DNA of 64,000 nt from Pseudomonas entomophila (GTDB lineage Bacteria > Pseudomonadota > Gammaproteobacteria > Pseudomonadales > Pseudomonadaceae), in NCBI RefSeq assembly GCF_023277925.1, contig NZ_CP063832.1:434001-498000 (forward strand), written 5' to 3'. The translations under genes and the position numbers were made by a program. Positions within the stretch are counted from its first letter, which is position 1; the number at the start of each line of letters is the position of its first letter. This document shows, in pieces, positions 1 to 64,000 of this stretch. The notes under the pieces were generated by a model. That model searched no databases. It had not been told where the DNA came from and worked only from the letters and a program-made list of their open reading frames with translations.

Positions 1-927
1 CAGCGTCATACCGACGAAGGCGTCGAGTACATGATCGCCTCGGAAAGCGTCGCCCTGGACGTGCTCGGCTTCACCCTGATCCGCGACCTGGCACCAGGCG
101 AAGCGGTGTACATCACCGAAGAAGGCCAGATGTTCACCAAGCAGTGCGCCGAGAACCCGAAGCTTCAGCCGTGCATCTTCGAGCATGTGTACCTGGCCCG
201 CCCGGACTCGATCATCGACGGCGTTTCGGTGTACAAGGCGCGCCTGCGCATGGGCGAGAAGCTGGCCGAGAAGATCCAGCGCGAACGCCCGGAACACGAC
301 ATCGACGTGGTCATCCCGATCCCCGACACCAGCCGCACTGCCGCACTGGAGTTGGCCAACCACCTAGGCGTCAAGTTCCGCGAAGGCTTCGTCAAGAACC
401 GCTACATCGGCCGTACCTTCATCATGCCCGGCCAGGCCGCGCGCAAAAAATCGGTGCGCCAGAAGCTCAACGCCATCGAGCTGGAATTCCGCGGCAAGAA
501 CGTGATGCTGGTGGACGACTCGATCGTGCGCGGCACCACCTGCAAGCAGATCATCCAGATGGCCCGCGAAGCCGGCGCCAAGAACGTCTATTTCTGTTCC
601 GCAGCCCCTGCGGTGCGCTACCCCAACGTCTACGGCATCGACATGCCGAGCGCTCACGAACTGATCGCCCACAACCGTACCACCGAACAGGTGGCCGAGT
701 TGATCGGCGCCGACTGGCTGGTCTACCAGGACCTGCCGGACCTGATCGAATCGGTCGGTGGCGGCAAGATCAAGATCGAGCACTTCGATTGCGCGGTGTT
801 CAACGGTGAGTACGTCACCGGCGACATCGACGAAGCCTACCTCGATCGCATCGAGCAGGCCCGTAACGACCTGGCCAAGGTGAAAACCCAGGCCGTCAGC
901 GCGATCATCGACCTCTACAACAACTGA
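1..927 (+). CDS. purF: Amidophosphoribosyltransferase, 3' part
   Basis: This is the C-terminal ~308 residues of glutamine PRPP amidotransferase, the first committed enzyme of purine synthesis, which makes phosphoribosylamine from PRPP and glutamine in the cytoplasm. The reading frame is open from base 1, so the gene starts upstream; the ATG at 31 is internal. The full enzyme is about 500 residues, so the N-terminal glutaminase domain with its catalytic Cys lies outside the window. The phosphoribosyltransferase domain is visible, with the PRPP-binding motif [13 protein letters not shown] at about 507-545. metZ follows after 15 bp with a GGGAG ribosome site, the usual purF-metZ order in Pseudomonas. 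Family and partial status are clear. Confidence 0.97.
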
Positions 928-942
928 TTTGGGAGCGACGGC

Positions 943-2154
943 ATGACCGAACAATGGGATGCCGGTCGACTGGACAGTGACCTCGAGGGTGTCGGTTTCG
1001 ACACCCTGGCGGTGCGCGCCGGTCAGAACCGCACGCCGGAGGCCGAGCACAGCGAAGCGCTGTTCCTGACCTCCAGTTACGTCTTCCGCACAGCCGCCGA
1101 CGCCGCTGCGCGCTTTGCCGGCGAAACGCCAGGCAACGTCTATTCGCGTTACACCAACCCGACTGTGCGCGCCTTCGAAGAGCGCCTGGCGGCGATGGAA
1201 GGTGCCGAGCAGGCCGTGGCTACCTCCACCGGCATGTCGGCGCTGCTCGCCGTGGTGATGTCGCTGTGCAGTGCCGGTGACCATGTGTTGGTGTCGCAAA
1301 GTGTATTTGGCTCGACCATCAGTCTGTTCGAGAAGTACTTCAAGCGTTTCGGTGTGCAGGTGGACTATGTGCCGCTGGCCGACCTGGGCGGCTGGGAGCA
1401 GGCCATCAGAACCAACACCAAGCTGCTGGTCGTCGAGTCGCCATCCAACCCGCTGGCCGAGCTGGTGGATATCCCGGCGCTGGCTGAAATTGCCCATGCC
1501 CGTGGTGCCATGCTGGTGGTGGACAACTGCTTCAGCACGCCGGCGTTGCAGCAGCCGCTCAAGCTTGGCGCCGACATCGTGTTCCATTCCGCTACCAAGT
1601 TCATCGACGGCCAGGGCCGTTGCATGGGGGGTGTGGTGGCTGGGCGTAGCGAGCAGATGAAGGAAGTCGTGGGCTTCTTGCGCACCGCCGGCCCGACCCT
1701 CAGCCCGTTCAATGCCTGGATTTTCACCAAGGGCCTGGAAACGCTCAAACTGCGCATGCGTGCGCACTGCGAGAGCGCCCAGGCGCTGGCTGAATGGCTG
1801 GAGTGCCAGGACGGGGTGGAGAAGGTGCATTACGCCGGCTTGCCCAGCCACCCGCAGCACGAACTGGCCAAGCGTCAGATGAGCGGCTTTGGTGCAGTGG
1901 TCAGCTTCGAGGTCAAGGGGGGCAAGGAGGGCGCCTGGCGCTTTATCGATGCCACTCGGGTCATCTCGATCACCACTAACCTGGGTGACAGCAAGACCAC
2001 CATCGCTCACCCCGCGACCACCTCCCACGGCCGCCTGACGCCGCAGGAGCGCGAAGCGGCGGGCATCCGTGACAGCCTGATCCGCGTTGCCGTCGGTCTG
2101 GAAGACGTGGCCGACCTGCAAGCGGACCTGGCGCGCGGCCTGGCGGCGCTGTGA
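943..2154 (+). CDS. metZ: O-succinylhomoserine sulfhydrylase
   Basis: A PLP-dependent enzyme (403 aa) of the Cys/Met metabolism family. MetZ makes homocysteine directly from O-succinylhomoserine and sulfide in methionine synthesis in the cytoplasm. The PLP lysine lies in [10 protein letters not shown] (K219) and the phosphate-binding YSRYTNPT motif is at about residues 67-74; length is normal for the family. The ATG at 943 has GGGAGCG seven bases upstream. It lies 15 bp behind purF and its stop overlaps the start of the next SDR gene, so the three are probably co-transcribed. Position next to purF favours MetZ over cystathionine gamma-synthase or gamma-lyase, which share the fold. Confidence 0.95.
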
Positions 2155-2924
2155 TCGACTGGAAGGCCGGCGAGCCCGACCACAACGGTCGGGTGGCCCT
2201 GGTGACCGGTGCCGCGCGCGGCATCGGCCTGGGCATTGCCGCCTGGTTGATTTGCGAAGGCTGGCAGGTGGTGCTCAGCGACCTGGACCGCCAGCGTGGC
2301 GCCAAGGTTGCGAAAGCCTTGGGTGAAAACGCCTGGTTCATCTGCATGGATGTGGCCGATGAAGCCCAGGTCAGTGCCGGGGTTTCCGAAGTGTTGGGGC
2401 AGTTTGGTCGGTTGGATGCGCTGGTCAGCAACGCGGCCATCGCCAACCCGCACAACCAGACACTGGAAAGCCTGTCGCTGGCCCAGTGGAACCGTGTGCT
2501 GGCGGTCAACCTCAATGGTCCGATGCTGCTTGCCAAGCACTGTGCGCCTTACCTGCGTGCCCACGGTGGCGCCATCGTCAACTTGACCTCCACCCGTGCC
2601 CGGCAGTCCGAGCCGGATACTGAAGCCTATGCGGCAAGCAAGGGTGGCCTGATGGCGTTGACCCATGCCCTGGCCATGAGCCTGGGGCCTGAGATTCGCG
2701 TCAATGCCGTCAGCCCGGGCTGGATCGATGCTCGTGATCCATCGCAACGACGAGCGGAACCGTTGAGCGAAGCCGACCACGCCCAGCATCCGACAGGCAG
2801 GGTAGGGACGGTGGAGGATGTTGCGGCGCTGGTGGCGTGGTTGCTGTCGCGTCAGGCGGGGTTCGTCACTGGCCAGGAGTTCGTGGTCGATGGCGGCATG
2901 ACGCGCAAGATGATCTACGCATGA
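2151..2924 (+). CDS. SDR family oxidoreductase
   Basis: A classical short-chain dehydrogenase/reductase of 257 aa. It shows the Rossmann motif TGAARGIG near residue 20, an SNAA variant of the NNAG motif near 95, a serine in NLTSTRA, and the catalytic YAASK near 163, so the active site looks intact. The C-terminal '[13 protein letters not shown]' is typical of the family. The start is GTG at 2151, which overlaps the metZ stop (GTGA), implying translational coupling. The substrate cannot be told from sequence; linkage to metZ is common in pseudomonads but does not by itself assign a role. A rho-independent terminator follows 22 bp after the stop. Confidence 0.88.
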
Positions 2925-2946
2925 GCTGATAAGTTTGACACCGATG

Positions 2947-2974
2947 AAAGGGACCGAGAGGTCCCTTTCTTGTT
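2947..2974 (+). terminator. Rho-independent terminator of purF-metZ-SDR
   Basis: A 9-bp perfect stem AAAGGGACC/GGTCCCTTT with a GAGA loop, then a T-rich tail (CTTGTTTTG). It lies just after the SDR stop and ends the operon before the tRNA genes. Confidence 0.85.
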
Positions 2975-3109
2975 TTGTCCATGTGGACCTGTTCGCCGGC
3001 AAGCCAGTACTGACTGATCCACCGCCGAGTTGCCGGCTAACAGGGTCATGTAGCGTCTGGATCGGCAAACCGCTTTTTTGCCCTTTTTGAAAAAAATTCA
3101 ATGGGGGTA

Positions 3110-3138
3110 TTGACTTAGCATCGGTACCTGCGTAAATT
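3110..3138 (+). promoter_or_regulatory. Sigma-70 promoter of the tRNA operon
   Basis: TTGACT (3110-3115) and TAAATT (3133-3138) are separated by exactly 17 bp, 41 bp before tRNA-Val. A and T tracts at about 3073-3099 could act as an UP element. The bases after the -10 (TCGCGGCC) are GC-rich, as in discriminators of stringently controlled stable-RNA promoters. The promoter elements are seen directly; stringent control is inferred. Confidence 0.75.
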
Positions 3139-3179
3139 TCGCGGCCTCAGCGAAGCAAACGCAACAAGCAACATCGCGG

Positions 3180-3255
3180 GGGTGATTAGCTCAGCCGGGA
3201 GAGCATCTGCCTTACAAGCAGAGGGTCGGCGGTTCGATCCCGTCATCACCCACCA
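3180..3255 (+). tRNA. tRNA-Val (TAC anticodon)
   Basis: A 76-nt tRNA with acceptor stem GGGTGAT/ATCACCC, anticodon loop CTTACAA giving anticodon TAC, T arm GGTTCGATCC, and an encoded CCA (3253-3255). First gene of a four-tRNA operon. Confidence 0.97.
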
Positions 3256-3336
3256 CTTCCTGAGAACGTTTCTAGTTCTGAGTGTTTTGTATAAAGCACG
3301 CAGGCAGAGAGAGACAGGACGCAAGTCCAGCTATGC

Positions 3337-3413
3337 GCGGCGGTAGTTCAGTCGGTTAGAATACCGGCCTGTCACGCCGGGGGTCGCGGGTTCGAGTCCC
3401 GTCCGCCGCGCCA
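3337..3413 (+). tRNA. tRNA-Asp (GTC anticodon), copy 1
   Basis: A 77-nt tRNA with acceptor stem GCGGCGG/CCGCCGC, anticodon loop CTGTCAC (GTC), T arm GGTTCGAGTCC, discriminator G and encoded CCA (3411-3413). It differs from the next two copies at one acceptor pair (G-C here, A-T in the copies at 3497 and 3710). A GGAC-GCAA-GTCC hairpin ends 8 nt before it. Confidence 0.97.
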
Positions 3414-3496
3414 TTATTCTCCAGATGGGTGTTCGCACCGGTCTGAGGCCGCAAGGCCAGATCCCAGTTTCAATCAGGCGCAAGCCTGAACGATAC

Positions 3497-3573
3497 GCAG
3501 CGGTAGTTCAGTCGGTTAGAATACCGGCCTGTCACGCCGGGGGTCGCGGGTTCGAGTCCCGTCCGCTGCGCCA
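3497..3573 (+). tRNA. tRNA-Asp (GTC anticodon), copy 2
   Basis: A 77-nt tRNA with acceptor stem GCAGCGG/CCGCTGC, anticodon GTC and encoded CCA. Its sequence is the same as copy 3. It lies in a repeat unit that recurs 213 bp downstream. A GCAA-loop hairpin (3474-3489) ends 7 nt before its 5' end. Confidence 0.97.
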
Positions 3574-3709
3574 TCTTCGCTTCGAGTCCCTTGAACAGCT
3601 CGATGCAAAACGAAAAGAGAAAATGCTCTTTTTTCGTTCCTGGCTTTCGCGCCATGAGCGCTTGAAAGCCTGGATCCCAGTTTCAATCGGGTGCAAGCCC
3701 GAATGTTAC

Positions 3710-3786
3710 GCAGCGGTAGTTCAGTCGGTTAGAATACCGGCCTGTCACGCCGGGGGTCGCGGGTTCGAGTCCCGTCCGCTGCGCCA
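3710..3786 (+). tRNA. tRNA-Asp (GTC anticodon), copy 3
   Basis: A 77-nt tRNA identical to copy 2, with GCAGCGG/CCGCTGC acceptor stem, anticodon GTC and encoded CCA at 3784-3786. A hairpin at 3687-3702, related to that of copy 2 by compensating changes, lies 7 nt upstream. Last gene of the operon. Confidence 0.97.
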
Positions 3787-3826
3787 TATTCGCCTCGAGG
3801 TCCCTTGAACACCTTGAGGCAACAAG

Positions 3827-3852
3827 AAAGCGACCTTAGGGTCGCTTTTTTC
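3827..3852 (+). terminator. Rho-independent terminator of the tRNA operon
   Basis: Stem AAAGCGACC (3827-3835) pairs with GGTCGCTTT (3840-3848) over a short loop and runs into TTTTCG. It lies 40 bp after the last tRNA-Asp. Confidence 0.85.
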
Positions 3853-3982
3853 GTTTCTGCCTCATGAGAGGCTACGGGTCATCAAATACACCCAATTGAC
3901 ACAGTCTTCACCGATCAATGGTTTCAGCAGGTGATCGATGTGATGCACAATACGCCCCATTCGTATCTTCCCGGAATTGGCA

Positions 3983-4792
3983 ATGTCTAGATCAACCGTC
4001 TATGGCGCGCTCGGGCTGGCCCTTGTGCTGGCGGGCGTCTCCGGCTGCTCCTCGAAAAAAGCCGCTGTCTACGAGCATGAGAACTTCGATGACTCCGGCA
4101 CCTTTTCCCGCAGCTTCCCGGTCAGTGAGGCAAGTACCTGCGAAGCTGCCAGGCGCGCGCTGCTCAGCCAGGGCTACATCATCACCAGCAGTGACGCCAA
4201 CCAGGTAGCCGGCAACAAGAGCTTCCAGCAGAACGCCGAAAACCACATGCAGATCAGCTTCAACATCACCTGCGTGCCCGATATGGGCGACAAGCAGCGT
4301 TCAACCATGTTCGCCAACGCCCTGCAGGACCGCTACACCCTGAAGAAATCCAACACCTCCGCCAGCCTGGGTGTGGGTGTGCTGGGCTCGGTGTCGATGC
4401 CGATCGGCTCCACCGATGATTCGATGGTCAAGGTCGCCAGCGAAACGGTGACCGCGTCGCAGTTTTACGATCGCTACTTCGCGTTGGTAGAAAGCTACTT
4501 GCCCAAACCCAAGGCCACAAAGAAGGCCGAGGCAGCGGTTGAGCCGGCCAAGGTCGAAAAGCCAGCTGCGGAGCTGGGCTTGCCGGAGCCTGCGCCGACT
4601 GCGCTGGCGCCCGCAGCGGCTCCGGAGCCGGCAGCGCCTGCCCAGTCGGCTGCGCCGGTGACAGCTAGCGAAGCCCCGGCGACCCCGGTAGTGGATAGCC
4701 AAGGCTCCCAGCCGGTCACGCCACCGGTGGAGGCTGCTCCGATCCAGGTGCAGCAAACACCGGGCGCCGAACAGGCACCGGCACCGTTGTGA
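3983..4792 (+). CDS. DUF2242 family lipoprotein
   Basis: A 269-aa predicted lipoprotein. A hydrophobic signal segment (residues ~7-19) leads to the lipobox GVSGC with the lipidated Cys near residue 22. The folded region, to about residue 170, matches the conserved DUF2242 family of pseudomonads from memory; the last ~95 residues are Ala/Pro-rich and low-complexity, probably an unfolded periplasmic or surface tail. I chose ATG 3983, with GGA at 3973-3975 upstream; a TTG at 3977 in frame is possible. The gene stands alone between the tRNA operon and a micro-protein gene. Function is unknown. Confidence 0.85.
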   Translation: MSRSTVYGALGLALVLAGVSGCSSKKAAVYEHENFDDSGTFSRSFPVSEASTCEAARRALLSQGYIITSSDANQVAGNKSFQQNAENHMQISFNITCVPDMGDKQRSTMFANALQDRYTLKKSNTSASLGVGVLGSVSMPIGSTDDSMVKVASETVTASQFYDRYFALVESYLPKPKATKKAEAAVEPAKVEKPAAELGLPEPAPTALAPAAAPEPAAPAQSAAPVTASEAPATPVVDSQGSQPVTPPVEAAPIQVQQTPGAEQAPAPL

Positions 4793-4939
4793 CAGTGGTC
4801 ACTCACTGTTACAGCTTGCGTAAGTAATGTTCCGGGCGCCTGCTACGTTTACTTGTCACGGGGATGTAGCCATTCCTTCATCTGGCCGAACTAAATTGAC
4901 GGCAGACCAGCGAATGATGAGTGAAGAGGAAGCAGGCTG

Positions 4940-5026
4940 ATGGACGACTACCAGGAAGAACTTCTCGAATTCCAGGCGTACGAACTGGACACTCCAGAGC
5001 CCGCGGATGACGCTACCGAGCTCTAG
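4940..5026 (+). CDS. 28-residue acidic micro-protein
   Basis: A short ORF encoding a 28-residue, very acidic protein (10 Asp/Glu, no Lys, Arg or His) beginning MDDYQEELLEF and ending in TEL. A good ribosome site, AGAGGAAGCAGG, lies just before the ATG. An eight-codon frame (ATG 4914, stop 4938-4940) ends on the A of this ATG, so translation could be coupled. Its TAG stop shares the palindrome CTAG with the stop of the convergent AraC gene. I do not recognise a function. Conservation in other pseudomonads would decide whether it is real. Confidence 0.5.
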   Translation: MDDYQEELLEFQAYELDTPEPADDATEL

Positions 5027-6063
5027 CCCACCTGCCGCTGAAGGCGGCGAAACTCTCCCGGTGTAAGGCCCGTCCAGCGCTTGAACGCGCGCTGGAAGGC
5101 CTCCGCCGAAGCAAACCCCAATAGATAGGCGATTTCGCCAAAGGCCAGCTCCGTGTCACGGATGTAGGTCTCGGCAAGGTCCTGTCGTGTGTCATTGAGC
5201 AAGCTACGAAAGCGCGTGCCTTCTTCAGCCAACTTGCGCCGTAAGGTCCAGGTGGGCAGTTGCAGGTGCCGTGCCACTTCCTCCAGGTCCGGCTCGCGTC
5301 CACCGTTGAGCAAGGGACCCAGCAGGTGGGTGATGCGTTCGCCCAGGCTGCGTACTCGGGTGCGCAGGGCCAGTTCCGCTTCACACAGTTGCAACAGGTG
5401 CTGCCAGGTGCTCGGACAATGGTGCGGGTTGACCAGGGCAAGAGTGGCCTGGCCCAGGCGCAACTGATTGACCGGGGCGCCGAACAGTACAGGGCCATTG
5501 CACAAGCTTTGGTATTGCGCAGCGTAAGTGGGCGGCTCGAACTCGATCTCCAGCCGCTCGGCTTGCACCGGGCGCTGCACAAGGGCGCTCAGTTGCGCCA
5601 GCCAGCCGGCCAGTAACGAGTCGACCACGAAGCGGTTGTAGGTGTTGTAGGGGCTGATGGAGTAGAAGCGTAGCCAGGCGCCCTGATTGTCTTCATGAAA
5701 GCTCGACTGGCCACGGTAGTTGGCGGCATACAGTGGCTCGAAGCGCAGCAGCGTGCGGGCAGCTTCGCCGAGGGTGGGGGCCTGGGCGGCGGCCACTCCA
5801 GCGAGCCCGGCCTGGGCCAGGTGACTCAGGCGGCCCATGCGCAGGCCCAGTGCCGATTCGCCACTCATCGCGATGGCGGCATGGCCCAGATGCATGTAGC
5901 GCGGGATCGACAATCGCGCGCCTGGTTCGGCCAGGCGCTGAATATCAAGCCCATAGCGCAGCAAGAGGGGCTGTGGGTCATGCCCGAGTTGCGTCAGTGC
6001 CTGAGCCAGTGGTTGGACGAACCCTACCGACAGTTCACCCAGGCGCACGCGGGGACGAGGCAT
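5023..6063 (-). CDS. AraC family transcriptional regulator
   Basis: A 346-aa regulator with an N-terminal arabinose-binding-like sensor domain (residues ~25-205, the type seen in OruR- and ArgR-like pseudomonad regulators) and a C-terminal AraC double helix-turn-helix (~245-340), including IAYLLGFASAEAFQRAFKRWTG and the terminal PGEFRR. It lies 4 bp downstream of the nitrilase-fold gene on the same strand, so the two may be co-transcribed and functionally tied. fadH is divergent beyond that gene and is a candidate target, but this is inference. The 3' end overlaps the micro-protein stop by four bases. Confidence 0.9.
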   Translation of the reverse strand: MPRPRVRLGELSVGFVQPLAQALTQLGHDPQPLLLRYGLDIQRLAEPGARLSIPRYMHLGHAAIAMSGESALGLRMGRLSHLAQAGLAGVAAAQAPTLGEAARTLLRFEPLYAANYRGQSSFHEDNQGAWLRFYSISPYNTYNRFVVDSLLAGWLAQLSALVQRPVQAERLEIEFEPPTYAAQYQSLCNGPVLFGAPVNQLRLGQATLALVNPHHCPSTWQHLLQLCEAELALRTRVRSLGERITHLLGPLLNGGREPDLEEVARHLQLPTWTLRRKLAEEGTRFRSLLNDTRQDLAETYIRDTELAFGEIAYLLGFASAEAFQRAFKRWTGLTPGEFRRLQRQVG

Positions 6064-6067
6064 GTTG

Positions 6068-7186
6068 TCACAACCACAGGTTCAGCAGGCGCGCACCCTG
6101 GCTGGCGCTGCCCGCCCAGAGGATGCCGGCCTGGTTGGCGAAGCCCTGACCATCGCCACTGAGCTCCCAGAACTGGCCGCGCAGGAAAACGCTCATGCTG
6201 GTGACGCCATTGCTGGCAGCTTGGGTCAGTTGTTGCCACGCGGCTTGTTCGCTGACCTGGCCGCGCTGCAGCGGCAACTGCGCCGCAGCAGGCTGGTGGC
6301 GGTTGCCACGCCAGGGCGCTTGCCATTGATGGTGGCCACTGAGGAAGACCGGGTTGGCAATCAACTGCACCGACTGCTCAGCCAGTCGCCGGTGATTGGC
6401 GGGGTACCAGCTATCGCTGCCCACCAGAACGCCCAGGCGTCCGGCAGGGGTCTGCACGACTTGCAGGGGATGCTGGCGGCCGTCATGGATGTAACGCCGA
6501 GTTTCGCTGTCTGGGTACTGCTGGTGCTGGGGCTGCCCCAGCACGCTGCCATCGCGGCCAAAGACCACGCTGCTGTTGAACAGCGGGCCATCACCGGAGC
6601 GCAACCGACCGTCTTTCACATAGGGGGCGGGCAGCACGATTGAACCGGCAACCAGGGTGACCCCGAATTCATGCGCGAGGCCGCCGAACAGCTGTTGGTA
6701 GTCGCTGGCCATCTGCTTCGCTTTCATGCGCAGGTGCGCATCGCCGCGGCGATCATCGCCGCTGGCTTCAAGCAGCGCCAGGCCGTAGCGCAGCGGGTTG
6801 CTCAGTTCCAGCCATTGCCAGGCTTCGCGGCGGTGGGTGACCTGGTACAGCTCGTTCTTTTCGCCTCGAGCCCAGAGCCAGGTGCCGATGTGCTCAGGCA
6901 GTACCACCACGGTCCGGGCGTTGACCAGCCCCTTGTCGCGGGCCTGTTCCAGGTAGGCGGACAGTTTGCGGTGCAGTCGCTCGAGGTTCTGGTAGTCGCC
7001 CGGGTACAGCAGTGGCTCGACACCCAGCAGGTTGCCCTGGTCCCTGGGCACGCCCTGGTCAAGTGCCAGTTCGATGCGCAGGTCGGAAAGGTAGTGGCCT
7101 TCCGGACGCTGTGAGGTCCAGAAGCCGTAGCCGAACAGCGTGGCGATGACAACCAGTGCCAGGGCGCTGGCAAGCAGTTTTCCCAT
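6068..7186 (-). CDS. Carbon-nitrogen hydrolase (nitrilase) fold protein, probable pseudoenzyme
   Basis: A 372-aa protein with an N-terminal hydrophobic segment (~5-22) that acts as signal or anchor, so it is probably periplasmic. Three stretches fit the nitrilase superfamily: VVLPEHIGTW with the catalytic-type Glu, a middle region where YxK would be expected, and the nucleophile elbow. The elbow reads GVLVGSDSWYP: the catalytic Cys is Gly (codon GGC). The usual Lys motif reads QHQQYPDSE and seems to lack Lys. Two of three Cys-Glu-Lys residues are therefore missing. It is 4 bp upstream of the AraC regulator. A non-catalytic role, such as ligand sensing, is possible; the substrate is unknown. 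Confidence 0.75.
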   Translation of the reverse strand: MGKLLASALALVVIATLFGYGFWTSQRPEGHYLSDLRIELALDQGVPRDQGNLLGVEPLLYPGDYQNLERLHRKLSAYLEQARDKGLVNARTVVVLPEHIGTWLWARGEKNELYQVTHRREAWQWLELSNPLRYGLALLEASGDDRRGDAHLRMKAKQMASDYQQLFGGLAHEFGVTLVAGSIVLPAPYVKDGRLRSGDGPLFNSSVVFGRDGSVLGQPQHQQYPDSETRRYIHDGRQHPLQVVQTPAGRLGVLVGSDSWYPANHRRLAEQSVQLIANPVFLSGHHQWQAPWRGNRHQPAAAQLPLQRGQVSEQAAWQQLTQAASNGVTSMSVFLRGQFWELSGDGQGFANQAGILWAGSASQGARLLNLWL

Positions 7187-7356
7187 GGAGCGGTTCTACG
7201 CAATGAGGAATGAGGTGCTCTAGGGTAAGCCTGCTGTGCAGTAGGATCAATAAGTTGTCAGTTTCGATCATTGAGCGTGTTCAAACGCCTGTTTAATGTC
7301 GGCTTCAGACAAACGACGGGCCCCGCCGGACTGGAAGAGGTGCCCGCATTCCGTGA

Positions 7357-9417
<2,061 letters not shown>

Positions 9418-9464
9418 TTGCTTGGGCAGCACCTGTCTTGTGGTGACTGCCCTGGCCTATTCGC

Positions 9465-9547
9465 TGTAGGAGCTTTAGCCGCGATCACCCGCAAAGCGGG
9501 TGCCAGGCACCGCGTTGCCTGCATCGCGGCTAAAGCCGCTCCTACAG
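9465..9547. repeat. REP-type inverted repeat (P. putida type)
   Basis: An imperfect palindrome from TGTAGGAGCTTTAGCCGCGA to TCGCGGCTAAAGCCGCTCCTACA, with an inner CGCAAAGCGGGTG. Related copies occur at 25535, 42499 and 61049. It sits between fadH and the next gene. Confidence 0.85.
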
Positions 9548-9616
9548 CGGACTGCGTGTAGCCCGTGCCATTCTTTTTCGCGATCCGTCCGCCCGGGCGC
9601 CTGATAGACTCGCGCC

Positions 9617-10510
9617 ATGCCCGAGTTCTCCCTTCCCCAAGCCCCTTTGCAGCGCCTCGACCTGCCCTGGCTCCAGCAAGCCCAGGTCGAGCTCGCCGTC
9701 TTGCGCCTGGACCTGATCGACCCGCTGATCAGCGGCAACAAATGGTTCAAGCTGCGCCACCATCTGGCTGAAGCCCGCGAGGCTGGAGCACCGGGCTTGA
9801 TCAGCCTGGGCGGCAGCCACTCCAATCACCTCCACGCCCTGGCAGCAGCCGGCAAGCGTTTCGGCTTCGCCACCGTCGGCCTGCTACGTGGGCATCCGCA
9901 GGAGACGCCGACAGTGAGGGACCTGAGGGCGCTGGGCATGGAGCTGCACTGGCTGGGTTTCGCTGGCTACCGCGCCCGCCATGACCCCGGCTTCTGGCAG
10001 CCCTGGCAAGCCGGCTATCCGGGCTGGCACTGTATCCCCGAAGGCGGTGGCGGGCTGGCGGGCGCTCAGGGGTGCCGACTGATCGTCGAGCAATGCAAGG
10101 CACAATTGGCCACGCTGGGCTGGACGGATTACGACGCCTGGTGGCTGGCGGCCGGTACCGGCACCACGCTGGCGGGCTTGGTGTTGGCGGAGGCCGGTGA
10201 GCATGAAGTCCACGGCGCCCTTGCGGTGCCACTGGATCATGGGGTGCCTGAGGCCGTCATGGCATTGGCGGGCCGCGAGGGCTATCTGTTGCATGAGGCC
10301 TGCCGGGGTGGTTTTGCTCGCATCGATGACGCGCTGCTGGCATTCATCGACGAAACCGAAAGTCTGGCCGGCATACCATTGGAAGCCCTCTACACCGGCA
10401 AGGCGTTATTGGCCCTGCGAGACCAGGTCGAGGCCGGGCGCTTTCGCCGCGGCACCCGCCTGGTCTTCCTGCACACCGGTGGCCTGCAGGGGCGCCGCGG
10501 TTACTTGTAA
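9617..10510 (+). CDS. PLP-dependent ACC deaminase / D-cysteine desulfhydrase family protein
   Basis: A 297-aa beta-family (tryptophan synthase fold II) PLP enzyme. The PLP lysine is in SGNKWFKL (near residue 41), followed by the GGSHSNH motif near 74 and a phosphate-binding AAGTGTTLAG near 182. Such proteins degrade D-cysteine to pyruvate, sulfide and ammonia, or deaminate 1-aminocyclopropane-1-carboxylate. It is shorter than typical members (~325-340 aa), and the residues separating the two activities cannot be judged safely here, so only the family is called. It ends in a 10-bp tail-to-tail overlap with the cytochrome b561 gene. Confidence 0.87.
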   Translation: MPEFSLPQAPLQRLDLPWLQQAQVELAVLRLDLIDPLISGNKWFKLRHHLAEAREAGAPGLISLGGSHSNHLHALAAAGKRFGFATVGLLRGHPQETPTVRDLRALGMELHWLGFAGYRARHDPGFWQPWQAGYPGWHCIPEGGGGLAGAQGCRLIVEQCKAQLATLGWTDYDAWWLAAGTGTTLAGLVLAEAGEHEVHGALAVPLDHGVPEAVMALAGREGYLLHEACRGGFARIDDALLAFIDETESLAGIPLEALYTGKALLALRDQVEAGRFRRGTRLVFLHTGGLQGRRGYL

Positions 10511-11046
10511 GGCAGCATGCGCAGCAGCGTGTTGTCGCGCCGCACATAGTGGTGATACAGCCCGGCCACGGCATGCAGCCCGATCAGCCAGTAGCCCCAG
10601 CTGCCAATGCGTTCGTGCCAGCCCTTGACGAACTTGGCCAGGTCCGGATCGGGCGCGACGATCGCCGGCAGATCCAGGCCGTAGAACGGGATCGGCTTGT
10701 CAGCGGCACTGAGGATCGCCCAGCCGGCCAGCGGCAGGCCGATCATCATCAGGTACAGCAGTAGGTGCACCAGGTGCGACAGGCCGGTTTGCCAGGCCGG
10801 AGGCTTGGGTACGATCGGTGGCGTGGGGCGCGACAGGCGCATGGCCAGGCGCAGCCAGACCAGCACGAACACGGTCAGGCCAAGCATGAAGTGCAGGTCT
10901 TTCATCAGGTCGCGCTCGGCGCTGCCCTTGGGGAACAGGCCGCGCAGCTCGATGCAGGCGTACACGGCTGCCAGCAGCACCAGCATCAGCCAGTGCAGGA
11001 TGATCGACAGCCGTGCGTAGTGGGCCGCGGGAGTGGATGAAACCAT
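10501..11046 (-). CDS. Cytochrome b561
   Basis: A 181-aa four-helix inner-membrane dihaem cytochrome of the bacterial b561 (CybB) type. Histidines expected to bind haem lie in helix 1 (IILHWLML), helix 2 (DLHFMLGL) and helix 4 (GLHAVAGLYHH). Proteins of this type move electrons between quinol and superoxide or other partners. It is transcribed towards the PLP enzyme gene and its TAA overlaps that gene's end. The WG-repeat lipoprotein gene is divergent from it across 175 bp. Confidence 0.92.
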   Translation of the reverse strand: MVSSTPAAHYARLSIILHWLMLVLLAAVYACIELRGLFPKGSAERDLMKDLHFMLGLTVFVLVWLRLAMRLSRPTPPIVPKPPAWQTGLSHLVHLLLYLMMIGLPLAGWAILSAADKPIPFYGLDLPAIVAPDPDLAKFVKGWHERIGSWGYWLIGLHAVAGLYHHYVRRDNTLLRMLPYK

Positions 11047-11221
11047 GGTGGGTCCTCGTCATCAGGTCGGAATGGGCGCTCTTGCTGGCGCCTGCCCCTA
11101 ACTCTAATCGTTGGAATGGAAAATTGTTTGCTTCAGATCTATCAAGCGTGGCCGACACAGCGGGCTTGGGTGGTGGCTTTGGGCCTGCACCCGATTTCCA
11201 TCGCACAAGGATCCTGTGTCA

Positions 11222-12841
11222 ATGAAACACCTCATCTCCACCCCTCGGGCCGCGCTGTTCGGCGCCCTGTCCCTGCTGCTCGCCGGCTGCGAGCAAGCCC
11301 CGGCGGTCAAGACGCCACCGATTGCCGCCCTGACCATTCCGCTGTGCGTGAACGACGAATGCGCGGTACTGGACCAGAACGGCGCCTTCCGTGTCGCGCC
11401 GGGCAGCGAGTTCACCCAGCTCTACACCCAGCCCTTCAGCAACGCCTTCATCTTCGGCCGCGGCGATTACTGGCATCTGGCCAGTGGCGACGGCAAGCAG
11501 GTGATCCGCGCCGACCTCACCGACTCGCTGTATACCCTGACCCCGGGCCTGTTCGGCTATGACCACAATGGCAAGGTCGGGGTGATGGACGAGCAGGGCA
11601 AGGATGTCCAGCCGGCCATCTTCGACACTGTCTATGTCGGCGGCGACAACGATTTCATCGTCTACGAGATCGGCGAGCTGCGTGGCATCCTCACGCCCCA
11701 GGGCGAGAAGGTCAGCGAGGCGGTGTTCGACTCGATGTACGTGCGCGAGGATTTCGCCAAGCGCGGCAATTGGGTGCTGGCCGAGCGCCAGGGCGAGAAC
11801 TGGGGCTACAACCTGCAGACCAAGGTGCTGCGCAAGCTCGACTTCGACACCATCGTCAGCGCGGCCGACGGTCACCTGGTGGTTTCCCGCGAGGGCGCTG
11901 CCGGCAAGGGCCTGGCGGACGCCGCCGGCAACCTGGTGATCCCGCTCGAGAAGGGCTGGCTGGGTACGCCGGGCGGTGGCCTGGTGGCCTTCCGCGACAG
12001 CTACGACAAACCGTGCGGCTACCTGGACTACCAGGGCAAGGTGGTGATCGAGGCGCAGTACCAGAGCTGCGAGACCTTCGGCAAGGTGGGTGGCATGGTG
12101 CAGTTGCAGCGCACCGAGGACGACCGTGGCAAGGCCGGCATGATCGGCCATGACGGCAAATGGCTGATCCAGCCCGAGTACGATTCGATCGGCGACGCCG
12201 GCATGGGCCTGCTCGGCATGAGTGGCCATCGCCCGGGCTTCAACCATATCGGCAAGTTGCAGAACATGTTCCTCGCCACCTACGGGACCATCGACCTGGA
12301 CCAGGGCAAGGTGGTGTTCCAGCCCACCTACCAGCAGATCGGCCTGGTTGCGCCCAATCGCTATGCCTTCTCCGAGCTGAAATCGCCGAAGAAGACCGTG
12401 ATGTTCATGGGGATGCCGAACGAGACCGCCACCGTGGGCCTCATGGACGAGAAGGGCAAGGTGCTGGTCAAGCCGGAGCAGTTCGTGTCGTTCAAGCTGC
12501 TTGCTGACGGCCATCACCTGCTGGCGGCCGAGGGCAGCAAGTCGGATGCCGTGCGCGCGCTCTACGATCTGGATGGCAAGCTGCTGGTGCCCGCCAAATG
12601 GCAGGACGTGGTAGTCGACGAAGCGCGTGGCGCGATCTTCGCCTATCGGGTCGAGGGCAATGGCGACGACGCGGTGCGCACGCTGCGCGCCCTGTATCGC
12701 CTGGATGGCAGCGTGGTGTTCGACACCAACCGCCTGCCTTGCGGCGCGGAGCAAGTGGTCGACGGCAAAGGCCAGGTGCTGTGGCCGAAGGATGCCCAGG
12801 CCCATTGCCCGGCACCTGAGCCGGTGGCCGAAGCGTCCTGA
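11222..12841 (+). CDS. WG-repeat lipoprotein
   Basis: A 539-aa predicted lipoprotein. The start at ATG 11222 gives a signal peptide with lipobox LLAGC (Cys near residue 23); an in-frame ATG at 11111 would give a poor leader. The mature part carries many WG/KWG-type repeats of the form 'G-x-hydrophobic-D-x-x-G-K', for example GKVGVMDEQGK, CGYLDYQGKVVI and KAGMIGHDGKWLI, which build a beta-rich repeat fold probably used for binding. No enzymatic motif is visible. It is a lone gene closed by a strong GC hairpin. Ligand and role are unknown. Confidence 0.87.
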   Translation: MKHLISTPRAALFGALSLLLAGCEQAPAVKTPPIAALTIPLCVNDECAVLDQNGAFRVAPGSEFTQLYTQPFSNAFIFGRGDYWHLASGDGKQVIRADLTDSLYTLTPGLFGYDHNGKVGVMDEQGKDVQPAIFDTVYVGGDNDFIVYEIGELRGILTPQGEKVSEAVFDSMYVREDFAKRGNWVLAERQGENWGYNLQTKVLRKLDFDTIVSAADGHLVVSREGAAGKGLADAAGNLVIPLEKGWLGTPGGGLVAFRDSYDKPCGYLDYQGKVVIEAQYQSCETFGKVGGMVQLQRTEDDRGKAGMIGHDGKWLIQPEYDSIGDAGMGLLGMSGHRPGFNHIGKLQNMFLATYGTIDLDQGKVVFQPTYQQIGLVAPNRYAFSELKSPKKTVMFMGMPNETATVGLMDEKGKVLVKPEQFVSFKLLADGHHLLAAEGSKSDAVRALYDLDGKLLVPAKWQDVVVDEARGAIFAYRVEGNGDDAVRTLRALYRLDGSVVFDTNRLPCGAEQVVDGKGQVLWPKDAQAHCPAPEPVAEAS

Positions 12842-12849
12842 TGCGTGAA

Positions 12850-12880
12850 CGCCCCGCCGTCAGTGAGGCGGCGGGGCGGT
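12850..12880. terminator. GC-rich hairpin between convergent genes
   Basis: A perfect 10-bp stem CGCCCCGCCG/CGGCGGGGCG (12850-12859 with 12869-12878) over a 9-nt loop, lying between the stops of the WG-repeat gene (+) and the DUF1853 gene (-). The T tract is short (GGTTT), so efficiency is uncertain. Confidence 0.6.
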
Positions 12881-12881
12881 T

Positions 12882-13817
12882 TCAGCGTGGGGGGAGGTCA
12901 GGCCAGCCATCGGCCACCAGAAATATCCGTTCGACCTCTTCCCAATGCCCTTGCGCCTGCTGCTCCAGTCGGGTCAGCAGGTGGGCATGGGCATCGGGCG
13001 CCAACCCTTCGCGCCAGGCAGCGAAGCGCTCCGTGCTCCAGCATGCCTGCGCCTCGAGTCGCGCCGGCGCCAACCATGCCTGGCGGGACAGGGGTTGCCA
13101 GCACCTGCTGTCGGCGACGTTCCATTCGCCATGACGCATCCAGCTACCGCGCAGGTGTCCGGGATTTGACCCGCCCGGCGCGCGCGTGCACCCCGCGTGT
13201 GGGTAGAACAGATAACCGCCAAGCCAGAGGTGAGCCTGCACCTGGTTCAGCCCCAGCCCAGCCAGCACGGCATGACTCTGTGTCCCGCTCGACATGGGTA
13301 ACTGATGTTGCGTCAGGTGTGCCAGCTTTCTTCCCAGTCGGTCGTGGCAACCGGGGCCAAGCCATTGGTCCGGATCGCTGCCATCACCGCTGGGTGGCCC
13401 CAGGTAGAGTTTGACCGCCAGCTCCAGGTGATGAACGCCTTCACGGTCGCGCAGCACGATGTCCAGCTCGCCCAGGGTTCGCCCGCCATCGCGGATCGCC
13501 AGGTTGGCCGCCAGCAGTTCGATGGCCGGGGCGTGGTGCAAGGCGAATTGCCACAACGCCTCGTAATAGAGCCCCAGGCGTCGGCTGGTCAGGCGCGACA
13601 GCCAGTCCAGCAGCGGCGTGGGGGCAAGATCGAGCGCGCGCAGCCAGTCGACCAGTTGGCCAGGGTCATCGGCCCAGGCGCTGGCGCTCAGCGGGTGGCG
13701 TTGCGGGGCACAGGCGTCGTCCAGCAGCGGCGGCGACAGCACCGCCCACGCCAGGTCGCGCACGGCAGGCTGGCGCAGTTGACGGAGCACGGGCTGCAGA
13801 TCGGCGAAGGGCATCAT
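12882..13817 (-). CDS. DUF1853 family protein
   Basis: A 311-aa soluble protein of the DUF1853 family, which I recall as conserved and uncharacterised in gammaproteobacteria. Central charged motifs such as GGRTLGELDIVLRD and HLELAVKLYLG look like a PD-(D/E)xK-type nuclease core (D-x-E...K), which would be a testable function, but this is inference. I start at the ATG at 13817 (MMPFADL), preceded by GCAGG; a longer frame to 13862 would run into the nadK promoter region. nadK is divergent, with about 90 bp between. Confidence 0.8.
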   Translation of the reverse strand: MMPFADLQPVLRQLRQPAVRDLAWAVLSPPLLDDACAPQRHPLSASAWADDPGQLVDWLRALDLAPTPLLDWLSRLTSRRLGLYYEALWQFALHHAPAIELLAANLAIRDGGRTLGELDIVLRDREGVHHLELAVKLYLGPPSGDGSDPDQWLGPGCHDRLGRKLAHLTQHQLPMSSGTQSHAVLAGLGLNQVQAHLWLGGYLFYPHAGCTRAPGGSNPGHLRGSWMRHGEWNVADSRCWQPLSRQAWLAPARLEAQACWSTERFAAWREGLAPDAHAHLLTRLEQQAQGHWEEVERIFLVADGWPDLPPR

Positions 13818-13906
13818 CCTGCGAGCATAGCCGGTTTGCCGCTGGCCGGTCCTTTCGCCCATAATCGCGGCATTGTCACCCCGCCGCAGAGCCTCGCAGG
13901 AGCACC

Positions 13907-14797
13907 ATGGAGCAATTTCGCAATATCGGTATCATCGGACGCCTTGGCAGCTCCCAGGTGCTCGACACCATTCGCCGACTGAAAAAATTCCTCCTCGAGC
14001 GCCACCTGCACGTGATTCTCGAGGACACCATCGCCGAAGTGTTGCCCGGCCACGGCCTGCAGACTTCGACACGCAAGCTGCTGGGCGAGGTGTGCGACCT
14101 GGTCATCGTGGTCGGCGGCGACGGCAGCCTGTTGGGCGCCGCTCGGGCCCTGGCCCGGCACAACATTCCGGTGCTGGGGATCAACCGCGGCAACTTGGGC
14201 TTCCTCACCGACATCCGCCCCGACGAGCTGGAGGAGAAGGTCGCCGAGGTGCTCGACGGCCACTACCTGGTCGAGAACCGCTTTTTGCTGCAAGCCGAGG
14301 TGCGCCGCCACAACGAGGCCATCGGCCAGGGCGATGCGCTCAACGACGTGGTGCTGCACCCGGGCAAGTCGACGCGGATGATCGAGTTCGAGATCTACAT
14401 CGACGGGCAGTTCGTCTGCAGCCAGAAGGCCGACGGCCTGATCGTCGCCACCCCCACCGGCTCCACCGCCTATGCGCTGTCCGCCGGCGGCCCGATCATG
14501 CACCCCAAGCTCGACGCCATCGTCATCGTACCCATGTACCCCCACACGCTGTCGGGCCGGCCGATCGTGGTGGACGGCAACAGCGAGCTGAAGATCGTGG
14601 TGTCCAAGGACCTGCAGATCTACCCGCAGGTCTCCTGTGACGGCCAGAACCACTTCACCTGCGCCCCCGGTGACACCATCACGGTGAGCAAGAAGCCGCA
14701 GAAGCTGCGCCTGATCCATCCGCTGGACCACAATTACTACGAGGTCTGCCGCACCAAGCTCGGCTGGGGCAGCCGCCTGGGAGGCAGGGACGACTGA
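13907..14797 (+). CDS. nadK: NAD kinase
   Basis: A 296-aa ATP-NAD kinase that phosphorylates NAD to NADP in the cytoplasm. The GGDGS motif is in VIVVGGDGSLLG near residue 70; NRGNLGFLTD and the TPTGSTAYALSAGGP segment that contacts NAD are both present. Length fits the bacterial family. Its stop overlaps the next start (ATGA at 14794-14797), beginning a tightly packed run of nadK, a metallophosphoesterase and a rhomboid protease. Confidence 0.97.
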   Translation: MEQFRNIGIIGRLGSSQVLDTIRRLKKFLLERHLHVILEDTIAEVLPGHGLQTSTRKLLGEVCDLVIVVGGDGSLLGAARALARHNIPVLGINRGNLGFLTDIRPDELEEKVAEVLDGHYLVENRFLLQAEVRRHNEAIGQGDALNDVVLHPGKSTRMIEFEIYIDGQFVCSQKADGLIVATPTGSTAYALSAGGPIMHPKLDAIVIVPMYPHTLSGRPIVVDGNSELKIVVSKDLQIYPQVSCDGQNHFTCAPGDTITVSKKPQKLRLIHPLDHNYYEVCRTKLGWGSRLGGRDD

Positions 14798-15768
14798 TGC
14801 TCGATCCGGCGCGCAGTTTCGACATCATCGGCGACGTGCATGGTTGTGCGCTCACCCTCGAACGCCTGCTCGATGCGCTGGGCTACAAGCGGGTGGCGGG
14901 CGTATGGCGGCATCCGCGGCGCCAGGCGCTGTTCCTTGGCGATATCGTCGACCGCGGCCCGCGGATCCGCGAAGCGCTGCATATCGTCCACGACATGGTC
15001 GAGGCCGGCCAGGCCTTCTGCATCATGGGCAACCATGAATACAACGCTTTGGGCTGGGTCACCCCGGCGCTGCCCGGCAGCGGCAAGGCGTTCGTCCGCG
15101 AGCACACGCCGCGCCATGCGCGCCTGATCGACGAAACCCTCACTCAGTTCGCCCACCATCCTGGCGACTGGCACGACTTCATCCAGTGGTTCTACGAGCT
15201 GCCGCTGTTCGTCGACGCCGGGCGCTTCCGGTTGGTGCACGCCTGTTGGGACCACCAGTTGATCGAGCCGTTGCGCCAGCAGTATCGTGACGGGCGAATC
15301 GACGAGCATTTCGTCCAGGCCTCGGCGGTGTCCGGCAGTTTCGCCGCCACGGTGTGCAATCGCCTGCTGCGCGGCACCGACATGCGCCTGCCGGACGGCC
15401 TGACGCTCACCGGTGGCGACGGCCTGACCCGCGCCTTCTTCCGCACCAAGTTCTGGGAAGAAGACCCGCAAACCTACGGTGACATCGTGTTCCAGCCCGA
15501 TGCGCTACCAGACGAGGTGGCCCGCACGCCGCTCAGCCACAGCCAGAAGAATGCCCTGCTGCGCTACGCCGAAGACGAGCCGTTGCTGTTCGTCGGTCAT
15601 TACTGGCGCAGCGGCCGGCCGGCGCCGATCCGCGACAACCTGGCCTGCCTCGACTACAGCGCGGTGCTGTACGGCAAGCTGGCCGCCTACCGGCTGGATG
15701 ACGAAACCCGCATCGACCCGCACAAGTTCGTCTGGGTCGATGTCGAACGCCCGCAGGCCAGTCAATGA
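14797..15768 (+). CDS. Metallophosphoesterase
   Basis: A 323-aa calcineurin-like phosphoesterase. The metal-binding motifs are in order: DVHG near residue 12, GDIVDRGP near 46, GNHEY near 76 and the later VGHYWR near 267. The family includes bis(5'-nucleosyl)-tetraphosphatases and protein phosphatases; the GDVHG/GNHE pattern is compatible with PrpE/ApaH-like activity, but the substrate cannot be set from sequence. It overlaps nadK by one base and the rhomboid gene by four, so it is translationally coupled to both. Confidence 0.9.
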   Translation: MLDPARSFDIIGDVHGCALTLERLLDALGYKRVAGVWRHPRRQALFLGDIVDRGPRIREALHIVHDMVEAGQAFCIMGNHEYNALGWVTPALPGSGKAFVREHTPRHARLIDETLTQFAHHPGDWHDFIQWFYELPLFVDAGRFRLVHACWDHQLIEPLRQQYRDGRIDEHFVQASAVSGSFAATVCNRLLRGTDMRLPDGLTLTGGDGLTRAFFRTKFWEEDPQTYGDIVFQPDALPDEVARTPLSHSQKNALLRYAEDEPLLFVGHYWRSGRPAPIRDNLACLDYSAVLYGKLAAYRLDDETRIDPHKFVWVDVERPQASQ

Positions 15769-16643
15769 ATGTGATTGAAGTACTACGCTTGCCGTTGAAG
15801 GTCGATCTCAGCGGTTTCGTTGCCCTGCTGCGTCGTCTGCAAGTACCGCACCGGGTGGTGGAGGAGGGCGAGGAGCAGGTGCTCTGGGCGCCCCCCGCCA
15901 TGGCCGACGACGTGCGCCAGCTGTACCAGCGCTTCCCCGACGGCAACGCCGATGTGGAACTTCCCGTGGCCACTGACTTGCAGGCGAGCACACCCACGGC
16001 GCCCTCCCTCAAGGAGCAGGCCCGCGCCTGCAAGGTCACCGCCACCGTCCTGTTCCTGAGCCTGGTAGTGGCCGGCCTGACCAGCCTGGGTGACAACCTC
16101 ACGACCATTGGCTGGTTCACTTTCCTGCCGTTCCAGGTGCAGGGGGACTACATCTACTTCACCTCATTGCCCCAGGCCCTGGCCGAAGGCCAGTGGTGGC
16201 GCCTGGTGTCGCCGATGCTGCTGCACTTCGGCGTGCTGCACCTGGCGATGAACGGCTTGTGGTACTGGGAACTGGGCAAGCGTATCGAACTGCGCCAGGG
16301 GCCGTGGGTGCTGCTGATGCTGACCCTGCTGTTCAGCCTGGTGTCCAACCTGGCCCAGCATTTCAGCAGCGGCCCGAGCTTGTTCGGTGGCCTCTCCGGT
16401 GTGCTCTACGGCTTGCTCGGGCATGTCTGGCTGTACCAGTGGCTGGCGCCCAATCCGCAGTTCAGCCTGCCCAAGGGCGTGCTGGTGATGATGCTGGTCT
16501 GGTTGCTGATCTGCCTGAGCGGCGTGGTCGGCCAACTGGGTTTCGGCCAGATCGCCAACGCCGCCCATGTCGGCGGGTTGCTCATCGGATGCCTGACGGG
16601 CCTCTTGGGTGGCGCGCTTGCCAGGCGTAGACTGTCGGCCTGA
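15765..16643 (+). CDS. Rhomboid family intramembrane serine protease
   Basis: A 292-aa membrane protein with a cytosolic N-terminal domain (~1-85) and six membrane helices, like GlpG. The catalytic Ser is in GGLSGVLYG (GxSG) and the His in NAAHVGGLLIG; the HLAMNGLWYWELG segment gives the conserved His/Asn of helix 2. It cleaves membrane proteins within the bilayer. It follows the metallophosphoesterase gene with ATGA overlap, and DUF1315 follows 13 bp after its stop. Confidence 0.92.
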   Translation: MNVIEVLRLPLKVDLSGFVALLRRLQVPHRVVEEGEEQVLWAPPAMADDVRQLYQRFPDGNADVELPVATDLQASTPTAPSLKEQARACKVTATVLFLSLVVAGLTSLGDNLTTIGWFTFLPFQVQGDYIYFTSLPQALAEGQWWRLVSPMLLHFGVLHLAMNGLWYWELGKRIELRQGPWVLLMLTLLFSLVSNLAQHFSSGPSLFGGLSGVLYGLLGHVWLYQWLAPNPQFSLPKGVLVMMLVWLLICLSGVVGQLGFGQIANAAHVGGLLIGCLTGLLGGALARRRLSA

Positions 16644-16656
16644 CTGAGGAGACCCC

Positions 16657-16917
16657 ATGTCCACGTTCGCGCAAATGATCGAAAACATCACCCCCGAGAT
16701 CTACGAGAGCCTGAAGACGGCCGTGGAAATCGGCAAATGGTCCGACGGCCGCAAACTGACGGCTGAACAGAAAGAGCTGTCGTTGCAGGCGGTGATCGCC
16801 TGGGAGATGAAAAACCTCCCCGAAGAGCAGCGCACCGGCTACATGGGCCCGCAGGAATGCGCCTCGAAGTCCGCGCCGATTGCCAACATTCTGTTCAAGT
16901 CGGACTCGGTACATTGA
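16657..16917 (+). CDS. DUF1315 (YeaC-like) protein
   Basis: A small 86-aa soluble protein of the DUF1315/YeaC family, including the typical 'KNLPEEQRTGYMG' stretch. A GAGGAG ribosome site lies just upstream of ATG 16657. Its TGA overlaps the TTG start of the DUF2797 gene. Role unknown; fixed linkage to DUF2797 and pepN is usual in pseudomonads. Confidence 0.88.
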   Translation: MSTFAQMIENITPEIYESLKTAVEIGKWSDGRKLTAEQKELSLQAVIAWEMKNLPEEQRTGYMGPQECASKSAPIANILFKSDSVH

Positions 16918-17744
16918 TCGAACTCGCTCGTGGCTCTCTGAGCAAGATGGCGGTGCGTCTGGACGCACCGGTCGTTCAATACAGTTTCCGCCTGGATGAC
17001 ACCGAGCTGCCGGTCAACCCGCTGATCGGCCAGTCGATCCGCCTGGAATACCTCGGCGCCATTCACTGCACGCATTGCGGCAAGCGCACCAAGACCAGCT
17101 TCAGCCAGGGGTACTGCTACCCGTGCATGACCAAGCTGGCCCAGTGCGACGTGTGCATCATGGCCCCGGAGCGCTGCCACTACGACGCCGGCACCTGCCG
17201 CGAGCCGTCGTGGGGCGAGCAGTTCTGCATGACCGACCACGTGGTGTACCTGGCCAACTCGTCAGGCATCAAGGTCGGCATCACCCGCGCCACGCAACTG
17301 CCCACTCGCTGGCTCGACCAGGGCGCCATTCAGGCGCTGCCGATCATGCGCGTGGCCACCCGTCAGCAATCCGGGCTGGTCGAGGACGTGCTGCGCAGCC
17401 AGGTGCCGGACCGCACCAACTGGCGCGCGCTGCTCAAGGGCGACGCCGAGGTGCTCGACCTGCCGGCCATCCGCGAACAGATCTTCGACGCCTGCGCCGA
17501 CGGCATCGGTGGCCTGCAGGCGCGCTTTGGGCTGCAGGCCATCCAGCCGCTGCCCGACGCCGAAGTGGTGCAGATGCGCTACCCGGTCGAGACCTACCCG
17601 AAAAAGATCGTCAGCTTCAACCTCGACAAGGACCCGGTCGTGGAGGGTACGCTGCTGGGCATCAAGGGCCAGTACCTGATCTTCGATACCGGCGTGATCA
17701 ACATTCGCAAGTACACGGCCTATCAACTGGCCGTGCTCCAGTAA
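16914..17744 (+). CDS. DUF2797 family zinc-finger protein
   Basis: A 276-aa protein of the DUF2797 family. The N-terminal half has many Cys in CxxC-like pairs (CTHCGKRT, CYPCM, CDVC, then further single Cys), which looks like a treble-clef or ribbon zinc site. A 'YLANSSGIKVGITR' region resembles a GIY-YIG-like core. I take TTG 16914, overlapping the DUF1315 stop (TTGA), as the start; ATG 16947 is the alternative, and an upstream ATG at 16857 lies inside DUF1315 and is unlikely. Molecular function is unknown. Confidence 0.85.
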   Translation: MIELARGSLSKMAVRLDAPVVQYSFRLDDTELPVNPLIGQSIRLEYLGAIHCTHCGKRTKTSFSQGYCYPCMTKLAQCDVCIMAPERCHYDAGTCREPSWGEQFCMTDHVVYLANSSGIKVGITRATQLPTRWLDQGAIQALPIMRVATRQQSGLVEDVLRSQVPDRTNWRALLKGDAEVLDLPAIREQIFDACADGIGGLQARFGLQAIQPLPDAEVVQMRYPVETYPKKIVSFNLDKDPVVEGTLLGIKGQYLIFDTGVINIRKYTAYQLAVLQ

Positions 17745-17756
17745 AGGATCGTCACC

Positions 17757-20414
17757 ATGCGTACTGAACAACCGCAAGTGATCTACCTCAAGGACTATCA
17801 GGCTCCCGAGTACCTGATCGACGAGACCCACCTGACCTTCGAACTGTTCGAGGACCACACGCTGGTGCATGCGCAGTTGGTCATGCGCCGCAACCCCGAG
17901 CGCGGCGCCGGCCTGCCGCCGCTGGTGCTCGATGGCCAGCACCTGGAGCTGTTGAGCGTGCAGCTGGACGACCAGGCGCTGGACGCCAACGACTACCAGC
18001 TCGATGACGACAGCCTCACCGTGCAGCCCAAGGCCGAGCGCTTCACCCTCGACACCAGCGTGAAGATTCACCCGGAAAGCAACACCGCGCTGGAGGGCCT
18101 GTACAAGTCTGGCAAGATGTTCTGCACCCAGTGCGAGGCAGAGGGCTTCCGCAAGATTACCTACTACCTCGACCGCCCGGACGTGATGAGCACCTTCACC
18201 ACCACGGTGATCGCCGAGCAGCATCGCTACCCGGTGCTGCTGTCGAACGGCAACCCGGTGGGTGATGGCCCGGCCGAGAACGGCCGCCACTGGGCGACCT
18301 GGGAAGACCCGTTCAAGAAGCCGGCCTACCTGTTCGCCCTGGTGGCCGGTGATCTGTGGTGCGTCGAGAGCGAGTTCAACCGCCAGTCTGGCCGTGACGT
18401 GACCCTGCGCATCTATGTCGAGGAGGAAAACCTCGACAAGTGCGACCACGCCATGGTCAGCCTGAAGAAGTCGATGCGCTGGGACGAGGAAGTCTATGGT
18501 CGCGAGTACGACCTGGACATCTTCATGATCGTCGCGGTCAACGACTTCAACATGGGCGCCATGGAAAACAAGGGCCTGAACATCTTCAACTCCAGTTGCG
18601 TGCTGGCCCGCGCCGAGACCGCCACCGACGCCGCTCATCAGCGGGTCGAGGGCGTGGTCGCCCACGAGTACTTCCACAACTGGTCGGGCAACCGCGTGAC
18701 CTGCCGCGACTGGTTCCAGCTGTCGCTCAAGGAAGGCTTCACGGTGTACCGCGATGCCGAGTTCAGCGCCGACATGAACTCGCGCACGGTCAAGCGCATC
18801 GAGGACGTCGCCTACCTGCGCACCCACCAGTTCGCCGAGGATGCCGGCCCCATGGCCCACCCGGTACGCCCGGACAGCTTCATCGAGATCTCCAACTTCT
18901 ACACCTTGACCGTGTACGAGAAGGGCGCGGAGGTGGTGGGCATGGTCCACACCCTGCTGGGCGCCGATGGCTTCCGCAAGGGCAGCGACCTGTATTTCGA
19001 GCGTCACGATGGCCAGGCGGTGACCACTGACGATTTCATCAAGGCCATGGAAGACGCCAACGGTGTAGACCTGACCCAGTTCAAGCGCTGGTACAGCCAG
19101 GCCGGCACGCCGCGCCTGGAGGTCAGCGAGCAGTTTGACGCCGCCGCGCAGACCTACAGCCTGACCTTCCGCCAGAGCTGCCCGCCAACCCCGGACAAGG
19201 TCGAGAAGCTGCCATTCGTTATCCCGGTGGCACTGGGCCTGCTGGACGCCCAGGGCAACGACCTGCCACTGCGCCTGGCCGGCGAAGCGCAGGCCGTCGG
19301 CACTTCGCGGGTGTTGTCGGTGACCGAGGCCGAGCAGACTTTCACCTTCGAAGACATCACCGCCAAGCCACTGCCGTCGCTGCTGCGCGGCTTCAGTGCG
19401 CCGGTCAAGCTCAGCTTCCCGTACGACCGCGACCAGCTGATGTTCCTCATGCAGCACGACAGCGACGGCTTCAACCGCTGGGAAGCCGGCCAGCAGCTGT
19501 CGGTGCAAGTGCTGCAGGAACTGATCGGCCAGCACCAGCGTGGCGAAGCGCTGCAACTCGATCAGCGCCTGATCACCGCCCTGGGCACTGTTCTGGCCAA
19601 TGAGTCGCTGGACGCCGCCATGGTTGCCGAGATGCTGTCGCTGCCGGGCGAGGCTTACCTCACCGAGATCAGCCAGGTGGCCGACGTCGATGCCATCCAC
19701 GCCGCCCGCGAGTTCGCCCGCCAGCAGATCGCCGCGCAGCTGTTCGATGGCCTGTGGGCGCGCTACCAGGCGCACCGCGAGGTGTCGCGCAACACCCCTT
19801 ATGTCGCCGCGGCCGAGCACTTCGCCCGTCGCAGCCTGCAGAACATCGCCCTGTCGTACCTGATGCAGAGCGGCAAGCCGCAGGTGCTGGAAGCGGCCCT
19901 GGAGCAGTTCGAGCAGTGCGACAACATGACCGAACGCCTGACCGCCCTGGCGGTGCTGGTCAACTCGCCGTTCGAGGCCGAACGCGCCAGGGCCCTGGAA
20001 ACTTTCGCCGAGCACTTCAAGGACAATCCGCTGGTCATGGACCAGTGGTTCAGCGTGCAGGCGGCCAGCGCGCTGCCGGGTGGGCTGGCGCGGGTCAAGG
20101 CGCTGATGCAGCACCCGGCCTTCACCTTGAAGAACCCGAACAAGGTGCGGGCACTGGTCGGTGCCTTCGCCGGGCAGAACCTGGTCAACTTCCATGCCGT
20201 CGACGGTTCGGGCTACCGCTTCCTGGCGGACCTGGTGATCGAGCTCAATGCGCTTAACCCGCAGATTGCTTCGCGCCAACTGGCGCCGCTGACCCGCTGG
20301 CGCAAGTACGACGACAAGCGTCAGGCGCTGATGAAGGGCGAGCTGGAGCGGATTCTCGCTTCCGGGGCGCTGTCCAGCGATGTGTATGAGGTGGTGAGCA
20401 AGAGCCTGGCGTAA
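17757..20414 (+). CDS. pepN: Aminopeptidase N
   Basis: An 885-aa M1 zinc aminopeptidase that removes N-terminal residues from peptides in the cytoplasm. The exopeptidase motif GAMEN lies near residue 265 and the zinc site HEYFHNW (HExxH) near 302, with the third ligand Glu in LKEGFTVYRD 19 residues on. Length is close to E. coli PepN (870). It starts 12 bp after DUF2797, so it may be the last gene of the DUF1315-DUF2797-pepN run. A large inverted repeat follows the stop. Confidence 0.97.
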   Translation: MRTEQPQVIYLKDYQAPEYLIDETHLTFELFEDHTLVHAQLVMRRNPERGAGLPPLVLDGQHLELLSVQLDDQALDANDYQLDDDSLTVQPKAERFTLDTSVKIHPESNTALEGLYKSGKMFCTQCEAEGFRKITYYLDRPDVMSTFTTTVIAEQHRYPVLLSNGNPVGDGPAENGRHWATWEDPFKKPAYLFALVAGDLWCVESEFNRQSGRDVTLRIYVEEENLDKCDHAMVSLKKSMRWDEEVYGREYDLDIFMIVAVNDFNMGAMENKGLNIFNSSCVLARAETATDAAHQRVEGVVAHEYFHNWSGNRVTCRDWFQLSLKEGFTVYRDAEFSADMNSRTVKRIEDVAYLRTHQFAEDAGPMAHPVRPDSFIEISNFYTLTVYEKGAEVVGMVHTLLGADGFRKGSDLYFERHDGQAVTTDDFIKAMEDANGVDLTQFKRWYSQAGTPRLEVSEQFDAAAQTYSLTFRQSCPPTPDKVEKLPFVIPVALGLLDAQGNDLPLRLAGEAQAVGTSRVLSVTEAEQTFTFEDITAKPLPSLLRGFSAPVKLSFPYDRDQLMFLMQHDSDGFNRWEAGQQLSVQVLQELIGQHQRGEALQLDQRLITALGTVLANESLDAAMVAEMLSLPGEAYLTEISQVADVDAIHAAREFARQQIAAQLFDGLWARYQAHREVSRNTPYVAAAEHFARRSLQNIALSYLMQSGKPQVLEAALEQFEQCDNMTERLTALAVLVNSPFEAERARALETFAEHFKDNPLVMDQWFSVQAASALPGGLARVKALMQHPAFTLKNPNKVRALVGAFAGQNLVNFHAVDGSGYRFLADLVIELNALNPQIASRQLAPLTRWRKYDDKRQALMKGELERILASGALSSDVYEVVSKSLA

Positions 20415-20430
20415 ACCGGGCCCAATGCAA

Positions 20431-20493
20431 TCGCGGGGCAAGCCCGCTCCCACGCCACATTCGTGACGGCGTGGGAGCGGGCTTGCCCCGCGA
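20431..20493. repeat. Inverted repeat, GCGGGGCAAGCCCGCTCCCAC type
   Basis: Two long arms, TCGCGGGGCAAGCCCGCTCC and its complement GGAGCGGGCTTGCCCCGCGA, flank a short core (CACGCCACATTCGTGACGGCGTG). It could form a very stable hairpin and stop transcription from pepN. The same repeat class recurs at 55175-55262. Confidence 0.85.
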
Positions 20494-20650
20494 TGCTTTG
20501 GGTGGTTAACAAAACATAACGTCCCGCTCGTTGTGTTCTGTCGGACAATCCCGATAGCATGGCCCGAAGCTATTCCGGGGCTCTGGAACAGGGTTTTCGC
20601 AGTACCTGGCAATAGATTGACCCACCACAAGAACACAACAGGGGGCAGTC

Positions 20651-21667
20651 ATGAGAGAGCGGACAACGGTTCGCCATACGCTGGCAGCTGGCGCGATGCT
20701 GGCACTGGCGCTGGGTATCGGGGCAGGCAACGCCCTGGCGGCAGTGGCCGCCGAGCAATACTCGACCGAGTCGCCCAAGGCCAGCCAGAGCCTGCTGATC
20801 GGCGCCACCCACGCAGGCCAGCGCCTGGTGGTGGTCGGTGATCGCGGCCATATCCTGTTCTCCGACGACCAGGGCAAGACCTGGACGCAAGCTCGGGTAC
20901 CCACCCGGCAACTGCTCACCGCGGTGTTCTTCCTCGACGACAAGCGCGGCTGGGCCGTCGGCCACGATGCGCAGATCCTCGCCAGCATCGATGGCGGCGC
21001 GACCTGGAGCAAGCAGTTCGAAGACCTCTCCCGCGAAGCCCCGCTGCTCGACGTACGTTTCCTCGACCCGCAGCACGGTTTCGCCGTCGGCGCCTATGGC
21101 GCCTTGCTCGAAACCCTCGACGGTGGCCAGCGCTGGCAGGACGTCGCCGAGCGCCTGGACAACCCTGACCAACTGCACCTCAACGCCATCACCACGGTGA
21201 AGGACGCCGGCCTGTTCATCGTCGGCGAGCAGGGCAGCATGTTCCGCTCCAGCGACAACGGCCAGAGCTGGTCGAAAGTCGAAGGCCCCTACGAGGGCTC
21301 GCTGTTCGGCGTGATCGGCACCGCACAGCCCAACACCCTGCTGGCTTACGGCCTGCGTGGCAACCTGTTCCGCTCCACCGACTTTGGCGACACCTGGCAA
21401 CCGATCGAACTGCAGGCCGAACGCGGCCCGCTCGAATTCGGCCTGGCAAGCGCTACGCTTCTTGCAGACGGTAGCCTGGTGCTGGTCGGCAATGGCGGCA
21501 GCGTGCTGCGCAGTCATGACGACGGGCAGACCTTCAGCGTGCGTAACCGCGCCGATCGCATCGCCCTGGCCGGGGTCAGTGGCCTGGCCGGTGGTGGCCT
21601 GCTGCTGGTCGGGCAGGGTGGCGTGCACCTGGCCTCGGCCGATGGCACCGGGGAGGTGCGCCCATGA
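20651..21667 (+). CDS. YCF48-related beta-propeller protein
   Basis: A 338-aa exported protein with an N-terminal signal peptide (to about residue 31, ALAAVA). It consists of repeated BNR/YCF48 blades with 'S-x-D-x-G-x-T/S-W' Asp-box motifs, for example DDQGKTWTQ, SIDGGATWSK, SSDNGQSWSK and STDFGDTWQP. YCF48 proteins were first known as photosystem II assembly factors; in non-photosynthetic bacteria the homologues are often paired with RND-type permeases, as here. The stop overlaps the permease start (ATGA at 21664), so both are probably parts of one envelope system. Substrate unknown. Confidence 0.88.
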   Translation: MRERTTVRHTLAAGAMLALALGIGAGNALAAVAAEQYSTESPKASQSLLIGATHAGQRLVVVGDRGHILFSDDQGKTWTQARVPTRQLLTAVFFLDDKRGWAVGHDAQILASIDGGATWSKQFEDLSREAPLLDVRFLDPQHGFAVGAYGALLETLDGGQRWQDVAERLDNPDQLHLNAITTVKDAGLFIVGEQGSMFRSSDNGQSWSKVEGPYEGSLFGVIGTAQPNTLLAYGLRGNLFRSTDFGDTWQPIELQAERGPLEFGLASATLLADGSLVLVGNGGSVLRSHDDGQTFSVRNRADRIALAGVSGLAGGGLLLVGQGGVHLASADGTGEVRP

Positions 21668-24066
21668 CTAGCCGGGAGAGCATCGACATGCACCAGCAGC
21701 ACCACAAGGACAAGGCCACGCTGCTCGAGCGCCTGATCTTCAACAACCGCCCCGTGGTCATCGCCCTCTGCCTGCTGGTGAGTATCTTCCTGTTCTGGCA
21801 GGCCACGCAGATCCGCCCCTCCACCAGCTTCGAGAAGATGATCCCGCTGCAGCACCCGTTCATCGAACAGATGCTCGAGCACCGCAACGACCTGGCCAAC
21901 CTCGGCAACACCGTGCGAGTGTCGGTGGAGGCGGTCAACGGTGACATCTTCGACAAGGACTACATGGAGACACTGCGCCAGATCCACGACGAGGTGTTCT
22001 ACATCCCCGGCGTCGACCGTGCCGCCCTCAAGTCGTTGTGGAGCCCCAGCGTGCGCTGGAGCGAGGTCACCGAAGAGGGCTTCTCCGGCGGCGAGGTGAT
22101 CCCCAACACCTACAACGGCTCGCAGGACAGCCTCGACACGCTGCGCGACAACGTGCTCAAGTCGGGCCAGGTCGGGCGCCTGGTGGCCAACAACTTCAAG
22201 TCGAGCATCGTCGACATCCCGCTGCTGGAAAGCTTTCCCGACCCGCAGGACCCGGGCAAGCAGGTCAAGCTCGACTACCAGCAGTTCTCCCACCAGCTGG
22301 AAGAGAAGATCCGCGACAAGTTCCAGGCGCAGAACCCGAACGTGAAGATCCACATCGTCGGCTTCGCGAAAAAGGTCGGCGACCTGATCGACGGCCTGGT
22401 GATGGTGGCGATGTTCTTCGGCGTGGCCCTGGTGATCACCTGGGCGCTGCTGTACTGGTTCACCTGGTGCATCCGCAGCACCATCGCCGTGCTCATCACC
22501 ACCCTGGTGGCGGTGGTCTGGCAGTTGGGGCTGATGCACGCGGTGGGCTTCGGGCTTGATCCGTACTCGATGCTGGTGCCGTTCCTGATCTTCGCCATCG
22601 GCATCTCCCACGGGGTGCAGAAAATCAACGGCATCGCCCTGCAATCGAGTGACGCCGACAACGCCCTGACCGCCGCGCGGCGTACGTTCCGCCAGTTGTT
22701 CCTGCCGGGGATGATCGCCATCCTCGCCGACGCCGTCGGCTTCATCACCCTGTTGATCATCGACATCGGGGTGATCCGCGAGCTGGCCATCGGCGCCTCG
22801 ATCGGCGTGGCCGTGATTGTCTTCACCAACCTGATCCTGCTGCCCGTGGCGATCAGCTATGTCGGCATCAGCCAGAAGGCCATCGCCCGCAGCAAGAAAG
22901 ACGCCACCCGCGAGCATCCGTTCTGGCGCCTGCTGGCCAATTTCGCCAGCCCCAAAGTGGCGCCGGTGTCGGTGGTGCTGGCCCTGCTGGCCTTCGCCGG
23001 CGGCTTCTGGTACAGCCAGAACCTGAAGATCGGCGACCTCGACCAGGGCGCGCCGGAGCTGCGCCCGGACTCGCGCTACAACCAGGACAACAGCTTCATC
23101 ATCAACAACTACTCCACCAGCTCCGACGTACTGGTGATCATGGTCAAGACCCCGGCCGAGCAGTGCTCGATCCACTCGACCATGGCACCGATCGACGAGT
23201 TGATGTGGACCATGGACAACACCCCCGGGGTGCAGTCGACCATCTCCCTGGTGACCGTGTCGAAGCAGGTCATCAAGGGCATGAACGAGGGCAGCCTGAA
23301 ATGGGAGACGCTGTCGCGCAACCCGGACATCCTCAACAACTCCATCGCCCGCGCCGACGGCCTGTACAACGCCGACTGTTCGCTGGCGCCGGTACTGGTG
23401 TTTCTCAACGACCACAAGGCCGAAACCCTGGAGCGGGTCACCGCGGCAGCCAAGGCCTTTGCCGACAGCCACAACAAGGAAGGGCTGCAATTCCTCCTGG
23501 CGGCAGGTAACGCCGGCATCGAGGCGGCCACCAACGAGGTGATCAAGTCGGCCGAGCTGACCATCCTCATCCTTGTCTACATCTGCGTGGCGGTGATGTG
23601 CATGATCACTTTCCGCTCCTTCGCCGCGACCTTGTGCATCGTCCTGCCGCTGGTGCTGACTTCGGTGCTGGGCAACGCACTGATGGCGTTCATGGGCATC
23701 GGCGTCAAGGTCGCCACCTTGCCGGTGGTGGCGCTGGGCGTGGGCATCGGCGTGGACTACGGCATCTACATCTACAGCCGCCTGGAAAGCTTCCTGCGTG
23801 CCGGCCTGCCGTTGCAGGAGGCCTACTACGAGACCCTGCGCTCCACCGGCAAGGCGGTACTGTTCACCGGCCTGTGCCTGGCCATCGGCGTGTGCACCTG
23901 GATCTTCTCGGCCATCAAGTTCCAGGCCGACATGGGCCTGATGCTGACCTTCATGTTGCTGTGGAACATGTTCGGCGCCTTGTGGCTGCTGCCGGCGCTG
24001 GCACGGTTCCTGATCAAGCCGGGCAAGCTGGCGGGCAAGGAGGGCGGCTCGATCTTCGCCCATTGA
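21664..24066 (+). CDS. RND/MMPL-type transporter permease
   Basis: An 800-aa inner-membrane protein of the RND superfamily (MMPL/HAE3-like, not the large AcrB type). After a short cytosolic start, one helix (~35-50) is followed by a periplasmic loop, a block of about five helices (~235-400), another helix near 440, a second periplasmic loop with a few Cys, and a final helix block (~635-790). The pseudo-twofold pattern is characteristic. Members export lipids, hopanoids or other hydrophobic compounds. Overlap with the YCF48 gene implies joint work. Start at 21664 fits coupling; a second Met at 21688 is possible. Confidence 0.9.
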   Translation: MTSRESIDMHQQHHKDKATLLERLIFNNRPVVIALCLLVSIFLFWQATQIRPSTSFEKMIPLQHPFIEQMLEHRNDLANLGNTVRVSVEAVNGDIFDKDYMETLRQIHDEVFYIPGVDRAALKSLWSPSVRWSEVTEEGFSGGEVIPNTYNGSQDSLDTLRDNVLKSGQVGRLVANNFKSSIVDIPLLESFPDPQDPGKQVKLDYQQFSHQLEEKIRDKFQAQNPNVKIHIVGFAKKVGDLIDGLVMVAMFFGVALVITWALLYWFTWCIRSTIAVLITTLVAVVWQLGLMHAVGFGLDPYSMLVPFLIFAIGISHGVQKINGIALQSSDADNALTAARRTFRQLFLPGMIAILADAVGFITLLIIDIGVIRELAIGASIGVAVIVFTNLILLPVAISYVGISQKAIARSKKDATREHPFWRLLANFASPKVAPVSVVLALLAFAGGFWYSQNLKIGDLDQGAPELRPDSRYNQDNSFIINNYSTSSDVLVIMVKTPAEQCSIHSTMAPIDELMWTMDNTPGVQSTISLVTVSKQVIKGMNEGSLKWETLSRNPDILNNSIARADGLYNADCSLAPVLVFLNDHKAETLERVTAAAKAFADSHNKEGLQFLLAAGNAGIEAATNEVIKSAELTILILVYICVAVMCMITFRSFAATLCIVLPLVLTSVLGNALMAFMGIGVKVATLPVVALGVGIGVDYGIYIYSRLESFLRAGLPLQEAYYETLRSTGKAVLFTGLCLAIGVCTWIFSAIKFQADMGLMLTFMLLWNMFGALWLLPALARFLIKPGKLAGKEGGSIFAH

Positions 24067-24094
24067 AGGTTTGCGGTCGGCTCCTACGGGTCAT

Positions 24095-24120
24095 TGTAGG
24101 GGCCGGCTTGCCGGCGAACC
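24095..24120. repeat. Half REP-like sequence
   Basis: TGTAGGGGCCGGCTTGCCGGCGAACC resembles one arm of the 'GCCGGCTTGCCGGCGAA' repeat class also seen near 39682 and 51657. It lies in the leader of the DUF5629 gene; a TATAAT hexamer follows at 24125-24130. Confidence 0.55.
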
Positions 24121-24158
24121 CGGCTATAATGGCCACCTTTTGTTCCCCAGGTGCCCCC

Positions 24159-24446
24159 ATGACCCTCGCCACTGCCCTCGAATCCTGTGACATGCTCCTG
24201 ATCGACGGCCTGCACGCTTTCGACTTCACCTTCGACGAAACCGGCCTGACCATCGAATGCATGGACGGCCGCCAGTTGCGCCGCTGGGCTTTCACCCCCG
24301 ACCAGGTCGCTGCCGCCATGGGCGCGGGTGATGACTGGACCCTGAGCAGTGCCGACGGCGAGCATCGTCTAGTCTGTATGAGTGCCTTTCGCGCCCCGGA
24401 TGAAGAAGACGATGAACTGGAAATGGACGCGCCTGCTGACCGCTAG
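24159..24446 (+). CDS. DUF5629 family protein
   Basis: A 95-aa acidic protein, which I recall as the pseudomonad DUF5629 family, with a strongly acidic C-terminus (DEEDDELEMD). The start at ATG 24159 has CCCCAGGTGCC upstream. Its last 47 bases overlap the start of the next gene in another frame. TATAAT at 24125-24130 may be a -10 box, although no clear -35 lies 17 bp before it. Function unknown. Confidence 0.75.
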   Translation: MTLATALESCDMLLIDGLHAFDFTFDETGLTIECMDGRQLRRWAFTPDQVAAAMGAGDDWTLSSADGEHRLVCMSAFRAPDEEDDELEMDAPADR

Positions 24447-25539
24447 CCTGATGACCCTGATGATCGACGCCCATGCAGCGACTTTGTTGGTGGGCAGCTA
24501 TACCGATGGCGGCAGCCAGGGAATCTATCGCTACGATTTCGATGAGCGCGCTGGCCAGATCGCCACTCAGCCACAGCAAGTGGTCAAGAGCGTCAGCCCC
24601 TCATGGTTGGTGCTGTCAGCCGACCAGCGCCTGCTGTTCGCGGTCAACGAAACGCCGCAGGGCCATGCCAGCAGCTTCTCGCTGAGCAAGAAAGGCGAGA
24701 TCAAGCCGCTGAACCAGGTGCCCAGCCAGGGCGACGAGCCGACCCACGCCAGCCTAAGTCACGACCAGCGCTACCTGTTCGTCGCCAATTACGCCGTCGC
24801 CCCCGACCCGGGTGGCAGCCTGGTGGTGATCCCGGTGGCGAAGGACGGCAAGCTCAAGCCGGCAGTGCAGCAGGAACGGCACAAGCCCAGTGGCGTGAAC
24901 CCCGAGCGCCAGGCCGGTGCCCATGTGCATTCTCTGGTGCCGTCACCCGATGGGCGTCACCTCTACGCCTGCGACCTGGGCGCGGACAAGGTATTCATCT
25001 ACCGCTACGATGGCGCCAGCACCGAGCATCCGCTGAGCCCGGCGATCCCGGCCTCGGTCAGCCTGCCACCCGGCAGCGGGCCTCGGCACTTGCTGTTCGA
25101 CGCCAAGGGGCGGCATGCCTATCTGACTCTGGAGATGAGCGCCGAAGTGGTGGTGTTCGATGTACAGGACGGCGCCTTGGTCGAACGCCAGCGCCTGCCG
25201 CTGACCGAGCTCAAGGACGTTGCGGCCAAGGCCGCTGGCGGCTTGCACCTGTCGGCCGATGGCCGTTTCCTCTATGTGAGCAATCGCGGTACGGCCAATG
25301 AGATCGTGGTGTATGCCGTGGGCAAGGACGATGGTCAGCTCAGCGTGTTGCAGCGGCGTTCGGTGGAGGGCGACCATCCTCGTGAGTTCGCCCTGGACCC
25401 CAGCGGCAACTTCTTGCTGGTGGCCAACCAGAAGAGCAACCAGATTGTCGTCATGCACCGGGATCCGCGTAGCGGCAAGCTCGGCGACACCGTGCAGAAG
25501 TTTGCCCAGCCAGCACCCTCGGACCTCAAATTCCTGTAG
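24400..25539 (+). CDS. Lactonase family protein (seven-bladed propeller), exported
   Basis: A ~379-aa protein of the YbhE/Pgl family of 6-phosphogluconolactonase-like beta-propellers. An N-terminal signal peptide ending in IDAHA-A predicts export to the periplasm, unlike cytoplasmic Pgl; this suggests it acts on an external lactone or is not a 6-phosphogluconolactonase. Family motifs such as LLVGSYTDG, SPSWLVLS, GAHVHSLVPSPDGRHLY and GPRHLLFDAKG are present. I start at ATG 24400; ATG 24412 and 24382 are options. It overlaps DUF5629 by 47 bp. Its TAG stop lies inside a REP element (CTGTAGGAGC). Confidence 0.85.
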   Translation: MKKTMNWKWTRLLTASLMTLMIDAHAATLLVGSYTDGGSQGIYRYDFDERAGQIATQPQQVVKSVSPSWLVLSADQRLLFAVNETPQGHASSFSLSKKGEIKPLNQVPSQGDEPTHASLSHDQRYLFVANYAVAPDPGGSLVVIPVAKDGKLKPAVQQERHKPSGVNPERQAGAHVHSLVPSPDGRHLYACDLGADKVFIYRYDGASTEHPLSPAIPASVSLPPGSGPRHLLFDAKGRHAYLTLEMSAEVVVFDVQDGALVERQRLPLTELKDVAAKAAGGLHLSADGRFLYVSNRGTANEIVVYAVGKDDGQLSVLQRRSVEGDHPREFALDPSGNFLLVANQKSNQIVVMHRDPRSGKLGDTVQKFAQPAPSDLKFL

Positions 25540-25617
25540 GAGCGGCTTCAGCCGCGAAGCAATCGACGCGGTGTCAGGCACCGGCTTCGCCGGTGTGCGC
25601 GGCTAAAGCTCCTACAG
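25535..25617. repeat. REP-type inverted repeat overlapping a stop codon
   Basis: From TGTAGGAGCGGCTTCAGCCG to CGGCTAAAGCTCCTACA, with an inner CCGGCTTCGCCGG hairpin. The first five bases include the TAG stop of the lactonase gene. Confidence 0.85.
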
Positions 25618-25766
25618 AGGCCGCCAGCGCTGCACCTTCCAATTATCGATGACCGTGATAGTCGCTACTGCCGCAATGAATTTCTGTGGGCGAGCCCATC
25701 GGCGTAAGTTTTGACCCAAGGCCCCGACGGGCCACTGTCAAACCACCTGATGTCGAGGACCGCCCC

Positions 25767-25943
25767 ATGAACTTCAATCTCTTCCCGGTCATTGCCGCCT
25801 CCGCCATTTCCGCTTCTGTCGTATTGCCAGCCCACGCCCAGGTGGAGTCGAGTGGCAAGGTGTCGAGCACCCACAGCTACACCCAGAAGTACCTGCAACA
25901 GAGCGCGCACTTCCACGCCGCCCTGAGCAAACACTCCAATTGA
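25767..25943 (+). CDS. Small secreted protein (58 aa)
   Basis: A 58-residue ORF with a convincing signal peptide: MNFNLF, a hydrophobic core, and a VLPAHA-Q cleavage site near residue 24. The mature ~34 residues are hydrophilic with Ser, Gln and His (HSYTQKYLQQ). GAGGA lies 8-12 bases before ATG 25767. It would be a free periplasmic or secreted peptide. I know of no function. It sits between the lactonase gene's REP and a second tiny ORF. Confidence 0.65.
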   Translation: MNFNLFPVIAASAISASVVLPAHAQVESSGKVSSTHSYTQKYLQQSAHFHAALSKHSN

Positions 25944-26024
25944 ATGTGTAAAGGCATTGGTAATAGCACAAAGCCATGTGATTTAATTTGACGCTGTATT
26001 TTTGACTCGCCAAAGGGGCAGATC

Positions 26025-26087
26025 ATGATGTGGCGTATCACGGCGGTAGTGCTGTTGTTGATGTCCGCGCCCATCCTGGCGCTTTGA
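26025..26087 (+). CDS. Tiny membrane peptide ORF (20 aa)
   Basis: A 20-residue frame (MMWRITAVVLLLMSAPILAL) with a strong ribosome site AAGGGGCAG just upstream. The peptide is one hydrophobic segment with a single Arg near the start, so it would insert in the membrane. No Ser/Thr-rich tail or known toxin signature is seen. It could also be noise; conservation or ribosome profiling would decide. Confidence 0.35.
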   Translation: MMWRITAVVLLLMSAPILAL

Positions 26088-26100
26088 GCAGCAAGCTGTC

Positions 26101-26700
26101 TCACTTGGCCATCACGGCCTTGAACAGCGCCGACGCCAGCCAGCCCTGCAACCAGCTCCGCAGCCGCGGATAAGCCGCCTCGGCGAACCACTCGGGTTCG
26201 ACCCCGGCAAACTGGCGCACCAAGGGCAACAAGGCGGCATCGGCCAGGCTTGGGTGGTCGGCGAACAGGTACGATCGACCATTGAGCAGCGCCTCGAGCT
26301 CCGCCAGCCACGGTTCAGCCTGCTGCCGGTAATGCGCCCGTGTGTGTTCGGGGTAGCGCTCGGCATATTTGTACAAGTTCACCTGCGCCTTGAACGTGCT
26401 GTCGTTGCGTGCGATCAGGGTATCGGCCTGGCGCGCCGCCGCAGGATCGGCCTGCAGGCGCCAGTCCTCCGGGTCGTGCTGGTCGAGTGCCCAGCGCATG
26501 ATGTCCAGGCTTTCCTCCAGCACGCCATCCCCGGTGTCGAGCACCGGCACTGTGCCCTTGGGCGACAGCGCCAGCAGTTCGGGGGGCTTCTCTTTCATCT
26601 TCACTTCATGGACCTGCACATTGCACCCGGCATAGCGCAGGGCCAGGCGCGCACGCATGGCCCAGGGGCAGCGGCGAAACGAGTAGAGGATCACCCGCAC
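26101..26700 (-). CDS. Glutathione S-transferase family protein
   Basis: A 199-aa protein with an N-terminal thioredoxin-like domain (LYSFRRCPWAMRARLAL, with Cys near residue 11 in a CPWA motif) and 'GTVPVLDTGDGVLEESLDI' glutathione-contact segments, plus a helical C-terminal domain. The CPxx motif places it near glutaredoxin-2/omega-like GSTs, which act by thiol chemistry rather than Ser/Tyr activation. Its start overlaps the end of sbcC by 10 bp on the same strand, so it is the last gene of an sbcD-sbcC-GST operon. Confidence 0.88.
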   Translation of the reverse strand: MRVILYSFRRCPWAMRARLALRYAGCNVQVHEVKMKEKPPELLALSPKGTVPVLDTGDGVLEESLDIMRWALDQHDPEDWRLQADPAAARQADTLIARNDSTFKAQVNLYKYAERYPEHTRAHYRQQAEPWLAELEALLNGRSYLFADHPSLADAALLPLVRQFAGVEPEWFAEAAYPRLRSWLQGWLASALFKAVMAK

Positions 26701-29700
26701 ACTTCCACGTCGCTCAGGCCGTTGCCCTGGCGGCGCACCTGGATCTGCACCGGGATGCGCTCGTGCATCTCCTGTACGTGGGAGATCACCGCCACTTTAC
26801 GCCCCTGGGCCTGCAAGCCGTCGAGAGCGTCCATGGCCAGTTGCAGCGACTCGGGGTCGAGGCTGCCGAAGCCTTCGTCGATGAACAGCGACTCGATGCG
26901 CAGGGTGCTGGAAGCCATCGACGCCAGGCCCAGGGCCAGGGCGAGCGAGACCAGGAAGGTTTCACCGCCCGACAGCGAGTGCACCGAGCGCAGCTCGTCG
27001 CCCATTTCGGTGTCCAGTACCAGCAGGCCCAGGGCGCTGCCGCCGCGCTTGAGGCGATAACGTTTCGCCAGCTGGCGCAGCTGGCTGTTGGCGTGGTGCA
27101 GCAGCAGGTCGAGGTTGTAGCCCTGAGCGATCTTGCGGAACACATCGCCCGAGGCTGAGCCGATCAGTGCGTTCAGGCGTGCCCAGCGTTGCCAGTGGCG
27201 ATAGGCCTGGTCGATCTGCTCGGTAAGAGCCTGGTGCGCTTGTTGTCGGCGTTGGTCGTCGGCCTGCCGGGCGCGCAGTTCGGCGCAGTGTTGTTCCTGG
27301 GCCGCCAGTTGCTGCTGGAGCTCGGCGAACGTCTGCTCCAGCGTTTCAACCGGCATGTCGGCCTGTGCTTGGGTGGCGTGCTGCTGCAGGCGTTGTTCAC
27401 GTTCCTGCAACAGCACACGGCCTTGCTCGATGGCTTTTTCCGCGGCTTGCAAGCGCTGGCGCAGCTCGCCCAGTTGAGCGTCGTCGATGGCCAGCAGGCG
27501 ATCGAGGCCTGCGTCGTCGAGCTCGGGGTGCTCGCTGCGCCATTGGGCGATCTCACCCTGCAGGTGCTGGTGCTCTTGCTCCAGTGCTTGCTGGCGCTGG
27601 TGGTTGGCCTTCAATTCACCGGCCAATTCCAGGGCCTGGGTGCGCAGCGCCTGGAGGCGCTGCGCGGTGTCTGCTTCGACGGCACGGGCCTGCTCCAGCT
27701 GCGTGTCCATGTGCTGCTGCCAGGCTTCGGCAGTGGGTTGCTCGCCAAGCAGCTCGCCCAGCGTGGTGCGTGCCTGCTGGTGCTGTTCGCCCAGGGCTGT
27801 GAGCTTGTGTTGCAGCTGTTGCAGGCTGTGCTGACGGTTCTGCTGCTGATCGCGCAGCTTGTCCAGCTGGCCCTGGCGAGCCTGCTGTTCTTCCTGCTCG
27901 TCCTTGCGCTGGTCGAGCTGTTGCCGGCGCAGGGCGATCTGCTGGTCCAGGCCGAGGAAAGCATTGGCCGGGTCGTCGCGCAGGGCCTGGAGGATGTCCT
28001 GGGGTAGCACGCTGGCGAGGTCGTTAAGCCCTTGCTCGAGCTGCTGCTCGTCGCTGGCCAGGGCCTGGTGCTGCTGCTCGAGGTGGCGCTGTGCTTGCTG
28101 CTGGGCGTCACTGGCTGCCTGCAACTGCTGGTTGAGGCGCGCCGCGTCCTTTTGCAGGGCGAGCAAGGCACCCTGGCGTTTCTCGTCGCGGCTGATCTCT
28201 TCGTCCAGGCGACGCAACTGGCCATCGAGCCAGGCGCTGCGGGCCTTGTCATCCTGCGGGGCGAGGGCGGGCCACAGGGCGTGGGCCTGGACCTGCTCGA
28301 CCACGGGTTGCAGTTGTTCGGCGAACTGGACCTGTTGCTGCTGGTAGTCCTTGAGCTGGGCGTTGATCACGCCCAGCTGGGTGCGTAGCTCCACCAGCGT
28401 GGCGCCCAACTGTTCAACGCGCGTCTGCGCGGCGTCCTCTTCGGCCTGATCATGGCGGCCAAGGCTGTGCAACAAGGCTTCGGGCTGGTGGAACGGGTGC
28501 TCGGCGCTGCCGCAGACCGGGCACGGTTCGCCATCGCGCAATTGGGCGCGCAGTTCCTCGACGCTGGTGTTGCGTGCCAGGCGTTGGCGCTCCAGCAACT
28601 GGCGGGTGAGGGTCAGGGCCTGTTCGGCCGCTTCCAGTTCGGCCTTGGCGGTGGTGCCTTCGGTGATCAGTTGCTGGCGCTGCTGCATGGCTTGCTGCTG
28701 GCGCTCACGCAACGCGGCGATGCCTTGGCGTAGTTCCAGTTCGCGCCCGTGCAGGCGCGCGACTTCCTCGACGGTACGTTGCTGCTTGCGGTTTTCCTGG
28801 AGCATGCCACCGAGCAGGTCGATCTGCTCGGCCAGCGCCTGGGGCTCGGCCCCGGCTTCATGGAACAGCAGTTCGAACGCGTCGCGCTGGGTTTGCAACT
28901 GGGCGTTGGCCTGGCTGGCCAGCGCTTGCAGGCCGGGCAGTTCTTCACGGCCTTTGGTCAGGCGTCCGCCGATCAGCATCACCTGCTTCAACTGCGGCAG
29001 GTAGGCCTGCCAGGCGTCGGCGAGGCTACCCAGGTGTTGGCTTGCGGCGAGGGCGGCGTCGATCTGCGCCAGTTGCTGCTGGCTGCGCAGCTGATTCCCT
29101 TCAAGCTGTTGCAGGTGTTGCTGGCTTTCACCCACGGCCTGTTCGGCGTGCTGACAGGCATCACGTTGCTCGGCCAGCTCCTTGTCGAGGCGAGCCAGGT
29201 CGCCCTGGGCGGTAAAGGCTTGGCGCAGGCGCGGGGCGTTTTCGCCGTGCTGGGCCTGGTGTTGGGCCAGGGCCTGGCGGGCCGATTGCAGTGCCTGCTC
29301 CAGCTCGCTGGCGCGGGCCTGCAGTTCGGCTTGCTGGTGCTGCTGCTGATCGATCGCCGTCAGCAGGGGCGCCAGTTGCGCGGCGAGGGCCTGTTGGCGG
29401 TGGAACTGGTGACGCTGCGGGGCCAGGCGCTCCAGGCGTTGCAGGTCCAGGCGCTGTTCGGCCAGCTGCTGCCAGTTGTGTTCGGCGGCCAGCAGCGCGT
29501 CGCCGGCCTCGGTGTGCTGGGCCTGCAAGCGGCGCTGCTCGTCGAGCCAGGTACGTTGTTGCTCCAGCTGGCGCTGGCGTGCCTGGTCAGCCTTGAACTG
29601 TTGCAGGGATTGCTCCAGCTGCTGGTCGAGGGTGGCGCGGGCTTCACCTTCCATTGGTAGCAGGTGCTCGGCCTGCTTCTTCAGGTCGTTATGCACTTCG

Positions 29701-30335
29701 CCGGATTCCCGGGCCTTGCTGAATGCGCGTTGGCCGAGGCGGGTGTAGATCGCAGTGTTGGTGAGCTTTTCCAGCAGTTCGCTGCGTTCCTTGTCATCCG
29801 CTTTGAGGAACGCGCCGAACTCGCTCTGGGCCAGCATCACCGCGCGGGTGAACTGTTCGAAGTTCAGGCCCAGGCGCGCCTCGACCAGTTGCTTGTATTC
29901 GTTCTTGCCGCTGCCCAGCAACTGTTCGCTGTCCAGGTCATAGAGGCTCTGGCGGCTGTTCTGCAGCTTGCCGGTGGCTTTCTCGCGGGCGCGGTTGGCT
30001 TCCCAGCGGGCGCGGTAGCAGCGGCCATCGATGCCGACGAAGTCGACTTCGGCAAAGCCGCTGCCGGTGCCTCGGCGCAGCAGGTTGCGCACATCGCCGG
30101 TCAGGATTTCGCCATCGGCGTCGGGCACCTTGGCTTCCCGGGCGATGTCATTGAGCCGTGGCACGGTACCGAACAACGCCAGGCACAGGGCGTCGAGCAG
30201 GGTGCTTTTGCCGGCGCCGGTAGGGCCGGTGATGGCGAACAGGCCGGCACTGGCCAGGGGCTCGGCGGTGAAGTCGATTTCGACCGGGCCGGCCAGCGAT
30301 GCCAGGTTCTTCAGGCGGATGGCGAGAATCTTCAT
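26691..30335 (-). CDS. sbcC: Exonuclease subunit SbcC (Rad50-like ATPase)
   Basis: A 1214-aa SMC-like ATPase that with SbcD forms the nuclease that cuts DNA hairpins and protein-blocked ends during replication and repair. The N-terminal Walker A is GPTGAGKSTLLDAL near residue 37; two very long Gln-rich coiled coils flank the zinc hook CPVCG near residue 605; the C-terminal signature LSGGETFLVSLALALGLA and Walker B SLFIDEGFGSLD complete the ATPase. Length is in the family range (~1050-1230). Coding overlaps sbcD by four bases and the GST gene by ten. The Gln/Leu-rich coil yields long antisense frames that are not genes. Confidence 0.97.
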   Translation of the reverse strand: MKILAIRLKNLASLAGPVEIDFTAEPLASAGLFAITGPTGAGKSTLLDALCLALFGTVPRLNDIAREAKVPDADGEILTGDVRNLLRRGTGSGFAEVDFVGIDGRCYRARWEANRAREKATGKLQNSRQSLYDLDSEQLLGSGKNEYKQLVEARLGLNFEQFTRAVMLAQSEFGAFLKADDKERSELLEKLTNTAIYTRLGQRAFSKARESGEVHNDLKKQAEHLLPMEGEARATLDQQLEQSLQQFKADQARQRQLEQQRTWLDEQRRLQAQHTEAGDALLAAEHNWQQLAEQRLDLQRLERLAPQRHQFHRQQALAAQLAPLLTAIDQQQHQQAELQARASELEQALQSARQALAQHQAQHGENAPRLRQAFTAQGDLARLDKELAEQRDACQHAEQAVGESQQHLQQLEGNQLRSQQQLAQIDAALAASQHLGSLADAWQAYLPQLKQVMLIGGRLTKGREELPGLQALASQANAQLQTQRDAFELLFHEAGAEPQALAEQIDLLGGMLQENRKQQRTVEEVARLHGRELELRQGIAALRERQQQAMQQRQQLITEGTTAKAELEAAEQALTLTRQLLERQRLARNTSVEELRAQLRDGEPCPVCGSAEHPFHQPEALLHSLGRHDQAEEDAAQTRVEQLGATLVELRTQLGVINAQLKDYQQQQVQFAEQLQPVVEQVQAHALWPALAPQDDKARSAWLDGQLRRLDEEISRDEKRQGALLALQKDAARLNQQLQAASDAQQQAQRHLEQQHQALASDEQQLEQGLNDLASVLPQDILQALRDDPANAFLGLDQQIALRRQQLDQRKDEQEEQQARQGQLDKLRDQQQNRQHSLQQLQHKLTALGEQHQQARTTLGELLGEQPTAEAWQQHMDTQLEQARAVEADTAQRLQALRTQALELAGELKANHQRQQALEQEHQHLQGEIAQWRSEHPELDDAGLDRLLAIDDAQLGELRQRLQAAEKAIEQGRVLLQEREQRLQQHATQAQADMPVETLEQTFAELQQQLAAQEQHCAELRARQADDQRRQQAHQALTEQIDQAYRHWQRWARLNALIGSASGDVFRKIAQGYNLDLLLHHANSQLRQLAKRYRLKRGGSALGLLVLDTEMGDELRSVHSLSGGETFLVSLALALGLASMASSTLRIESLFIDEGFGSLDPESLQLAMDALDGLQAQGRKVAVISHVQEMHERIPVQIQVRRQGNGLSDVEVCG

Positions 30336-31570
30336 GGCTGCTCCTCCTCGTGCAGGACGTCTTGCAGCAGTTCGGCGAAATCGGCCAGGGCCTGTTCGTC
30401 GGCGGTGCTGCCGTAGGCCTGCTCCCAGGCGCGGCCGAACAGGTCTTGCGGGGTCATCTGGGCCAGTTCGACGAAGGCCTGCTGGTCATCTTCATCACGG
30501 CCGCTGCCGGCGTATTCGGCGCTGATGCGCACCAGGCGCACGGCCTTGCCCTGCAGGGCGCCCTCGATCTGCTGGCGCAGGTCTGGTTGCGGCTCGTCCA
30601 GGCGCACGCGCACCTCCAGCCAGGGCTGGCGGTTAGGGTCTTCGAGCAGGTCGATCACCGGCAGGTCGGCCAGTTGTTCCAGCAGTTCACTCAAGGGGGC
30701 CGGGCCGAGCCGTCGCAGCGCCACGGCGCGAGGCACCGGGCGGGCCTCGACACTGACCAGTTCGCTGCCGTCCAGCTCCACCTCGAGCACCTGGTGCGGA
30801 TAGTTGATCTCGGCGAACGACAGCGGGATCGGCGCGCCGCTGTAGCGGATGCGCTCCTCGCGGTTGACCCGCTGCGGCTTGTGCAGGTGGCCGAGGGCGA
30901 CATAGCTGATGGCCTTGTCGAACAGGCGTGCCGGCAGGGCTTCGGCGTTGCCGATGATCAGGCTGCGCTCGGAGTCTTCCGAGATGCTGCCGCCGGCCAT
31001 ATGCGCGTGGCTGATGGCGACCAACGCCTGGTCCTTCTTACGTTTCGCCTGAGCGGCGGCGATCAGTTGTTCGTGCACCTGGGTGATGCCTTGCAGGTAA
31101 TCATCACCCAACGCGGGACCGGTGACTTCGGCGGGGCGCAGGAACGGCAGGGCCAGGCACCAGGCGCCGACCTTGCCGCGGGCGTTGGTCAGCGGGATCA
31201 GCAGGCGTTCGGTGTCCAGCTGGCCATCGTCGAGCCAGTGCACCCGGCCCAGGGCGTGGGTGCGCAGGCGCCGCATCAGCGGCGCGGGCAGCTCGATGCG
31301 CGAGCCGGAGTCATGGTTGCCGGCAATCATCACGATATCCAGCTTGGGCTGTTGCTCATGGGCCTGGACGATGAAGTCGTACAGCCGTTCCTGGGCTTTG
31401 ACCGGCGGGTTGACGGTGTCGAAGATGTCGCCGGCGATCAGCAGCGCGTCGGGCTGGCGCAGGCGCAGTTGGCCGAGCAGCCAGTCGAGGAAGCAGGCGT
31501 GTTCGAAGTCGCGTTCCTGGCCGTGCAGGCTCTGGCCCAGGTGCCAGTCGGAGGTGTGAAACAGACGCAT
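30332..31570 (-). CDS. sbcD: Exonuclease subunit SbcD (Mre11-like nuclease)
   Basis: A 412-aa metallophosphoesterase nuclease. Motifs in order: DWHLGQ near residue 8, AGDIFDTVNPP near 46, GNHDSG near 83, SHAHMAGG and GHLHKPQ (near 185-230), so all metal ligands are present. Start is ATG 31570 (MRLFHTSDWHLG); a longer frame to 31666 would add a non-family leader. It forms an ATGA-type overlap with sbcC and is the first gene of the operon. Together they remove hairpins and cruciforms, which is relevant in a genome rich in REP palindromes. Confidence 0.97.
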   Translation of the reverse strand: MRLFHTSDWHLGQSLHGQERDFEHACFLDWLLGQLRLRQPDALLIAGDIFDTVNPPVKAQERLYDFIVQAHEQQPKLDIVMIAGNHDSGSRIELPAPLMRRLRTHALGRVHWLDDGQLDTERLLIPLTNARGKVGAWCLALPFLRPAEVTGPALGDDYLQGITQVHEQLIAAAQAKRKKDQALVAISHAHMAGGSISEDSERSLIIGNAEALPARLFDKAISYVALGHLHKPQRVNREERIRYSGAPIPLSFAEINYPHQVLEVELDGSELVSVEARPVPRAVALRRLGPAPLSELLEQLADLPVIDLLEDPNRQPWLEVRVRLDEPQPDLRQQIEGALQGKAVRLVRISAEYAGSGRDEDDQQAFVELAQMTPQDLFGRAWEQAYGSTADEQALADFAELLQDVLHEEEQP

Positions 31571-31723
31571 GGGTGACCTGTAGGTTGTCGAGTCGGGCGG
31601 CCTGAATGGGCTCTCGGAAGGGCGGCTATGGTAACCCAACTCGCGCCTTTGGATCGGTCTCCCCACGCTTGGCTTGTCCGGTTTTTACCCGAGTGTTTAA
31701 ATATTTTGAAACAAGGATGTTTT

Positions 31724-31894
31724 ATGAAGCCCTCGCAGTCCCTTCCTTCCGCCAATTCGCCATTGCCGTCCCGGACCTTGTCGTTCGAGGCCTGCGCGTG
31801 GGCGACGGAAAAGCGCTTCATCTTCCACGTGAATGGCGGCAGGGACGCTGCCGCCACGCGGTACTCGGCTGATAGCCCTACTGAAAGTCCTTAA
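31724..31894 (+). CDS. Hypothetical 56-residue ORF
   Basis: A short frame beginning MKPSQSLPSANS with AAGGA six bases upstream, ending 9 bp before the DUF2628 gene. An AT-rich stretch (TTTAAATATTTTG) lies upstream, as expected for a promoter region. The protein is Ser/Ala-rich, lacks a signal peptide and matches nothing I know. It could be a leader ORF of the DUF2628 gene or chance. Confidence 0.35.
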   Translation: MKPSQSLPSANSPLPSRTLSFEACAWATEKRFIFHVNGGRDAAATRYSADSPTESP

Positions 31895-31903
31895 GGAACG
31901 ATT

Positions 31904-32323
31904 ATGGAAAGTATTCCCCAGACCCAAGCCGACCTGACCCGCTACAAGCCGAAGTGGCAGGAGCGCTTCGCCTTCTTCGCCCAGCACGGCGGCCCGCTGA
32001 GCCCAACGTTCAAGGCGGCGTTCAAGGCCTTGCCGATGGGCAAGCGCCTGCTGATCAACATGAACTTTATCGCGTTCTTCTTCGGCCCGATCTACCTGTT
32101 CGTCCTCGGCCTGTGGAAGAAAAACCTGGCGCTGCTGGGGATCTCTCTGGCCGTGGGCCTGGTGCTGGGCTTCTATGAAGGGTTTACCGGGACAGAATTG
32201 CCCCGGGCCGTGGACACGGGCGTGAACTGCGGCCTGGCGGCGCTGTGGGCCACAGTGACCAACTATGCCTACTACCTCAAAGAGGTGAAAGGCCTGCAAG
32301 GTTGGAACCCGTTCGAGAAGTAA
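31904..32323 (+). CDS. DUF2628 family membrane protein
   Basis: A 139-aa protein with a soluble N-terminus (YKPKWQERFAFF, a DUF2628 hallmark), two close hydrophobic helices (~50-90) split by a short basic WKKN turn, and a later hydrophobic segment (~105-125). DUF2628 proteins are small inner-membrane proteins of unknown function. TTAAGGAACG before the ATG is a good ribosome site. It is convergent with the BatD gene of the MoxR operon. Confidence 0.85.
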   Translation: MESIPQTQADLTRYKPKWQERFAFFAQHGGPLSPTFKAAFKALPMGKRLLINMNFIAFFFGPIYLFVLGLWKKNLALLGISLAVGLVLGFYEGFTGTELPRAVDTGVNCGLAALWATVTNYAYYLKEVKGLQGWNPFEK

Positions 32324-32394
32324 TACCGTCGGGTCGCTCGCGTCCCGGCCGCGTCGTCGGCAGCCAATGACGAGGCCGGGGCAGGTCACACGGC

Positions 32395-34020
32395 CTACTT
32401 CGGATACAGCGGTGGCAGGTTGCCGCTCTCTGCCGACGGTGCCTGTACCTGCTCGGCGGGCGGAATGGTCCCGATCGCCCGCCACAGTTCATCCCCGTGC
32501 CAATACTGGCCGCTCTCGCTGTACAACGCCCCGTTCAAACCATCCAGCGCATCCGACAACGGCACGAACCGCGCCGCCATCTCGGCCAGGGTTTGCGGCT
32601 GCTGGCGCGCCCAGGCGTCCAGGGCCTGGCGCGTGGCCTGGGGGTCGTTGGCCTGGCAGGCGCGCTTGAGGTCGTCGAGCAGGGTGCGCGGGCTGGGGCC
32701 GGCCTGCGCGGCACGCAGCACCGCCGGTTGCGAGCGGGCCCGCCACCACAGGGCAAAGCCGAGCAGGGTGGTCAGGGCCAGGACCAGCGTGGCCAGCTGC
32801 CACGGCCAAAGCAGGGCCGTGCGACCACTGCTGTCGCTGACCGGCGTGTCGGCGCTCAGCGCCGGGTTGTCCTGCACCTCCAGGGTGCGTGCCGGCAGGC
32901 TGCTGTGCTCCAGGTGGTCCTCGCGGGTGTTCCACCAGGTGACTTCCAGCGCCGGCAGGGCCAGCTGACCACTGTGAGTCGGGACCAGGGCCTCGCGCTC
33001 CTCGCGATTGGCGACCATGCCGCGTTCGTCGATTTCGTTGCGCAGCAGCGGCTGGTCCGGGTAGCGGCGCAGGCCGACGGTCTCGGTGGCCGGCAGCGGT
33101 GGCAGTTGCGTGCTCGACAGCCCCTCGGCGCGCAGGGTGATGTTGCGGGTCAGCGAGTCGCCGATCTGCGTGGGTTGGCTGGCCGGGTCCGGGTTCCAGT
33201 GCTCTTCCAGGGTCAGGCTGCGCGCCGGTAGCCAGGGGCGGTCGCTTGGGTAGCTGGCGGGGATCGGCTTGACCGTCAGATGCATCGGCAGCGAGCTGAC
33301 CTGGACCTGGCGCCCCACCCGCGGCGTACCGGCCGGCTGCTCGCCGTTGTCGGCCGCGGTAGCGGTGAAGCTCAGTGGCGGGATCTCGACGATGCCGCTT
33401 TGCTGCGGGTAGATCGCGTAGCGGGTTTCGATGACGCCGTGGCGCACGCCGTTGATTTCTTTCTCGTAGGTGCGCGACTCGCCCAGTGGCTCGACCTTGG
33501 CGTTGTCCAGCTGCAACGGGCTGAGGCTGCTGTCGTCGTACAGCGCCACCGAATGGTAGATGCGCAGGGTCAGCACGGCCTGGGCCTGGACGTAGACGGT
33601 GTCGCTGTCCAGGGTCGCTTCGACGAATACCTGCGAGGCCACATCCGGGCGCTGGCTGTCGGCCTGCTGCACCTGTAGGTCGATGGGCTGGCTGTACGAC
33701 TGGCCTAGTTGCAGTTCAGGAATGCGTAGGCTGCCGCTGCGTCTTGGCAACAGGGTAATGATCCAGCGCGTGCTGGCGCGGGTCTCGCCGTCGAGGCTGT
33801 GCAGGCTGTTGAGCTGGCGAGTGCCGCGCACCTCGAAGTCGGCGTCCAGGGCGTGCAGGTCGGGTTTGCCGAACTGGGTGACGTCCTGGCTTTCGAGGGT
33901 CAGCTCGAAGGTTTCGCCGGCCTCCAGGCGCGAGCGATCGACGCTGGCTTGCAACATGGGGGCGGCCTGGGCCAGGAGGCTCCAGAGCAGGCTTGCGAGA
34001 AGGACGCCGAAGCGACTCAT
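32395..34020 (-). CDS. BatD-like membrane protein
   Basis: A 541-aa protein with a signal peptide (to about residue 20), a long periplasmic part of two or more immunoglobulin-like beta domains (BatD family) and a C-terminal membrane helix near residues 400-425 (LATLVLALTTLLGFALWW), leaving a cytosolic tail. Starts at ATG 34020, with a four-base overlap with the VWA/TPR gene; a longer frame to 34107 lies inside that gene. It is the last gene of the MoxR-DUF58-DUF4381-VWA-VWA/TPR-BatD operon. Bat proteins are tied to stress tolerance and envelope integrity; the precise role is unknown. Confidence 0.88.
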   Translation of the reverse strand: MSRFGVLLASLLWSLLAQAAPMLQASVDRSRLEAGETFELTLESQDVTQFGKPDLHALDADFEVRGTRQLNSLHSLDGETRASTRWIITLLPRRSGSLRIPELQLGQSYSQPIDLQVQQADSQRPDVASQVFVEATLDSDTVYVQAQAVLTLRIYHSVALYDDSSLSPLQLDNAKVEPLGESRTYEKEINGVRHGVIETRYAIYPQQSGIVEIPPLSFTATAADNGEQPAGTPRVGRQVQVSSLPMHLTVKPIPASYPSDRPWLPARSLTLEEHWNPDPASQPTQIGDSLTRNITLRAEGLSSTQLPPLPATETVGLRRYPDQPLLRNEIDERGMVANREEREALVPTHSGQLALPALEVTWWNTREDHLEHSSLPARTLEVQDNPALSADTPVSDSSGRTALLWPWQLATLVLALTTLLGFALWWRARSQPAVLRAAQAGPSPRTLLDDLKRACQANDPQATRQALDAWARQQPQTLAEMAARFVPLSDALDGLNGALYSESGQYWHGDELWRAIGTIPPAEQVQAPSAESGNLPPLYPK

Positions 34021-35729
34021 CGTGTGGTTTCCTGATGCAATTGCTGTTCGTACCAGAATTTGCGCCGCAGCAGCTCCGCCGGGTTGTCGGGGATCTCCCG
34101 CAGCCATTGTTCCAGGGCCTGGCGCTGTTCGGCGTCGAGGGTGCTGGACTGCGGCCGTTGGGGCGGCTGCGTGATGCTGTCGTCGTCGCCACCGGCCGTG
34201 GCGGGGGACGCCTGGGTGTTGCTGTTGTTCTCACCGGACTGCTGGGCTTGCTCGTCGCTGCCCGGCGTGCCCTGTGCCGGGCTGCTGATGGAACTGCTGT
34301 TGCCTTCGCTGTCGGCGTCCGGGGGGCCTTGATCATCGGTGTTGGCCGGTTGTTCCTCGGCTTTGGCTTGTTGTTGCTGCAACAGTTGCTGGACCAGCGC
34401 CTGGTTATCCAGGGCCGGCTTGAAGTCGGGCTGGCGTTCGAGCGCCTGTTCGTAGGCGTCCAGCGCCGCTTCGAGTTCACCGGCGCGGGCGAGGGCATTG
34501 CCTCGATTGTAGTGGGCGGCGGCTGTGTTGCCCTGGGCGAACGCGGCGGCGGCGCCCTCGAAGTCACCCGCCTGGTACAGGGCCATGCCGCGCCATTGCG
34601 AATCCTCGAAATGACGGGCGGCCTCGGCGGGTTGCTGGCGCTGCAGCAGGTGCTGGCCCTGTTGGTCGGGGCGCAGCCACAGGTCGTTGAACTCGAACGC
34701 CTGGCTTGGTTGCGGCAGGGCCAGCAACAGCGGCAGGCAGAACAGCCAGCCGCGGCGGCCGGCGCAGGCGGCGAGCAGCAACAGTGGCAGGAGCAGCCAA
34801 TAGCCCTGGTCGGCCCAGCTGTCCAGTTGCACGGTCTGGCCGTCGTTGCGCAGCAGCCGCGGGTTGTCGAACAGGCCCAGGCCGCGCAGGTCGAGGTCGT
34901 CGATGCGCGCGTGGCGATAGCGCCCGCCGGTACCGTTGATGAAGCCCTTGAGCGAGGCGCTGTCCAGGCGCGGCAGGAGGATGCCGCCCTGGTCATCCTT
35001 GAGGTATTCGCCGTTGGCCTGGCGTACCGGCGCACCTTCGGCGCTGCCCACGCCAAGCATCAGCAGGCTCGGGCCTTGGCGCCCGAGGACCTGGAGGATG
35101 CCTTCGCGCTCGGGGTTGCTCAGGGAGGAGCCGACCAGCAGCAGCCGGCCCTGGCCCAGGCCGCTCTGGGCCAGCAGCGCCAGGCCCTTCTGCACGGCCA
35201 GCTCGGCGCGTTGGCCGGGCTGCGGCATGATCGAAGGGTCGATCGCCTCCAGCAGGTTGCGCGTGGTGCTCAGGTCGTCGGACAGTGGCACCAGGGTGTG
35301 GGCGGAGCCGGCGTAGACGATCAGCGCGGTCTGGCTGTCCTGGCGGTGCTCGAGCAGGTCGAGGATCTTGCGCCGGGCCTGCTCCAGGCGGTTGGGCGCG
35401 CTGTCCTCGGCAAGCATCTGCGGGGTCAGTTCGAGCAGGATCACCAGCGGGTCGGCCGGGCGCTGGCGGGTTTCTTCCAGGCGCTGCCAGCTTGGTCCGA
35501 GCAGGGCCAACACGATCAGCAGCCAAGCCAGGCCCAGGGCGATCCACGGCAGCTTGCTGGTGCTGCCGCTGCCGCCGCCGAGCAACACGGCGTGAAATTG
35601 CGGCGGCAGGATCATCTGCCAGCGCCCGGCGCGTTTGCGCCGGTGCCAGAGCTTGAACAGCAGCCAGCCGAGCAGCGGGAGCACCAGCAGCCACAGCGGG
35701 CGCAGCCATTGCGGCCAGAGGTCGATCAT
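34017..35729 (-). CDS. VWA and TPR domain membrane protein (BatB/BatC-like fusion)
   Basis: A 570-aa protein with two N-terminal helices (~8-22, ~60-80), a von Willebrand A-like domain (~85-285), another helix (~315-330), TPR repeats (~365-430, AAHYNRGNALARAGELEAALDAYEQAL) and an acidic Gln/Ser/Pro-rich tail. The MIDAS, DxSxS in active VWA domains, reads ELTPQ in LLELTPQML, so metal binding is probably lost or altered. This joins the BatB and BatC parts in one chain. Start ATG 35729 overlaps the VWA gene stop by four bases. It should act in the inner membrane with the intact VWA protein. Confidence 0.88.
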   Translation of the reverse strand: MIDLWPQWLRPLWLLVLPLLGWLLFKLWHRRKRAGRWQMILPPQFHAVLLGGGSGSTSKLPWIALGLAWLLIVLALLGPSWQRLEETRQRPADPLVILLELTPQMLAEDSAPNRLEQARRKILDLLEHRQDSQTALIVYAGSAHTLVPLSDDLSTTRNLLEAIDPSIMPQPGQRAELAVQKGLALLAQSGLGQGRLLLVGSSLSNPEREGILQVLGRQGPSLLMLGVGSAEGAPVRQANGEYLKDDQGGILLPRLDSASLKGFINGTGGRYRHARIDDLDLRGLGLFDNPRLLRNDGQTVQLDSWADQGYWLLLPLLLLAACAGRRGWLFCLPLLLALPQPSQAFEFNDLWLRPDQQGQHLLQRQQPAEAARHFEDSQWRGMALYQAGDFEGAAAAFAQGNTAAAHYNRGNALARAGELEAALDAYEQALERQPDFKPALDNQALVQQLLQQQQAKAEEQPANTDDQGPPDADSEGNSSSISSPAQGTPGSDEQAQQSGENNSNTQASPATAGGDDDSITQPPQRPQSSTLDAEQRQALEQWLREIPDNPAELLRRKFWYEQQLHQETTR

Positions 35730-36802
35730 CGCCGCCTCCTCAGGCGCAGGCGCTTCAGGCGCTGGCGCCATTCCGGGTGGGGCTGCAGGAAGCTGGGTTT
35801 GCGCAACTGGCGCAGCAGCAGGTTGTCGGGCCATTGCACCGCCACCACCAGCAGCACGCTGAGCAGCAGTGCCAGCCCCAGGGGCCAGGCGTACAGTTCG
35901 GTGGCGGTACGCGCCTGGGTGGGCTGCTGAGCCACCGGTTCCAGCTGGTCGAGGGTGTCGCCGATGGCGTTGAGCTCGGCGCCGTCATGGGCGCGGAAGT
36001 AGGTGCCGTGGGTGATGCCGGCGATCTCCTTGAGCGAGGCTTCGTCCAGGTCGAGGCTCGGGTTCAGCCCGAGCAGGCCGGGGGTGCCGCTGGCCTCGGG
36101 GTTGGCGCCGATGCCGATGGTGTAGATGCGCACGCCTTCCTGGGCGGCCAGGCGCGCGGCGGTCAACGGGTGGATCTGCCCGCCGTTGTTGGCGCCGTCG
36201 GTGATCAGGATCAGCACCCGGCTCTGCGCCGGGCGCTGGCGCAGGCGCTTGACCGCCAGGCCAATGGCGTCGCCGATGGCGGTGTTCTTGCCGGCGATGC
36301 CGATCTGCGCCTCGTCGAGGAAGGTGCGTACGGTGCGCCGGTCGAAGGTCAGCGGCGCCTGCAGGTAGGCCTGGCTGCCGAACAGGATCAGCCCGACCCG
36401 GTCGCCCTGGCGGTCCTGCAGGAAGTCGCCCATCAGCGCCTTGACCAGGTCCAGGCGGCTGATTTCGTCGCCCTGCCACTGCATGTCGGGGAAGTCCATG
36501 GAGCCGGACACATCCACCGCCACCAGCAGGTCGCGGCCGCTGGCCGACACCGGCACCGGGTCGCCCAGCCATTGCGGGCGGGCGGCGGCCAGCAGCAGGA
36601 GCAACCAGATCAGTGCGAACGGCGCCTGCTGGCGCCAGGTCGGCAGGTTCAGGCGCGCGCGGCGCCCGGCCAAGCCTTCGAGCTCGTCGAGGAAGCCCAC
36701 CTTGAGCACCGGTTCGCCGCTGTCGGCGGCCGGCAGCAGCAGGCGCATCAGCCAGGGTAGCGGCAGCAGCGCGAAGATCCACGGCCAGGCCAGTTCAAAC
36801 AT
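35726..36802 (-). CDS. VWA domain protein (BatA-like)
   Basis: A 358-aa inner-membrane protein with helices near residues 5-25 and 62-78, a VWA domain (~85-290) with an intact MIDAS (VDVSGSMD) and the later Thr/Asp positions (NTAIGDAI, ITDGANNGG), and a C-terminal helix near 310. It should bind a divalent cation and protein partners. The operon's AAA+ MoxR ATPase is thought to remodel or load such VWA proteins. Four-base overlap with the next gene and eight-base overlap with the DUF4381 gene. Confidence 0.92.
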   Translation of the reverse strand: MFELAWPWIFALLPLPWLMRLLLPAADSGEPVLKVGFLDELEGLAGRRARLNLPTWRQQAPFALIWLLLLLAAARPQWLGDPVPVSASGRDLLVAVDVSGSMDFPDMQWQGDEISRLDLVKALMGDFLQDRQGDRVGLILFGSQAYLQAPLTFDRRTVRTFLDEAQIGIAGKNTAIGDAIGLAVKRLRQRPAQSRVLILITDGANNGGQIHPLTAARLAAQEGVRIYTIGIGANPEASGTPGLLGLNPSLDLDEASLKEIAGITHGTYFRAHDGAELNAIGDTLDQLEPVAQQPTQARTATELYAWPLGLALLLSVLLVVAVQWPDNLLLRQLRKPSFLQPHPEWRQRLKRLRLRRRR

Positions 36803-37289
36803 GCTTGCGGATCCAGGTTTCGACCGCCTGGGCGAGCCCGGCGATGGCCTTGTCGTCGAGCTTGCACTCGGGTTTGTAGGCGCCTTCGACCAGTACCATC
36901 CAACGGGTCAGGCCGGCAGCCGGGCAGCGGTTGTCGAGAAACGCCAGCCACTGGCGGCCGTTCAGCGTATGGCTGTTGGCGCCGGGGTAGTGGATGCGGC
37001 ACAGGCGCTTGAGCAGGGCGTTGATCTGCTGCAACCAGGCGCCGGCCGGGGCGCCGTCGTAGGGGCGCGGCAGGCGCGCCAGCTCGGCGAGGGCTTCGAT
37101 GCGCAGCGGGTCCAGCGGTTGCTCGGCCCGCACCATTTTGCGCTTGCCTGGGCGCCAGCGGCGCAGGCGCCATGCTCCCCACGCCAGCAGCGGCAGCAGG
37201 GCGAGCAGCAGCCACCAGCCGGGCGCCGGGGGCCAGAGGCCGATGGCGGGCGGAGCGACCAGCGGTTGCAACTGATCCAGCGGGCTCAT
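36795..37289 (-). CDS. DUF4381 family membrane protein
   Basis: A 164-aa protein with one helix near residues 20-40 (GWWLLLALLPLLAWGAWRL) and a basic soluble C-terminal part. DUF4381 proteins lie between DUF58 and VWA genes in MoxR operons. The ATG at 37289 overlaps the DUF58 stop (ATGA). A longer frame to 37565 lies inside the DUF58 gene and is rejected. Function unknown beyond the complex. Confidence 0.88.
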   Translation of the reverse strand: MSPLDQLQPLVAPPAIGLWPPAPGWWLLLALLPLLAWGAWRLRRWRPGKRKMVRAEQPLDPLRIEALAELARLPRPYDGAPAGAWLQQINALLKRLCRIHYPGANSHTLNGRQWLAFLDNRCPAAGLTRWMVLVEGAYKPECKLDDKAIAGLAQAVETWIRKHV

Positions 37290-38230
37290 TTGGTGTTCCC
37301 CGGGCGCTGGGCGTTCAGGTACTCGCGCAGTTGCTCGATCATCTCGCTCTGGGTGCTCAGCGGCATCAGCACCACGCGCAGCTTCTGCGCCAGCAGCTCC
37401 CAGCGCTCGATGCGCGCCTCTGCCTGCTGACGGTAGGCCTGGCGCAGGTTGGCGTCCAGGGTGTCGAGTTCCAGTTGCGCGCTGCGCTGGGCGAAGCGCA
37501 GCAGGCCGGCGGCGGGCAGGGCGTGGTCGAGCGGGTCGCTGACCGGCATCAGCAGCACGTCGCAATGGCGCGACAGCATCGCCAGGTGCTGCTCGACGCT
37601 GGCACTGAGGGCGCGCTCATCGCAGATGACGATGGCCAGGCTGCCCGGGCGCAGCACCTCCCGCGCCCGGCGCAGGGCCAGGCCGAGGCTGTCGGGGTGC
37701 GGCACCGCTTCGGTGTGCAGCCCCTGGTTGACCTTGGCCAGGCGGTTGAGCAACTGCAGCAGGCTCTGCTTGCTGCGCCGCGGCTTGACCTCGTGGTGCT
37801 CGTTGTCGCCGAACACCAGGCCGCCGATGCGATCGTTGTGGCCCAGCGCGGCCCAGCCGAACAGCGCTGCGGCCTGGGCCGCGAGCACCGACTTGAACAG
37901 CAGCCCCGAACCGAAGAACAGCCGCTGGCTCTGCTCGACCATGATGAAGATCGGCCGCTCGCGTTCTTCGTGGAATAGCTTGGTGTGGGGTTCCTGGGTG
38001 CGCGCGGTGACGCGCCAGTCGATGTTGCGCACATCGTCGCCGGCCTGGTAGACCCGCACCTGGTCGAAGTCCACCCCGCGCCCGCGCAGCTTGGAGTGGT
38101 GCAGGCCCACCAGCGGGCTGCGCTGGCCGGGGCGGGAGAACAGCTGGATCTCGCGCACGCGGTGACGCATGTCGATCAGCTCGGACAGGCCGATGCGGAT
38201 GCCGTGCTCGGCCAGGTGTGTGATGGGCAT
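37286..38230 (-). CDS. DUF58 domain protein
   Basis: A 314-aa soluble protein with the DUF58 signature 'SGRGVDFDQVRVYQAGDDVRNIDWRVTAR'-type region (near residues 50-80; the conserved Y-x-GDD-x-R-x-IDW is visible) and a degenerate VWA-like fold after it. DUF58 proteins always come with MoxR ATPases and are their likely partners. Five bp separate it from the moxR stop; it overlaps the DUF4381 gene by four bases. Confidence 0.92.
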   Translation of the reverse strand: MPITHLAEHGIRIGLSELIDMRHRVREIQLFSRPGQRSPLVGLHHSKLRGRGVDFDQVRVYQAGDDVRNIDWRVTARTQEPHTKLFHEERERPIFIMVEQSQRLFFGSGLLFKSVLAAQAAALFGWAALGHNDRIGGLVFGDNEHHEVKPRRSKQSLLQLLNRLAKVNQGLHTEAVPHPDSLGLALRRAREVLRPGSLAIVICDERALSASVEQHLAMLSRHCDVLLMPVSDPLDHALPAAGLLRFAQRSAQLELDTLDANLRQAYRQQAEARIERWELLAQKLRVVLMPLSTQSEMIEQLREYLNAQRPGNTK

Positions 38231-38235
38231 GTCGG

Positions 38236-39195
<960 letters not shown>

Positions 39196-39514
39196 CGTCG
39201 ACGGTTCCTGGGAATGAGCCGGCGCAAACGGGTGGAAGCGACTGCCGGGCAAGGGCTGATACTTTAATCCATCCGGGGGGGCGGGGACCAATGGAGGTTT
39301 GCAAAAATCGTGTAAAGCAGGGGAGGGGGTGGTCTGGGAGGGGCGCAGTGGTTGGCGGGTGTTCGGCGAGAGCCTTGCAGCGCCCTTCAGATCGTGCGCC
39401 GCCCGCGCGGCGCATCGCGGATGAATCCGCTCCTAAGTCTGTTGCAACGTGCCGCACCTGTCAGGCCATGGTTGCCTGCCGAAATATCGCGTCGTACAAA
39501 CAAGGCGAACAACC

Positions 39515-39665
39515 ATGGCCTATCAGGCCGTGCACGCCCTAGCCCAGGTCACCGGCCACGATCCTGATGATGGTGTCGATCCACGAAGTCGAATCGCTGC
39601 GCGTGTTGCTTGAATCGGCGTTGATCCAGGTGCAGATGTCGGCGCAGCCGCAGGTACTGCACTAG
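39515..39665 (+). pseudogene. Possible frameshifted small gene
   Basis: ATG 39515 opens a frame beginning MAYQAVHALAQVTGHDP that stops at 39613, while ATG 39567 in another frame opens MMVSIHEVESLRVLLESAL and stops at 39665. The second has an amphipathic, protein-like look. One frameshift near 39560-39570 would join them in a ~50-residue protein. This may be a decayed gene or two chance frames. Confidence 0.25.
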
Positions 39666-39681
39666 GCCCTGGCTGGCCCTG

Positions 39682-39748
39682 TTCGCCGGCAAGCCGGCTC
39701 CTAAGAGGGGGCTGCGATTCACCTGTAGGAGCCAGCCTTACTGGCGAA
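39682..39748. repeat. REP-like inverted repeat
   Basis: TTCGCCGGCAAGCCGGCTCC and TAGGAGCCAGCCTTACTGGCGAA are imperfect inverted arms around AAGAGGGGGCTGCGATTCACC. Same class as 51657-51741. Confidence 0.75.
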
Positions 39749-39931
39749 AGGGCCTGCCCAGGCCCCACCACTCCCCGGCGGGATACTCGGTTAGTACTCC
39801 AGTCAGAGAGTTGTTTTTATCCGTTTCTCTGCATCGGCTAGCGCGAAAAATACTATTGATGGAAATAGGCTTTCTAATCCAGTGAGAACCCAAATCGATT
39901 TCATAGTGGTTTTTTGGAGGGTTGTTGGACT

Positions 39932-39967
39932 AAAAGCGCCGAGCGAGGATTGCTCTTCGTTCGGCGC
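39932..39967 (-). terminator. Terminator of the immunity-like gene operon
   Basis: Read on the minus strand, GCGCCGAACGAAGAGC pairs with GCTCGGCGC-side sequence (arms 39936-39946 and ~39957-39967, one G-T wobble) and runs into TTTTAG. It lies about 20 bp after the stop of the gene at 39986. Confidence 0.7.
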
Positions 39968-39985
39968 ATATGATGTGAAATCTTG

Positions 39986-40324
39986 TTATCCTTTATTGCT
40001 TTGGAATAAGTCTATGTAAGTATCATTGTCATAGTAGTAAACAAATGCATCTGCTAATTCGAAAGCGTTCGCCCGTGGTCGTTGTGCTTTGGCATTTTCG
40101 ATAATGCTTTGTATGATATCGATGCCGAGCGCATAATACAGGTCATTGTCCAGTGCGAATTTTGGCCTGTCAGGGTTCGGCTCGTTTTCGAAGTCATCGG
40201 GATCAAGTGCGGCACAAAGTGTATCCTTGTTCCAAGGGGCTCCATGAGGCATGTAAAGCGCGAAGTCCCACGGTTGGTTGTCGATGTCTGCAAGCACGGA
40301 TTCGAGTGTTTTGAGCTTCATCAT
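39986..40324 (-). CDS. Small acidic protein, probable immunity protein (DUF7716-like)
   Basis: A 112-aa acidic soluble protein beginning MMKLKTLESVLADIDNQPW. From memory it resembles proteins labelled DUF7716, which occur beside polymorphic toxin genes; this is not checked. Base composition is much more AT-rich than the core genes, as is common for toxin/immunity cassettes. The gene lies downstream of the truncated rhs gene on the same strand. Its start codon touches the CTAG end of the inverted-repeat element at 40325-40427, whose end supplies AGGA six bases before the ATG. Immunity function is inferred from position, size and acidity. Confidence 0.65.
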   Translation of the reverse strand: MMKLKTLESVLADIDNQPWDFALYMPHGAPWNKDTLCAALDPDDFENEPNPDRPKFALDNDLYYALGIDIIQSIIENAKAQRPRANAFELADAFVYYYDNDTYIDLFQSNKG

Positions 40325-40427
40325 CTAGTGTCCTGTCTCGAAATGCGTTATCTTTTGGCGAGTGGCTTTGGTGTTCGGCCAAGGCGCCACCAAAAGTGAA
40401 CAGCTTATTTCCGAGACAGGAAACTAG
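40325..40427. mobile_element. MITE-like element with terminal inverted repeats and CTAG flanks
   Basis: A ~95-bp non-coding segment with near-perfect ends: TGTCCTGTCTCGAAAT on the left and, read from the right, TTTCCTGTCTCGGAAAT. Both ends are bordered by CTAG (40325-40328 and 40424-40427), which would fit a 4-bp target duplication of the YTAR kind made by IS5-type elements. The inside holds a smaller CTTTTGG/CCAAAAG stem. No transposase is present. It may be a MITE, or a conserved hairpin between two cassette genes. Confidence 0.55.
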
Positions 40428-40466
40428 CCAGAAAAAACGCCTCCCAAAAAATTAATTTGAGCTTGA

Positions 40467-40922
40467 CTACAAATTAGTCAAATGCTTTAGGATGCCCGGG
40501 TATTCAGACGAAAATTCTTTCGATTTTATAAATGAAGTTGCAATTTTTCTTTCGTTGTCTGGTGATTTTTTTATATATTCAAGTAGTAGTTCAAAGTCGC
40601 CGTAATCAAGTTCAATGCCGACTAAGGTTGTTGCCCATTCTTTATTTGGGGCTCGTTTGATTATGCCATCAAGCGCTGCGATTAAAGCCGGGTAGAAGAT
40701 GCGGCGATCAGCTGCCTCAAGTATATTTCGGGTGCGTTCCTGAATGCCGAAGTCATCGGCGTCAGAGAATGTCTGAAGAAGCGCTAATGCTACTTCGTAG
40801 CTCATATGCTCTTCGGCTTCACTTAGCAGAGTCAGGAATTTCTCATCATCCCCCTCGTTTTCGAATTTTTCACATGTGTGCAATCGTGTGCGCCAGTGAT
40901 CAAAATTAAAAGTCATTGTCAT
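40467..40922 (-). CDS. Probable immunity protein, unrecognised family
   Basis: A 151-aa acidic, all-alpha-looking protein starting MTMTFNFDHWRTRLH. Repeated helix pairs (for example ALALLQTFSDADDFGIQ and TTLVGIELDYGDFELLLEYI) look HEAT- or TPR-like and recall Imm30-type immunity proteins, but I cannot assign it. It lies 9 bp after the truncated rhs gene on the same strand and is visibly AT-rich. The position directly behind the toxin C-terminus is the usual place of the cognate immunity gene. ATG 40922 is taken as the start; ATG 40916 is an option. Confidence 0.65.
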   Translation of the reverse strand: MTMTFNFDHWRTRLHTCEKFENEGDDEKFLTLLSEAEEHMSYEVALALLQTFSDADDFGIQERTRNILEAADRRIFYPALIAALDGIIKRAPNKEWATTLVGIELDYGDFELLLEYIKKSPDNERKIATSFIKSKEFSSEYPGILKHLTNL

Positions 40923-40931
40923 TTCGCATTC

Positions 40932-42359
40932 TCACTTTGTCAGCATTTTCTGACACTTTGCATATGCAAGCATCTCTCGCATTGCGACATTGTACCGGCG
41001 CGGATCTCCAGCGTTACGTGCTACCAGGCTGAGGTACTCGATCGGGTCATAGTGCGGCTTACCGACCTTGGGCAGCGGGTAGTCGTGGCTGCGGCCGTCG
41101 CTGTCGTGGAACACCACGCCCTTGTCCACGACATCGAGGCAGGTGGTGAACTCGGTGATCCAGCGGGCGCCGAGGCTGCCGTCGTCCAGCTTGGCCAGCC
41201 GCGAGTTGTACACCCGCGTCCAGTTGACCGGGAACGGCCCGGACAGCGCGAAATCCTGGTGGGCCAGCGTCTCGTCACCGAGCACATGGCCGATGCTGAA
41301 GCCGGTGCAGGCGCAGGGGCCGTTCTTCTCGGGCTTGGGCTGCTTGTTGGCGCGGACCTGGCTGCGTACCACCTCGGTCGGCCCTTCCGCATGAACATGC
41401 CGGGCCTGATGAGTAACGCCGGGGCGGATGGCGACGGCCATGCCCGGGCGGCGCGGGTTGGCCAGCACGGTCTCGAGCAGGCGGGTCAGCAGCCAGGCGA
41501 TGCTGTTTTCCATACCAGCGCTGCCCAGCGCTTCCAGGCGCCGGGGCACGACCTTGGCCAGGTCTTCGAGGGTGCGGATCAGTGGCCCGAGCAGAGTGTC
41601 CAGCTCGCCCTTGAAGTGGCGGGCGACGCTGTTGTAACCGTCCTTGAGGCTGCCCTCGGTGGCGTTGGCCAGGGCCGACAGGGCCAGGCGCCAGGCGTCG
41701 GTCTCCAAGGCTGAGTCGTACAGCGCCACCTGGGCCATCTGCGCGCGGGCCAGGCGGTGGCTGCTGGCGGCATCCAGCTTGCCACGGGCGGCGGCGGCAA
41801 GGGTCTTGGCCAAGGAAGTAAACAACAGGCGTGCGGTGTCGGCAGCGGCACTGAGCATGGCCGGCAGCTGAGCCAGGGCCTCGCGCACGTAATGCTCCAG
41901 GGCACCGCGGATATTGGCGTGCAGGTGGCCGTCGATGATCTCCAGGATCACCGCGCCGATGTGCGCGCCGGGGCGGCGGCGCAGGGTCTGGCGGGTCAGC
42001 TGCAGCACCGGGCGCAGCACCGTGCGGGCCCGGGATAGGCCAGGCGGATAGGGGACGATACCGATCAGGTTGATGCCCAGGCTGACCCACAGCAGCGGGT
42101 CGGGGGAAGGGTTTTCGACCAGTTCGAGGATGTCGATCAGCGCGTCCATGCAGGACAGGGCGTTGGCCATCAGCGGCACACTTTCGGCGGCCTGGCGCAG
42201 CAGTTGCAGGTCGACCAGGCCGTAGCTGATTTCCCGCAGCCAGTGGTCGACGGAAGCGGCGGCGGCGCCGAGGTCTTCGCTGAGGAGAGTGTCGAGGGGA
42301 GCGATGGCGATCTGGATTTCGCGCTCGCTGGGCGCGGGAACGGCGGGTGTAGCAGACAA
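40932..42359 (-). pseudogene. Rhs-type polymorphic toxin, core and toxin domain deleted
   Basis: A 475-aa frame. Residues 1 to ~345 form the Ala/Leu-rich helical N-terminal region typical of pseudomonad Rhs effectors without a PAAR domain. From ~349 (GFSIGHVLGDETLAHQDFALSG) a DUF6531 domain begins, with FPVNWTRVYNSR and VVFHDSDGRSHDYPLP, which normally leads into over 1000 residues of YD repeats. Here it stops at about residue 449 (LSLVARN) and is followed by a 26-residue tail (AGDPRRYNVAM...KMLTK). No YD repeat, core DPxGxx motif or toxin domain remains. The tail runs straight into the immunity gene, so it probably is the far end of the original toxin. Likely non-functional as a toxin. Confidence 0.8.
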
Positions 42360-42498
42360 AGTGAAAGGGCCTTCCTAGGCGGGGGACGTTGAGGTCCCGG
42401 GTGGTCCGTGAGGGCGAAATGATACTAAGGCAGGGGCGGTGCGGCCATGGGGGAAACCCTGAGGTGGGTGTGGGAATGCTGAGGGGGCAGCTGGCCTG

Positions 42499-42584
42499 TG
42501 TAGGAGCGGCTTCAGCCGCGATGCAAGCGGCGCGGTGCCTGACACCCGCTTCGCGGGTGATCGCGGCTGAAGCCGCTCCTACAG
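42499..42584. repeat. REP-type inverted repeat
   Basis: TGTAGGAGCGGCTTCAGCCG and CGGCTGAAGCCGCTCCTACA flank an inner CCCGCTTCGCGGG hairpin. A further partial arm, GCTGTAGGAGCGG, follows at 42599-42611. It separates the rhs remnant from the lhgO operon. Confidence 0.88.
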
Positions 42585-42628
42585 GGACTGTGCCGTTGCT
42601 GTAGGAGCGGAGAGTCTGTAACGGGGGC

Positions 42629-43957
42629 TCAGTTCTTCGCCTTCGAATGCCGCCACCCTTGGTCAAAGCACGCGAACACCACCACCAGCACCCCGGCCAC
42701 CGCCAGGATCAACGCCACGCCATCGGTGGAGTGGGTCGCCGAGCCGGCCACCAGTGCCAGACCACCCAGCGGCGCCAGGCCGCCGGCCACGGCTGTGCCG
42801 ATCTCGCGCCCGGTGCCGAAGCCGGACGAACGTGTCTGGGTCGGGAACTGCCGGCTGAGGAACGACCCCTGCGGGGCGAACATCATCGGCGCCAGGATCC
42901 CGGTGCCCACGGCGATGGCCACGTAGATCAGCGTCGGCTCGCCGGTCGACAGCAGTTGCAGGAACGGGAACGCGAACAGCGCCGACAACACCCCGCCCAG
43001 CATCAACACGGTCTTGCTGCTCCACCTGTCGCACAGCCAGCCGAAGAACGGCACGGCGAAGATCGCCACCAGGCTGGCCAGGGTCACCGACAGTGAGGTG
43101 ACATGGGCCTCGACGCCCTTGAACTGGGTCAGGTACGCCAACGAGAAGGTCTTGAAGATGTAGCTCAGGGCGTTATAGCCCACGGCCACGAAGAACACCA
43201 CGGCCAGGCCCTTGAGGTCGTTCCTGAACAGCAGCTTGAGCGGCGACACCTGCGGCGTGTCGTCGGCCTTGTCCAGCTCCTTGAAGTCCGGGGTCTCGGG
43301 AATGCTCTTGCGCACCCACAGCCCCACGGCCACCAGGACGATGCTGGCGATGAACGGGATGCGCCAGCCACCGGCGAGCAGGAACTCGTTGCCGTTCATG
43401 GTCAGCAGGTACACGGTCAGCGACGACAGCAGCAGGCCCAGGTTCAGCCCCAGCGCCGGCCAGGCACCCTGGCTGCCGCGCTTGCCTTCGCTGGCGTGCT
43501 CGTAGGAGGTCACCGCCGCGCCGGACAGTTCGGCGCCGGCGCCCAGGCCCTGGATGATGCGGATGACCACCAGCAGGATCGGCGCCCAGATGCCAATGGT
43601 GGCGTAACCCGGGATCAACCCGATCAGCGCGGTGCACACGCCCATCATGCAGAAGGTGATCACCAGTACTTGCTTGCGCCCGAAACGGTCGCCCAGGTAG
43701 CCGAACAGCACGCCGCCGAAGGGGCGGGCGATGAAGCCGATGGCGAAGGTGGAGAACGCCAGCAGCGAGGCCACCGCCGGGTTGCTCGGGTCGAAGAAGA
43801 TCTTCGAGAAGACGATCGCTGCCATGGTGGCGTAGAGGTAGAAGTCGTACCACTCCAGCATCGAGCCGAAGATGGTCGCCGCCGCCACCTTGCGCAGGCG
43901 CTTGCGTTGTTGTTCGGGCGTTTCGGTCGCGGCCAGGGCCGCCTCGTGTACCGACAT
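42629..43957 (-). CDS. MHS-family MFS transporter
   Basis: A 442-aa, 12-helix transporter of the metabolite:H+ symporter family (relatives: ShiA, ProP, KgtP). The start 'FGSMLEWYDFYLYATMAAIVF' region and the loop motif GYLGDRFGRKQVL are hallmarks. It lies 45 bp downstream of lhgO on the same strand, so it probably imports a substrate of that operon, such as 2-hydroxyglutarate, 2-oxoglutarate or a precursor. The substrate is inferred from context only. Confidence 0.9.
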   Translation of the reverse strand: MSVHEAALAATETPEQQRKRLRKVAAATIFGSMLEWYDFYLYATMAAIVFSKIFFDPSNPAVASLLAFSTFAIGFIARPFGGVLFGYLGDRFGRKQVLVITFCMMGVCTALIGLIPGYATIGIWAPILLVVIRIIQGLGAGAELSGAAVTSYEHASEGKRGSQGAWPALGLNLGLLLSSLTVYLLTMNGNEFLLAGGWRIPFIASIVLVAVGLWVRKSIPETPDFKELDKADDTPQVSPLKLLFRNDLKGLAVVFFVAVGYNALSYIFKTFSLAYLTQFKGVEAHVTSLSVTLASLVAIFAVPFFGWLCDRWSSKTVLMLGGVLSALFAFPFLQLLSTGEPTLIYVAIAVGTGILAPMMFAPQGSFLSRQFPTQTRSSGFGTGREIGTAVAGGLAPLGGLALVAGSATHSTDGVALILAVAGVLVVVFACFDQGWRHSKAKN

Positions 43958-44002
43958 CGTAGTTTTCCTTATTGTCTTTGTAGTTGTGGGTGCAGCGGAT
44001 GT

Positions 44003-45196
44003 TCAGCGGGCCTTGAGGATCTTCTCGGCGATCATTTGGCCGATGGGGATGGCCGAGGTGGCGGCCGGCGATGGGGCATTGCAGACATGGACCATGCGCG
44101 GGGTCTCGGCGAACAGGAAATCGTGCACCAGGGCGCCGTCGCGCAGCACCGCCTGGGCGCGGATGCCGGCCTCGCAGGGCAGCAGGTCCTCGACCTCGAG
44201 CGACGGGCAGTACTTGCGGCACTGCTCCAGGTAGCCGCGCTTGAACAGCGAGTTCTTCATCTCGGTGGTGCCGGAGCCCAGGTTGTTCCACAGGGTTTTC
44301 CAGAAACCGGGGAAGCGCACGTACTCGGCGACATCGCGCCAGTTCACCGAGAACTTTCGGTAGTTCTCCCGGCCGAAACCCAGCACCGCGTTGGGGCCGA
44401 CGGTGACGCTGCCGTCGATCATCCGTGTCAGGTGCACGCCGAGGAACGGCAGCTCCGGGTCGGGAATCGGGTAGATCAGGTGGTTGACGATCTGGTTCTT
44501 GCTCGCCGGCAGGCGGTAGTACTCGCCACGGAAGGGGATGATCTGGTGGTCGATCCTGACCCCGGCCAGGCGCGCCAGGCGGTCGGACTGCAAACCGGCG
44601 CAGGCCACTAGCTGGCGGGCGCGCCAGGTATGGCTGTCGCTGGTGACGGCTACGTGGTCGGCATGCTCCTGGATGGCGCGCACCGTGGTGGACAGGCGCA
44701 GCTCGCCACCGGCCCGCTGGATCACCTTGGCCATGGCGTCGCACACCTGTTTGTAATCGACGATGCCGGTGGCATCGAGGAACAGCGCGCCCTTGCCGAC
44801 GATGTTCGGCTCCCGCTCGCGCAGTGCGCCGGCATCCAGGCGCTCGACCTTCAAGCCATTCTGCTGCGAACGCTCATACAGCGCCTGCATGCGCTGCACT
44901 TCCAGATCGTTGGAAGCCACCAGCAGCTTGCCGCATACCTCGAAGGCGATGTCGTGCTCGTTGCAGAAGTCCTTGGTGGCCTGGGCGCCGCGCTTGCACA
45001 GGTTGGCCTTGAGGCTGCCGGGGGCGTAGTAGATACCGGCGTGGATCACGCCGCTGTTGTGGCCGGTCTGGTGGCGGCCGAGGCTGGCCTCTTTCTCAAG
45101 GAGCAGCAGCGAGGCGCCGGGGCGTTGCTCGAGCAGGGCCATGGCGGTGGCGAGGCCGACGATGCCGCCGCCGATGATGCAGTAGTCGTAGGTCAT
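44003..45196 (-). CDS. lhgO: L-2-hydroxyglutarate oxidase/dehydrogenase
   Basis: A 397-aa FAD enzyme of the DAO family. It oxidises L-2-hydroxyglutarate to 2-oxoglutarate and passes electrons to the membrane quinone pool. The FAD-binding motif IIGGGIVGLATAMALL is at residues 7-22; GRHQTGHNSGVIHAGIYY (residues ~41-58) is characteristic of LhgO. Length fits E. coli LhgO (422) closely enough. It follows a GntR regulator gene and precedes an MHS transporter gene. No csiD-like glutarate hydroxylase gene is next to it, unlike the csiD-lhgO-gab arrangement. An operator-like sequence lies 40 bp before its ATG. Confidence 0.95.
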   Translation of the reverse strand: MTYDYCIIGGGIVGLATAMALLEQRPGASLLLLEKEASLGRHQTGHNSGVIHAGIYYAPGSLKANLCKRGAQATKDFCNEHDIAFEVCGKLLVASNDLEVQRMQALYERSQQNGLKVERLDAGALREREPNIVGKGALFLDATGIVDYKQVCDAMAKVIQRAGGELRLSTTVRAIQEHADHVAVTSDSHTWRARQLVACAGLQSDRLARLAGVRIDHQIIPFRGEYYRLPASKNQIVNHLIYPIPDPELPFLGVHLTRMIDGSVTVGPNAVLGFGRENYRKFSVNWRDVAEYVRFPGFWKTLWNNLGSGTTEMKNSLFKRGYLEQCRKYCPSLEVEDLLPCEAGIRAQAVLRDGALVHDFLFAETPRMVHVCNAPSPAATSAIPIGQMIAEKILKAR

Positions 45197-45235
45197 GCAG
45201 GTTTACCTTGGTGTTCTTGTCGGTGGATCTGCTTA

Positions 45236-45249
45236 TCAGGTTGTCAGAC
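45236..45249. promoter_or_regulatory. Putative GntR operator before lhgO
   Basis: TCAGGTTGTCAGAC, 40-53 bp upstream of the lhgO start. The same 14 bases recur at 46031-46044 before the regulator gene. The core TTGTCAGAC matches half of a FadR-type TTGTC-N-GACAA operator. Confidence 0.65.
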
Positions 45250-45299
45250 TAACTAGTACGCGTGAAAACCTCGCCAGGTCGCGATGCGGTTCTCCGGGG

Positions 45300-46010
45300 T
45301 CAGTCGAGGGCGGGGAGGTCGAGTTTCAGGCGTTTGGCCGAGGCGCGCAGGTGGGCTTCGGCGCAGGCCGCAGCCGCCAGCCGGTCGCCGTCGGCGATGG
45401 CCAGGTACAGTACCCGGTGCTCGCGCAGGGCATCGGCCGCCCCCCCCACCGATGGGGTGGCGGAGTTTTCCCAGGCAGTACGGCGCGCGGCGGCCAGCTG
45501 GCCGCCGAGGAAATCGTGGAAGGCGACGAAGTAGTCGTTCTTGCTGGCTTCGGCGATGGCGCGGTGGAAGGCCACGTCGGCGGCCGAGGCGGTGGCGAAG
45601 TCGTTGCGTGGGTCTTCCATGGTCTGCAGGGCGGCGGCCATGCGCGCGAGGTCATCGTCGTCGCGGCGGCGGGCGGCGATGGCAGCGGCCTGGGTCTCGA
45701 TCCACAGGCGCATCTCGAACATCTGCACCAGGTCCGGCGTGCGCCCCTGGCTGCCGGGGAAGCGGAACACGGTGCCGCTGGGTGTCTGCGAGATGTACGA
45801 GCCGAGCCCGCGGCGGGCGATCAGCACGCCGTCGGCCTTGAGCTGCGCCACGGCTTCGCGCACCACCGAGCGGCTGACGTTCAGCTGTTCGGCCAGTTGC
45901 TGTTCGGTGGGCAGGCGCGATTCGGCGGCCAGGCGGCCGGCATCGATTTCGCCGCGGATGGCGCTGACGACCCGTTCGACGAGGGTGTCGGGGCGCTGAA
46001 GCTCGAGCAT
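45300..46010 (-). CDS. lhgR: FadR-subfamily GntR regulator, probable LhgR
   Basis: A 236-aa repressor-type protein with an N-terminal winged helix (~8-75: RLPTEQQLAEQLNVSRSVVREAVAQL) and a C-terminal FCD effector domain with the metal ligands D and H in ADVAFHRAI and a His in LREHRVLY. It is the first gene of regulator-lhgO-transporter. An L-2-hydroxyglutarate-responsive GntR protein, LhgR, is known beside lhgO in P. putida W619; gene order supports the same role here, but effector binding is inferred. I start at ATG 46010 (MLELQRPD); upstream codons contain the operator. The palindrome 21-36 bp upstream suggests autoregulation. Confidence 0.85.
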   Translation of the reverse strand: MLELQRPDTLVERVVSAIRGEIDAGRLAAESRLPTEQQLAEQLNVSRSVVREAVAQLKADGVLIARRGLGSYISQTPSGTVFRFPGSQGRTPDLVQMFEMRLWIETQAAAIAARRRDDDDLARMAAALQTMEDPRNDFATASAADVAFHRAIAEASKNDYFVAFHDFLGGQLAAARRTAWENSATPSVGGAADALREHRVLYLAIADGDRLAAAACAEAHLRASAKRLKLDLPALD

Positions 46011-46030
46011 GGACAGTGGTTTCTTATTGG

Positions 46031-46046
46031 TCAGGTTGTCAGACAA
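46031..46046. promoter_or_regulatory. Putative GntR operator before the regulator gene
   Basis: TCAGGTTGTCAGACAA contains the perfect 11-bp palindrome TTGTC-A-GACAA (46036-46046), the layout bound by FadR-type regulators. Its first 14 bases match the site before lhgO. Confidence 0.7.
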
Positions 46047-46106
46047 TGCCTGTATCGATAGTGGCCTGTCAATGTTCTGGAGGCAGTCCACGCTGTGGGA
46101 GCGGCT

Positions 46107-46460
46107 TCAGATGTCGGACACGAACGTCCCGGTCCCGTCGAGGATATTGCGCAAGGTCAGCGCCACTTCCTCCAGGTCGCTGCCGGCAGACGTGAGGATG
46201 ATTTCCAGCGACTCATCTCCTTTGAGCGCATCGCGATCCCCCGGCGCCACCTCGATCAGCAGCCGCTGCGCGCTCAGGGTCACCTTCAGCCCATCCAGCG
46301 TCGAAGGCTCGTCGTCCAGTGTGAGGTCGACGGTGTCTTCGTCCGGGTAGCGGGTCAGCAGGAACATCTGGCCCTTGTCGCTGTGGCAGCACAGGGTCGC
46401 CATGTTGTCTTCCTCGTCGTCGCAGGGGGTGGCGAAGAGCAGGGCGGTTTTCAGTTGCAT
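46107..46460 (-). CDS. Conserved hypothetical protein (117 aa)
   Basis: An acidic 117-aa soluble protein with a beta-rich pattern and a short 'CCHS' stretch, starting MQLKTALLFATPCDDEED. No family recognised; I believe it is common in pseudomonads but cannot check. The TGA stop lies within a REP-like fragment (TGTGGGAGCGGCTTCAG at 46094-46110). It is divergent from gdhB. Confidence 0.65.
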   Translation of the reverse strand: MQLKTALLFATPCDDEEDNMATLCCHSDKGQMFLLTRYPDEDTVDLTLDDEPSTLDGLKVTLSAQRLLIEVAPGDRDALKGDESLEIILTSAGSDLEEVALTLRNILDGTGTFVSDI

Positions 46461-46602
46461 AGGCGGCTCGGGTCAATGGAAATGAACGGGAATTCTGACA
46501 GCCTTGGCCGTTGCGATAAACGTAAAGTTACCGCCCCTTGACCGAATATGTCGCAGCGCTGCAAGCCGCGGTGACCGTTCAGTCGTTAAGCTCCCCAGTC
46601 GA

Positions 46603-46623
46603 TGGACATGACGCTCATGTCCA
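46603..46623. promoter_or_regulatory. 21-bp perfect inverted repeat upstream of gdhB
   Basis: TGGACATGA-CGC-TCATGTCCA: nine-base arms around three bases, 109 bp before the gdhB start. It may be an operator of a dimeric regulator or part of a leader hairpin. No T tract follows, so it is not a terminator. Confidence 0.5.
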
Positions 46624-46731
46624 ACGCCTGGTTTTACCGTCCGGCTTGCCGCGGGTTGGCTATCGTTGATCCGTACGTGGCGGACGCACGCGACGCTTCA
46701 CCTATAACAAAGCCCAAGCGGAGTACCACAG

Positions 46732-49700
46732 ATGGCGTTTTTCACCGCAGCCAGCAAAGCCGACTTCCAGCATCAACTGCAGGCGGCCCTGGCGCAGCAC
46801 ATCAGCGAACAGTCCCTGCCACAAGTGGCGCTGTTCGCCGAACAGTTCTTCGGCATCATCTCTCTGGACGAACTCACCCAGCGCAGGCTGTCGGACCTGG
46901 CCGGCTGCACGCTGTCCGCCTGGCGCATCATCGAGCGCTTCGACCCCCAGTATCCGCAGGTGCGGGTCTACAACCCTGATTACGAACGCCACGGCTGGCA
47001 GTCCACGCATACCGTGGTCGAGGTGCTGCACCACGACCTGCCATTCCTGGTCGACTCGGTGCGCACCGAGCTCAACCGCCGTGGCTACAGCATCCACACG
47101 CTACAGACCACCGTGCTCAGCGTGCGCCGTGGCAGCAAGGGCGAACTGGTCGAACTGCTGCCCAAAGGCACCCAGGGCGAAGGCGTCAGCCACGAGTCGC
47201 TGATGTACCTGGAAATCGACCGCTGCGCCAACGCCGCCGAACTGACCACGCTGACCCAAGAGCTGGAGCAGGTGCTGGCCGAGGTGCGCGGCGTAGTCGC
47301 CGACTTCGAGCCGATGAAGGCCAAGATCCGCGAATTGCTGGAGCTGGTGGAGCAGAACGCCTTCGGCCCGGCGCAAAGCGACAAGGCCGAGGTGAAGAGC
47401 TTCCTGTCGTGGATGCTGGACAACCATTTCACCTTCCTCGGCTATGAAGAATTCACCGTCGCCTCCGACGCCACCGGCGGCCACCTGGTCTACGACGAGG
47501 GCTCGTTCCTCGGCCTGACGCGTCTGCTGCGGGCGGGCCTTGGCGCCGATGACCTGCGCATCGAGGACTACGCCGTCGCCTACCTGCGCGAGCCGCGCCT
47601 GCTGTCGTTCGCCAAGGCCTCGCAACCGAGCCGCGTGCACCGCCCGGCCTACCCGGACTACGTGTCGATCCGCCAGATCGACAAAGACGGCAACGTCGTC
47701 AAGGAATGCCGTTTCATGGGCCTGTACACCTCGTCGGTGTACGGCGAGAGCGTGCATACCATCCCCTACATCCGTGGCAAGGTCGCCGAAGTCGAGCGTC
47801 GTTCGCATTTCGACCCGAAAGCCCACCTGGGCAAGGAGCTGGCCCAGGTGCTCGAGGTGTTGCCGCGCGACGACCTGTTCCAGACCCCGGTCGACGAGCT
47901 GTTCAGCACCGCGATGTCGATCGTGCAGATCCAGGAGCGCAACAAGATCCGCGTGTTCCTGCGCAAGGACCCGTACGGCCGCTTCTGCTACTGCCTGGCC
48001 TATGTGCCGCGCGAGATCTACTCCACCGAAGTGCGGCAGAAGATCCAGCACGTGCTGATGGAGCGCCTGAAGGCCACTGACTGCGAGTTCTGGACCTTCT
48101 TCTCCGAGTCGGTACTGGCCCGGGTGCAACTGATTCTGCGCGTCGACCCGAAGAACCGCATCGACATCGACCTGCAGCAGCTGGAAAACGAAGTGATCCA
48201 GGCCTGCCGCTCGTGGCAGGACGACTTCTCCACGCTGGTGGTGGAGAACTTTGGCGAAGCCCACGGCACCAACATCCTCGCCGACTTCCCCAAAGGCTTC
48301 CCGGCCGGCTACCGCGAGCGTTTCGCCGCGCATTCGGCAGTGGTCGACATGCAGCACGTGCTCAACCTGTCGGAAACCAAACCGCTGGCCATGAGCTTCT
48401 ACCAGCCGCTCACGCAGCTGGGCGAGCGCCAGTTGCACTGCAAGCTGTACCACGCCGATACACCCTTGGCGCTGTCGGACGTGCTGCCCATCCTGGAAAA
48501 CCTCGGCCTGCGCGTGCTTGGTGAGTTCCCTTACCGCCTGCGTCACGCCAGCGGCCGCGAGTTCTGGATCCACGACTTCGCCTTCACCTACAGCGAAGGC
48601 CTGAACCTTGATATCCAGCAGCTCAACGACACCTTCCAGGACGCTTTCGTCCATATCGTCAAGGGCGACGCCGAGAACGACGCCTTCAACCGCCTGGTGC
48701 TGACCGCCGGCCTGCCATGGCGCGACGTGGCGCTGCTGCGCGCCTACGCCCGCTACCTCAAGCAGATCCGCCTGGGCTTCGACCTGGGCTACATCGCCAG
48801 CACCCTGAACAACCACACCGATATCGCCCGCGAACTGACCCGGTTGTTCAAGACCCGCTTCTACCTGGCGCGCAAGCTGACCCAGGACGACCTGGACGAC
48901 AAGCAGCAGCGCCTGGAGCAGGCGATCCTCACCGCCCTGGACGATGTCCAGGTGCTCAACGAGGACCGCATCCTGCGCCGCTACCTGGACCTGATCAAGG
49001 CGACCTTGCGCACCAACTTCTACCAGCCTGACGCCAACGGCCAGAACAAGTCGTACTTCAGCTTCAAGTTCAACCCGAAACTGATCCCCGAACTGCCGAA
49101 ACCGGTGCCCAAGTTCGAGATCTTCGTCTATTCGCCACGGGTCGAGGGCGTGCATCTGCGCTTCGGCAACGTCGCCCGCGGCGGCCTGCGCTGGTCGGAC
49201 CGCGAAGAAGACTTCCGCACCGAAGTGCTTGGCCTGGTCAAGGCCCAGCAGGTGAAGAACTCGGTGATCGTACCGGTGGGCGCCAAGGGCGGCTTCCTGC
49301 CGCGCCGCCTGCCGCTGGGCGGCAGCCGCGACGAGATTGCCGCCGAAGGCGTGGCGTGCTACCGCATCTTCATCTCCGGCCTGCTCGACATCACCGACAA
49401 CCTCAAGGACGGTGGCGTGGTACCGCCATTGAACGTTGTCCGTCACGATGACGACGACCCCTACCTGGTGGTGGCGGCGGACAAAGGCACCGCGACCTTC
49501 TCCGACATCGCCAACGGCATCGCCATCGACTACGGCTTCTGGCTGGGCGACGCCTTCGCCTCGGGCGGCTCGGCCGGCTACGACCACAAGAAGATGGGCA
49601 TTACCGCCCGTGGCGCCTGGGTGGGCGTGCAGCGCCACTTCCGCGAGCGCGGCATCAACGTGCAGGAAGACCCGATCACCGTGGTCGGTGTCGGCGACAT

Positions 49701-51597
49701 GGCCGGCGACGTGTTCGGCAACGGCCTGCTGATGTCCGACAAGCTGCAACTGGTGGCGGCGTTCAACCACCTGCATATCTTCATCGATCCGAACCCGGAC
49801 CCAGCCACCAGCTTCGTCGAGCGCAAGCGCCTGTTCGACCTGCCGCGCTCGGCCTGGAGCGACTACGACACCAGCATCATGTCCGAAGGCGGCGGGATCT
49901 TCCCGCGCAGCGCCAAGAGCATCGCCATCAGCCCGCAGATGAAGGAACGCTTCGCCATCGAAGCCGACCGCCTGACGCCGACCGAGCTGCTGCACGCGCT
50001 GCTGCAGGCGCCGGTCGACCTGCTGTGGAACGGCGGTATCGGCACCTACGTCAAGGCCAGCACTGAAAGCCACGCCGACGTCGGCGACAAGGCCAACGAC
50101 GCCCTGCGCGTCAACGGCAACGAGCTGCGCTGCAAGGTGGTGGGCGAGGGCGGCAACCTGGGCATGACCCAGCTGGGCCGCGTCGAGTTCGGCCTGAACG
50201 GCGGTGCCACCAACACCGACTTCATCGACAACGCCGGTGGTGTGGACTGCTCCGACCACGAGGTCAACATCAAGATCCTGCTCAACGAAGTTGTGCAGGG
50301 TGGCGACATGACCGAGAAGCAGCGCAACCAGCTGCTGGGCAGCATGACCGACGAAGTCGCCGGCCTGGTGCTGGGCAACAACTACAAGCAGACGCAAGCG
50401 CTGTCGCTGGCGGCCCGCCGTGCCCGCGAACGAATCGCCGAGTACAAACGCCTGATGGCCGACCTTGAGGCCCGTGGCAAGCTGGACCGCGCCATCGAGT
50501 TCCTGCCCACCGAAGAGCAGCTGGCCGAGCGCCTGGCGGCAGGCCAGGGCTTGACCCGTGCCGAGCTGTCGGTGCTGATCTCGTACAGCAAGATCGACCT
50601 CAAGGAGCAGTTGCTCAAGTCGCTGGTGCCGGACGATGACTATCTGACGCGTGACATGGAAACGGCTTTCCCACCATCACTGGTGAGCAAGTTCGCCGAT
50701 TCGATGCGCCGTCACCGCCTGAAGCGCGAGATCGTCAGCACCCAGATCGCCAACGACCTGGTCAACAACATGGGCATCACCTTCGTGCAGCGCCTGAAGG
50801 AGTCCACCGGCATGAGCCCGGCGAACGTGGCCGGCGCCTATGTGATCGTGCGCGACATCTTCCACCTGCCGCACTGGTTCCGCCAGATCGAGGCGCTGGA
50901 CTATCAAGTCCCGGCCGAGATCCAGCTGACGCTGATGGACGAACTGATGCGCCTGGGCCGCCGCGCCACCCGTTGGTTCCTGCGCAGCCGGCGCAACGAG
51001 CAGGACGCAGGTCGCGATGTCGCTCACTTCGGGCCGGTACTCGCGCAGCTGGGGCTCAAGCTCGATGAACTGCTGGAAGGGCCGACCCGCGAGCGCTGGA
51101 TGGTCCGCTACCAGAGCTTCGTCGAGGCCGGCGTGCCGGAGCTGCTGGCGCGCATGGTCGCGGGTACCACCCACCTGTACACCCTGCTGCCGATCATCGA
51201 GGCCTCGGACGTCACCGGCCACGACCCGGCGCAAGTGGCCAAGGCGTTCTTCGCCGTGGGCAGTTCGCTGGACCTGACCTGGTACTTGCAGGAAATCAGC
51301 AACCTGCCGGTGGACAACAACTGGCAGGCCCTGGCTCGCGAGGCGTTCCGCGACGATATCGACCTGCAGCAGCGGGCGATCACCATCTCCGTGTTGCAGA
51401 TGGCCGATGCGCCGGACGACATGGACGCCCGCGTCGCGCTGTGGTGCGAGCAGCACCGGGTGATGGTCGAGCGCTGGCGCGCCATGCTCGATGACCTGCG
51501 CAACGCCACCGGTACCGACTATGCGATGTATGCGGTGGCCAACCGCGAGCTGGTCGACCTGGCGATGAGCGGGCAGGCGGTGGTGATTCCGTCCTGA
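46732..51597 (+). CDS. gdhB: NAD-specific glutamate dehydrogenase, large type
   Basis: A 1621-aa member of the ~180-kDa NAD-GDH family. It deaminates glutamate to 2-oxoglutarate and is mainly catabolic, for example in arginine use. The N-terminal ~700 residues hold ACT-like regulatory parts; the catalytic domain has the lysine motif PVGAKGGF (near residue 850) and GDMAGDVFGNGLL (near 993) of the dinucleotide-binding region; a long helical C-terminal domain follows. Length equals the known Pseudomonas enzyme (about 1620). A strong terminator follows. The 21-bp palindrome in the leader may be regulatory. Confidence 0.97.
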   Translation: MAFFTAASKADFQHQLQAALAQHISEQSLPQVALFAEQFFGIISLDELTQRRLSDLAGCTLSAWRIIERFDPQYPQVRVYNPDYERHGWQSTHTVVEVLHHDLPFLVDSVRTELNRRGYSIHTLQTTVLSVRRGSKGELVELLPKGTQGEGVSHESLMYLEIDRCANAAELTTLTQELEQVLAEVRGVVADFEPMKAKIRELLELVEQNAFGPAQSDKAEVKSFLSWMLDNHFTFLGYEEFTVASDATGGHLVYDEGSFLGLTRLLRAGLGADDLRIEDYAVAYLREPRLLSFAKASQPSRVHRPAYPDYVSIRQIDKDGNVVKECRFMGLYTSSVYGESVHTIPYIRGKVAEVERRSHFDPKAHLGKELAQVLEVLPRDDLFQTPVDELFSTAMSIVQIQERNKIRVFLRKDPYGRFCYCLAYVPREIYSTEVRQKIQHVLMERLKATDCEFWTFFSESVLARVQLILRVDPKNRIDIDLQQLENEVIQACRSWQDDFSTLVVENFGEAHGTNILADFPKGFPAGYRERFAAHSAVVDMQHVLNLSETKPLAMSFYQPLTQLGERQLHCKLYHADTPLALSDVLPILENLGLRVLGEFPYRLRHASGREFWIHDFAFTYSEGLNLDIQQLNDTFQDAFVHIVKGDAENDAFNRLVLTAGLPWRDVALLRAYARYLKQIRLGFDLGYIASTLNNHTDIARELTRLFKTRFYLARKLTQDDLDDKQQRLEQAILTALDDVQVLNEDRILRRYLDLIKATLRTNFYQPDANGQNKSYFSFKFNPKLIPELPKPVPKFEIFVYSPRVEGVHLRFGNVARGGLRWSDREEDFRTEVLGLVKAQQVKNSVIVPVGAKGGFLPRRLPLGGSRDEIAAEGVACYRIFISGLLDITDNLKDGGVVPPLNVVRHDDDDPYLVVAADKGTATFSDIANGIAIDYGFWLGDAFASGGSAGYDHKKMGITARGAWVGVQRHFRERGINVQEDPITVVGVGDMAGDVFGNGLLMSDKLQLVAAFNHLHIFIDPNPDPATSFVERKRLFDLPRSAWSDYDTSIMSEGGGIFPRSAKSIAISPQMKERFAIEADRLTPTELLHALLQAPVDLLWNGGIGTYVKASTESHADVGDKANDALRVNGNELRCKVVGEGGNLGMTQLGRVEFGLNGGATNTDFIDNAGGVDCSDHEVNIKILLNEVVQGGDMTEKQRNQLLGSMTDEVAGLVLGNNYKQTQALSLAARRARERIAEYKRLMADLEARGKLDRAIEFLPTEEQLAERLAAGQGLTRAELSVLISYSKIDLKEQLLKSLVPDDDYLTRDMETAFPPSLVSKFADSMRRHRLKREIVSTQIANDLVNNMGITFVQRLKESTGMSPANVAGAYVIVRDIFHLPHWFRQIEALDYQVPAEIQLTLMDELMRLGRRATRWFLRSRRNEQDAGRDVAHFGPVLAQLGLKLDELLEGPTRERWMVRYQSFVEAGVPELLARMVAGTTHLYTLLPIIEASDVTGHDPAQVAKAFFAVGSSLDLTWYLQEISNLPVDNNWQALAREAFRDDIDLQQRAITISVLQMADAPDDMDARVALWCEQHRVMVERWRAMLDDLRNATGTDYAMYAVANRELVDLAMSGQAVVIPS

Positions 51598-51617
51598 GCC
51601 CTGCATTGAGGTAAAAG

Positions 51618-51647
51618 AAAGCCCCGGCAGCGATGCCGGGGCTTTTT
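51618..51647 (+). terminator. Rho-independent terminator of gdhB
   Basis: A perfect 12-bp stem AAAGCCCCGGCA/TGCCGGGGCTTT with a GCGA tetraloop (GNRA) and a T tail, 20 bp after the gdhB stop. Confidence 0.92.
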
Positions 51648-51656
51648 CATTCAACC

Positions 51657-51741
51657 TGTAGGAGCCAGCTTTGCTGGCGAACCAGTCGCCACGGTGGATG
51701 GCACCGGCTGCACCGGTGTTCGCCGGCAAGGCCGGCTCCTA
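51657..51741. repeat. REP-like inverted repeat
   Basis: CTGTAGGAGCCAGCTTTGCTGGCGAA and TTCGCCGGCAAGGCCGGCTCC-TAC form imperfect arms around a CACCGG...CCGGTG inner stem. Lies between gdhB and ppsR. Confidence 0.82.
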
Positions 51742-51756
51742 CGGCGGCCGTGTAAC

Positions 51757-52575
51757 CTATTTGAACCGGCGTTCCACGCCTTTCTCCACGAGGATTTTCG
51801 CCGAAATCTCCTCCACCGAGAAATGCGTGGAGTTGATGTTGGGAATGTTCTCCTTGCGGAACAGGTTCTCCACTTCGCGTACCTCGAACTCGCACTGGGC
51901 GAAGCTCGAATAGCGGCTGTTGGGCTTGCGCTCGTGGCGGATGGCGGTCAGGCGGTCGGGGTCGATGGTCAGGCCGAACAGCTTGTTGTGGTGCTTCTTC
52001 AGCACCGCCGGCAGCTGCAAGCGCTCCATGTCGTCCTCGGTCAACGGGTAGTTGGCGGCGCGGATGCCGAACTGCATGGCCATGTACAGGCAGGTCGGGG
52101 TCTTGCCGCAACGCGACACGCCCACCAGTATCAGGTCGGCCTTGTCGTAGTAGTGGGTGCGTGCGCCATCATCGTTGTCGAGGGCGAAGTTGACCGCCTC
52201 GATGCGTTCCATGTAGTTCGAATTGCCGCCGATCGAGTGGGACTTACCCACGGAATACGACGAATGAGCGGTCAATTCCTGCTCGAGCGGGGATAAAAAC
52301 GTCGAGAAGATGTCGATCATGAAGCCATTGGATGTGGCCATGACCTCGCGGATGTCCTGGTTGACGATGGTGTCGAAGATGATCGGGCGCACCCCGTCGC
52401 GCTCGGCAGCGGCATTGATTTGCTGGACCATGGCGCGAGCCTTGTCCAGCGTGTCGATGTAGGGGCGTGTGAATTTGTTGAACGGAATGCTCTCGAATTG
52501 AGCGAGCAAGCTCTGGCCCAGCGTTTCTGCGGTGATGCCGGTACCGTCGGAGATGAAGAACGCAGTTCGTTTCAT
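51757..52575 (-). CDS. ppsR: Phosphoenolpyruvate synthase regulatory protein (PSRP)
   Basis: A 272-aa bifunctional ADP-dependent kinase / Pi-dependent phosphorylase of the DUF299 family, which switches PEP synthase off and on by modifying a Thr beside its catalytic His. Motifs: [13 protein letters not shown] at residues 8-20 and the P-loop [10 protein letters not shown] near 153. ATG 52575 is chosen; it gives the family's [13 protein letters not shown] start, and the GTG at 52581 is less likely. ppsA is divergent across 181 bp, the standard pairing. Confidence 0.95.
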
Positions 52576-52756
52576 TTGCACCTGAGGCCTTAAGCTGCCG
52601 AATGTTTCTGGATATGATAGGTTCGGTTTGCCGAACAGGGTTGTTTGGCATTCTCACTTATTTTCCAGGTCCAGGCCACAAGCGTCCCGGCCCAGTCGCA
52701 AAGCCGGCAGGCGGGCGCCCTTGAGCTTTTCCAATACAGTTAGTGGAGAGATCACC

Positions 52757-55132
52757 TTGGTAGAGTACGTAGTTTCCCTCGATAAGCTCGGCGTCCATGA
52801 TGTGGAGCATGTGGGGGGCAAGAACGCATCCCTCGGCGAGATGATCAGTAACCTCGCCGGTGCCGGCGTCTCGGTGCCGGGCGGCTTTGCCACTACGGCC
52901 CAGGCGTACCGCGACTTTCTCGAACAAAGTGGCCTGAACGAGCGCATCCATTCGGCGCTCGACGCGCTGGATGTGGACGATGTCAACGCCCTGGCCAAGA
53001 CCGGCGCGCAGATCCGCCAGTGGGTGATGGAAGCGGAATTCCCGGCTCGCCTGGATTCGGAAATCCGAACCGCCTTCGCGCAGATGTCCAAGGGCAACGA
53101 CAACATGGCTGTGGCCGTGCGTTCCTCTGCCACCGCCGAAGACCTGCCGGATGCCTCCTTCGCCGGCCAGCAGGAGACCTTCCTCAACATCCGTGGCGTC
53201 GACAACGTCATCCGCGCCGCCAAGGAAGTCTTCGCCTCGCTGTTCAACGACCGTGCCATTGCCTACCGCGTGCACCAGGGCTTCGACCACAAGCTGGTCG
53301 CCCTGTCTGCCGGCGTGCAGCGCATGGTCCGCTCCGAAACCGGCACCGCCGGTGTGATGTTCACCCTCGATACCGAATCGGGCTTCCGCGACGTGGTGTT
53401 CATCACCGGCGCCTACGGCCTGGGTGAAACCGTCGTGCAGGGTGCGGTCAACCCCGACGAATTCTATGTCCACAAGCAGACGCTGCAGGCCGGCCGCCCG
53501 GCCATCCTGCGTCGCAACCTGGGCAGCAAGGCGATCAAGATGGTCTACGGCGACGAAGCCAAGGCCGGCCGTTCGGTCAAGACCGTCGAAGTCGACCGTG
53601 CTGATCGCGCGCGCTTCTGCCTGAGCGACGACGAAGTCAACGAACTGGCCAAGCAGGCCATGATCATCGAGCAGCACTACCAGCGCCCGATGGACATCGA
53701 GTGGGCCAAGGACGGTGACGACGGCAAGCTGTACATCGTCCAGGCCCGCCCTGAGACCGTGAAGAGCCGTGCCAGCGCCAATGTCATGGAGCGCTACCTG
53801 CTGAAAGAGAAGGGCACCGTGCTGGTCGAAGGCCGCGCCATCGGCCAGCGCATCGGCGCAGGCAAGGTCCGCGTGATCCACGACGTCTCGGAAATGGACA
53901 AGGTCCAGCCGGGCGACGTGCTGGTCTCGGACATGACCGACCCGGACTGGGAACCGGTGATGAAACGCGCCAGCGCCATCGTCACCAACCGCGGCGGCCG
54001 TACCTGCCACGCGGCGATCATTGCGCGTGAACTGGGCATCCCGGCGGTCGTCGGTTGCGGCAACGCCACCCAGGTGCTGAAAGATGGCCAGGGTGTCACC
54101 GTCTCTTGCGCCGAAGGCGACACCGGCTTCATCTTCGAAGGCGAGCTGGGCTTCGACATCAAGCAGAACTCGGTGGACGCCATGCCCGAGCTGCCGTTCA
54201 AGATCATGATGAACGTCGGCAACCCGGATCGCGCCTTCGACTTCGCCCAGCTGCCTAACGCCGGTGTCGGCTTGGCACGCCTGGAGTTCATCATCAACCG
54301 CATGATCGGCGTGCACCCCAAGGCGCTGCTCAACTACGCCGGCCTGCCGCCGGAACTGAAGGACAGCGTCGACAAGCGTATCGCCGGCTACGACGACCCG
54401 GTTGGCTTCTATGTCGAAAAACTGGTCGAGGGCATCAGCACCCTGGCCGCGGCCTTCTACCCGAAAAAGGTCATCGTGCGCCTGTCGGACTTCAAGTCCA
54501 ACGAGTACGCCAACCTGATCGGCGGCAAGCTGTACGAGCCGGAAGAAGAGAACCCGATGCTGGGCTTCCGTGGCGCCTCGCGCTACATCAGCGAATCGTT
54601 CCGTGACTGCTTCGAGCTCGAGTGCCGCGCGCTCAAGCGCGTGCGCAATGACATGGGCCTGACCAACGTCGAGATCATGGTGCCGTTCGTGCGCACCCTG
54701 GGCGAGGCCAGCCAGGTCGTCGACCTGCTCGCCGAGAACGGCCTGGCCCGTGGCGACAACGGTCTGCGCGTGATCATGATGTGCGAGCTGCCGTCCAACG
54801 CGCTGCTGGCCGACGAGTTCCTCGAATACTTCGACGGCTTCTCCATCGGCTCCAACGACCTCACTCAGCTGACGCTGGGCCTGGACCGTGACTCCGGTAT
54901 CATCGCCCACCTGTTCGACGAGCGTAACCCGGCTGTGAAGAAGCTGCTGGCCAACGCCATCCAGGCGTGCAACAAGGCCGGCAAGTACATCGGCATCTGC
55001 GGCCAGGGCCCGTCGGACCACCCGGACCTCGCCAAATGGCTGATGGAGCAGGGTATCGAGAGCGTGTCGCTGAACCCGGACTCGGTGCTCGAAACCTGGT
55101 TCTTCCTGGCCGAAGGCCAGGGCGCGGCCTGA
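52757..55132 (+). CDS. ppsA: Phosphoenolpyruvate synthase
   Basis: A 791-aa enzyme that turns pyruvate and ATP into PEP, AMP and phosphate in gluconeogenesis. Domains: N-terminal ATP-grasp (~15-340), the phosphohistidine swivel domain with catalytic His in [13 protein letters not shown] (near residue 421; the neighbouring Thr is the PpsR target), and the C-terminal PEP/pyruvate barrel with CELPSN and IGSNDLTQL near residues 676-705. The start is TTG 52757 (TTG GTA GAG TAC), after GTGGAGAG; the frame reaches further upstream but the family begins at [10 protein letters not shown]. Divergent from its regulator ppsR. Confidence 0.96.
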
Positions 55133-55174
55133 TGCAATACCTGCGGGGGCGCCGCTGCGCTCCTGCATGAAACC

Positions 55175-55262
55175 TGTGGGAGCGGGCTTGCCCCGCGATA
55201 GCGCCAGCCAGGACAGCACTGTCCGTCGGCCTGGTTCAATCGCGGGGCAAGCCCGCTCCCAC
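55175..55262. repeat. Inverted repeat, GGGAGCGGGCTTGCCCCGCGA type
   Basis: TGTGGGAGCGGGCTTGCCCC and GGGGCAAGCCCGCTCCCAC enclose about 45 bp. Same class as the repeat after pepN at 20431-20493, but with a longer centre. Confidence 0.85.
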
Positions 55263-55291
55263 GTTCATGTCCTTAGTTTGTTCGTGAAACC

Positions 55292-56290
55292 ATGCAAAGC
55301 AGCAGCACCCTTTTCCCCGTCGCGTTGCTCAGTGCCGAGCGCCGCGGCGACCTCAGCGAAGACGTCTATCGGATCAAGGCCGGTAACAGCCCGGACCCGA
55401 GCGTCGAACTGGCAGTCACCCGTCTGGGGCTGGCTGATCAACGGCGCGCCCAGGGTGTGCCGGTCATTCTGCTGCACGGCAGTTTTTCCAACCGACGGTT
55501 CTGGTTCTCGCCCAAGGGCGTCGGTTTGGGCGCCTTCCTCGCGCGCGCCGGTTTCGACGTGTGGGTCCCGGAAATGCGCGGCCACGGCCTGTCGCCACGC
55601 AATCGCGACTGGCGCCACAACCGGGTGGCGGACTACGCCCGCTACGACTTGCCGGTGATCGGCGCGTTCGTTCATGAACAGACCGGCCAGGCGCCGCACT
55701 GGGTGGGGCACTCGCTGGGCGGTACCACCCTGGCCGCCGCTCTGGGGAGTGGATACCTGGAGGCCGGGCTGGTGGCCAGCGCGGCGTTCTTCGGGACCCA
55801 GGTCAGCCGGATCTACTGGCCGTTGAAGGTGCCACCGGTGGAGTGGGGCGCGCGCCTGCTGATCAAGCGTTTTGCGCAGATATCCGGCTCGCGCCTCAAG
55901 CGCGGCCCGGAAGACGAGCCTATCGGGCTGGCCCTGGAAAGCCTGCGCTGGAATGGCCTGTTCGGGCGCTTTGGTGACAAGGAGCAGGACTGGTGGGCGG
56001 GGCTGGCGGACGTCGAATTGCCAGTGCTGGCGGTGGCGGGTGCGGCGGACTTCCAGGACCCTGTATGGGCCTGCCGCAAGCTGTTCGAGCAGTTCGGCGG
56101 CGACAGCAAGCAGTTCCTGCGCCTGGGGCGCGAGGAGGGCTTCGAGGCCTTCGGGCATGTCGACATGCTGGTCAGCAAGGCGGCGCAGGCGCAGGTGTGG
56201 CCGCTGGTGGAGCGCTGGTTGAGGGATCCGCTGGTAGCGGTGCATGCCTCGACGGTGGCGGCTGAGCCGGTACCGGCAGCAGCAAACTGA
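55292..56290 (+). CDS. Alpha/beta fold hydrolase
   Basis: A 332-aa alpha/beta hydrolase. The oxyanion region LLHGSFSNRRFW is near residue 60, the nucleophile Ser in WVGHSLGGTT near 142, a likely acid Asp in AGAADFQDP near 250, and the His in FGHVDMLVS near 289, so the triad looks complete. Substrate not predictable. It lies between ppsA and rraA, on the same strand, and has its own gap after the inverted repeat, so it is probably transcribed separately. Confidence 0.87.
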   Translation: MQSSSTLFPVALLSAERRGDLSEDVYRIKAGNSPDPSVELAVTRLGLADQRRAQGVPVILLHGSFSNRRFWFSPKGVGLGAFLARAGFDVWVPEMRGHGLSPRNRDWRHNRVADYARYDLPVIGAFVHEQTGQAPHWVGHSLGGTTLAAALGSGYLEAGLVASAAFFGTQVSRIYWPLKVPPVEWGARLLIKRFAQISGSRLKRGPEDEPIGLALESLRWNGLFGRFGDKEQDWWAGLADVELPVLAVAGAADFQDPVWACRKLFEQFGGDSKQFLRLGREEGFEAFGHVDMLVSKAAQAQVWPLVERWLRDPLVAVHASTVAAEPVPAAAN

Positions 56291-56376
56291 CTGACCGGTC
56301 CCGGATGACTGCCATGCCGTCCAAGGTGTAGCCTTGAGGCCACCTTCGCTTTCGTTGTGACTGACAGGAGTTTCCC

Positions 56377-56868
56377 ATGCAGCATTACGTAACGCCCGAC
56401 CTGTGCGACGCCTACCCGGACCTGGTCCAGGTGCTCGAACCCATGTTCAGCAATTTCGGTGGCCGCGACTCGTTCGGTGGCCAGATCGTCACCATCAAGT
56501 GTTTCGAGGACAACTCGCTGGTCAAGGAGCAAGTCGACCTCGATGGCAAGGGCAAGGTCCTGGTGGTCGATGGCGGCGGCTCGCTGCGCCGCGCGCTGCT
56601 GGGTGACATGCTCGCCGAGAAGGCCGCGAAGAACGGCTGGGAAGGCCTGGTGATCTACGGCTGCGTGCGTGACGTCGATGTGCTGGTGCAGACCGACGTC
56701 GGCGTGCAGGCCCTGGCCAGCCACCCGATGAAGACCGACAAGCGCGGCATCGGCGACCTCAACGTCGTGGTCACGTTTGCCGGCGTGACCTTCCGTCCGG
56801 GTGAGTACGTGTACGCCGACAACAATGGCGTGATCGTCTCGCCAAGCCCGCTGAAGATGCCGGAGTGA
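56377..56868 (+). CDS. rraA: Regulator of ribonuclease E activity A
   Basis: A 163-aa RraA-family trimeric protein. E. coli RraA binds RNase E and inhibits it; many homologues are also aldolases (HMG/CHA type). The glycine-rich [21 protein letters not shown] (near 65-85) and [10 protein letters not shown] (near 93-102) segments are diagnostic. ACAGGAG precedes the ATG. cmaX starts 27 bp later, so they could be co-transcribed. RNase E control is the family's name; an aldolase activity can also be kept. Confidence 0.93.
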
Positions 56869-56895
56869 CGCGCCGCGGGCGCTGATGGAGCATTG

Positions 56896-57891
56896 ATGTT
56901 CGAGGAAGACAACGCGCAGTGGGGCCTGGTGCATGCCCTGGTGCTCGATGGCAAGGGTGGCGCGCGTTCGATCGCCCGGACCGAGCTGGACGATCTGCAG
57001 TTGAATGCTCAGGAGAGCCTGTGGCTGCATTGGGATCGCAGCCACCCGCAGACCCGCACCTGGCTGCAGCAGGACAGTGGCCTGAGCGAATTCGCCTGCG
57101 ACCTGCTGCTGGAAGAGAATACCCGCCCACGCCTGTTGCAACTGGCCAACGAGCAGATGCTTCTGTTTTTGCGCGGCGTCAATCTCAACCCGGGCGCGGA
57201 GCCTGAAGACATGGTGTCGGTGCGCATCTTCGCCGAAGCGCGCCGGGTCATCTCGTTGCGCCTGCGCCCTTTGCGCGCCAGTGACGAAGTTCTCCAACAG
57301 CTGGACGAGGGCAGGGGGCCGAAATCGGCCTCTGAACTGCTTCTGCTGATGGGTGAACTGCTCACGGAAAAGGTCCAAGCGCTGGTCAGCGACCTGTCGG
57401 AGGCCGTCGATCTCGAGGAAGAGAAGGTGGAATCCGACGAACGGTATGCGCCAGAGCAGGGCAGCCTGCAGCAGACCCGCCGTCGTGCCGCCGGCCTGCG
57501 TCGTTTTCTTGCCCCGCAACGGGACATCTACGCCCAGTTGTCGCGCAACAAGTGCAGCTGGTTCGCCGACCCTGACGCAGACTACTGGAACGAGTTGAAC
57601 AACAGCCTGATCCGTTATCTGGAAGAGCTGGAGCTGGCCCGCGAGCGCGCGGCTCTGGTGCTGGAGAGCGAGGACCGACGGCGCAGCGAGCGGATGAACC
57701 GGACCATGTATCGCTTTGGCATCATCACCTGCATCTTCCTGCCCATGAGTTTCGTCACCGGGCTGTTGGGTATCAACGTCGGCGGTATTCCGGGCTCCAA
57801 CAGCCCCTACGGCTTCCTGTTCGCCAGCCTGATCGTACTGGGGTTGGCGGTGGGGCAGTGGCTGTTGTTCCGGCGGCTGAGGTGGGTGTGA
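56896..57891 (+). CDS. cmaX: CorA/ZntB family divalent cation transporter
   Basis: A 331-aa CorA-superfamily channel with a long cytosolic N-terminal domain and two C-terminal helices (~270-290, ~305-325). The signature between them is LLGINVGGIPG: GIN instead of the GMN of CorA, as in ZntB. This is the CmaX protein of the cmaX-crfX-cmpX-sigX-oprF locus. ATG 56896 has TGGAG seven bases upstream; the TTG before it is not needed. Metal specificity (Zn, Mg) is not settled by sequence. Confidence 0.9.
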   Translation: MFEEDNAQWGLVHALVLDGKGGARSIARTELDDLQLNAQESLWLHWDRSHPQTRTWLQQDSGLSEFACDLLLEENTRPRLLQLANEQMLLFLRGVNLNPGAEPEDMVSVRIFAEARRVISLRLRPLRASDEVLQQLDEGRGPKSASELLLLMGELLTEKVQALVSDLSEAVDLEEEKVESDERYAPEQGSLQQTRRRAAGLRRFLAPQRDIYAQLSRNKCSWFADPDADYWNELNNSLIRYLEELELARERAALVLESEDRRRSERMNRTMYRFGIITCIFLPMSFVTGLLGINVGGIPGSNSPYGFLFASLIVLGLAVGQWLLFRRLRWV

Positions 57892-58008
57892 TGCGTTCCA
57901 TTGTGGTGCAAGTCGGGTGCAATTTTCATTTTGAAACATTCGTCCCACATTCATGTGTGACCCATCGGGCGGCGCCCTCGTCTTTGACTCACATTGCGCG
58001 AGGTGCCC

Positions 58009-58272
58009 ATGCACGATCCGTTTGAAGAATCCCTGCGCGACCTGCTCAAGGCGTCGCCGTCCGGCCAGGACCGTGACGATGCCGCCTGCCTGGGTCGCGT
58101 GCTCAAGACCGCCAACCGCCAGGTTGGCGCGGGCGATCTGTTCAGCTTGCTTGGCCGCTGGAGCCAGGCGCTGCTGATCGCCGTGAACAATGGCTCGGCG
58201 CATGTCGCGCCGGTCCGTCGCAACTCTACCCGCAACGCTGCCGCTGGCAGGCACGCAGATAAGGCCGATTGA
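58009..58272 (+). CDS. crfX: CrfX protein
   Basis: A small 87-aa protein beginning MHDPFEESLRDLLKAS, the hallmark of CrfX in the cmaX-crfX-cmpX locus. No enzymatic motif; a helical central part (VGAGDLFSLLGRWSQALLIAV) may touch the membrane. GAGGTG lies just before the ATG. The 117-bp gap from cmaX, with an AT-rich segment and GAAACA-N17-TGTGA at 57933-57960, is a plausible place for an ECF-type (AlgU or SigX) promoter, which I cannot prove. cmpX starts 2 bp after its stop. Confidence 0.9.
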   Translation: MHDPFEESLRDLLKASPSGQDRDDAACLGRVLKTANRQVGAGDLFSLLGRWSQALLIAVNNGSAHVAPVRRNSTRNAAAGRHADKAD

Positions 58273-58274
58273 AT

Positions 58275-59099
58275 ATGGAACTCGATCTCTGGACCCAGAG
58301 CCTGGTCACCGCCATGACCGCCCTTTGGACCAAGGTGGCGAACTTCATCCCCAACCTGTTCGGCGCACTGGTCGTGGTGCTGCTTGGTTTCGTCGTGGCC
58401 AAGCTGCTCGACACCTTGCTCTCCAAGTTGCTCGCCAAGTTCGGCCTCGACCGCCTGATGAGCGGCACCGGGTTGACCAAGATGCTGGCCCGGGTCGGCA
58501 TCCAGGTGCCGATCTCGACGCTGATCGGCAAGATCGTCTACTGGTTCGTGTTGCTGATCTTCCTGGTTTCGGCCGCTGAATCGCTTGGGCTCGAGCGGGT
58601 CTCGGCAACCCTCGACATGCTCGCCCTGTACCTGCCCAAAGTGTTCGGCGCGGCACTGGTGATGCTGGCCGGTGTGCTGCTGGCGCAACTGGCCAACGGC
58701 CTGGTGCGTGGCGCCGCCGAGGGTATCGGCCTGGAGTACGCCGCGGGCGTCGGGCGTATCGTCCAGGGCCTGGTGATCATCATCAGTATCTCAGTGGCCA
58801 TCAGCCAGCTCGAGGTCAAGACCGACCTGCTGAACCACGTGATCGTCATCGGTTTGATTACCGTTGGTCTGGCAGTTGCGCTGGCGATGGGCCTGGGCAG
58901 CCGTGAAATCGCCGGGCAAATCCTGGCCGGAATCTATGTGCGTGAGCTGTTCCAGGTAGGCCAGCAGGTGCGTATTGGCGAGGTCGAAGGGCATATCGAG
59001 GAGATCGGTACGGTCAAGACGACGCTGCTCACGGATGATGGCGAATTAGTGTCGTTTTCCAATCGCGTGCTGCTCGAGCAGCGTGTGAATAGCCGCTAA
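58275..59099 (+). CDS. cmpX: CmpX, MscS-like mechanosensitive channel protein
   Basis: A 274-aa inner-membrane protein with about four or five helices (~25-50, ~75-100, ~115-140, ~155-180, ~185-205) and a C-terminal MscS-type beta domain (~215-265, ELFQVGQQVRIGEVEGHIEEIG). In other pseudomonads CmpX affects SigX activity and membrane properties. The start at ATG 58275 lies 2 bp after crfX, so both are translated from one mRNA. sigX follows after 89 bp. Confidence 0.92.
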   Translation: MELDLWTQSLVTAMTALWTKVANFIPNLFGALVVVLLGFVVAKLLDTLLSKLLAKFGLDRLMSGTGLTKMLARVGIQVPISTLIGKIVYWFVLLIFLVSAAESLGLERVSATLDMLALYLPKVFGAALVMLAGVLLAQLANGLVRGAAEGIGLEYAAGVGRIVQGLVIIISISVAISQLEVKTDLLNHVIVIGLITVGLAVALAMGLGSREIAGQILAGIYVRELFQVGQQVRIGEVEGHIEEIGTVKTTLLTDDGELVSFSNRVLLEQRVNSR

Positions 59100-59135
59100 C
59101 CGCACAAAAGCTGTTAATGTATGCCGCCGCGAAAT

Positions 59136-59151
59136 CGGCCCACGTGGGCCG
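59136..59151. promoter_or_regulatory. 16-bp perfect palindrome in the sigX leader
   Basis: CGGCCCACGTGGGCCG, 38 bp upstream of the sigX start, with GCCGC and GCGGC flanking it. It could form a strong hairpin in the sigX leader, or end crfX-cmpX transcripts in part; no T run follows. Possibly a regulator site. Confidence 0.5.
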
Positions 59152-59188
59152 AGCGGCGACATTGACCTGACTGTCGGCCAGATTCGTT

Positions 59189-59779
59189 TTGAATAAAGTT
59201 CATTCGCCGCCCATGCGCTATGACCCCCGGGAGCTCACCGACGAGGAGTTGGTGGCGCGTTCGCATGAGGAGCTGTTTCACGTTACCCGCGCCTATGAAG
59301 AGCTCATGCGGCGCTACCAGCGGACGCTGTTCAACGTCTGCGCACGCTACCTGGGGAACGATCGGGATGCCGACGATGTCTGTCAGGAGGTGATGTTGAA
59401 GGTGCTGTACGGGCTGAAGAACTTCGAGGGTAAATCGAAGTTCAAGACCTGGCTCTACAGCATCACTTACAACGAATGCATCACCCAGTACCGCAAGGAG
59501 CGTCGCAAACGAAGGCTGATGGATGCCCTGAGCCTGGACCCTGTCGAAGAGGCGTCCGAGGACACGGCACCGAAGCCTGAAGAGAAGGGCGGGCTGGATA
59601 AATGGCTGGTGCATGTGAACCCGATCGACCGGGAAATCCTGGTGCTGCGATTTGTCGCAGAGCTGGAATTCCAGGAGATCGCGGACATCATGCACATGGG
59701 CCTGAGCGCCACGAAAATGCGCTACAAGCGCGCGCTCGACAAGCTTAGAGAGAAATTTGCAGGCCTGGCTGAAACTTAG
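59189..59779 (+). CDS. sigX: ECF sigma factor SigX
   Basis: A 196-aa ECF sigma factor that directs oprF and lipid- and envelope-related genes. Region 2 includes NVCARYLGNDRDADDVCQEV (residues ~48-67) and FKTWLYSITYNECI; region 4 has the helix-turn-helix FQEIADIMHMGLSATKMRYKRAL near 163-185. The start is TTG 59189 (TTG AAT AAA), giving MNKVHS and the exact SigX family length; an ATG 24 bases later is the option. No anti-sigma gene is adjacent, as usual for SigX; CmpX and CmaX may feed signals to it. oprF follows after 110 bp. Confidence 0.95.
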   Translation: MNKVHSPPMRYDPRELTDEELVARSHEELFHVTRAYEELMRRYQRTLFNVCARYLGNDRDADDVCQEVMLKVLYGLKNFEGKSKFKTWLYSITYNECITQYRKERRKRRLMDALSLDPVEEASEDTAPKPEEKGGLDKWLVHVNPIDREILVLRFVAELEFQEIADIMHMGLSATKMRYKRALDKLREKFAGLAET

Positions 59780-59889
59780 TCGGCTGCAAATACCTCTAAC
59801 CAACCGGCAAGTTCTGCTAGACTAGCCGTCGAGTTGTCCCCCGGATGTTGGTGGGACTGCTTAACTATCACCAGATGGGGATTTAACGG

Positions 59890-60930
59890 ATGAAATTGAA
59901 AAACACCTTGGGCTTGGCCATTGGTACTCTCGTAGCCGCTACTTCGCTCGGTGCTCTGGCACAGGGCCAAGGCGCGGTCGAAATCGAAGGCAACGTCACC
60001 AAGCAGTTCTACGATAGCGAGCGCAACTTCAAGAACGACGGCACCAACCCTGGTGTTCGCCTCGGTTACTTCCTGACCGACGACGTCTCCCTTGACCTGG
60101 GCTACAACGAAACTCACAACGCGCGTGGCGAAGTCTTCAACAAAGACATCAAAGGCTCGAAAACCAAGCTGGACGCCACCTACCACTTCGGTACCGTCGG
60201 CGATGCACTGCGTCCGTACGTTTCCGCTGGTTTCGCTCACGAGAGCCTGGGCCAGGCCACTCGCAGTGGCCGTGACCACTCCACCTTCGCCAACGTTGGC
60301 GCTGGCGCCAAGTGGTACATCACCGACATGTTCTTCGCCCGTGCCGGCGTCGAAGCCATGTACAACATCGACAACGGCAACACCGAGTGGGGTCCGACCG
60401 TTGGTCTGGGTCTGAACTTCGGTGGCAGCGGTGGCCAGAAAGCCGCTCCTGCGCCGGCTCCAGTTGCCGAAGTCTGCTCCGACAGCGACAACGACGGCGT
60501 CTGCGACAACGTCGACAAGTGCCCTGACACCCCAGCCAACGTTACCGTTGACGCTGATGGCTGCCCGGCTGTTGCCGAAGTCGTTCGCGTTGAGCTGGAC
60601 GTCAAGTTCGACTTCGACAAGTCGGTCGTCAAGCCAAACAGCTACGGCGACATCAAGAACCTGGCTGACTTCATGAAGCAGTACCCACAGACCACCACCA
60701 CCGTGGAAGGTCACACTGACTCCGTCGGCCCAGACGCTTACAACCAGAAGCTGTCCGAGCGTCGTGCCAACGCTGTCAAGCAGGTCCTGACCCAGCAGTA
60801 CGGCGTAGAATCGAGCCGTGTTAGCTCGGTTGGCTACGGTGAGACCCGTCCGGTCGCCGACAACGCCACCGAAGCTGGCCGCGCCGTCAACCGTCGCGTA
60901 GAAGCTCAGGTAGAAGCCCAGGCCAAGTAA
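59890..60930 (+). CDS. oprF: Major outer-membrane porin OprF
   Basis: A 346-aa outer-membrane protein with a signal peptide (cleaved near residue 24, LGALA-Q), an eight-stranded N-terminal barrel (~25-175), an Ala/Pro linker, a Cys-containing calcium-type loop (CSDSDNDGVCDNVDKCPDTP, four Cys with the later DGCP), and a C-terminal OmpA peptidoglycan-binding domain (~230-340: KFDFDK, VEGHTDSVG, LSERRANAVK). It links envelope and cell wall and gives slow porin activity. The 110 bp upstream should hold sigma-70 and SigX promoters; CGTC at 59827-59830 may be part of an ECF -10, not proven. Codon use here is strongly biased, as in highly expressed genes. Confidence 0.97.
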   Translation: MKLKNTLGLAIGTLVAATSLGALAQGQGAVEIEGNVTKQFYDSERNFKNDGTNPGVRLGYFLTDDVSLDLGYNETHNARGEVFNKDIKGSKTKLDATYHFGTVGDALRPYVSAGFAHESLGQATRSGRDHSTFANVGAGAKWYITDMFFARAGVEAMYNIDNGNTEWGPTVGLGLNFGGSGGQKAAPAPAPVAEVCSDSDNDGVCDNVDKCPDTPANVTVDADGCPAVAEVVRVELDVKFDFDKSVVKPNSYGDIKNLADFMKQYPQTTTTVEGHTDSVGPDAYNQKLSERRANAVKQVLTQQYGVESSRVSSVGYGETRPVADNATEAGRAVNRRVEAQVEAQAK

Positions 60931-60948
60931 TTGGTTTGACGCTTCACG

Positions 60949-60976
60949 AAAAACCCGGCCTTGGCCGGGTTTTTCT
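60949..60976 (+). terminator. Rho-independent terminator of oprF
   Basis: Stem AAAAACCCGGCC (60949-60960) pairs with GGCCGGGTTTTT (60963-60974) and a T tail, 18 bp after the oprF stop. Confidence 0.92.
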
Positions 60977-61048
60977 TTGCCTGGCGTTCAAGGGCGCCAG
61001 ATCGCCCGGCCCCTTGTGCTGCGCTGGCGCGCGGGGAACAGGGTTATC

Positions 61049-61134
61049 TGTAGGGGCAGCTTCAGCCGCGAAGCAGGTAGCGCGGTGCCTGCTACCCGCT
61101 TCGCGGGTGATCGCGGCTAAAGCCGCTCCTGCAG
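61049..61134. repeat. REP-type inverted repeat
   Basis: TGTAGGGGCAGCTTCAGCCG and CGGCTAAAGCCGCTCCTGCA with an inner CCCGCTTCGCGGG hairpin. It lies between oprF and the convergent kinase/phosphatase gene. Confidence 0.85.
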
Positions 61135-61174
61135 GTGGCACGCCAAATCAATGGGCTATGAGAGCCGCCTTGGT

Positions 61175-62845
61175 TCATCCCTTGAGCAGGGCGAGCAGCA
61201 CCACCAGGTTGAATAGCAGGGACAGTAGCGCCACCGTTCGCCATACCTTCAGCGGCTCACGCTCCAGCAGCGGACGTGGTCGGTCGGGCAGTTCCTGTCG
61301 ATCCCCGCGCTCAAGCAGCAACAACCACTGTTCAGCCGTCTCGAAACGGTGTGCTGGATTGACGGCCACCGCCTGCTCCAGATTGCGCTGCAACCACTCA
61401 GGCAAGTCGGGGCGATACCGAGCGGCACTGACTGGAACGCCGAAACGCGGCCGCTGGAAGGCTTCGATTTCACCGTAGGGGTAGTGCCCTGTCAGCAGGT
61501 GGTACAGCGTCACACCCACCGCGTAGAGGTCCTGACGTGGGCTGGGTGGCTGGCCATCGAAGGCTTCCGGAGCGATGTACGACGGCGTGCCGGGCAGGGT
61601 GTGGGGCAAGTTCTCGGACAAGCCTGGGCAGTAGGCCAGGCCGAAGTCCAGCACACGCAACTGACCGTCGCTACCCAGATGCAGATTTTCCGGCTTGATG
61701 TCGCGATGCAGCAGATTGCGCCGATGCAGTATGCCGACCGCCTGTAACAGCTGGCGAGCGACCTCCAGCCACTGTGGCAGGGGCAAAGGGCCGTGGTTGG
61801 CAAGCAGGGTGGCGAGGGTCGTACCTGGATACTCGCGCATCAGGTAGTACAGGTGTCGGCGCTGGCTGGCCGGGTGCGTCTCGGGGAAGTGCCGGCCGGC
61901 GACCCGGCGCAGGAACCACTCTTCCAGCAGCAGGCTCTGGGTCGCCTTGAGCTCCACCTCGCGGGTTTCGGGCAACGTCTTGAGCAACCAGGCCTGGCCG
62001 TGGTCATCCCGCACGCGATAGAGCAGCGACTGACGGCTTTGGCTGAGCATTCCTTCGACCACCCAGCCATCGACCATTTGCCCGCTGCGCAAGGCGCCTG
62101 GCAGCGGCCATTGTTGCGACTGCGCCAGTGTATCGGCGAGGTTGGCCGAGCCCAGCGCATCGACGCGGACCAGCAAGGCGCTGGCGTTGTCCTGGCTACC
62201 GCAAAGATGAGCCGAGGCCACCAATGTATCGACGGCTTCCTGCAGATCTGGCTGTTCACGCAGGATCGCCTGGATATGCGTGTCTCCCAGACTGGCCCAG
62301 ACGCCATCGCTTAGTAGCAGGAAGCACTCGCCTTCGTGCAGGTCACCCTCCAGGTAGTCCACCAGCAACTGCTGATCCAGCCCCAAGGCGCGCTTGAGCA
62401 CGTGCTGCATGCCTGGCTGATCCCAGACATGGTCCTCGCTCAGGCATTGCAGGCGGTCCCCATGCCAGTGGTACAGGCGGCAATCGCCGACATGGGCGAG
62501 GGTGAAGCGTCGCCCGCGCAATATCAGGGCGCTGAGGGTGGTCAGCAGGGGCTGGCCATTGCCCTGGGCGCGTAGCCAGCGGTTCTGTGCCAGCAGCAGG
62601 CGATCCAGGGCCTGGGTCACGCTCCAGGTGGCGGGTGTGGCGTAGTAGTCCAGCGCCAGCGCCTGGAGGCTGGCCCGCGCCGCCAGGCCGCCGTCGGCGC
62701 AATGGCTGACGCCGTCGGCGAGGGCAAACAGGTAGCCCTTGCTGGCGGCCAGCTCCGGCGCGGGGGTGACCAGGCGCAAGGCGTCCTGGTTTTCCTCCCG
62801 TGGCCCGATGGCGCTGGCCTGGGCGAAACTCAGGCGCAGGCTCAT
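61175..62845 (-). CDS. Fused PP2C phosphatase - Ser/Thr protein kinase
   Basis: A 556-aa two-enzyme fusion. The N-terminal half is a PP2C phosphatase (REENQDAL near 18, LFALADGVSHCADGG near 45, HVGDCRLY near 120, SQDNASALL near 218). The C-terminal half (~260-520) is a Hanks-type kinase with a Lys in AWLLKTLPE, HRDIKPENLHLG, VLDFGLAY and GTPSYIAPEAF. A last helix (VALLSLLFNLVVLLALL) anchors it in the membrane. The start at ATG 62845 overlaps the transporter stop (ATGA). Genes of this kind sit in nitrate-assimilation clusters of pseudomonads, so it probably regulates nitrate uptake or reduction. Confidence 0.93.
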   Translation of the reverse strand: MSLRLSFAQASAIGPREENQDALRLVTPAPELAASKGYLFALADGVSHCADGGLAARASLQALALDYYATPATWSVTQALDRLLLAQNRWLRAQGNGQPLLTTLSALILRGRRFTLAHVGDCRLYHWHGDRLQCLSEDHVWDQPGMQHVLKRALGLDQQLLVDYLEGDLHEGECFLLLSDGVWASLGDTHIQAILREQPDLQEAVDTLVASAHLCGSQDNASALLVRVDALGSANLADTLAQSQQWPLPGALRSGQMVDGWVVEGMLSQSRQSLLYRVRDDHGQAWLLKTLPETREVELKATQSLLLEEWFLRRVAGRHFPETHPASQRRHLYYLMREYPGTTLATLLANHGPLPLPQWLEVARQLLQAVGILHRRNLLHRDIKPENLHLGSDGQLRVLDFGLAYCPGLSENLPHTLPGTPSYIAPEAFDGQPPSPRQDLYAVGVTLYHLLTGHYPYGEIEAFQRPRFGVPVSAARYRPDLPEWLQRNLEQAVAVNPAHRFETAEQWLLLLERGDRQELPDRPRPLLEREPLKVWRTVALLSLLFNLVVLLALLKG

Positions 62846-64000
62846 ACCCGTGCCGCGGTGACCGCCGCCGAGCCCCAGGTAGTACGCCAGCGCAGCTTGA
62901 CGCCATGCAGGCCGAACCAGGCCAGCAAGCCGAGGCTGGCGAACAACCACAAGCCCAGCTGGTAGTCGCCGGTATGTTGCTTGATGGCGCCCAATCCGGC
63001 TGCGAGCAGGAAGCCGCCGATACCACCGGCCATGCCGATCAGCCCGGTCATCACCCCGATCTCCTGGCGGAAGCGTTGCGGCACCAGTTGAAACACCGCG
63101 CCATTGCCGGCGCCCAACCCCAGCATGGCGCTGACGAACAGTGCCAGTGCGGCGGCCGCGCTGGGCAGGTTGAAGCCGACCGCGGCAATGCACACGGCCG
63201 CCACGCCGTACATGCCCAGCAAGGTGCGGATGCCGCCGAAGCGATCGGCCAGGGCTCCGCCCAGCGGGCGCATCAGGCTGCCGGCGAACACGCAGGCGGC
63301 GGTGTAGTAGCCAGCGGTGACCGGGCTCAGGGCGTACTGGTCGCTGAAGTAGCCGGGTAGGGCGCTGGCCAGGCCGATGAAGCCGCCGAAGGTGACGCTG
63401 TAGAAGAACATGAACCACCAGCTGTCGCGGTCGCCCAGGGCCCTGAGGTAGTCGGCCATGGCCTTCGGTTTGGGTCGCGCTGGGGCGTTGCGCGCCAGCA
63501 GGGCGAACAGCACCAGGGTCAGCAACAGTGGCAGCAGGGCAAAGCCGAATACATTGTTCCAGCCAAAGCCAGCCGCCAGGGCGGGCGCCAGCAGGGCGGC
63601 GAACACCGTGCCGGAGTTGCCGGCGCCGGCGATGCCCATGGCTTTGCCCTGGTGCTGCGGTGGATACCACTGCGAGGCTAGTGGCAAGGAGACGGCGAAC
63701 GAGGCTCCGGCGAAACCGAGGAACACGCCGAGCAACAGCGCCTGTTCATAGCTGTGCACGCCCAGGTGCCAGGCGCAGGCCAGGGCGACGATCACCACCA
63801 CCTGGCCGATGAGGCCGGCGGTCTTCGGTGACAGGCGGTCGACCAGCAGGCCCATGGCGAAGCGCAGCAGCGCGCCGGCCAGGATCGGCGTGGCTACCAT
63901 CAGGCCCCGTTGCTGGGCACTGAGTTGCAAGTCGGCGGCGATTTGCACCGCCAGAGGGCCGAGCAGGTACCAGACCATGAAACTCAGGTCGAAGTAGAGG
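62842..64000 (-). CDS. nasA: NarK/NasA-type nitrate transporter, 5' end outside window
   Basis: The C-terminal ~385 residues of an MFS transporter; the frame is open to the right edge, where LYFDLSFMVWYLLGPL, a NarK-family helix-1 sequence, is visible. Family traits also include the nitrate signature-like helix GAGNSGTVFAALLAPALA (near 63600) and GLGAGNGAVFQLVPQ (near 63100), and an Arg in helix 2 (ALLRFAMGLLVDRLSPK). It imports nitrate (or exchanges it for nitrite) for assimilation. It is translationally coupled to the downstream kinase/phosphatase gene by a 4-base overlap. The ATG at 63978 is internal. Confidence 0.9.
   Translation of the reverse strand, partial: LYFDLSFMVWYLLGPLAVQIAADLQLSAQQRGLMVATPILAGALLRFAMGLLVDRLSPKTAGLIGQVVVIVALACAWHLGVHSYEQALLLGVFLGFAGASFAVSLPLASQWYPPQHQGKAMGIAGAGNSGTVFAALLAPALAAGFGWNNVFGFALLPLLLTLVLFALLARNAPARPKPKAMADYLRALGDRDSWWFMFFYSVTFGGFIGLASALPGYFSDQYALSPVTAGYYTAACVFAGSLMRPLGGALADRFGGIRTLLGMYGVAAVCIAAVGFNLPSAAAALALFVSAMLGLGAGNGAVFQLVPQRFRQEIGVMTGLIGMAGGIGGFLLAAGLGAIKQHTGDYQLGLWLFASLGLLAWFGLHGVKLRWRTTWGSAAVTAARV

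Follow-up and report, generated by a model that had tools for sequence, protein, structure and literature searches.

A probable dead Rhs effector gene with two whole immunity-like genes behind it in Pseudomonas entomophila

The short rhs frame described here is probably the remnant of a dead Rhs effector gene, reduced by a net loss of its middle, with imm1 and an older imm2 standing behind it as whole orphan immunity genes. In the window (the whole 64-kb stretch of DNA that was analysed), the frame opens like an Rhs effector and, past an abrupt joint, closes like the tip of an Rhs toxin (Table 1). The locus would have started as an Rhs effector gene with its immunity gene, imm1, behind it. The loss, about 1,100 codons net (~3.3 kb) when measured against full-length relatives of 1554-1575 residues, would have removed the cage and the toxin domain except for its last 29 residues and left the effector dead, the ends being joined at a match of three bases. 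Both imm1 and imm2, the latter already a left-over, would have stayed whole and become orphans. The short frame presumably makes nothing useful, and the immunity genes are presumably expressed and protective. On this most likely reading the locus, a gutted rhs gene with orphan immunity genes, is of a known kind.

Table 1. Positions of the features in the window
Feature	Position	Strand	Details
Remnant of Rhs effector gene	40932..42359	-	475 residues, TTG start
Tse15-like clade domain region, residues 1-335	41355..42359	-	PDB 8uxt chain A, E 1.2e-7 over residues 16-312
DUF6531 domain, residues 359-427	41079..41285	-	Pfam E 1.6e-16
Joint, GTA common to both sides (codon 446)	41022..41024	-	Letters of sister genes, G203 and window compared
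29-residue tail (447-475), C-terminus of lost Rhs toxin domain	40935..41021	-	Matches toxin C-termini; stop codon 40932-40934
imm1, 151 aa, Imm30-like orphan immunity gene	40467..40922	-	Homology; Pfam Imm30 itself gives no match
imm2 (DUF7716, 112 aa), likely orphan immunity gene from a different Rhs toxin	39986..40324	-	Pfam E 8.4e-28
Flank of ~260 bp, recurring downstream of four other rhs genes of the same genome	39512..39772	.	DNA comparison, 84-90% identity
Palindromic repeat of ~90 bp, upstream of the remnant gene	42495..42584	.	Also upstream of sister genes; found at many places across the genome

The remnant frame and its joint

The preliminary description had seen in this frame an N-terminal region and the start of a DUF6531 domain, and both are there. 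The N-terminal clade domain is present, since its region matches Tse15 by itself; the match of the whole frame covers residues 16-439 with E 4e-23. The clade domain of Tse15 is described as a 12-helix bundle, and the suggestion has been made that it anchors the toxin to the T6SS apparatus (PMC11461821). Of the Rhs cage or core the frame itself holds nothing recognised by Pfam, which returns DUF6531 alone. The YD-repeat core is likewise absent from the window, as the preliminary description had said: tblastn with residues 447-1444 of the sister protein L072 gave nothing at E 1e-3. A Shine-Dalgarno-like AGGAAGG and the upstream region are retained before the frame. Scans with consensus sequences gave nothing clear, with three promoter-like sites against 1.0 expected and two terminator-like sites against 3.6 expected.

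The preliminary description was right about a jump in the frame and wrong in its figures: the break lies at residues 446/447, not near 449, and the tail has 29 residues rather than 26. Four sister genes elsewhere in the genome are 96-98% identical to the window copy over residues 1-447 and then continue into YD repeats; DNA identity with them ends at 41022, the closest two being L073 and L074. The G+C content in 200-base windows falls from 0.65-0.73 (41000-42399) to 0.34-0.52 (39800-41099), and the fall coincides with the joint. The sister genes read CTGGTA, the toxin gene of genome G203 reads GTAGC and the window reads CTGGTAGC, so that the two sides share GTA. The frame runs through the joint and stops 9 bp before the start of the intact 151-residue frame of imm1, a spacing that the preliminary description had given correctly.

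A full-length gene pairing the N-terminus of the window copy with the toxin of its tail was not found, which counts against the dead-effector reading, and the internal deletion is for that reason deduced from its two sides. The sisters on the left and the toxins on the right bear out a net loss of the middle, and so far the preliminary description, which had spoken of one clean in-frame deletion, is upheld. The word "one" is another matter: because no full-length ancestor was found at the site, a single deletion and a replacement are not separable. In a replacement, the rhs N-terminus would have come in from elsewhere or been converted, and illegitimate recombination would have joined it to the 3' end of a displaced toxin module. 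The three-base joint suits such an event, as does the mosaic of similarity that the sister copies form over the N-terminus; displaced toxin-immunity ends are published in Vibrio and, in the same source, discussed for Rhs (PMC5361080). We nevertheless regard it as unlikely, for it needs an extra incoming molecule, and nothing in the sequence demands one.

The genome carries the N-terminal stretch in five copies of ~1.5 kb each at 92-96% DNA identity, repeats of a kind that might mislead an assembly. An assembly artefact, or a deletion that arose in the sequenced culture, is nonetheless hardly credible. The genome is one closed contig of 5,755,740 bases, 100% complete, and a collapsed repeat joins copies at matching positions, whereas here unlike sequences meet at three shared bases.

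The lost toxin and the two immunity genes

The tail was found where the preliminary description had proposed to look, at the far end of complete toxins. It aligns with the C-terminal ends of three Rhs proteins (1573, 1575 and 1727 residues) and also, in a fourth (2475 residues), with a stretch 11 residues before the end; these four are the entire return of a search with the G203 toxin region, the G203 protein itself first among them. The local scores of the tail against the four toxins are 101, 96, 97 and 85, as against 40-44 for the top scorer among 300 shuffles of the tail per toxin, so the match is not due to chance. By eye, all four toxins (P0027-P0030) read ESHHMPADS and later SHG. The toxin region of G203 (locus L082) has no Pfam match up to E 10 and no PDB relative by sequence at E 1; a search with the profile of imm1 brought two hits, at E 0.25 and 0.72.

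In G203 the toxin is followed directly by a homologue of imm1: the Rhs frame ends at L082:7199 and the imm1 homologue occupies L082:7196-7648. The two immunity proteins are 33% identical (E 6e-21), a low figure that weighs against the dead-effector reading. When the 139-residue toxin region of G203 was searched against the genome of the window, one significant place came back, the tail itself (toxin residues 108-139, E 4e-6), and the next two matches had only E 0.31 and 0.43. The toxin domain is thus incomplete, with 32 of its 139 residues matched, the last ones only. Because no other part of the toxin was found in the genome, imm1 is an orphan. The claim of the preliminary description that immunity genes were kept after the loss of the toxin therefore stands: both frames are intact, and the genome appears to hold no cognate toxin for imm1 as far as toxins of the G203 type go, other toxin sequences being possible.

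The family of imm1 can be named with some reserve. Of its 33 database matches, itself included, two are named Immunity protein 30 domain-containing. The Pfam profile Imm30 (PF15565) does not match imm1 up to E 10, which again counts against the dead-effector reading, and it matches the G203 relative at E 0.017 with 15.6 bits, under the cut-off of 27. The imm1 protein contains D57-F58-G59, of which D57 and G59 do not vary across 16 sequences. Imm30 is described as mostly helical with a DxG motif and is paired with Tox-SHH in a published table (PMC3482391). Such a pairing fits imm1 and the SHH-bearing toxins, neither family being confirmed by Pfam. Relatives of imm1 occur in five of 398 genomes of the genus, that of the window counted, and across the class in two of 369 at E 1e-10, one of them the window's own; none was found in plasmid records.

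The second gene, imm2, appears to have another origin. Besides its own, 24 DUF7716 matches were found in 149 genomes, and six of the 11 for which loci were available are preceded on their own strand by an Rhs core motif, a count made with a narrow motif scan that can miss cores. In P. entomophila COR5, locus L115 encodes a DUF7716 protein with 87% identity to imm2, whose frame overlaps the last part of an Rhs frame; judging from this relative, imm2 was probably left behind by another toxin. The imm1-imm2 interval, read by eye in three frames, showed no recognisable remnant of a toxin. L115 and the end of a second COR5 locus, L032, have 1,111 identical bases in common (L032:16228-17338), and in L032 a full rhs gene of the window's subfamily, with 1571 residues, lies ~4 kb upstream of the Rhs core end and DUF7716. 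That core end has its own toxin tip, and with DUF7716 it appears to be a displaced toxin-immunity module. The arrangement in COR5 counts in favour of a replacement at our locus.

Sister genes and the fate of the short frame

DUF6531 occurs at 13 places in the genome, five of which, counting the window copy, share its N-terminus. Two sisters are intact, with open frames of 1554 (L072) and 1575 residues (L073). The other two are broken: L071 stops after residue 1283, and L074 has a frameshift near residues 805-829 and ends after 869. Three of the five copies of the subfamily are thus broken, each by a different lesion. L071 and L074 are located near 114 kb and 5,563 kb of the genome. Outside the subfamily, another rhs frame of the same genome (L078:1200-5165) is short at 1321 residues.

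The remnant frame does not look like one in long decay. Codon changes specific to one copy number, silent to changing, 7/2 in the window copy, 7/0 in L071, 6/2 in L072, 3/1 in L073 and 5/4 in L074, and the pairwise dN/dS of the window copy is 0.13 against L071, 0.19 against L072 and 0.14 against L073. The figures for the window copy count against a dead effector; they are compatible with a recent loss, with gene conversion or with continued use. Conversion between two broken copies had been suggested by bases 151-450, at which the window copy and L074 have one difference, and was dropped, as L072 differs there by just two. The link between the window copy and L074 comes down to the TTG start and the neighbouring bases.

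The short protein might, on the other hand, be in use. A clade domain without cage or toxin could bind VgrG and block or tune the loading of intact sister Rhs effectors, a role akin to the decoy or inhibitor in T6SS loading put forward in the preliminary description. That proposal draws on the kept clade domain and the undamaged frame, and on this point the preliminary description is not supported. The entire clade region, the ribosome-binding and upstream sequences and the frame are retained with few changing substitutions, and the two intact sisters are available as targets. These features have to be set against the TTG start, which replaces the ATG of three sisters and is common to another broken copy, and against the fact that a joint would fall in frame by chance in one case of three. 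VgrG is also distant. PF05954 has 11 matches in the genome, found within 5 kb at six of the 13 rhs places and at none of the five subfamily copies; the nearest to the window copy is ~156 kb away, with none within 150 kb. Use of the short protein is, on balance, very unlikely.

The distribution of the short form points the same way. A protein search scored 7,999 candidates and left 26 matches of compatible length, at least 12 of them named as partial. The tail is present in none of the 26, the scores of 18-27 being at the level of shuffled tails, so that no conserved form with this tail was seen; the preliminary description had considered that the 475-residue protein might be conserved as such in many genomes, and among these 26 it is not. 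One relative, P0014 (469 residues, 35% identity, a single metagenome sequence on a contig of 6,045 bases), parts from its relatives near residue 450 and has 14-19 unrelated residues from there to its end. It might be a second short form, which would favour use of the protein, or a break in the sequencing read. Three related loci are full length to a stop, with the 1571 residues of L032 already mentioned, 1556 in L033 and 1548 in L035, the last counted from the start of the match; two more, L034 and L036, are cut by contig ends and were left out of the full-length reading.

The site and comparable loci

The locus was compared with five relatives at its neighbours MoxR and MFS (G007, G015, G045, G024 and G025). 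The gap between the two genes is ~190 bp in G007 and ~210 bp in G015, with no rhs gene. In G045 and G024 the place of the rhs locus beside MoxR is taken by a gene of 426 or 440 residues (L097:6925-8205 and L112:8473-9795); it opens with a VGxFFDGTGNN-like motif, and we take it to be DUF2235-like. The stretch taken from G024 showed no MFS gene, and in G025 MoxR and MFS lie on separate contigs. From these neighbourhoods, the rhs locus looks like an insertion at a variable site, and the MoxR site may be a hotspot for secretion-linked genes. The ~260-bp flank lies behind rhs genes in four of 11 other stretches of the genome (L071, L073, L074 and L075) and shows no clear coding content by eye in six frames. 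Positions 38900-43200 matched 16 plasmid records over at most 5% of the query, at ~38900-39150, within the MoxR gene.

Several published systems resemble parts of the locus. Tse15 of Acinetobacter baumannii (PDB 8uxt) shares with the window gene the N-terminal clade region and the beginning of the Rhs part; unlike that gene, which is without cage, toxin or nearby VgrG match, it is described with a full cage, a toxin and a linked VgrG partner (PMC11461821). In Serratia marcescens Db10 orphan Rhs immunity genes are likewise kept in an rhs locus without their toxin, and an orphan Rhs immunity protein is reported to protect (PMC10539506). There, by that account, the immunity genes follow an intact rhs gene and protection was demonstrated, whereas the window has a gutted rhs gene and a protection that we infer. 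In Vibrio, arrays of retained immunity genes are described as left by displaced effectors, and one such gene stands, as here, beside a left-over effector 3' end (PMC5361080). The Vibrio arrays have a new effector-immunity pair in front, unlike the window, where the left-over end continues the reading frame of an N-terminus. The orphan rhs-CT fragment of Salmonella LT2 is also a broken piece of rhs coding sequence with linked immunity genes, and what survives in it is the toxin end, with the start missing, the reverse of the present locus (PMC3967940). Among titles and abstract openings of the open-licence literature, no rhs gene of exactly this kind, collapsed to its N-terminus with immunity genes kept, was found.

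Protection against related strains is plausible by analogy with the Serratia orphan immunity (PMC10539506), and imm1 probably still shields the cell against relatives in which the toxin is intact. It is a long shot that the collapsed gene makes a VgrG-binding clade-domain protein which slows or competes with the loading of the intact sisters and has been kept together with the immunity genes; were it so, the cell would give up one toxin, keep the protection and change which of its effectors fires. With the dead effector as the preferred reading, the joint offers a clear case of an Rhs weapon lost and its immunity genes kept, beside two intact sisters in the same genome. The locus also links an Imm30-like protein to an SHH-motif Rhs toxin, and DUF7716 to Rhs toxin ends, links that may help in the naming of orphan immunity genes.
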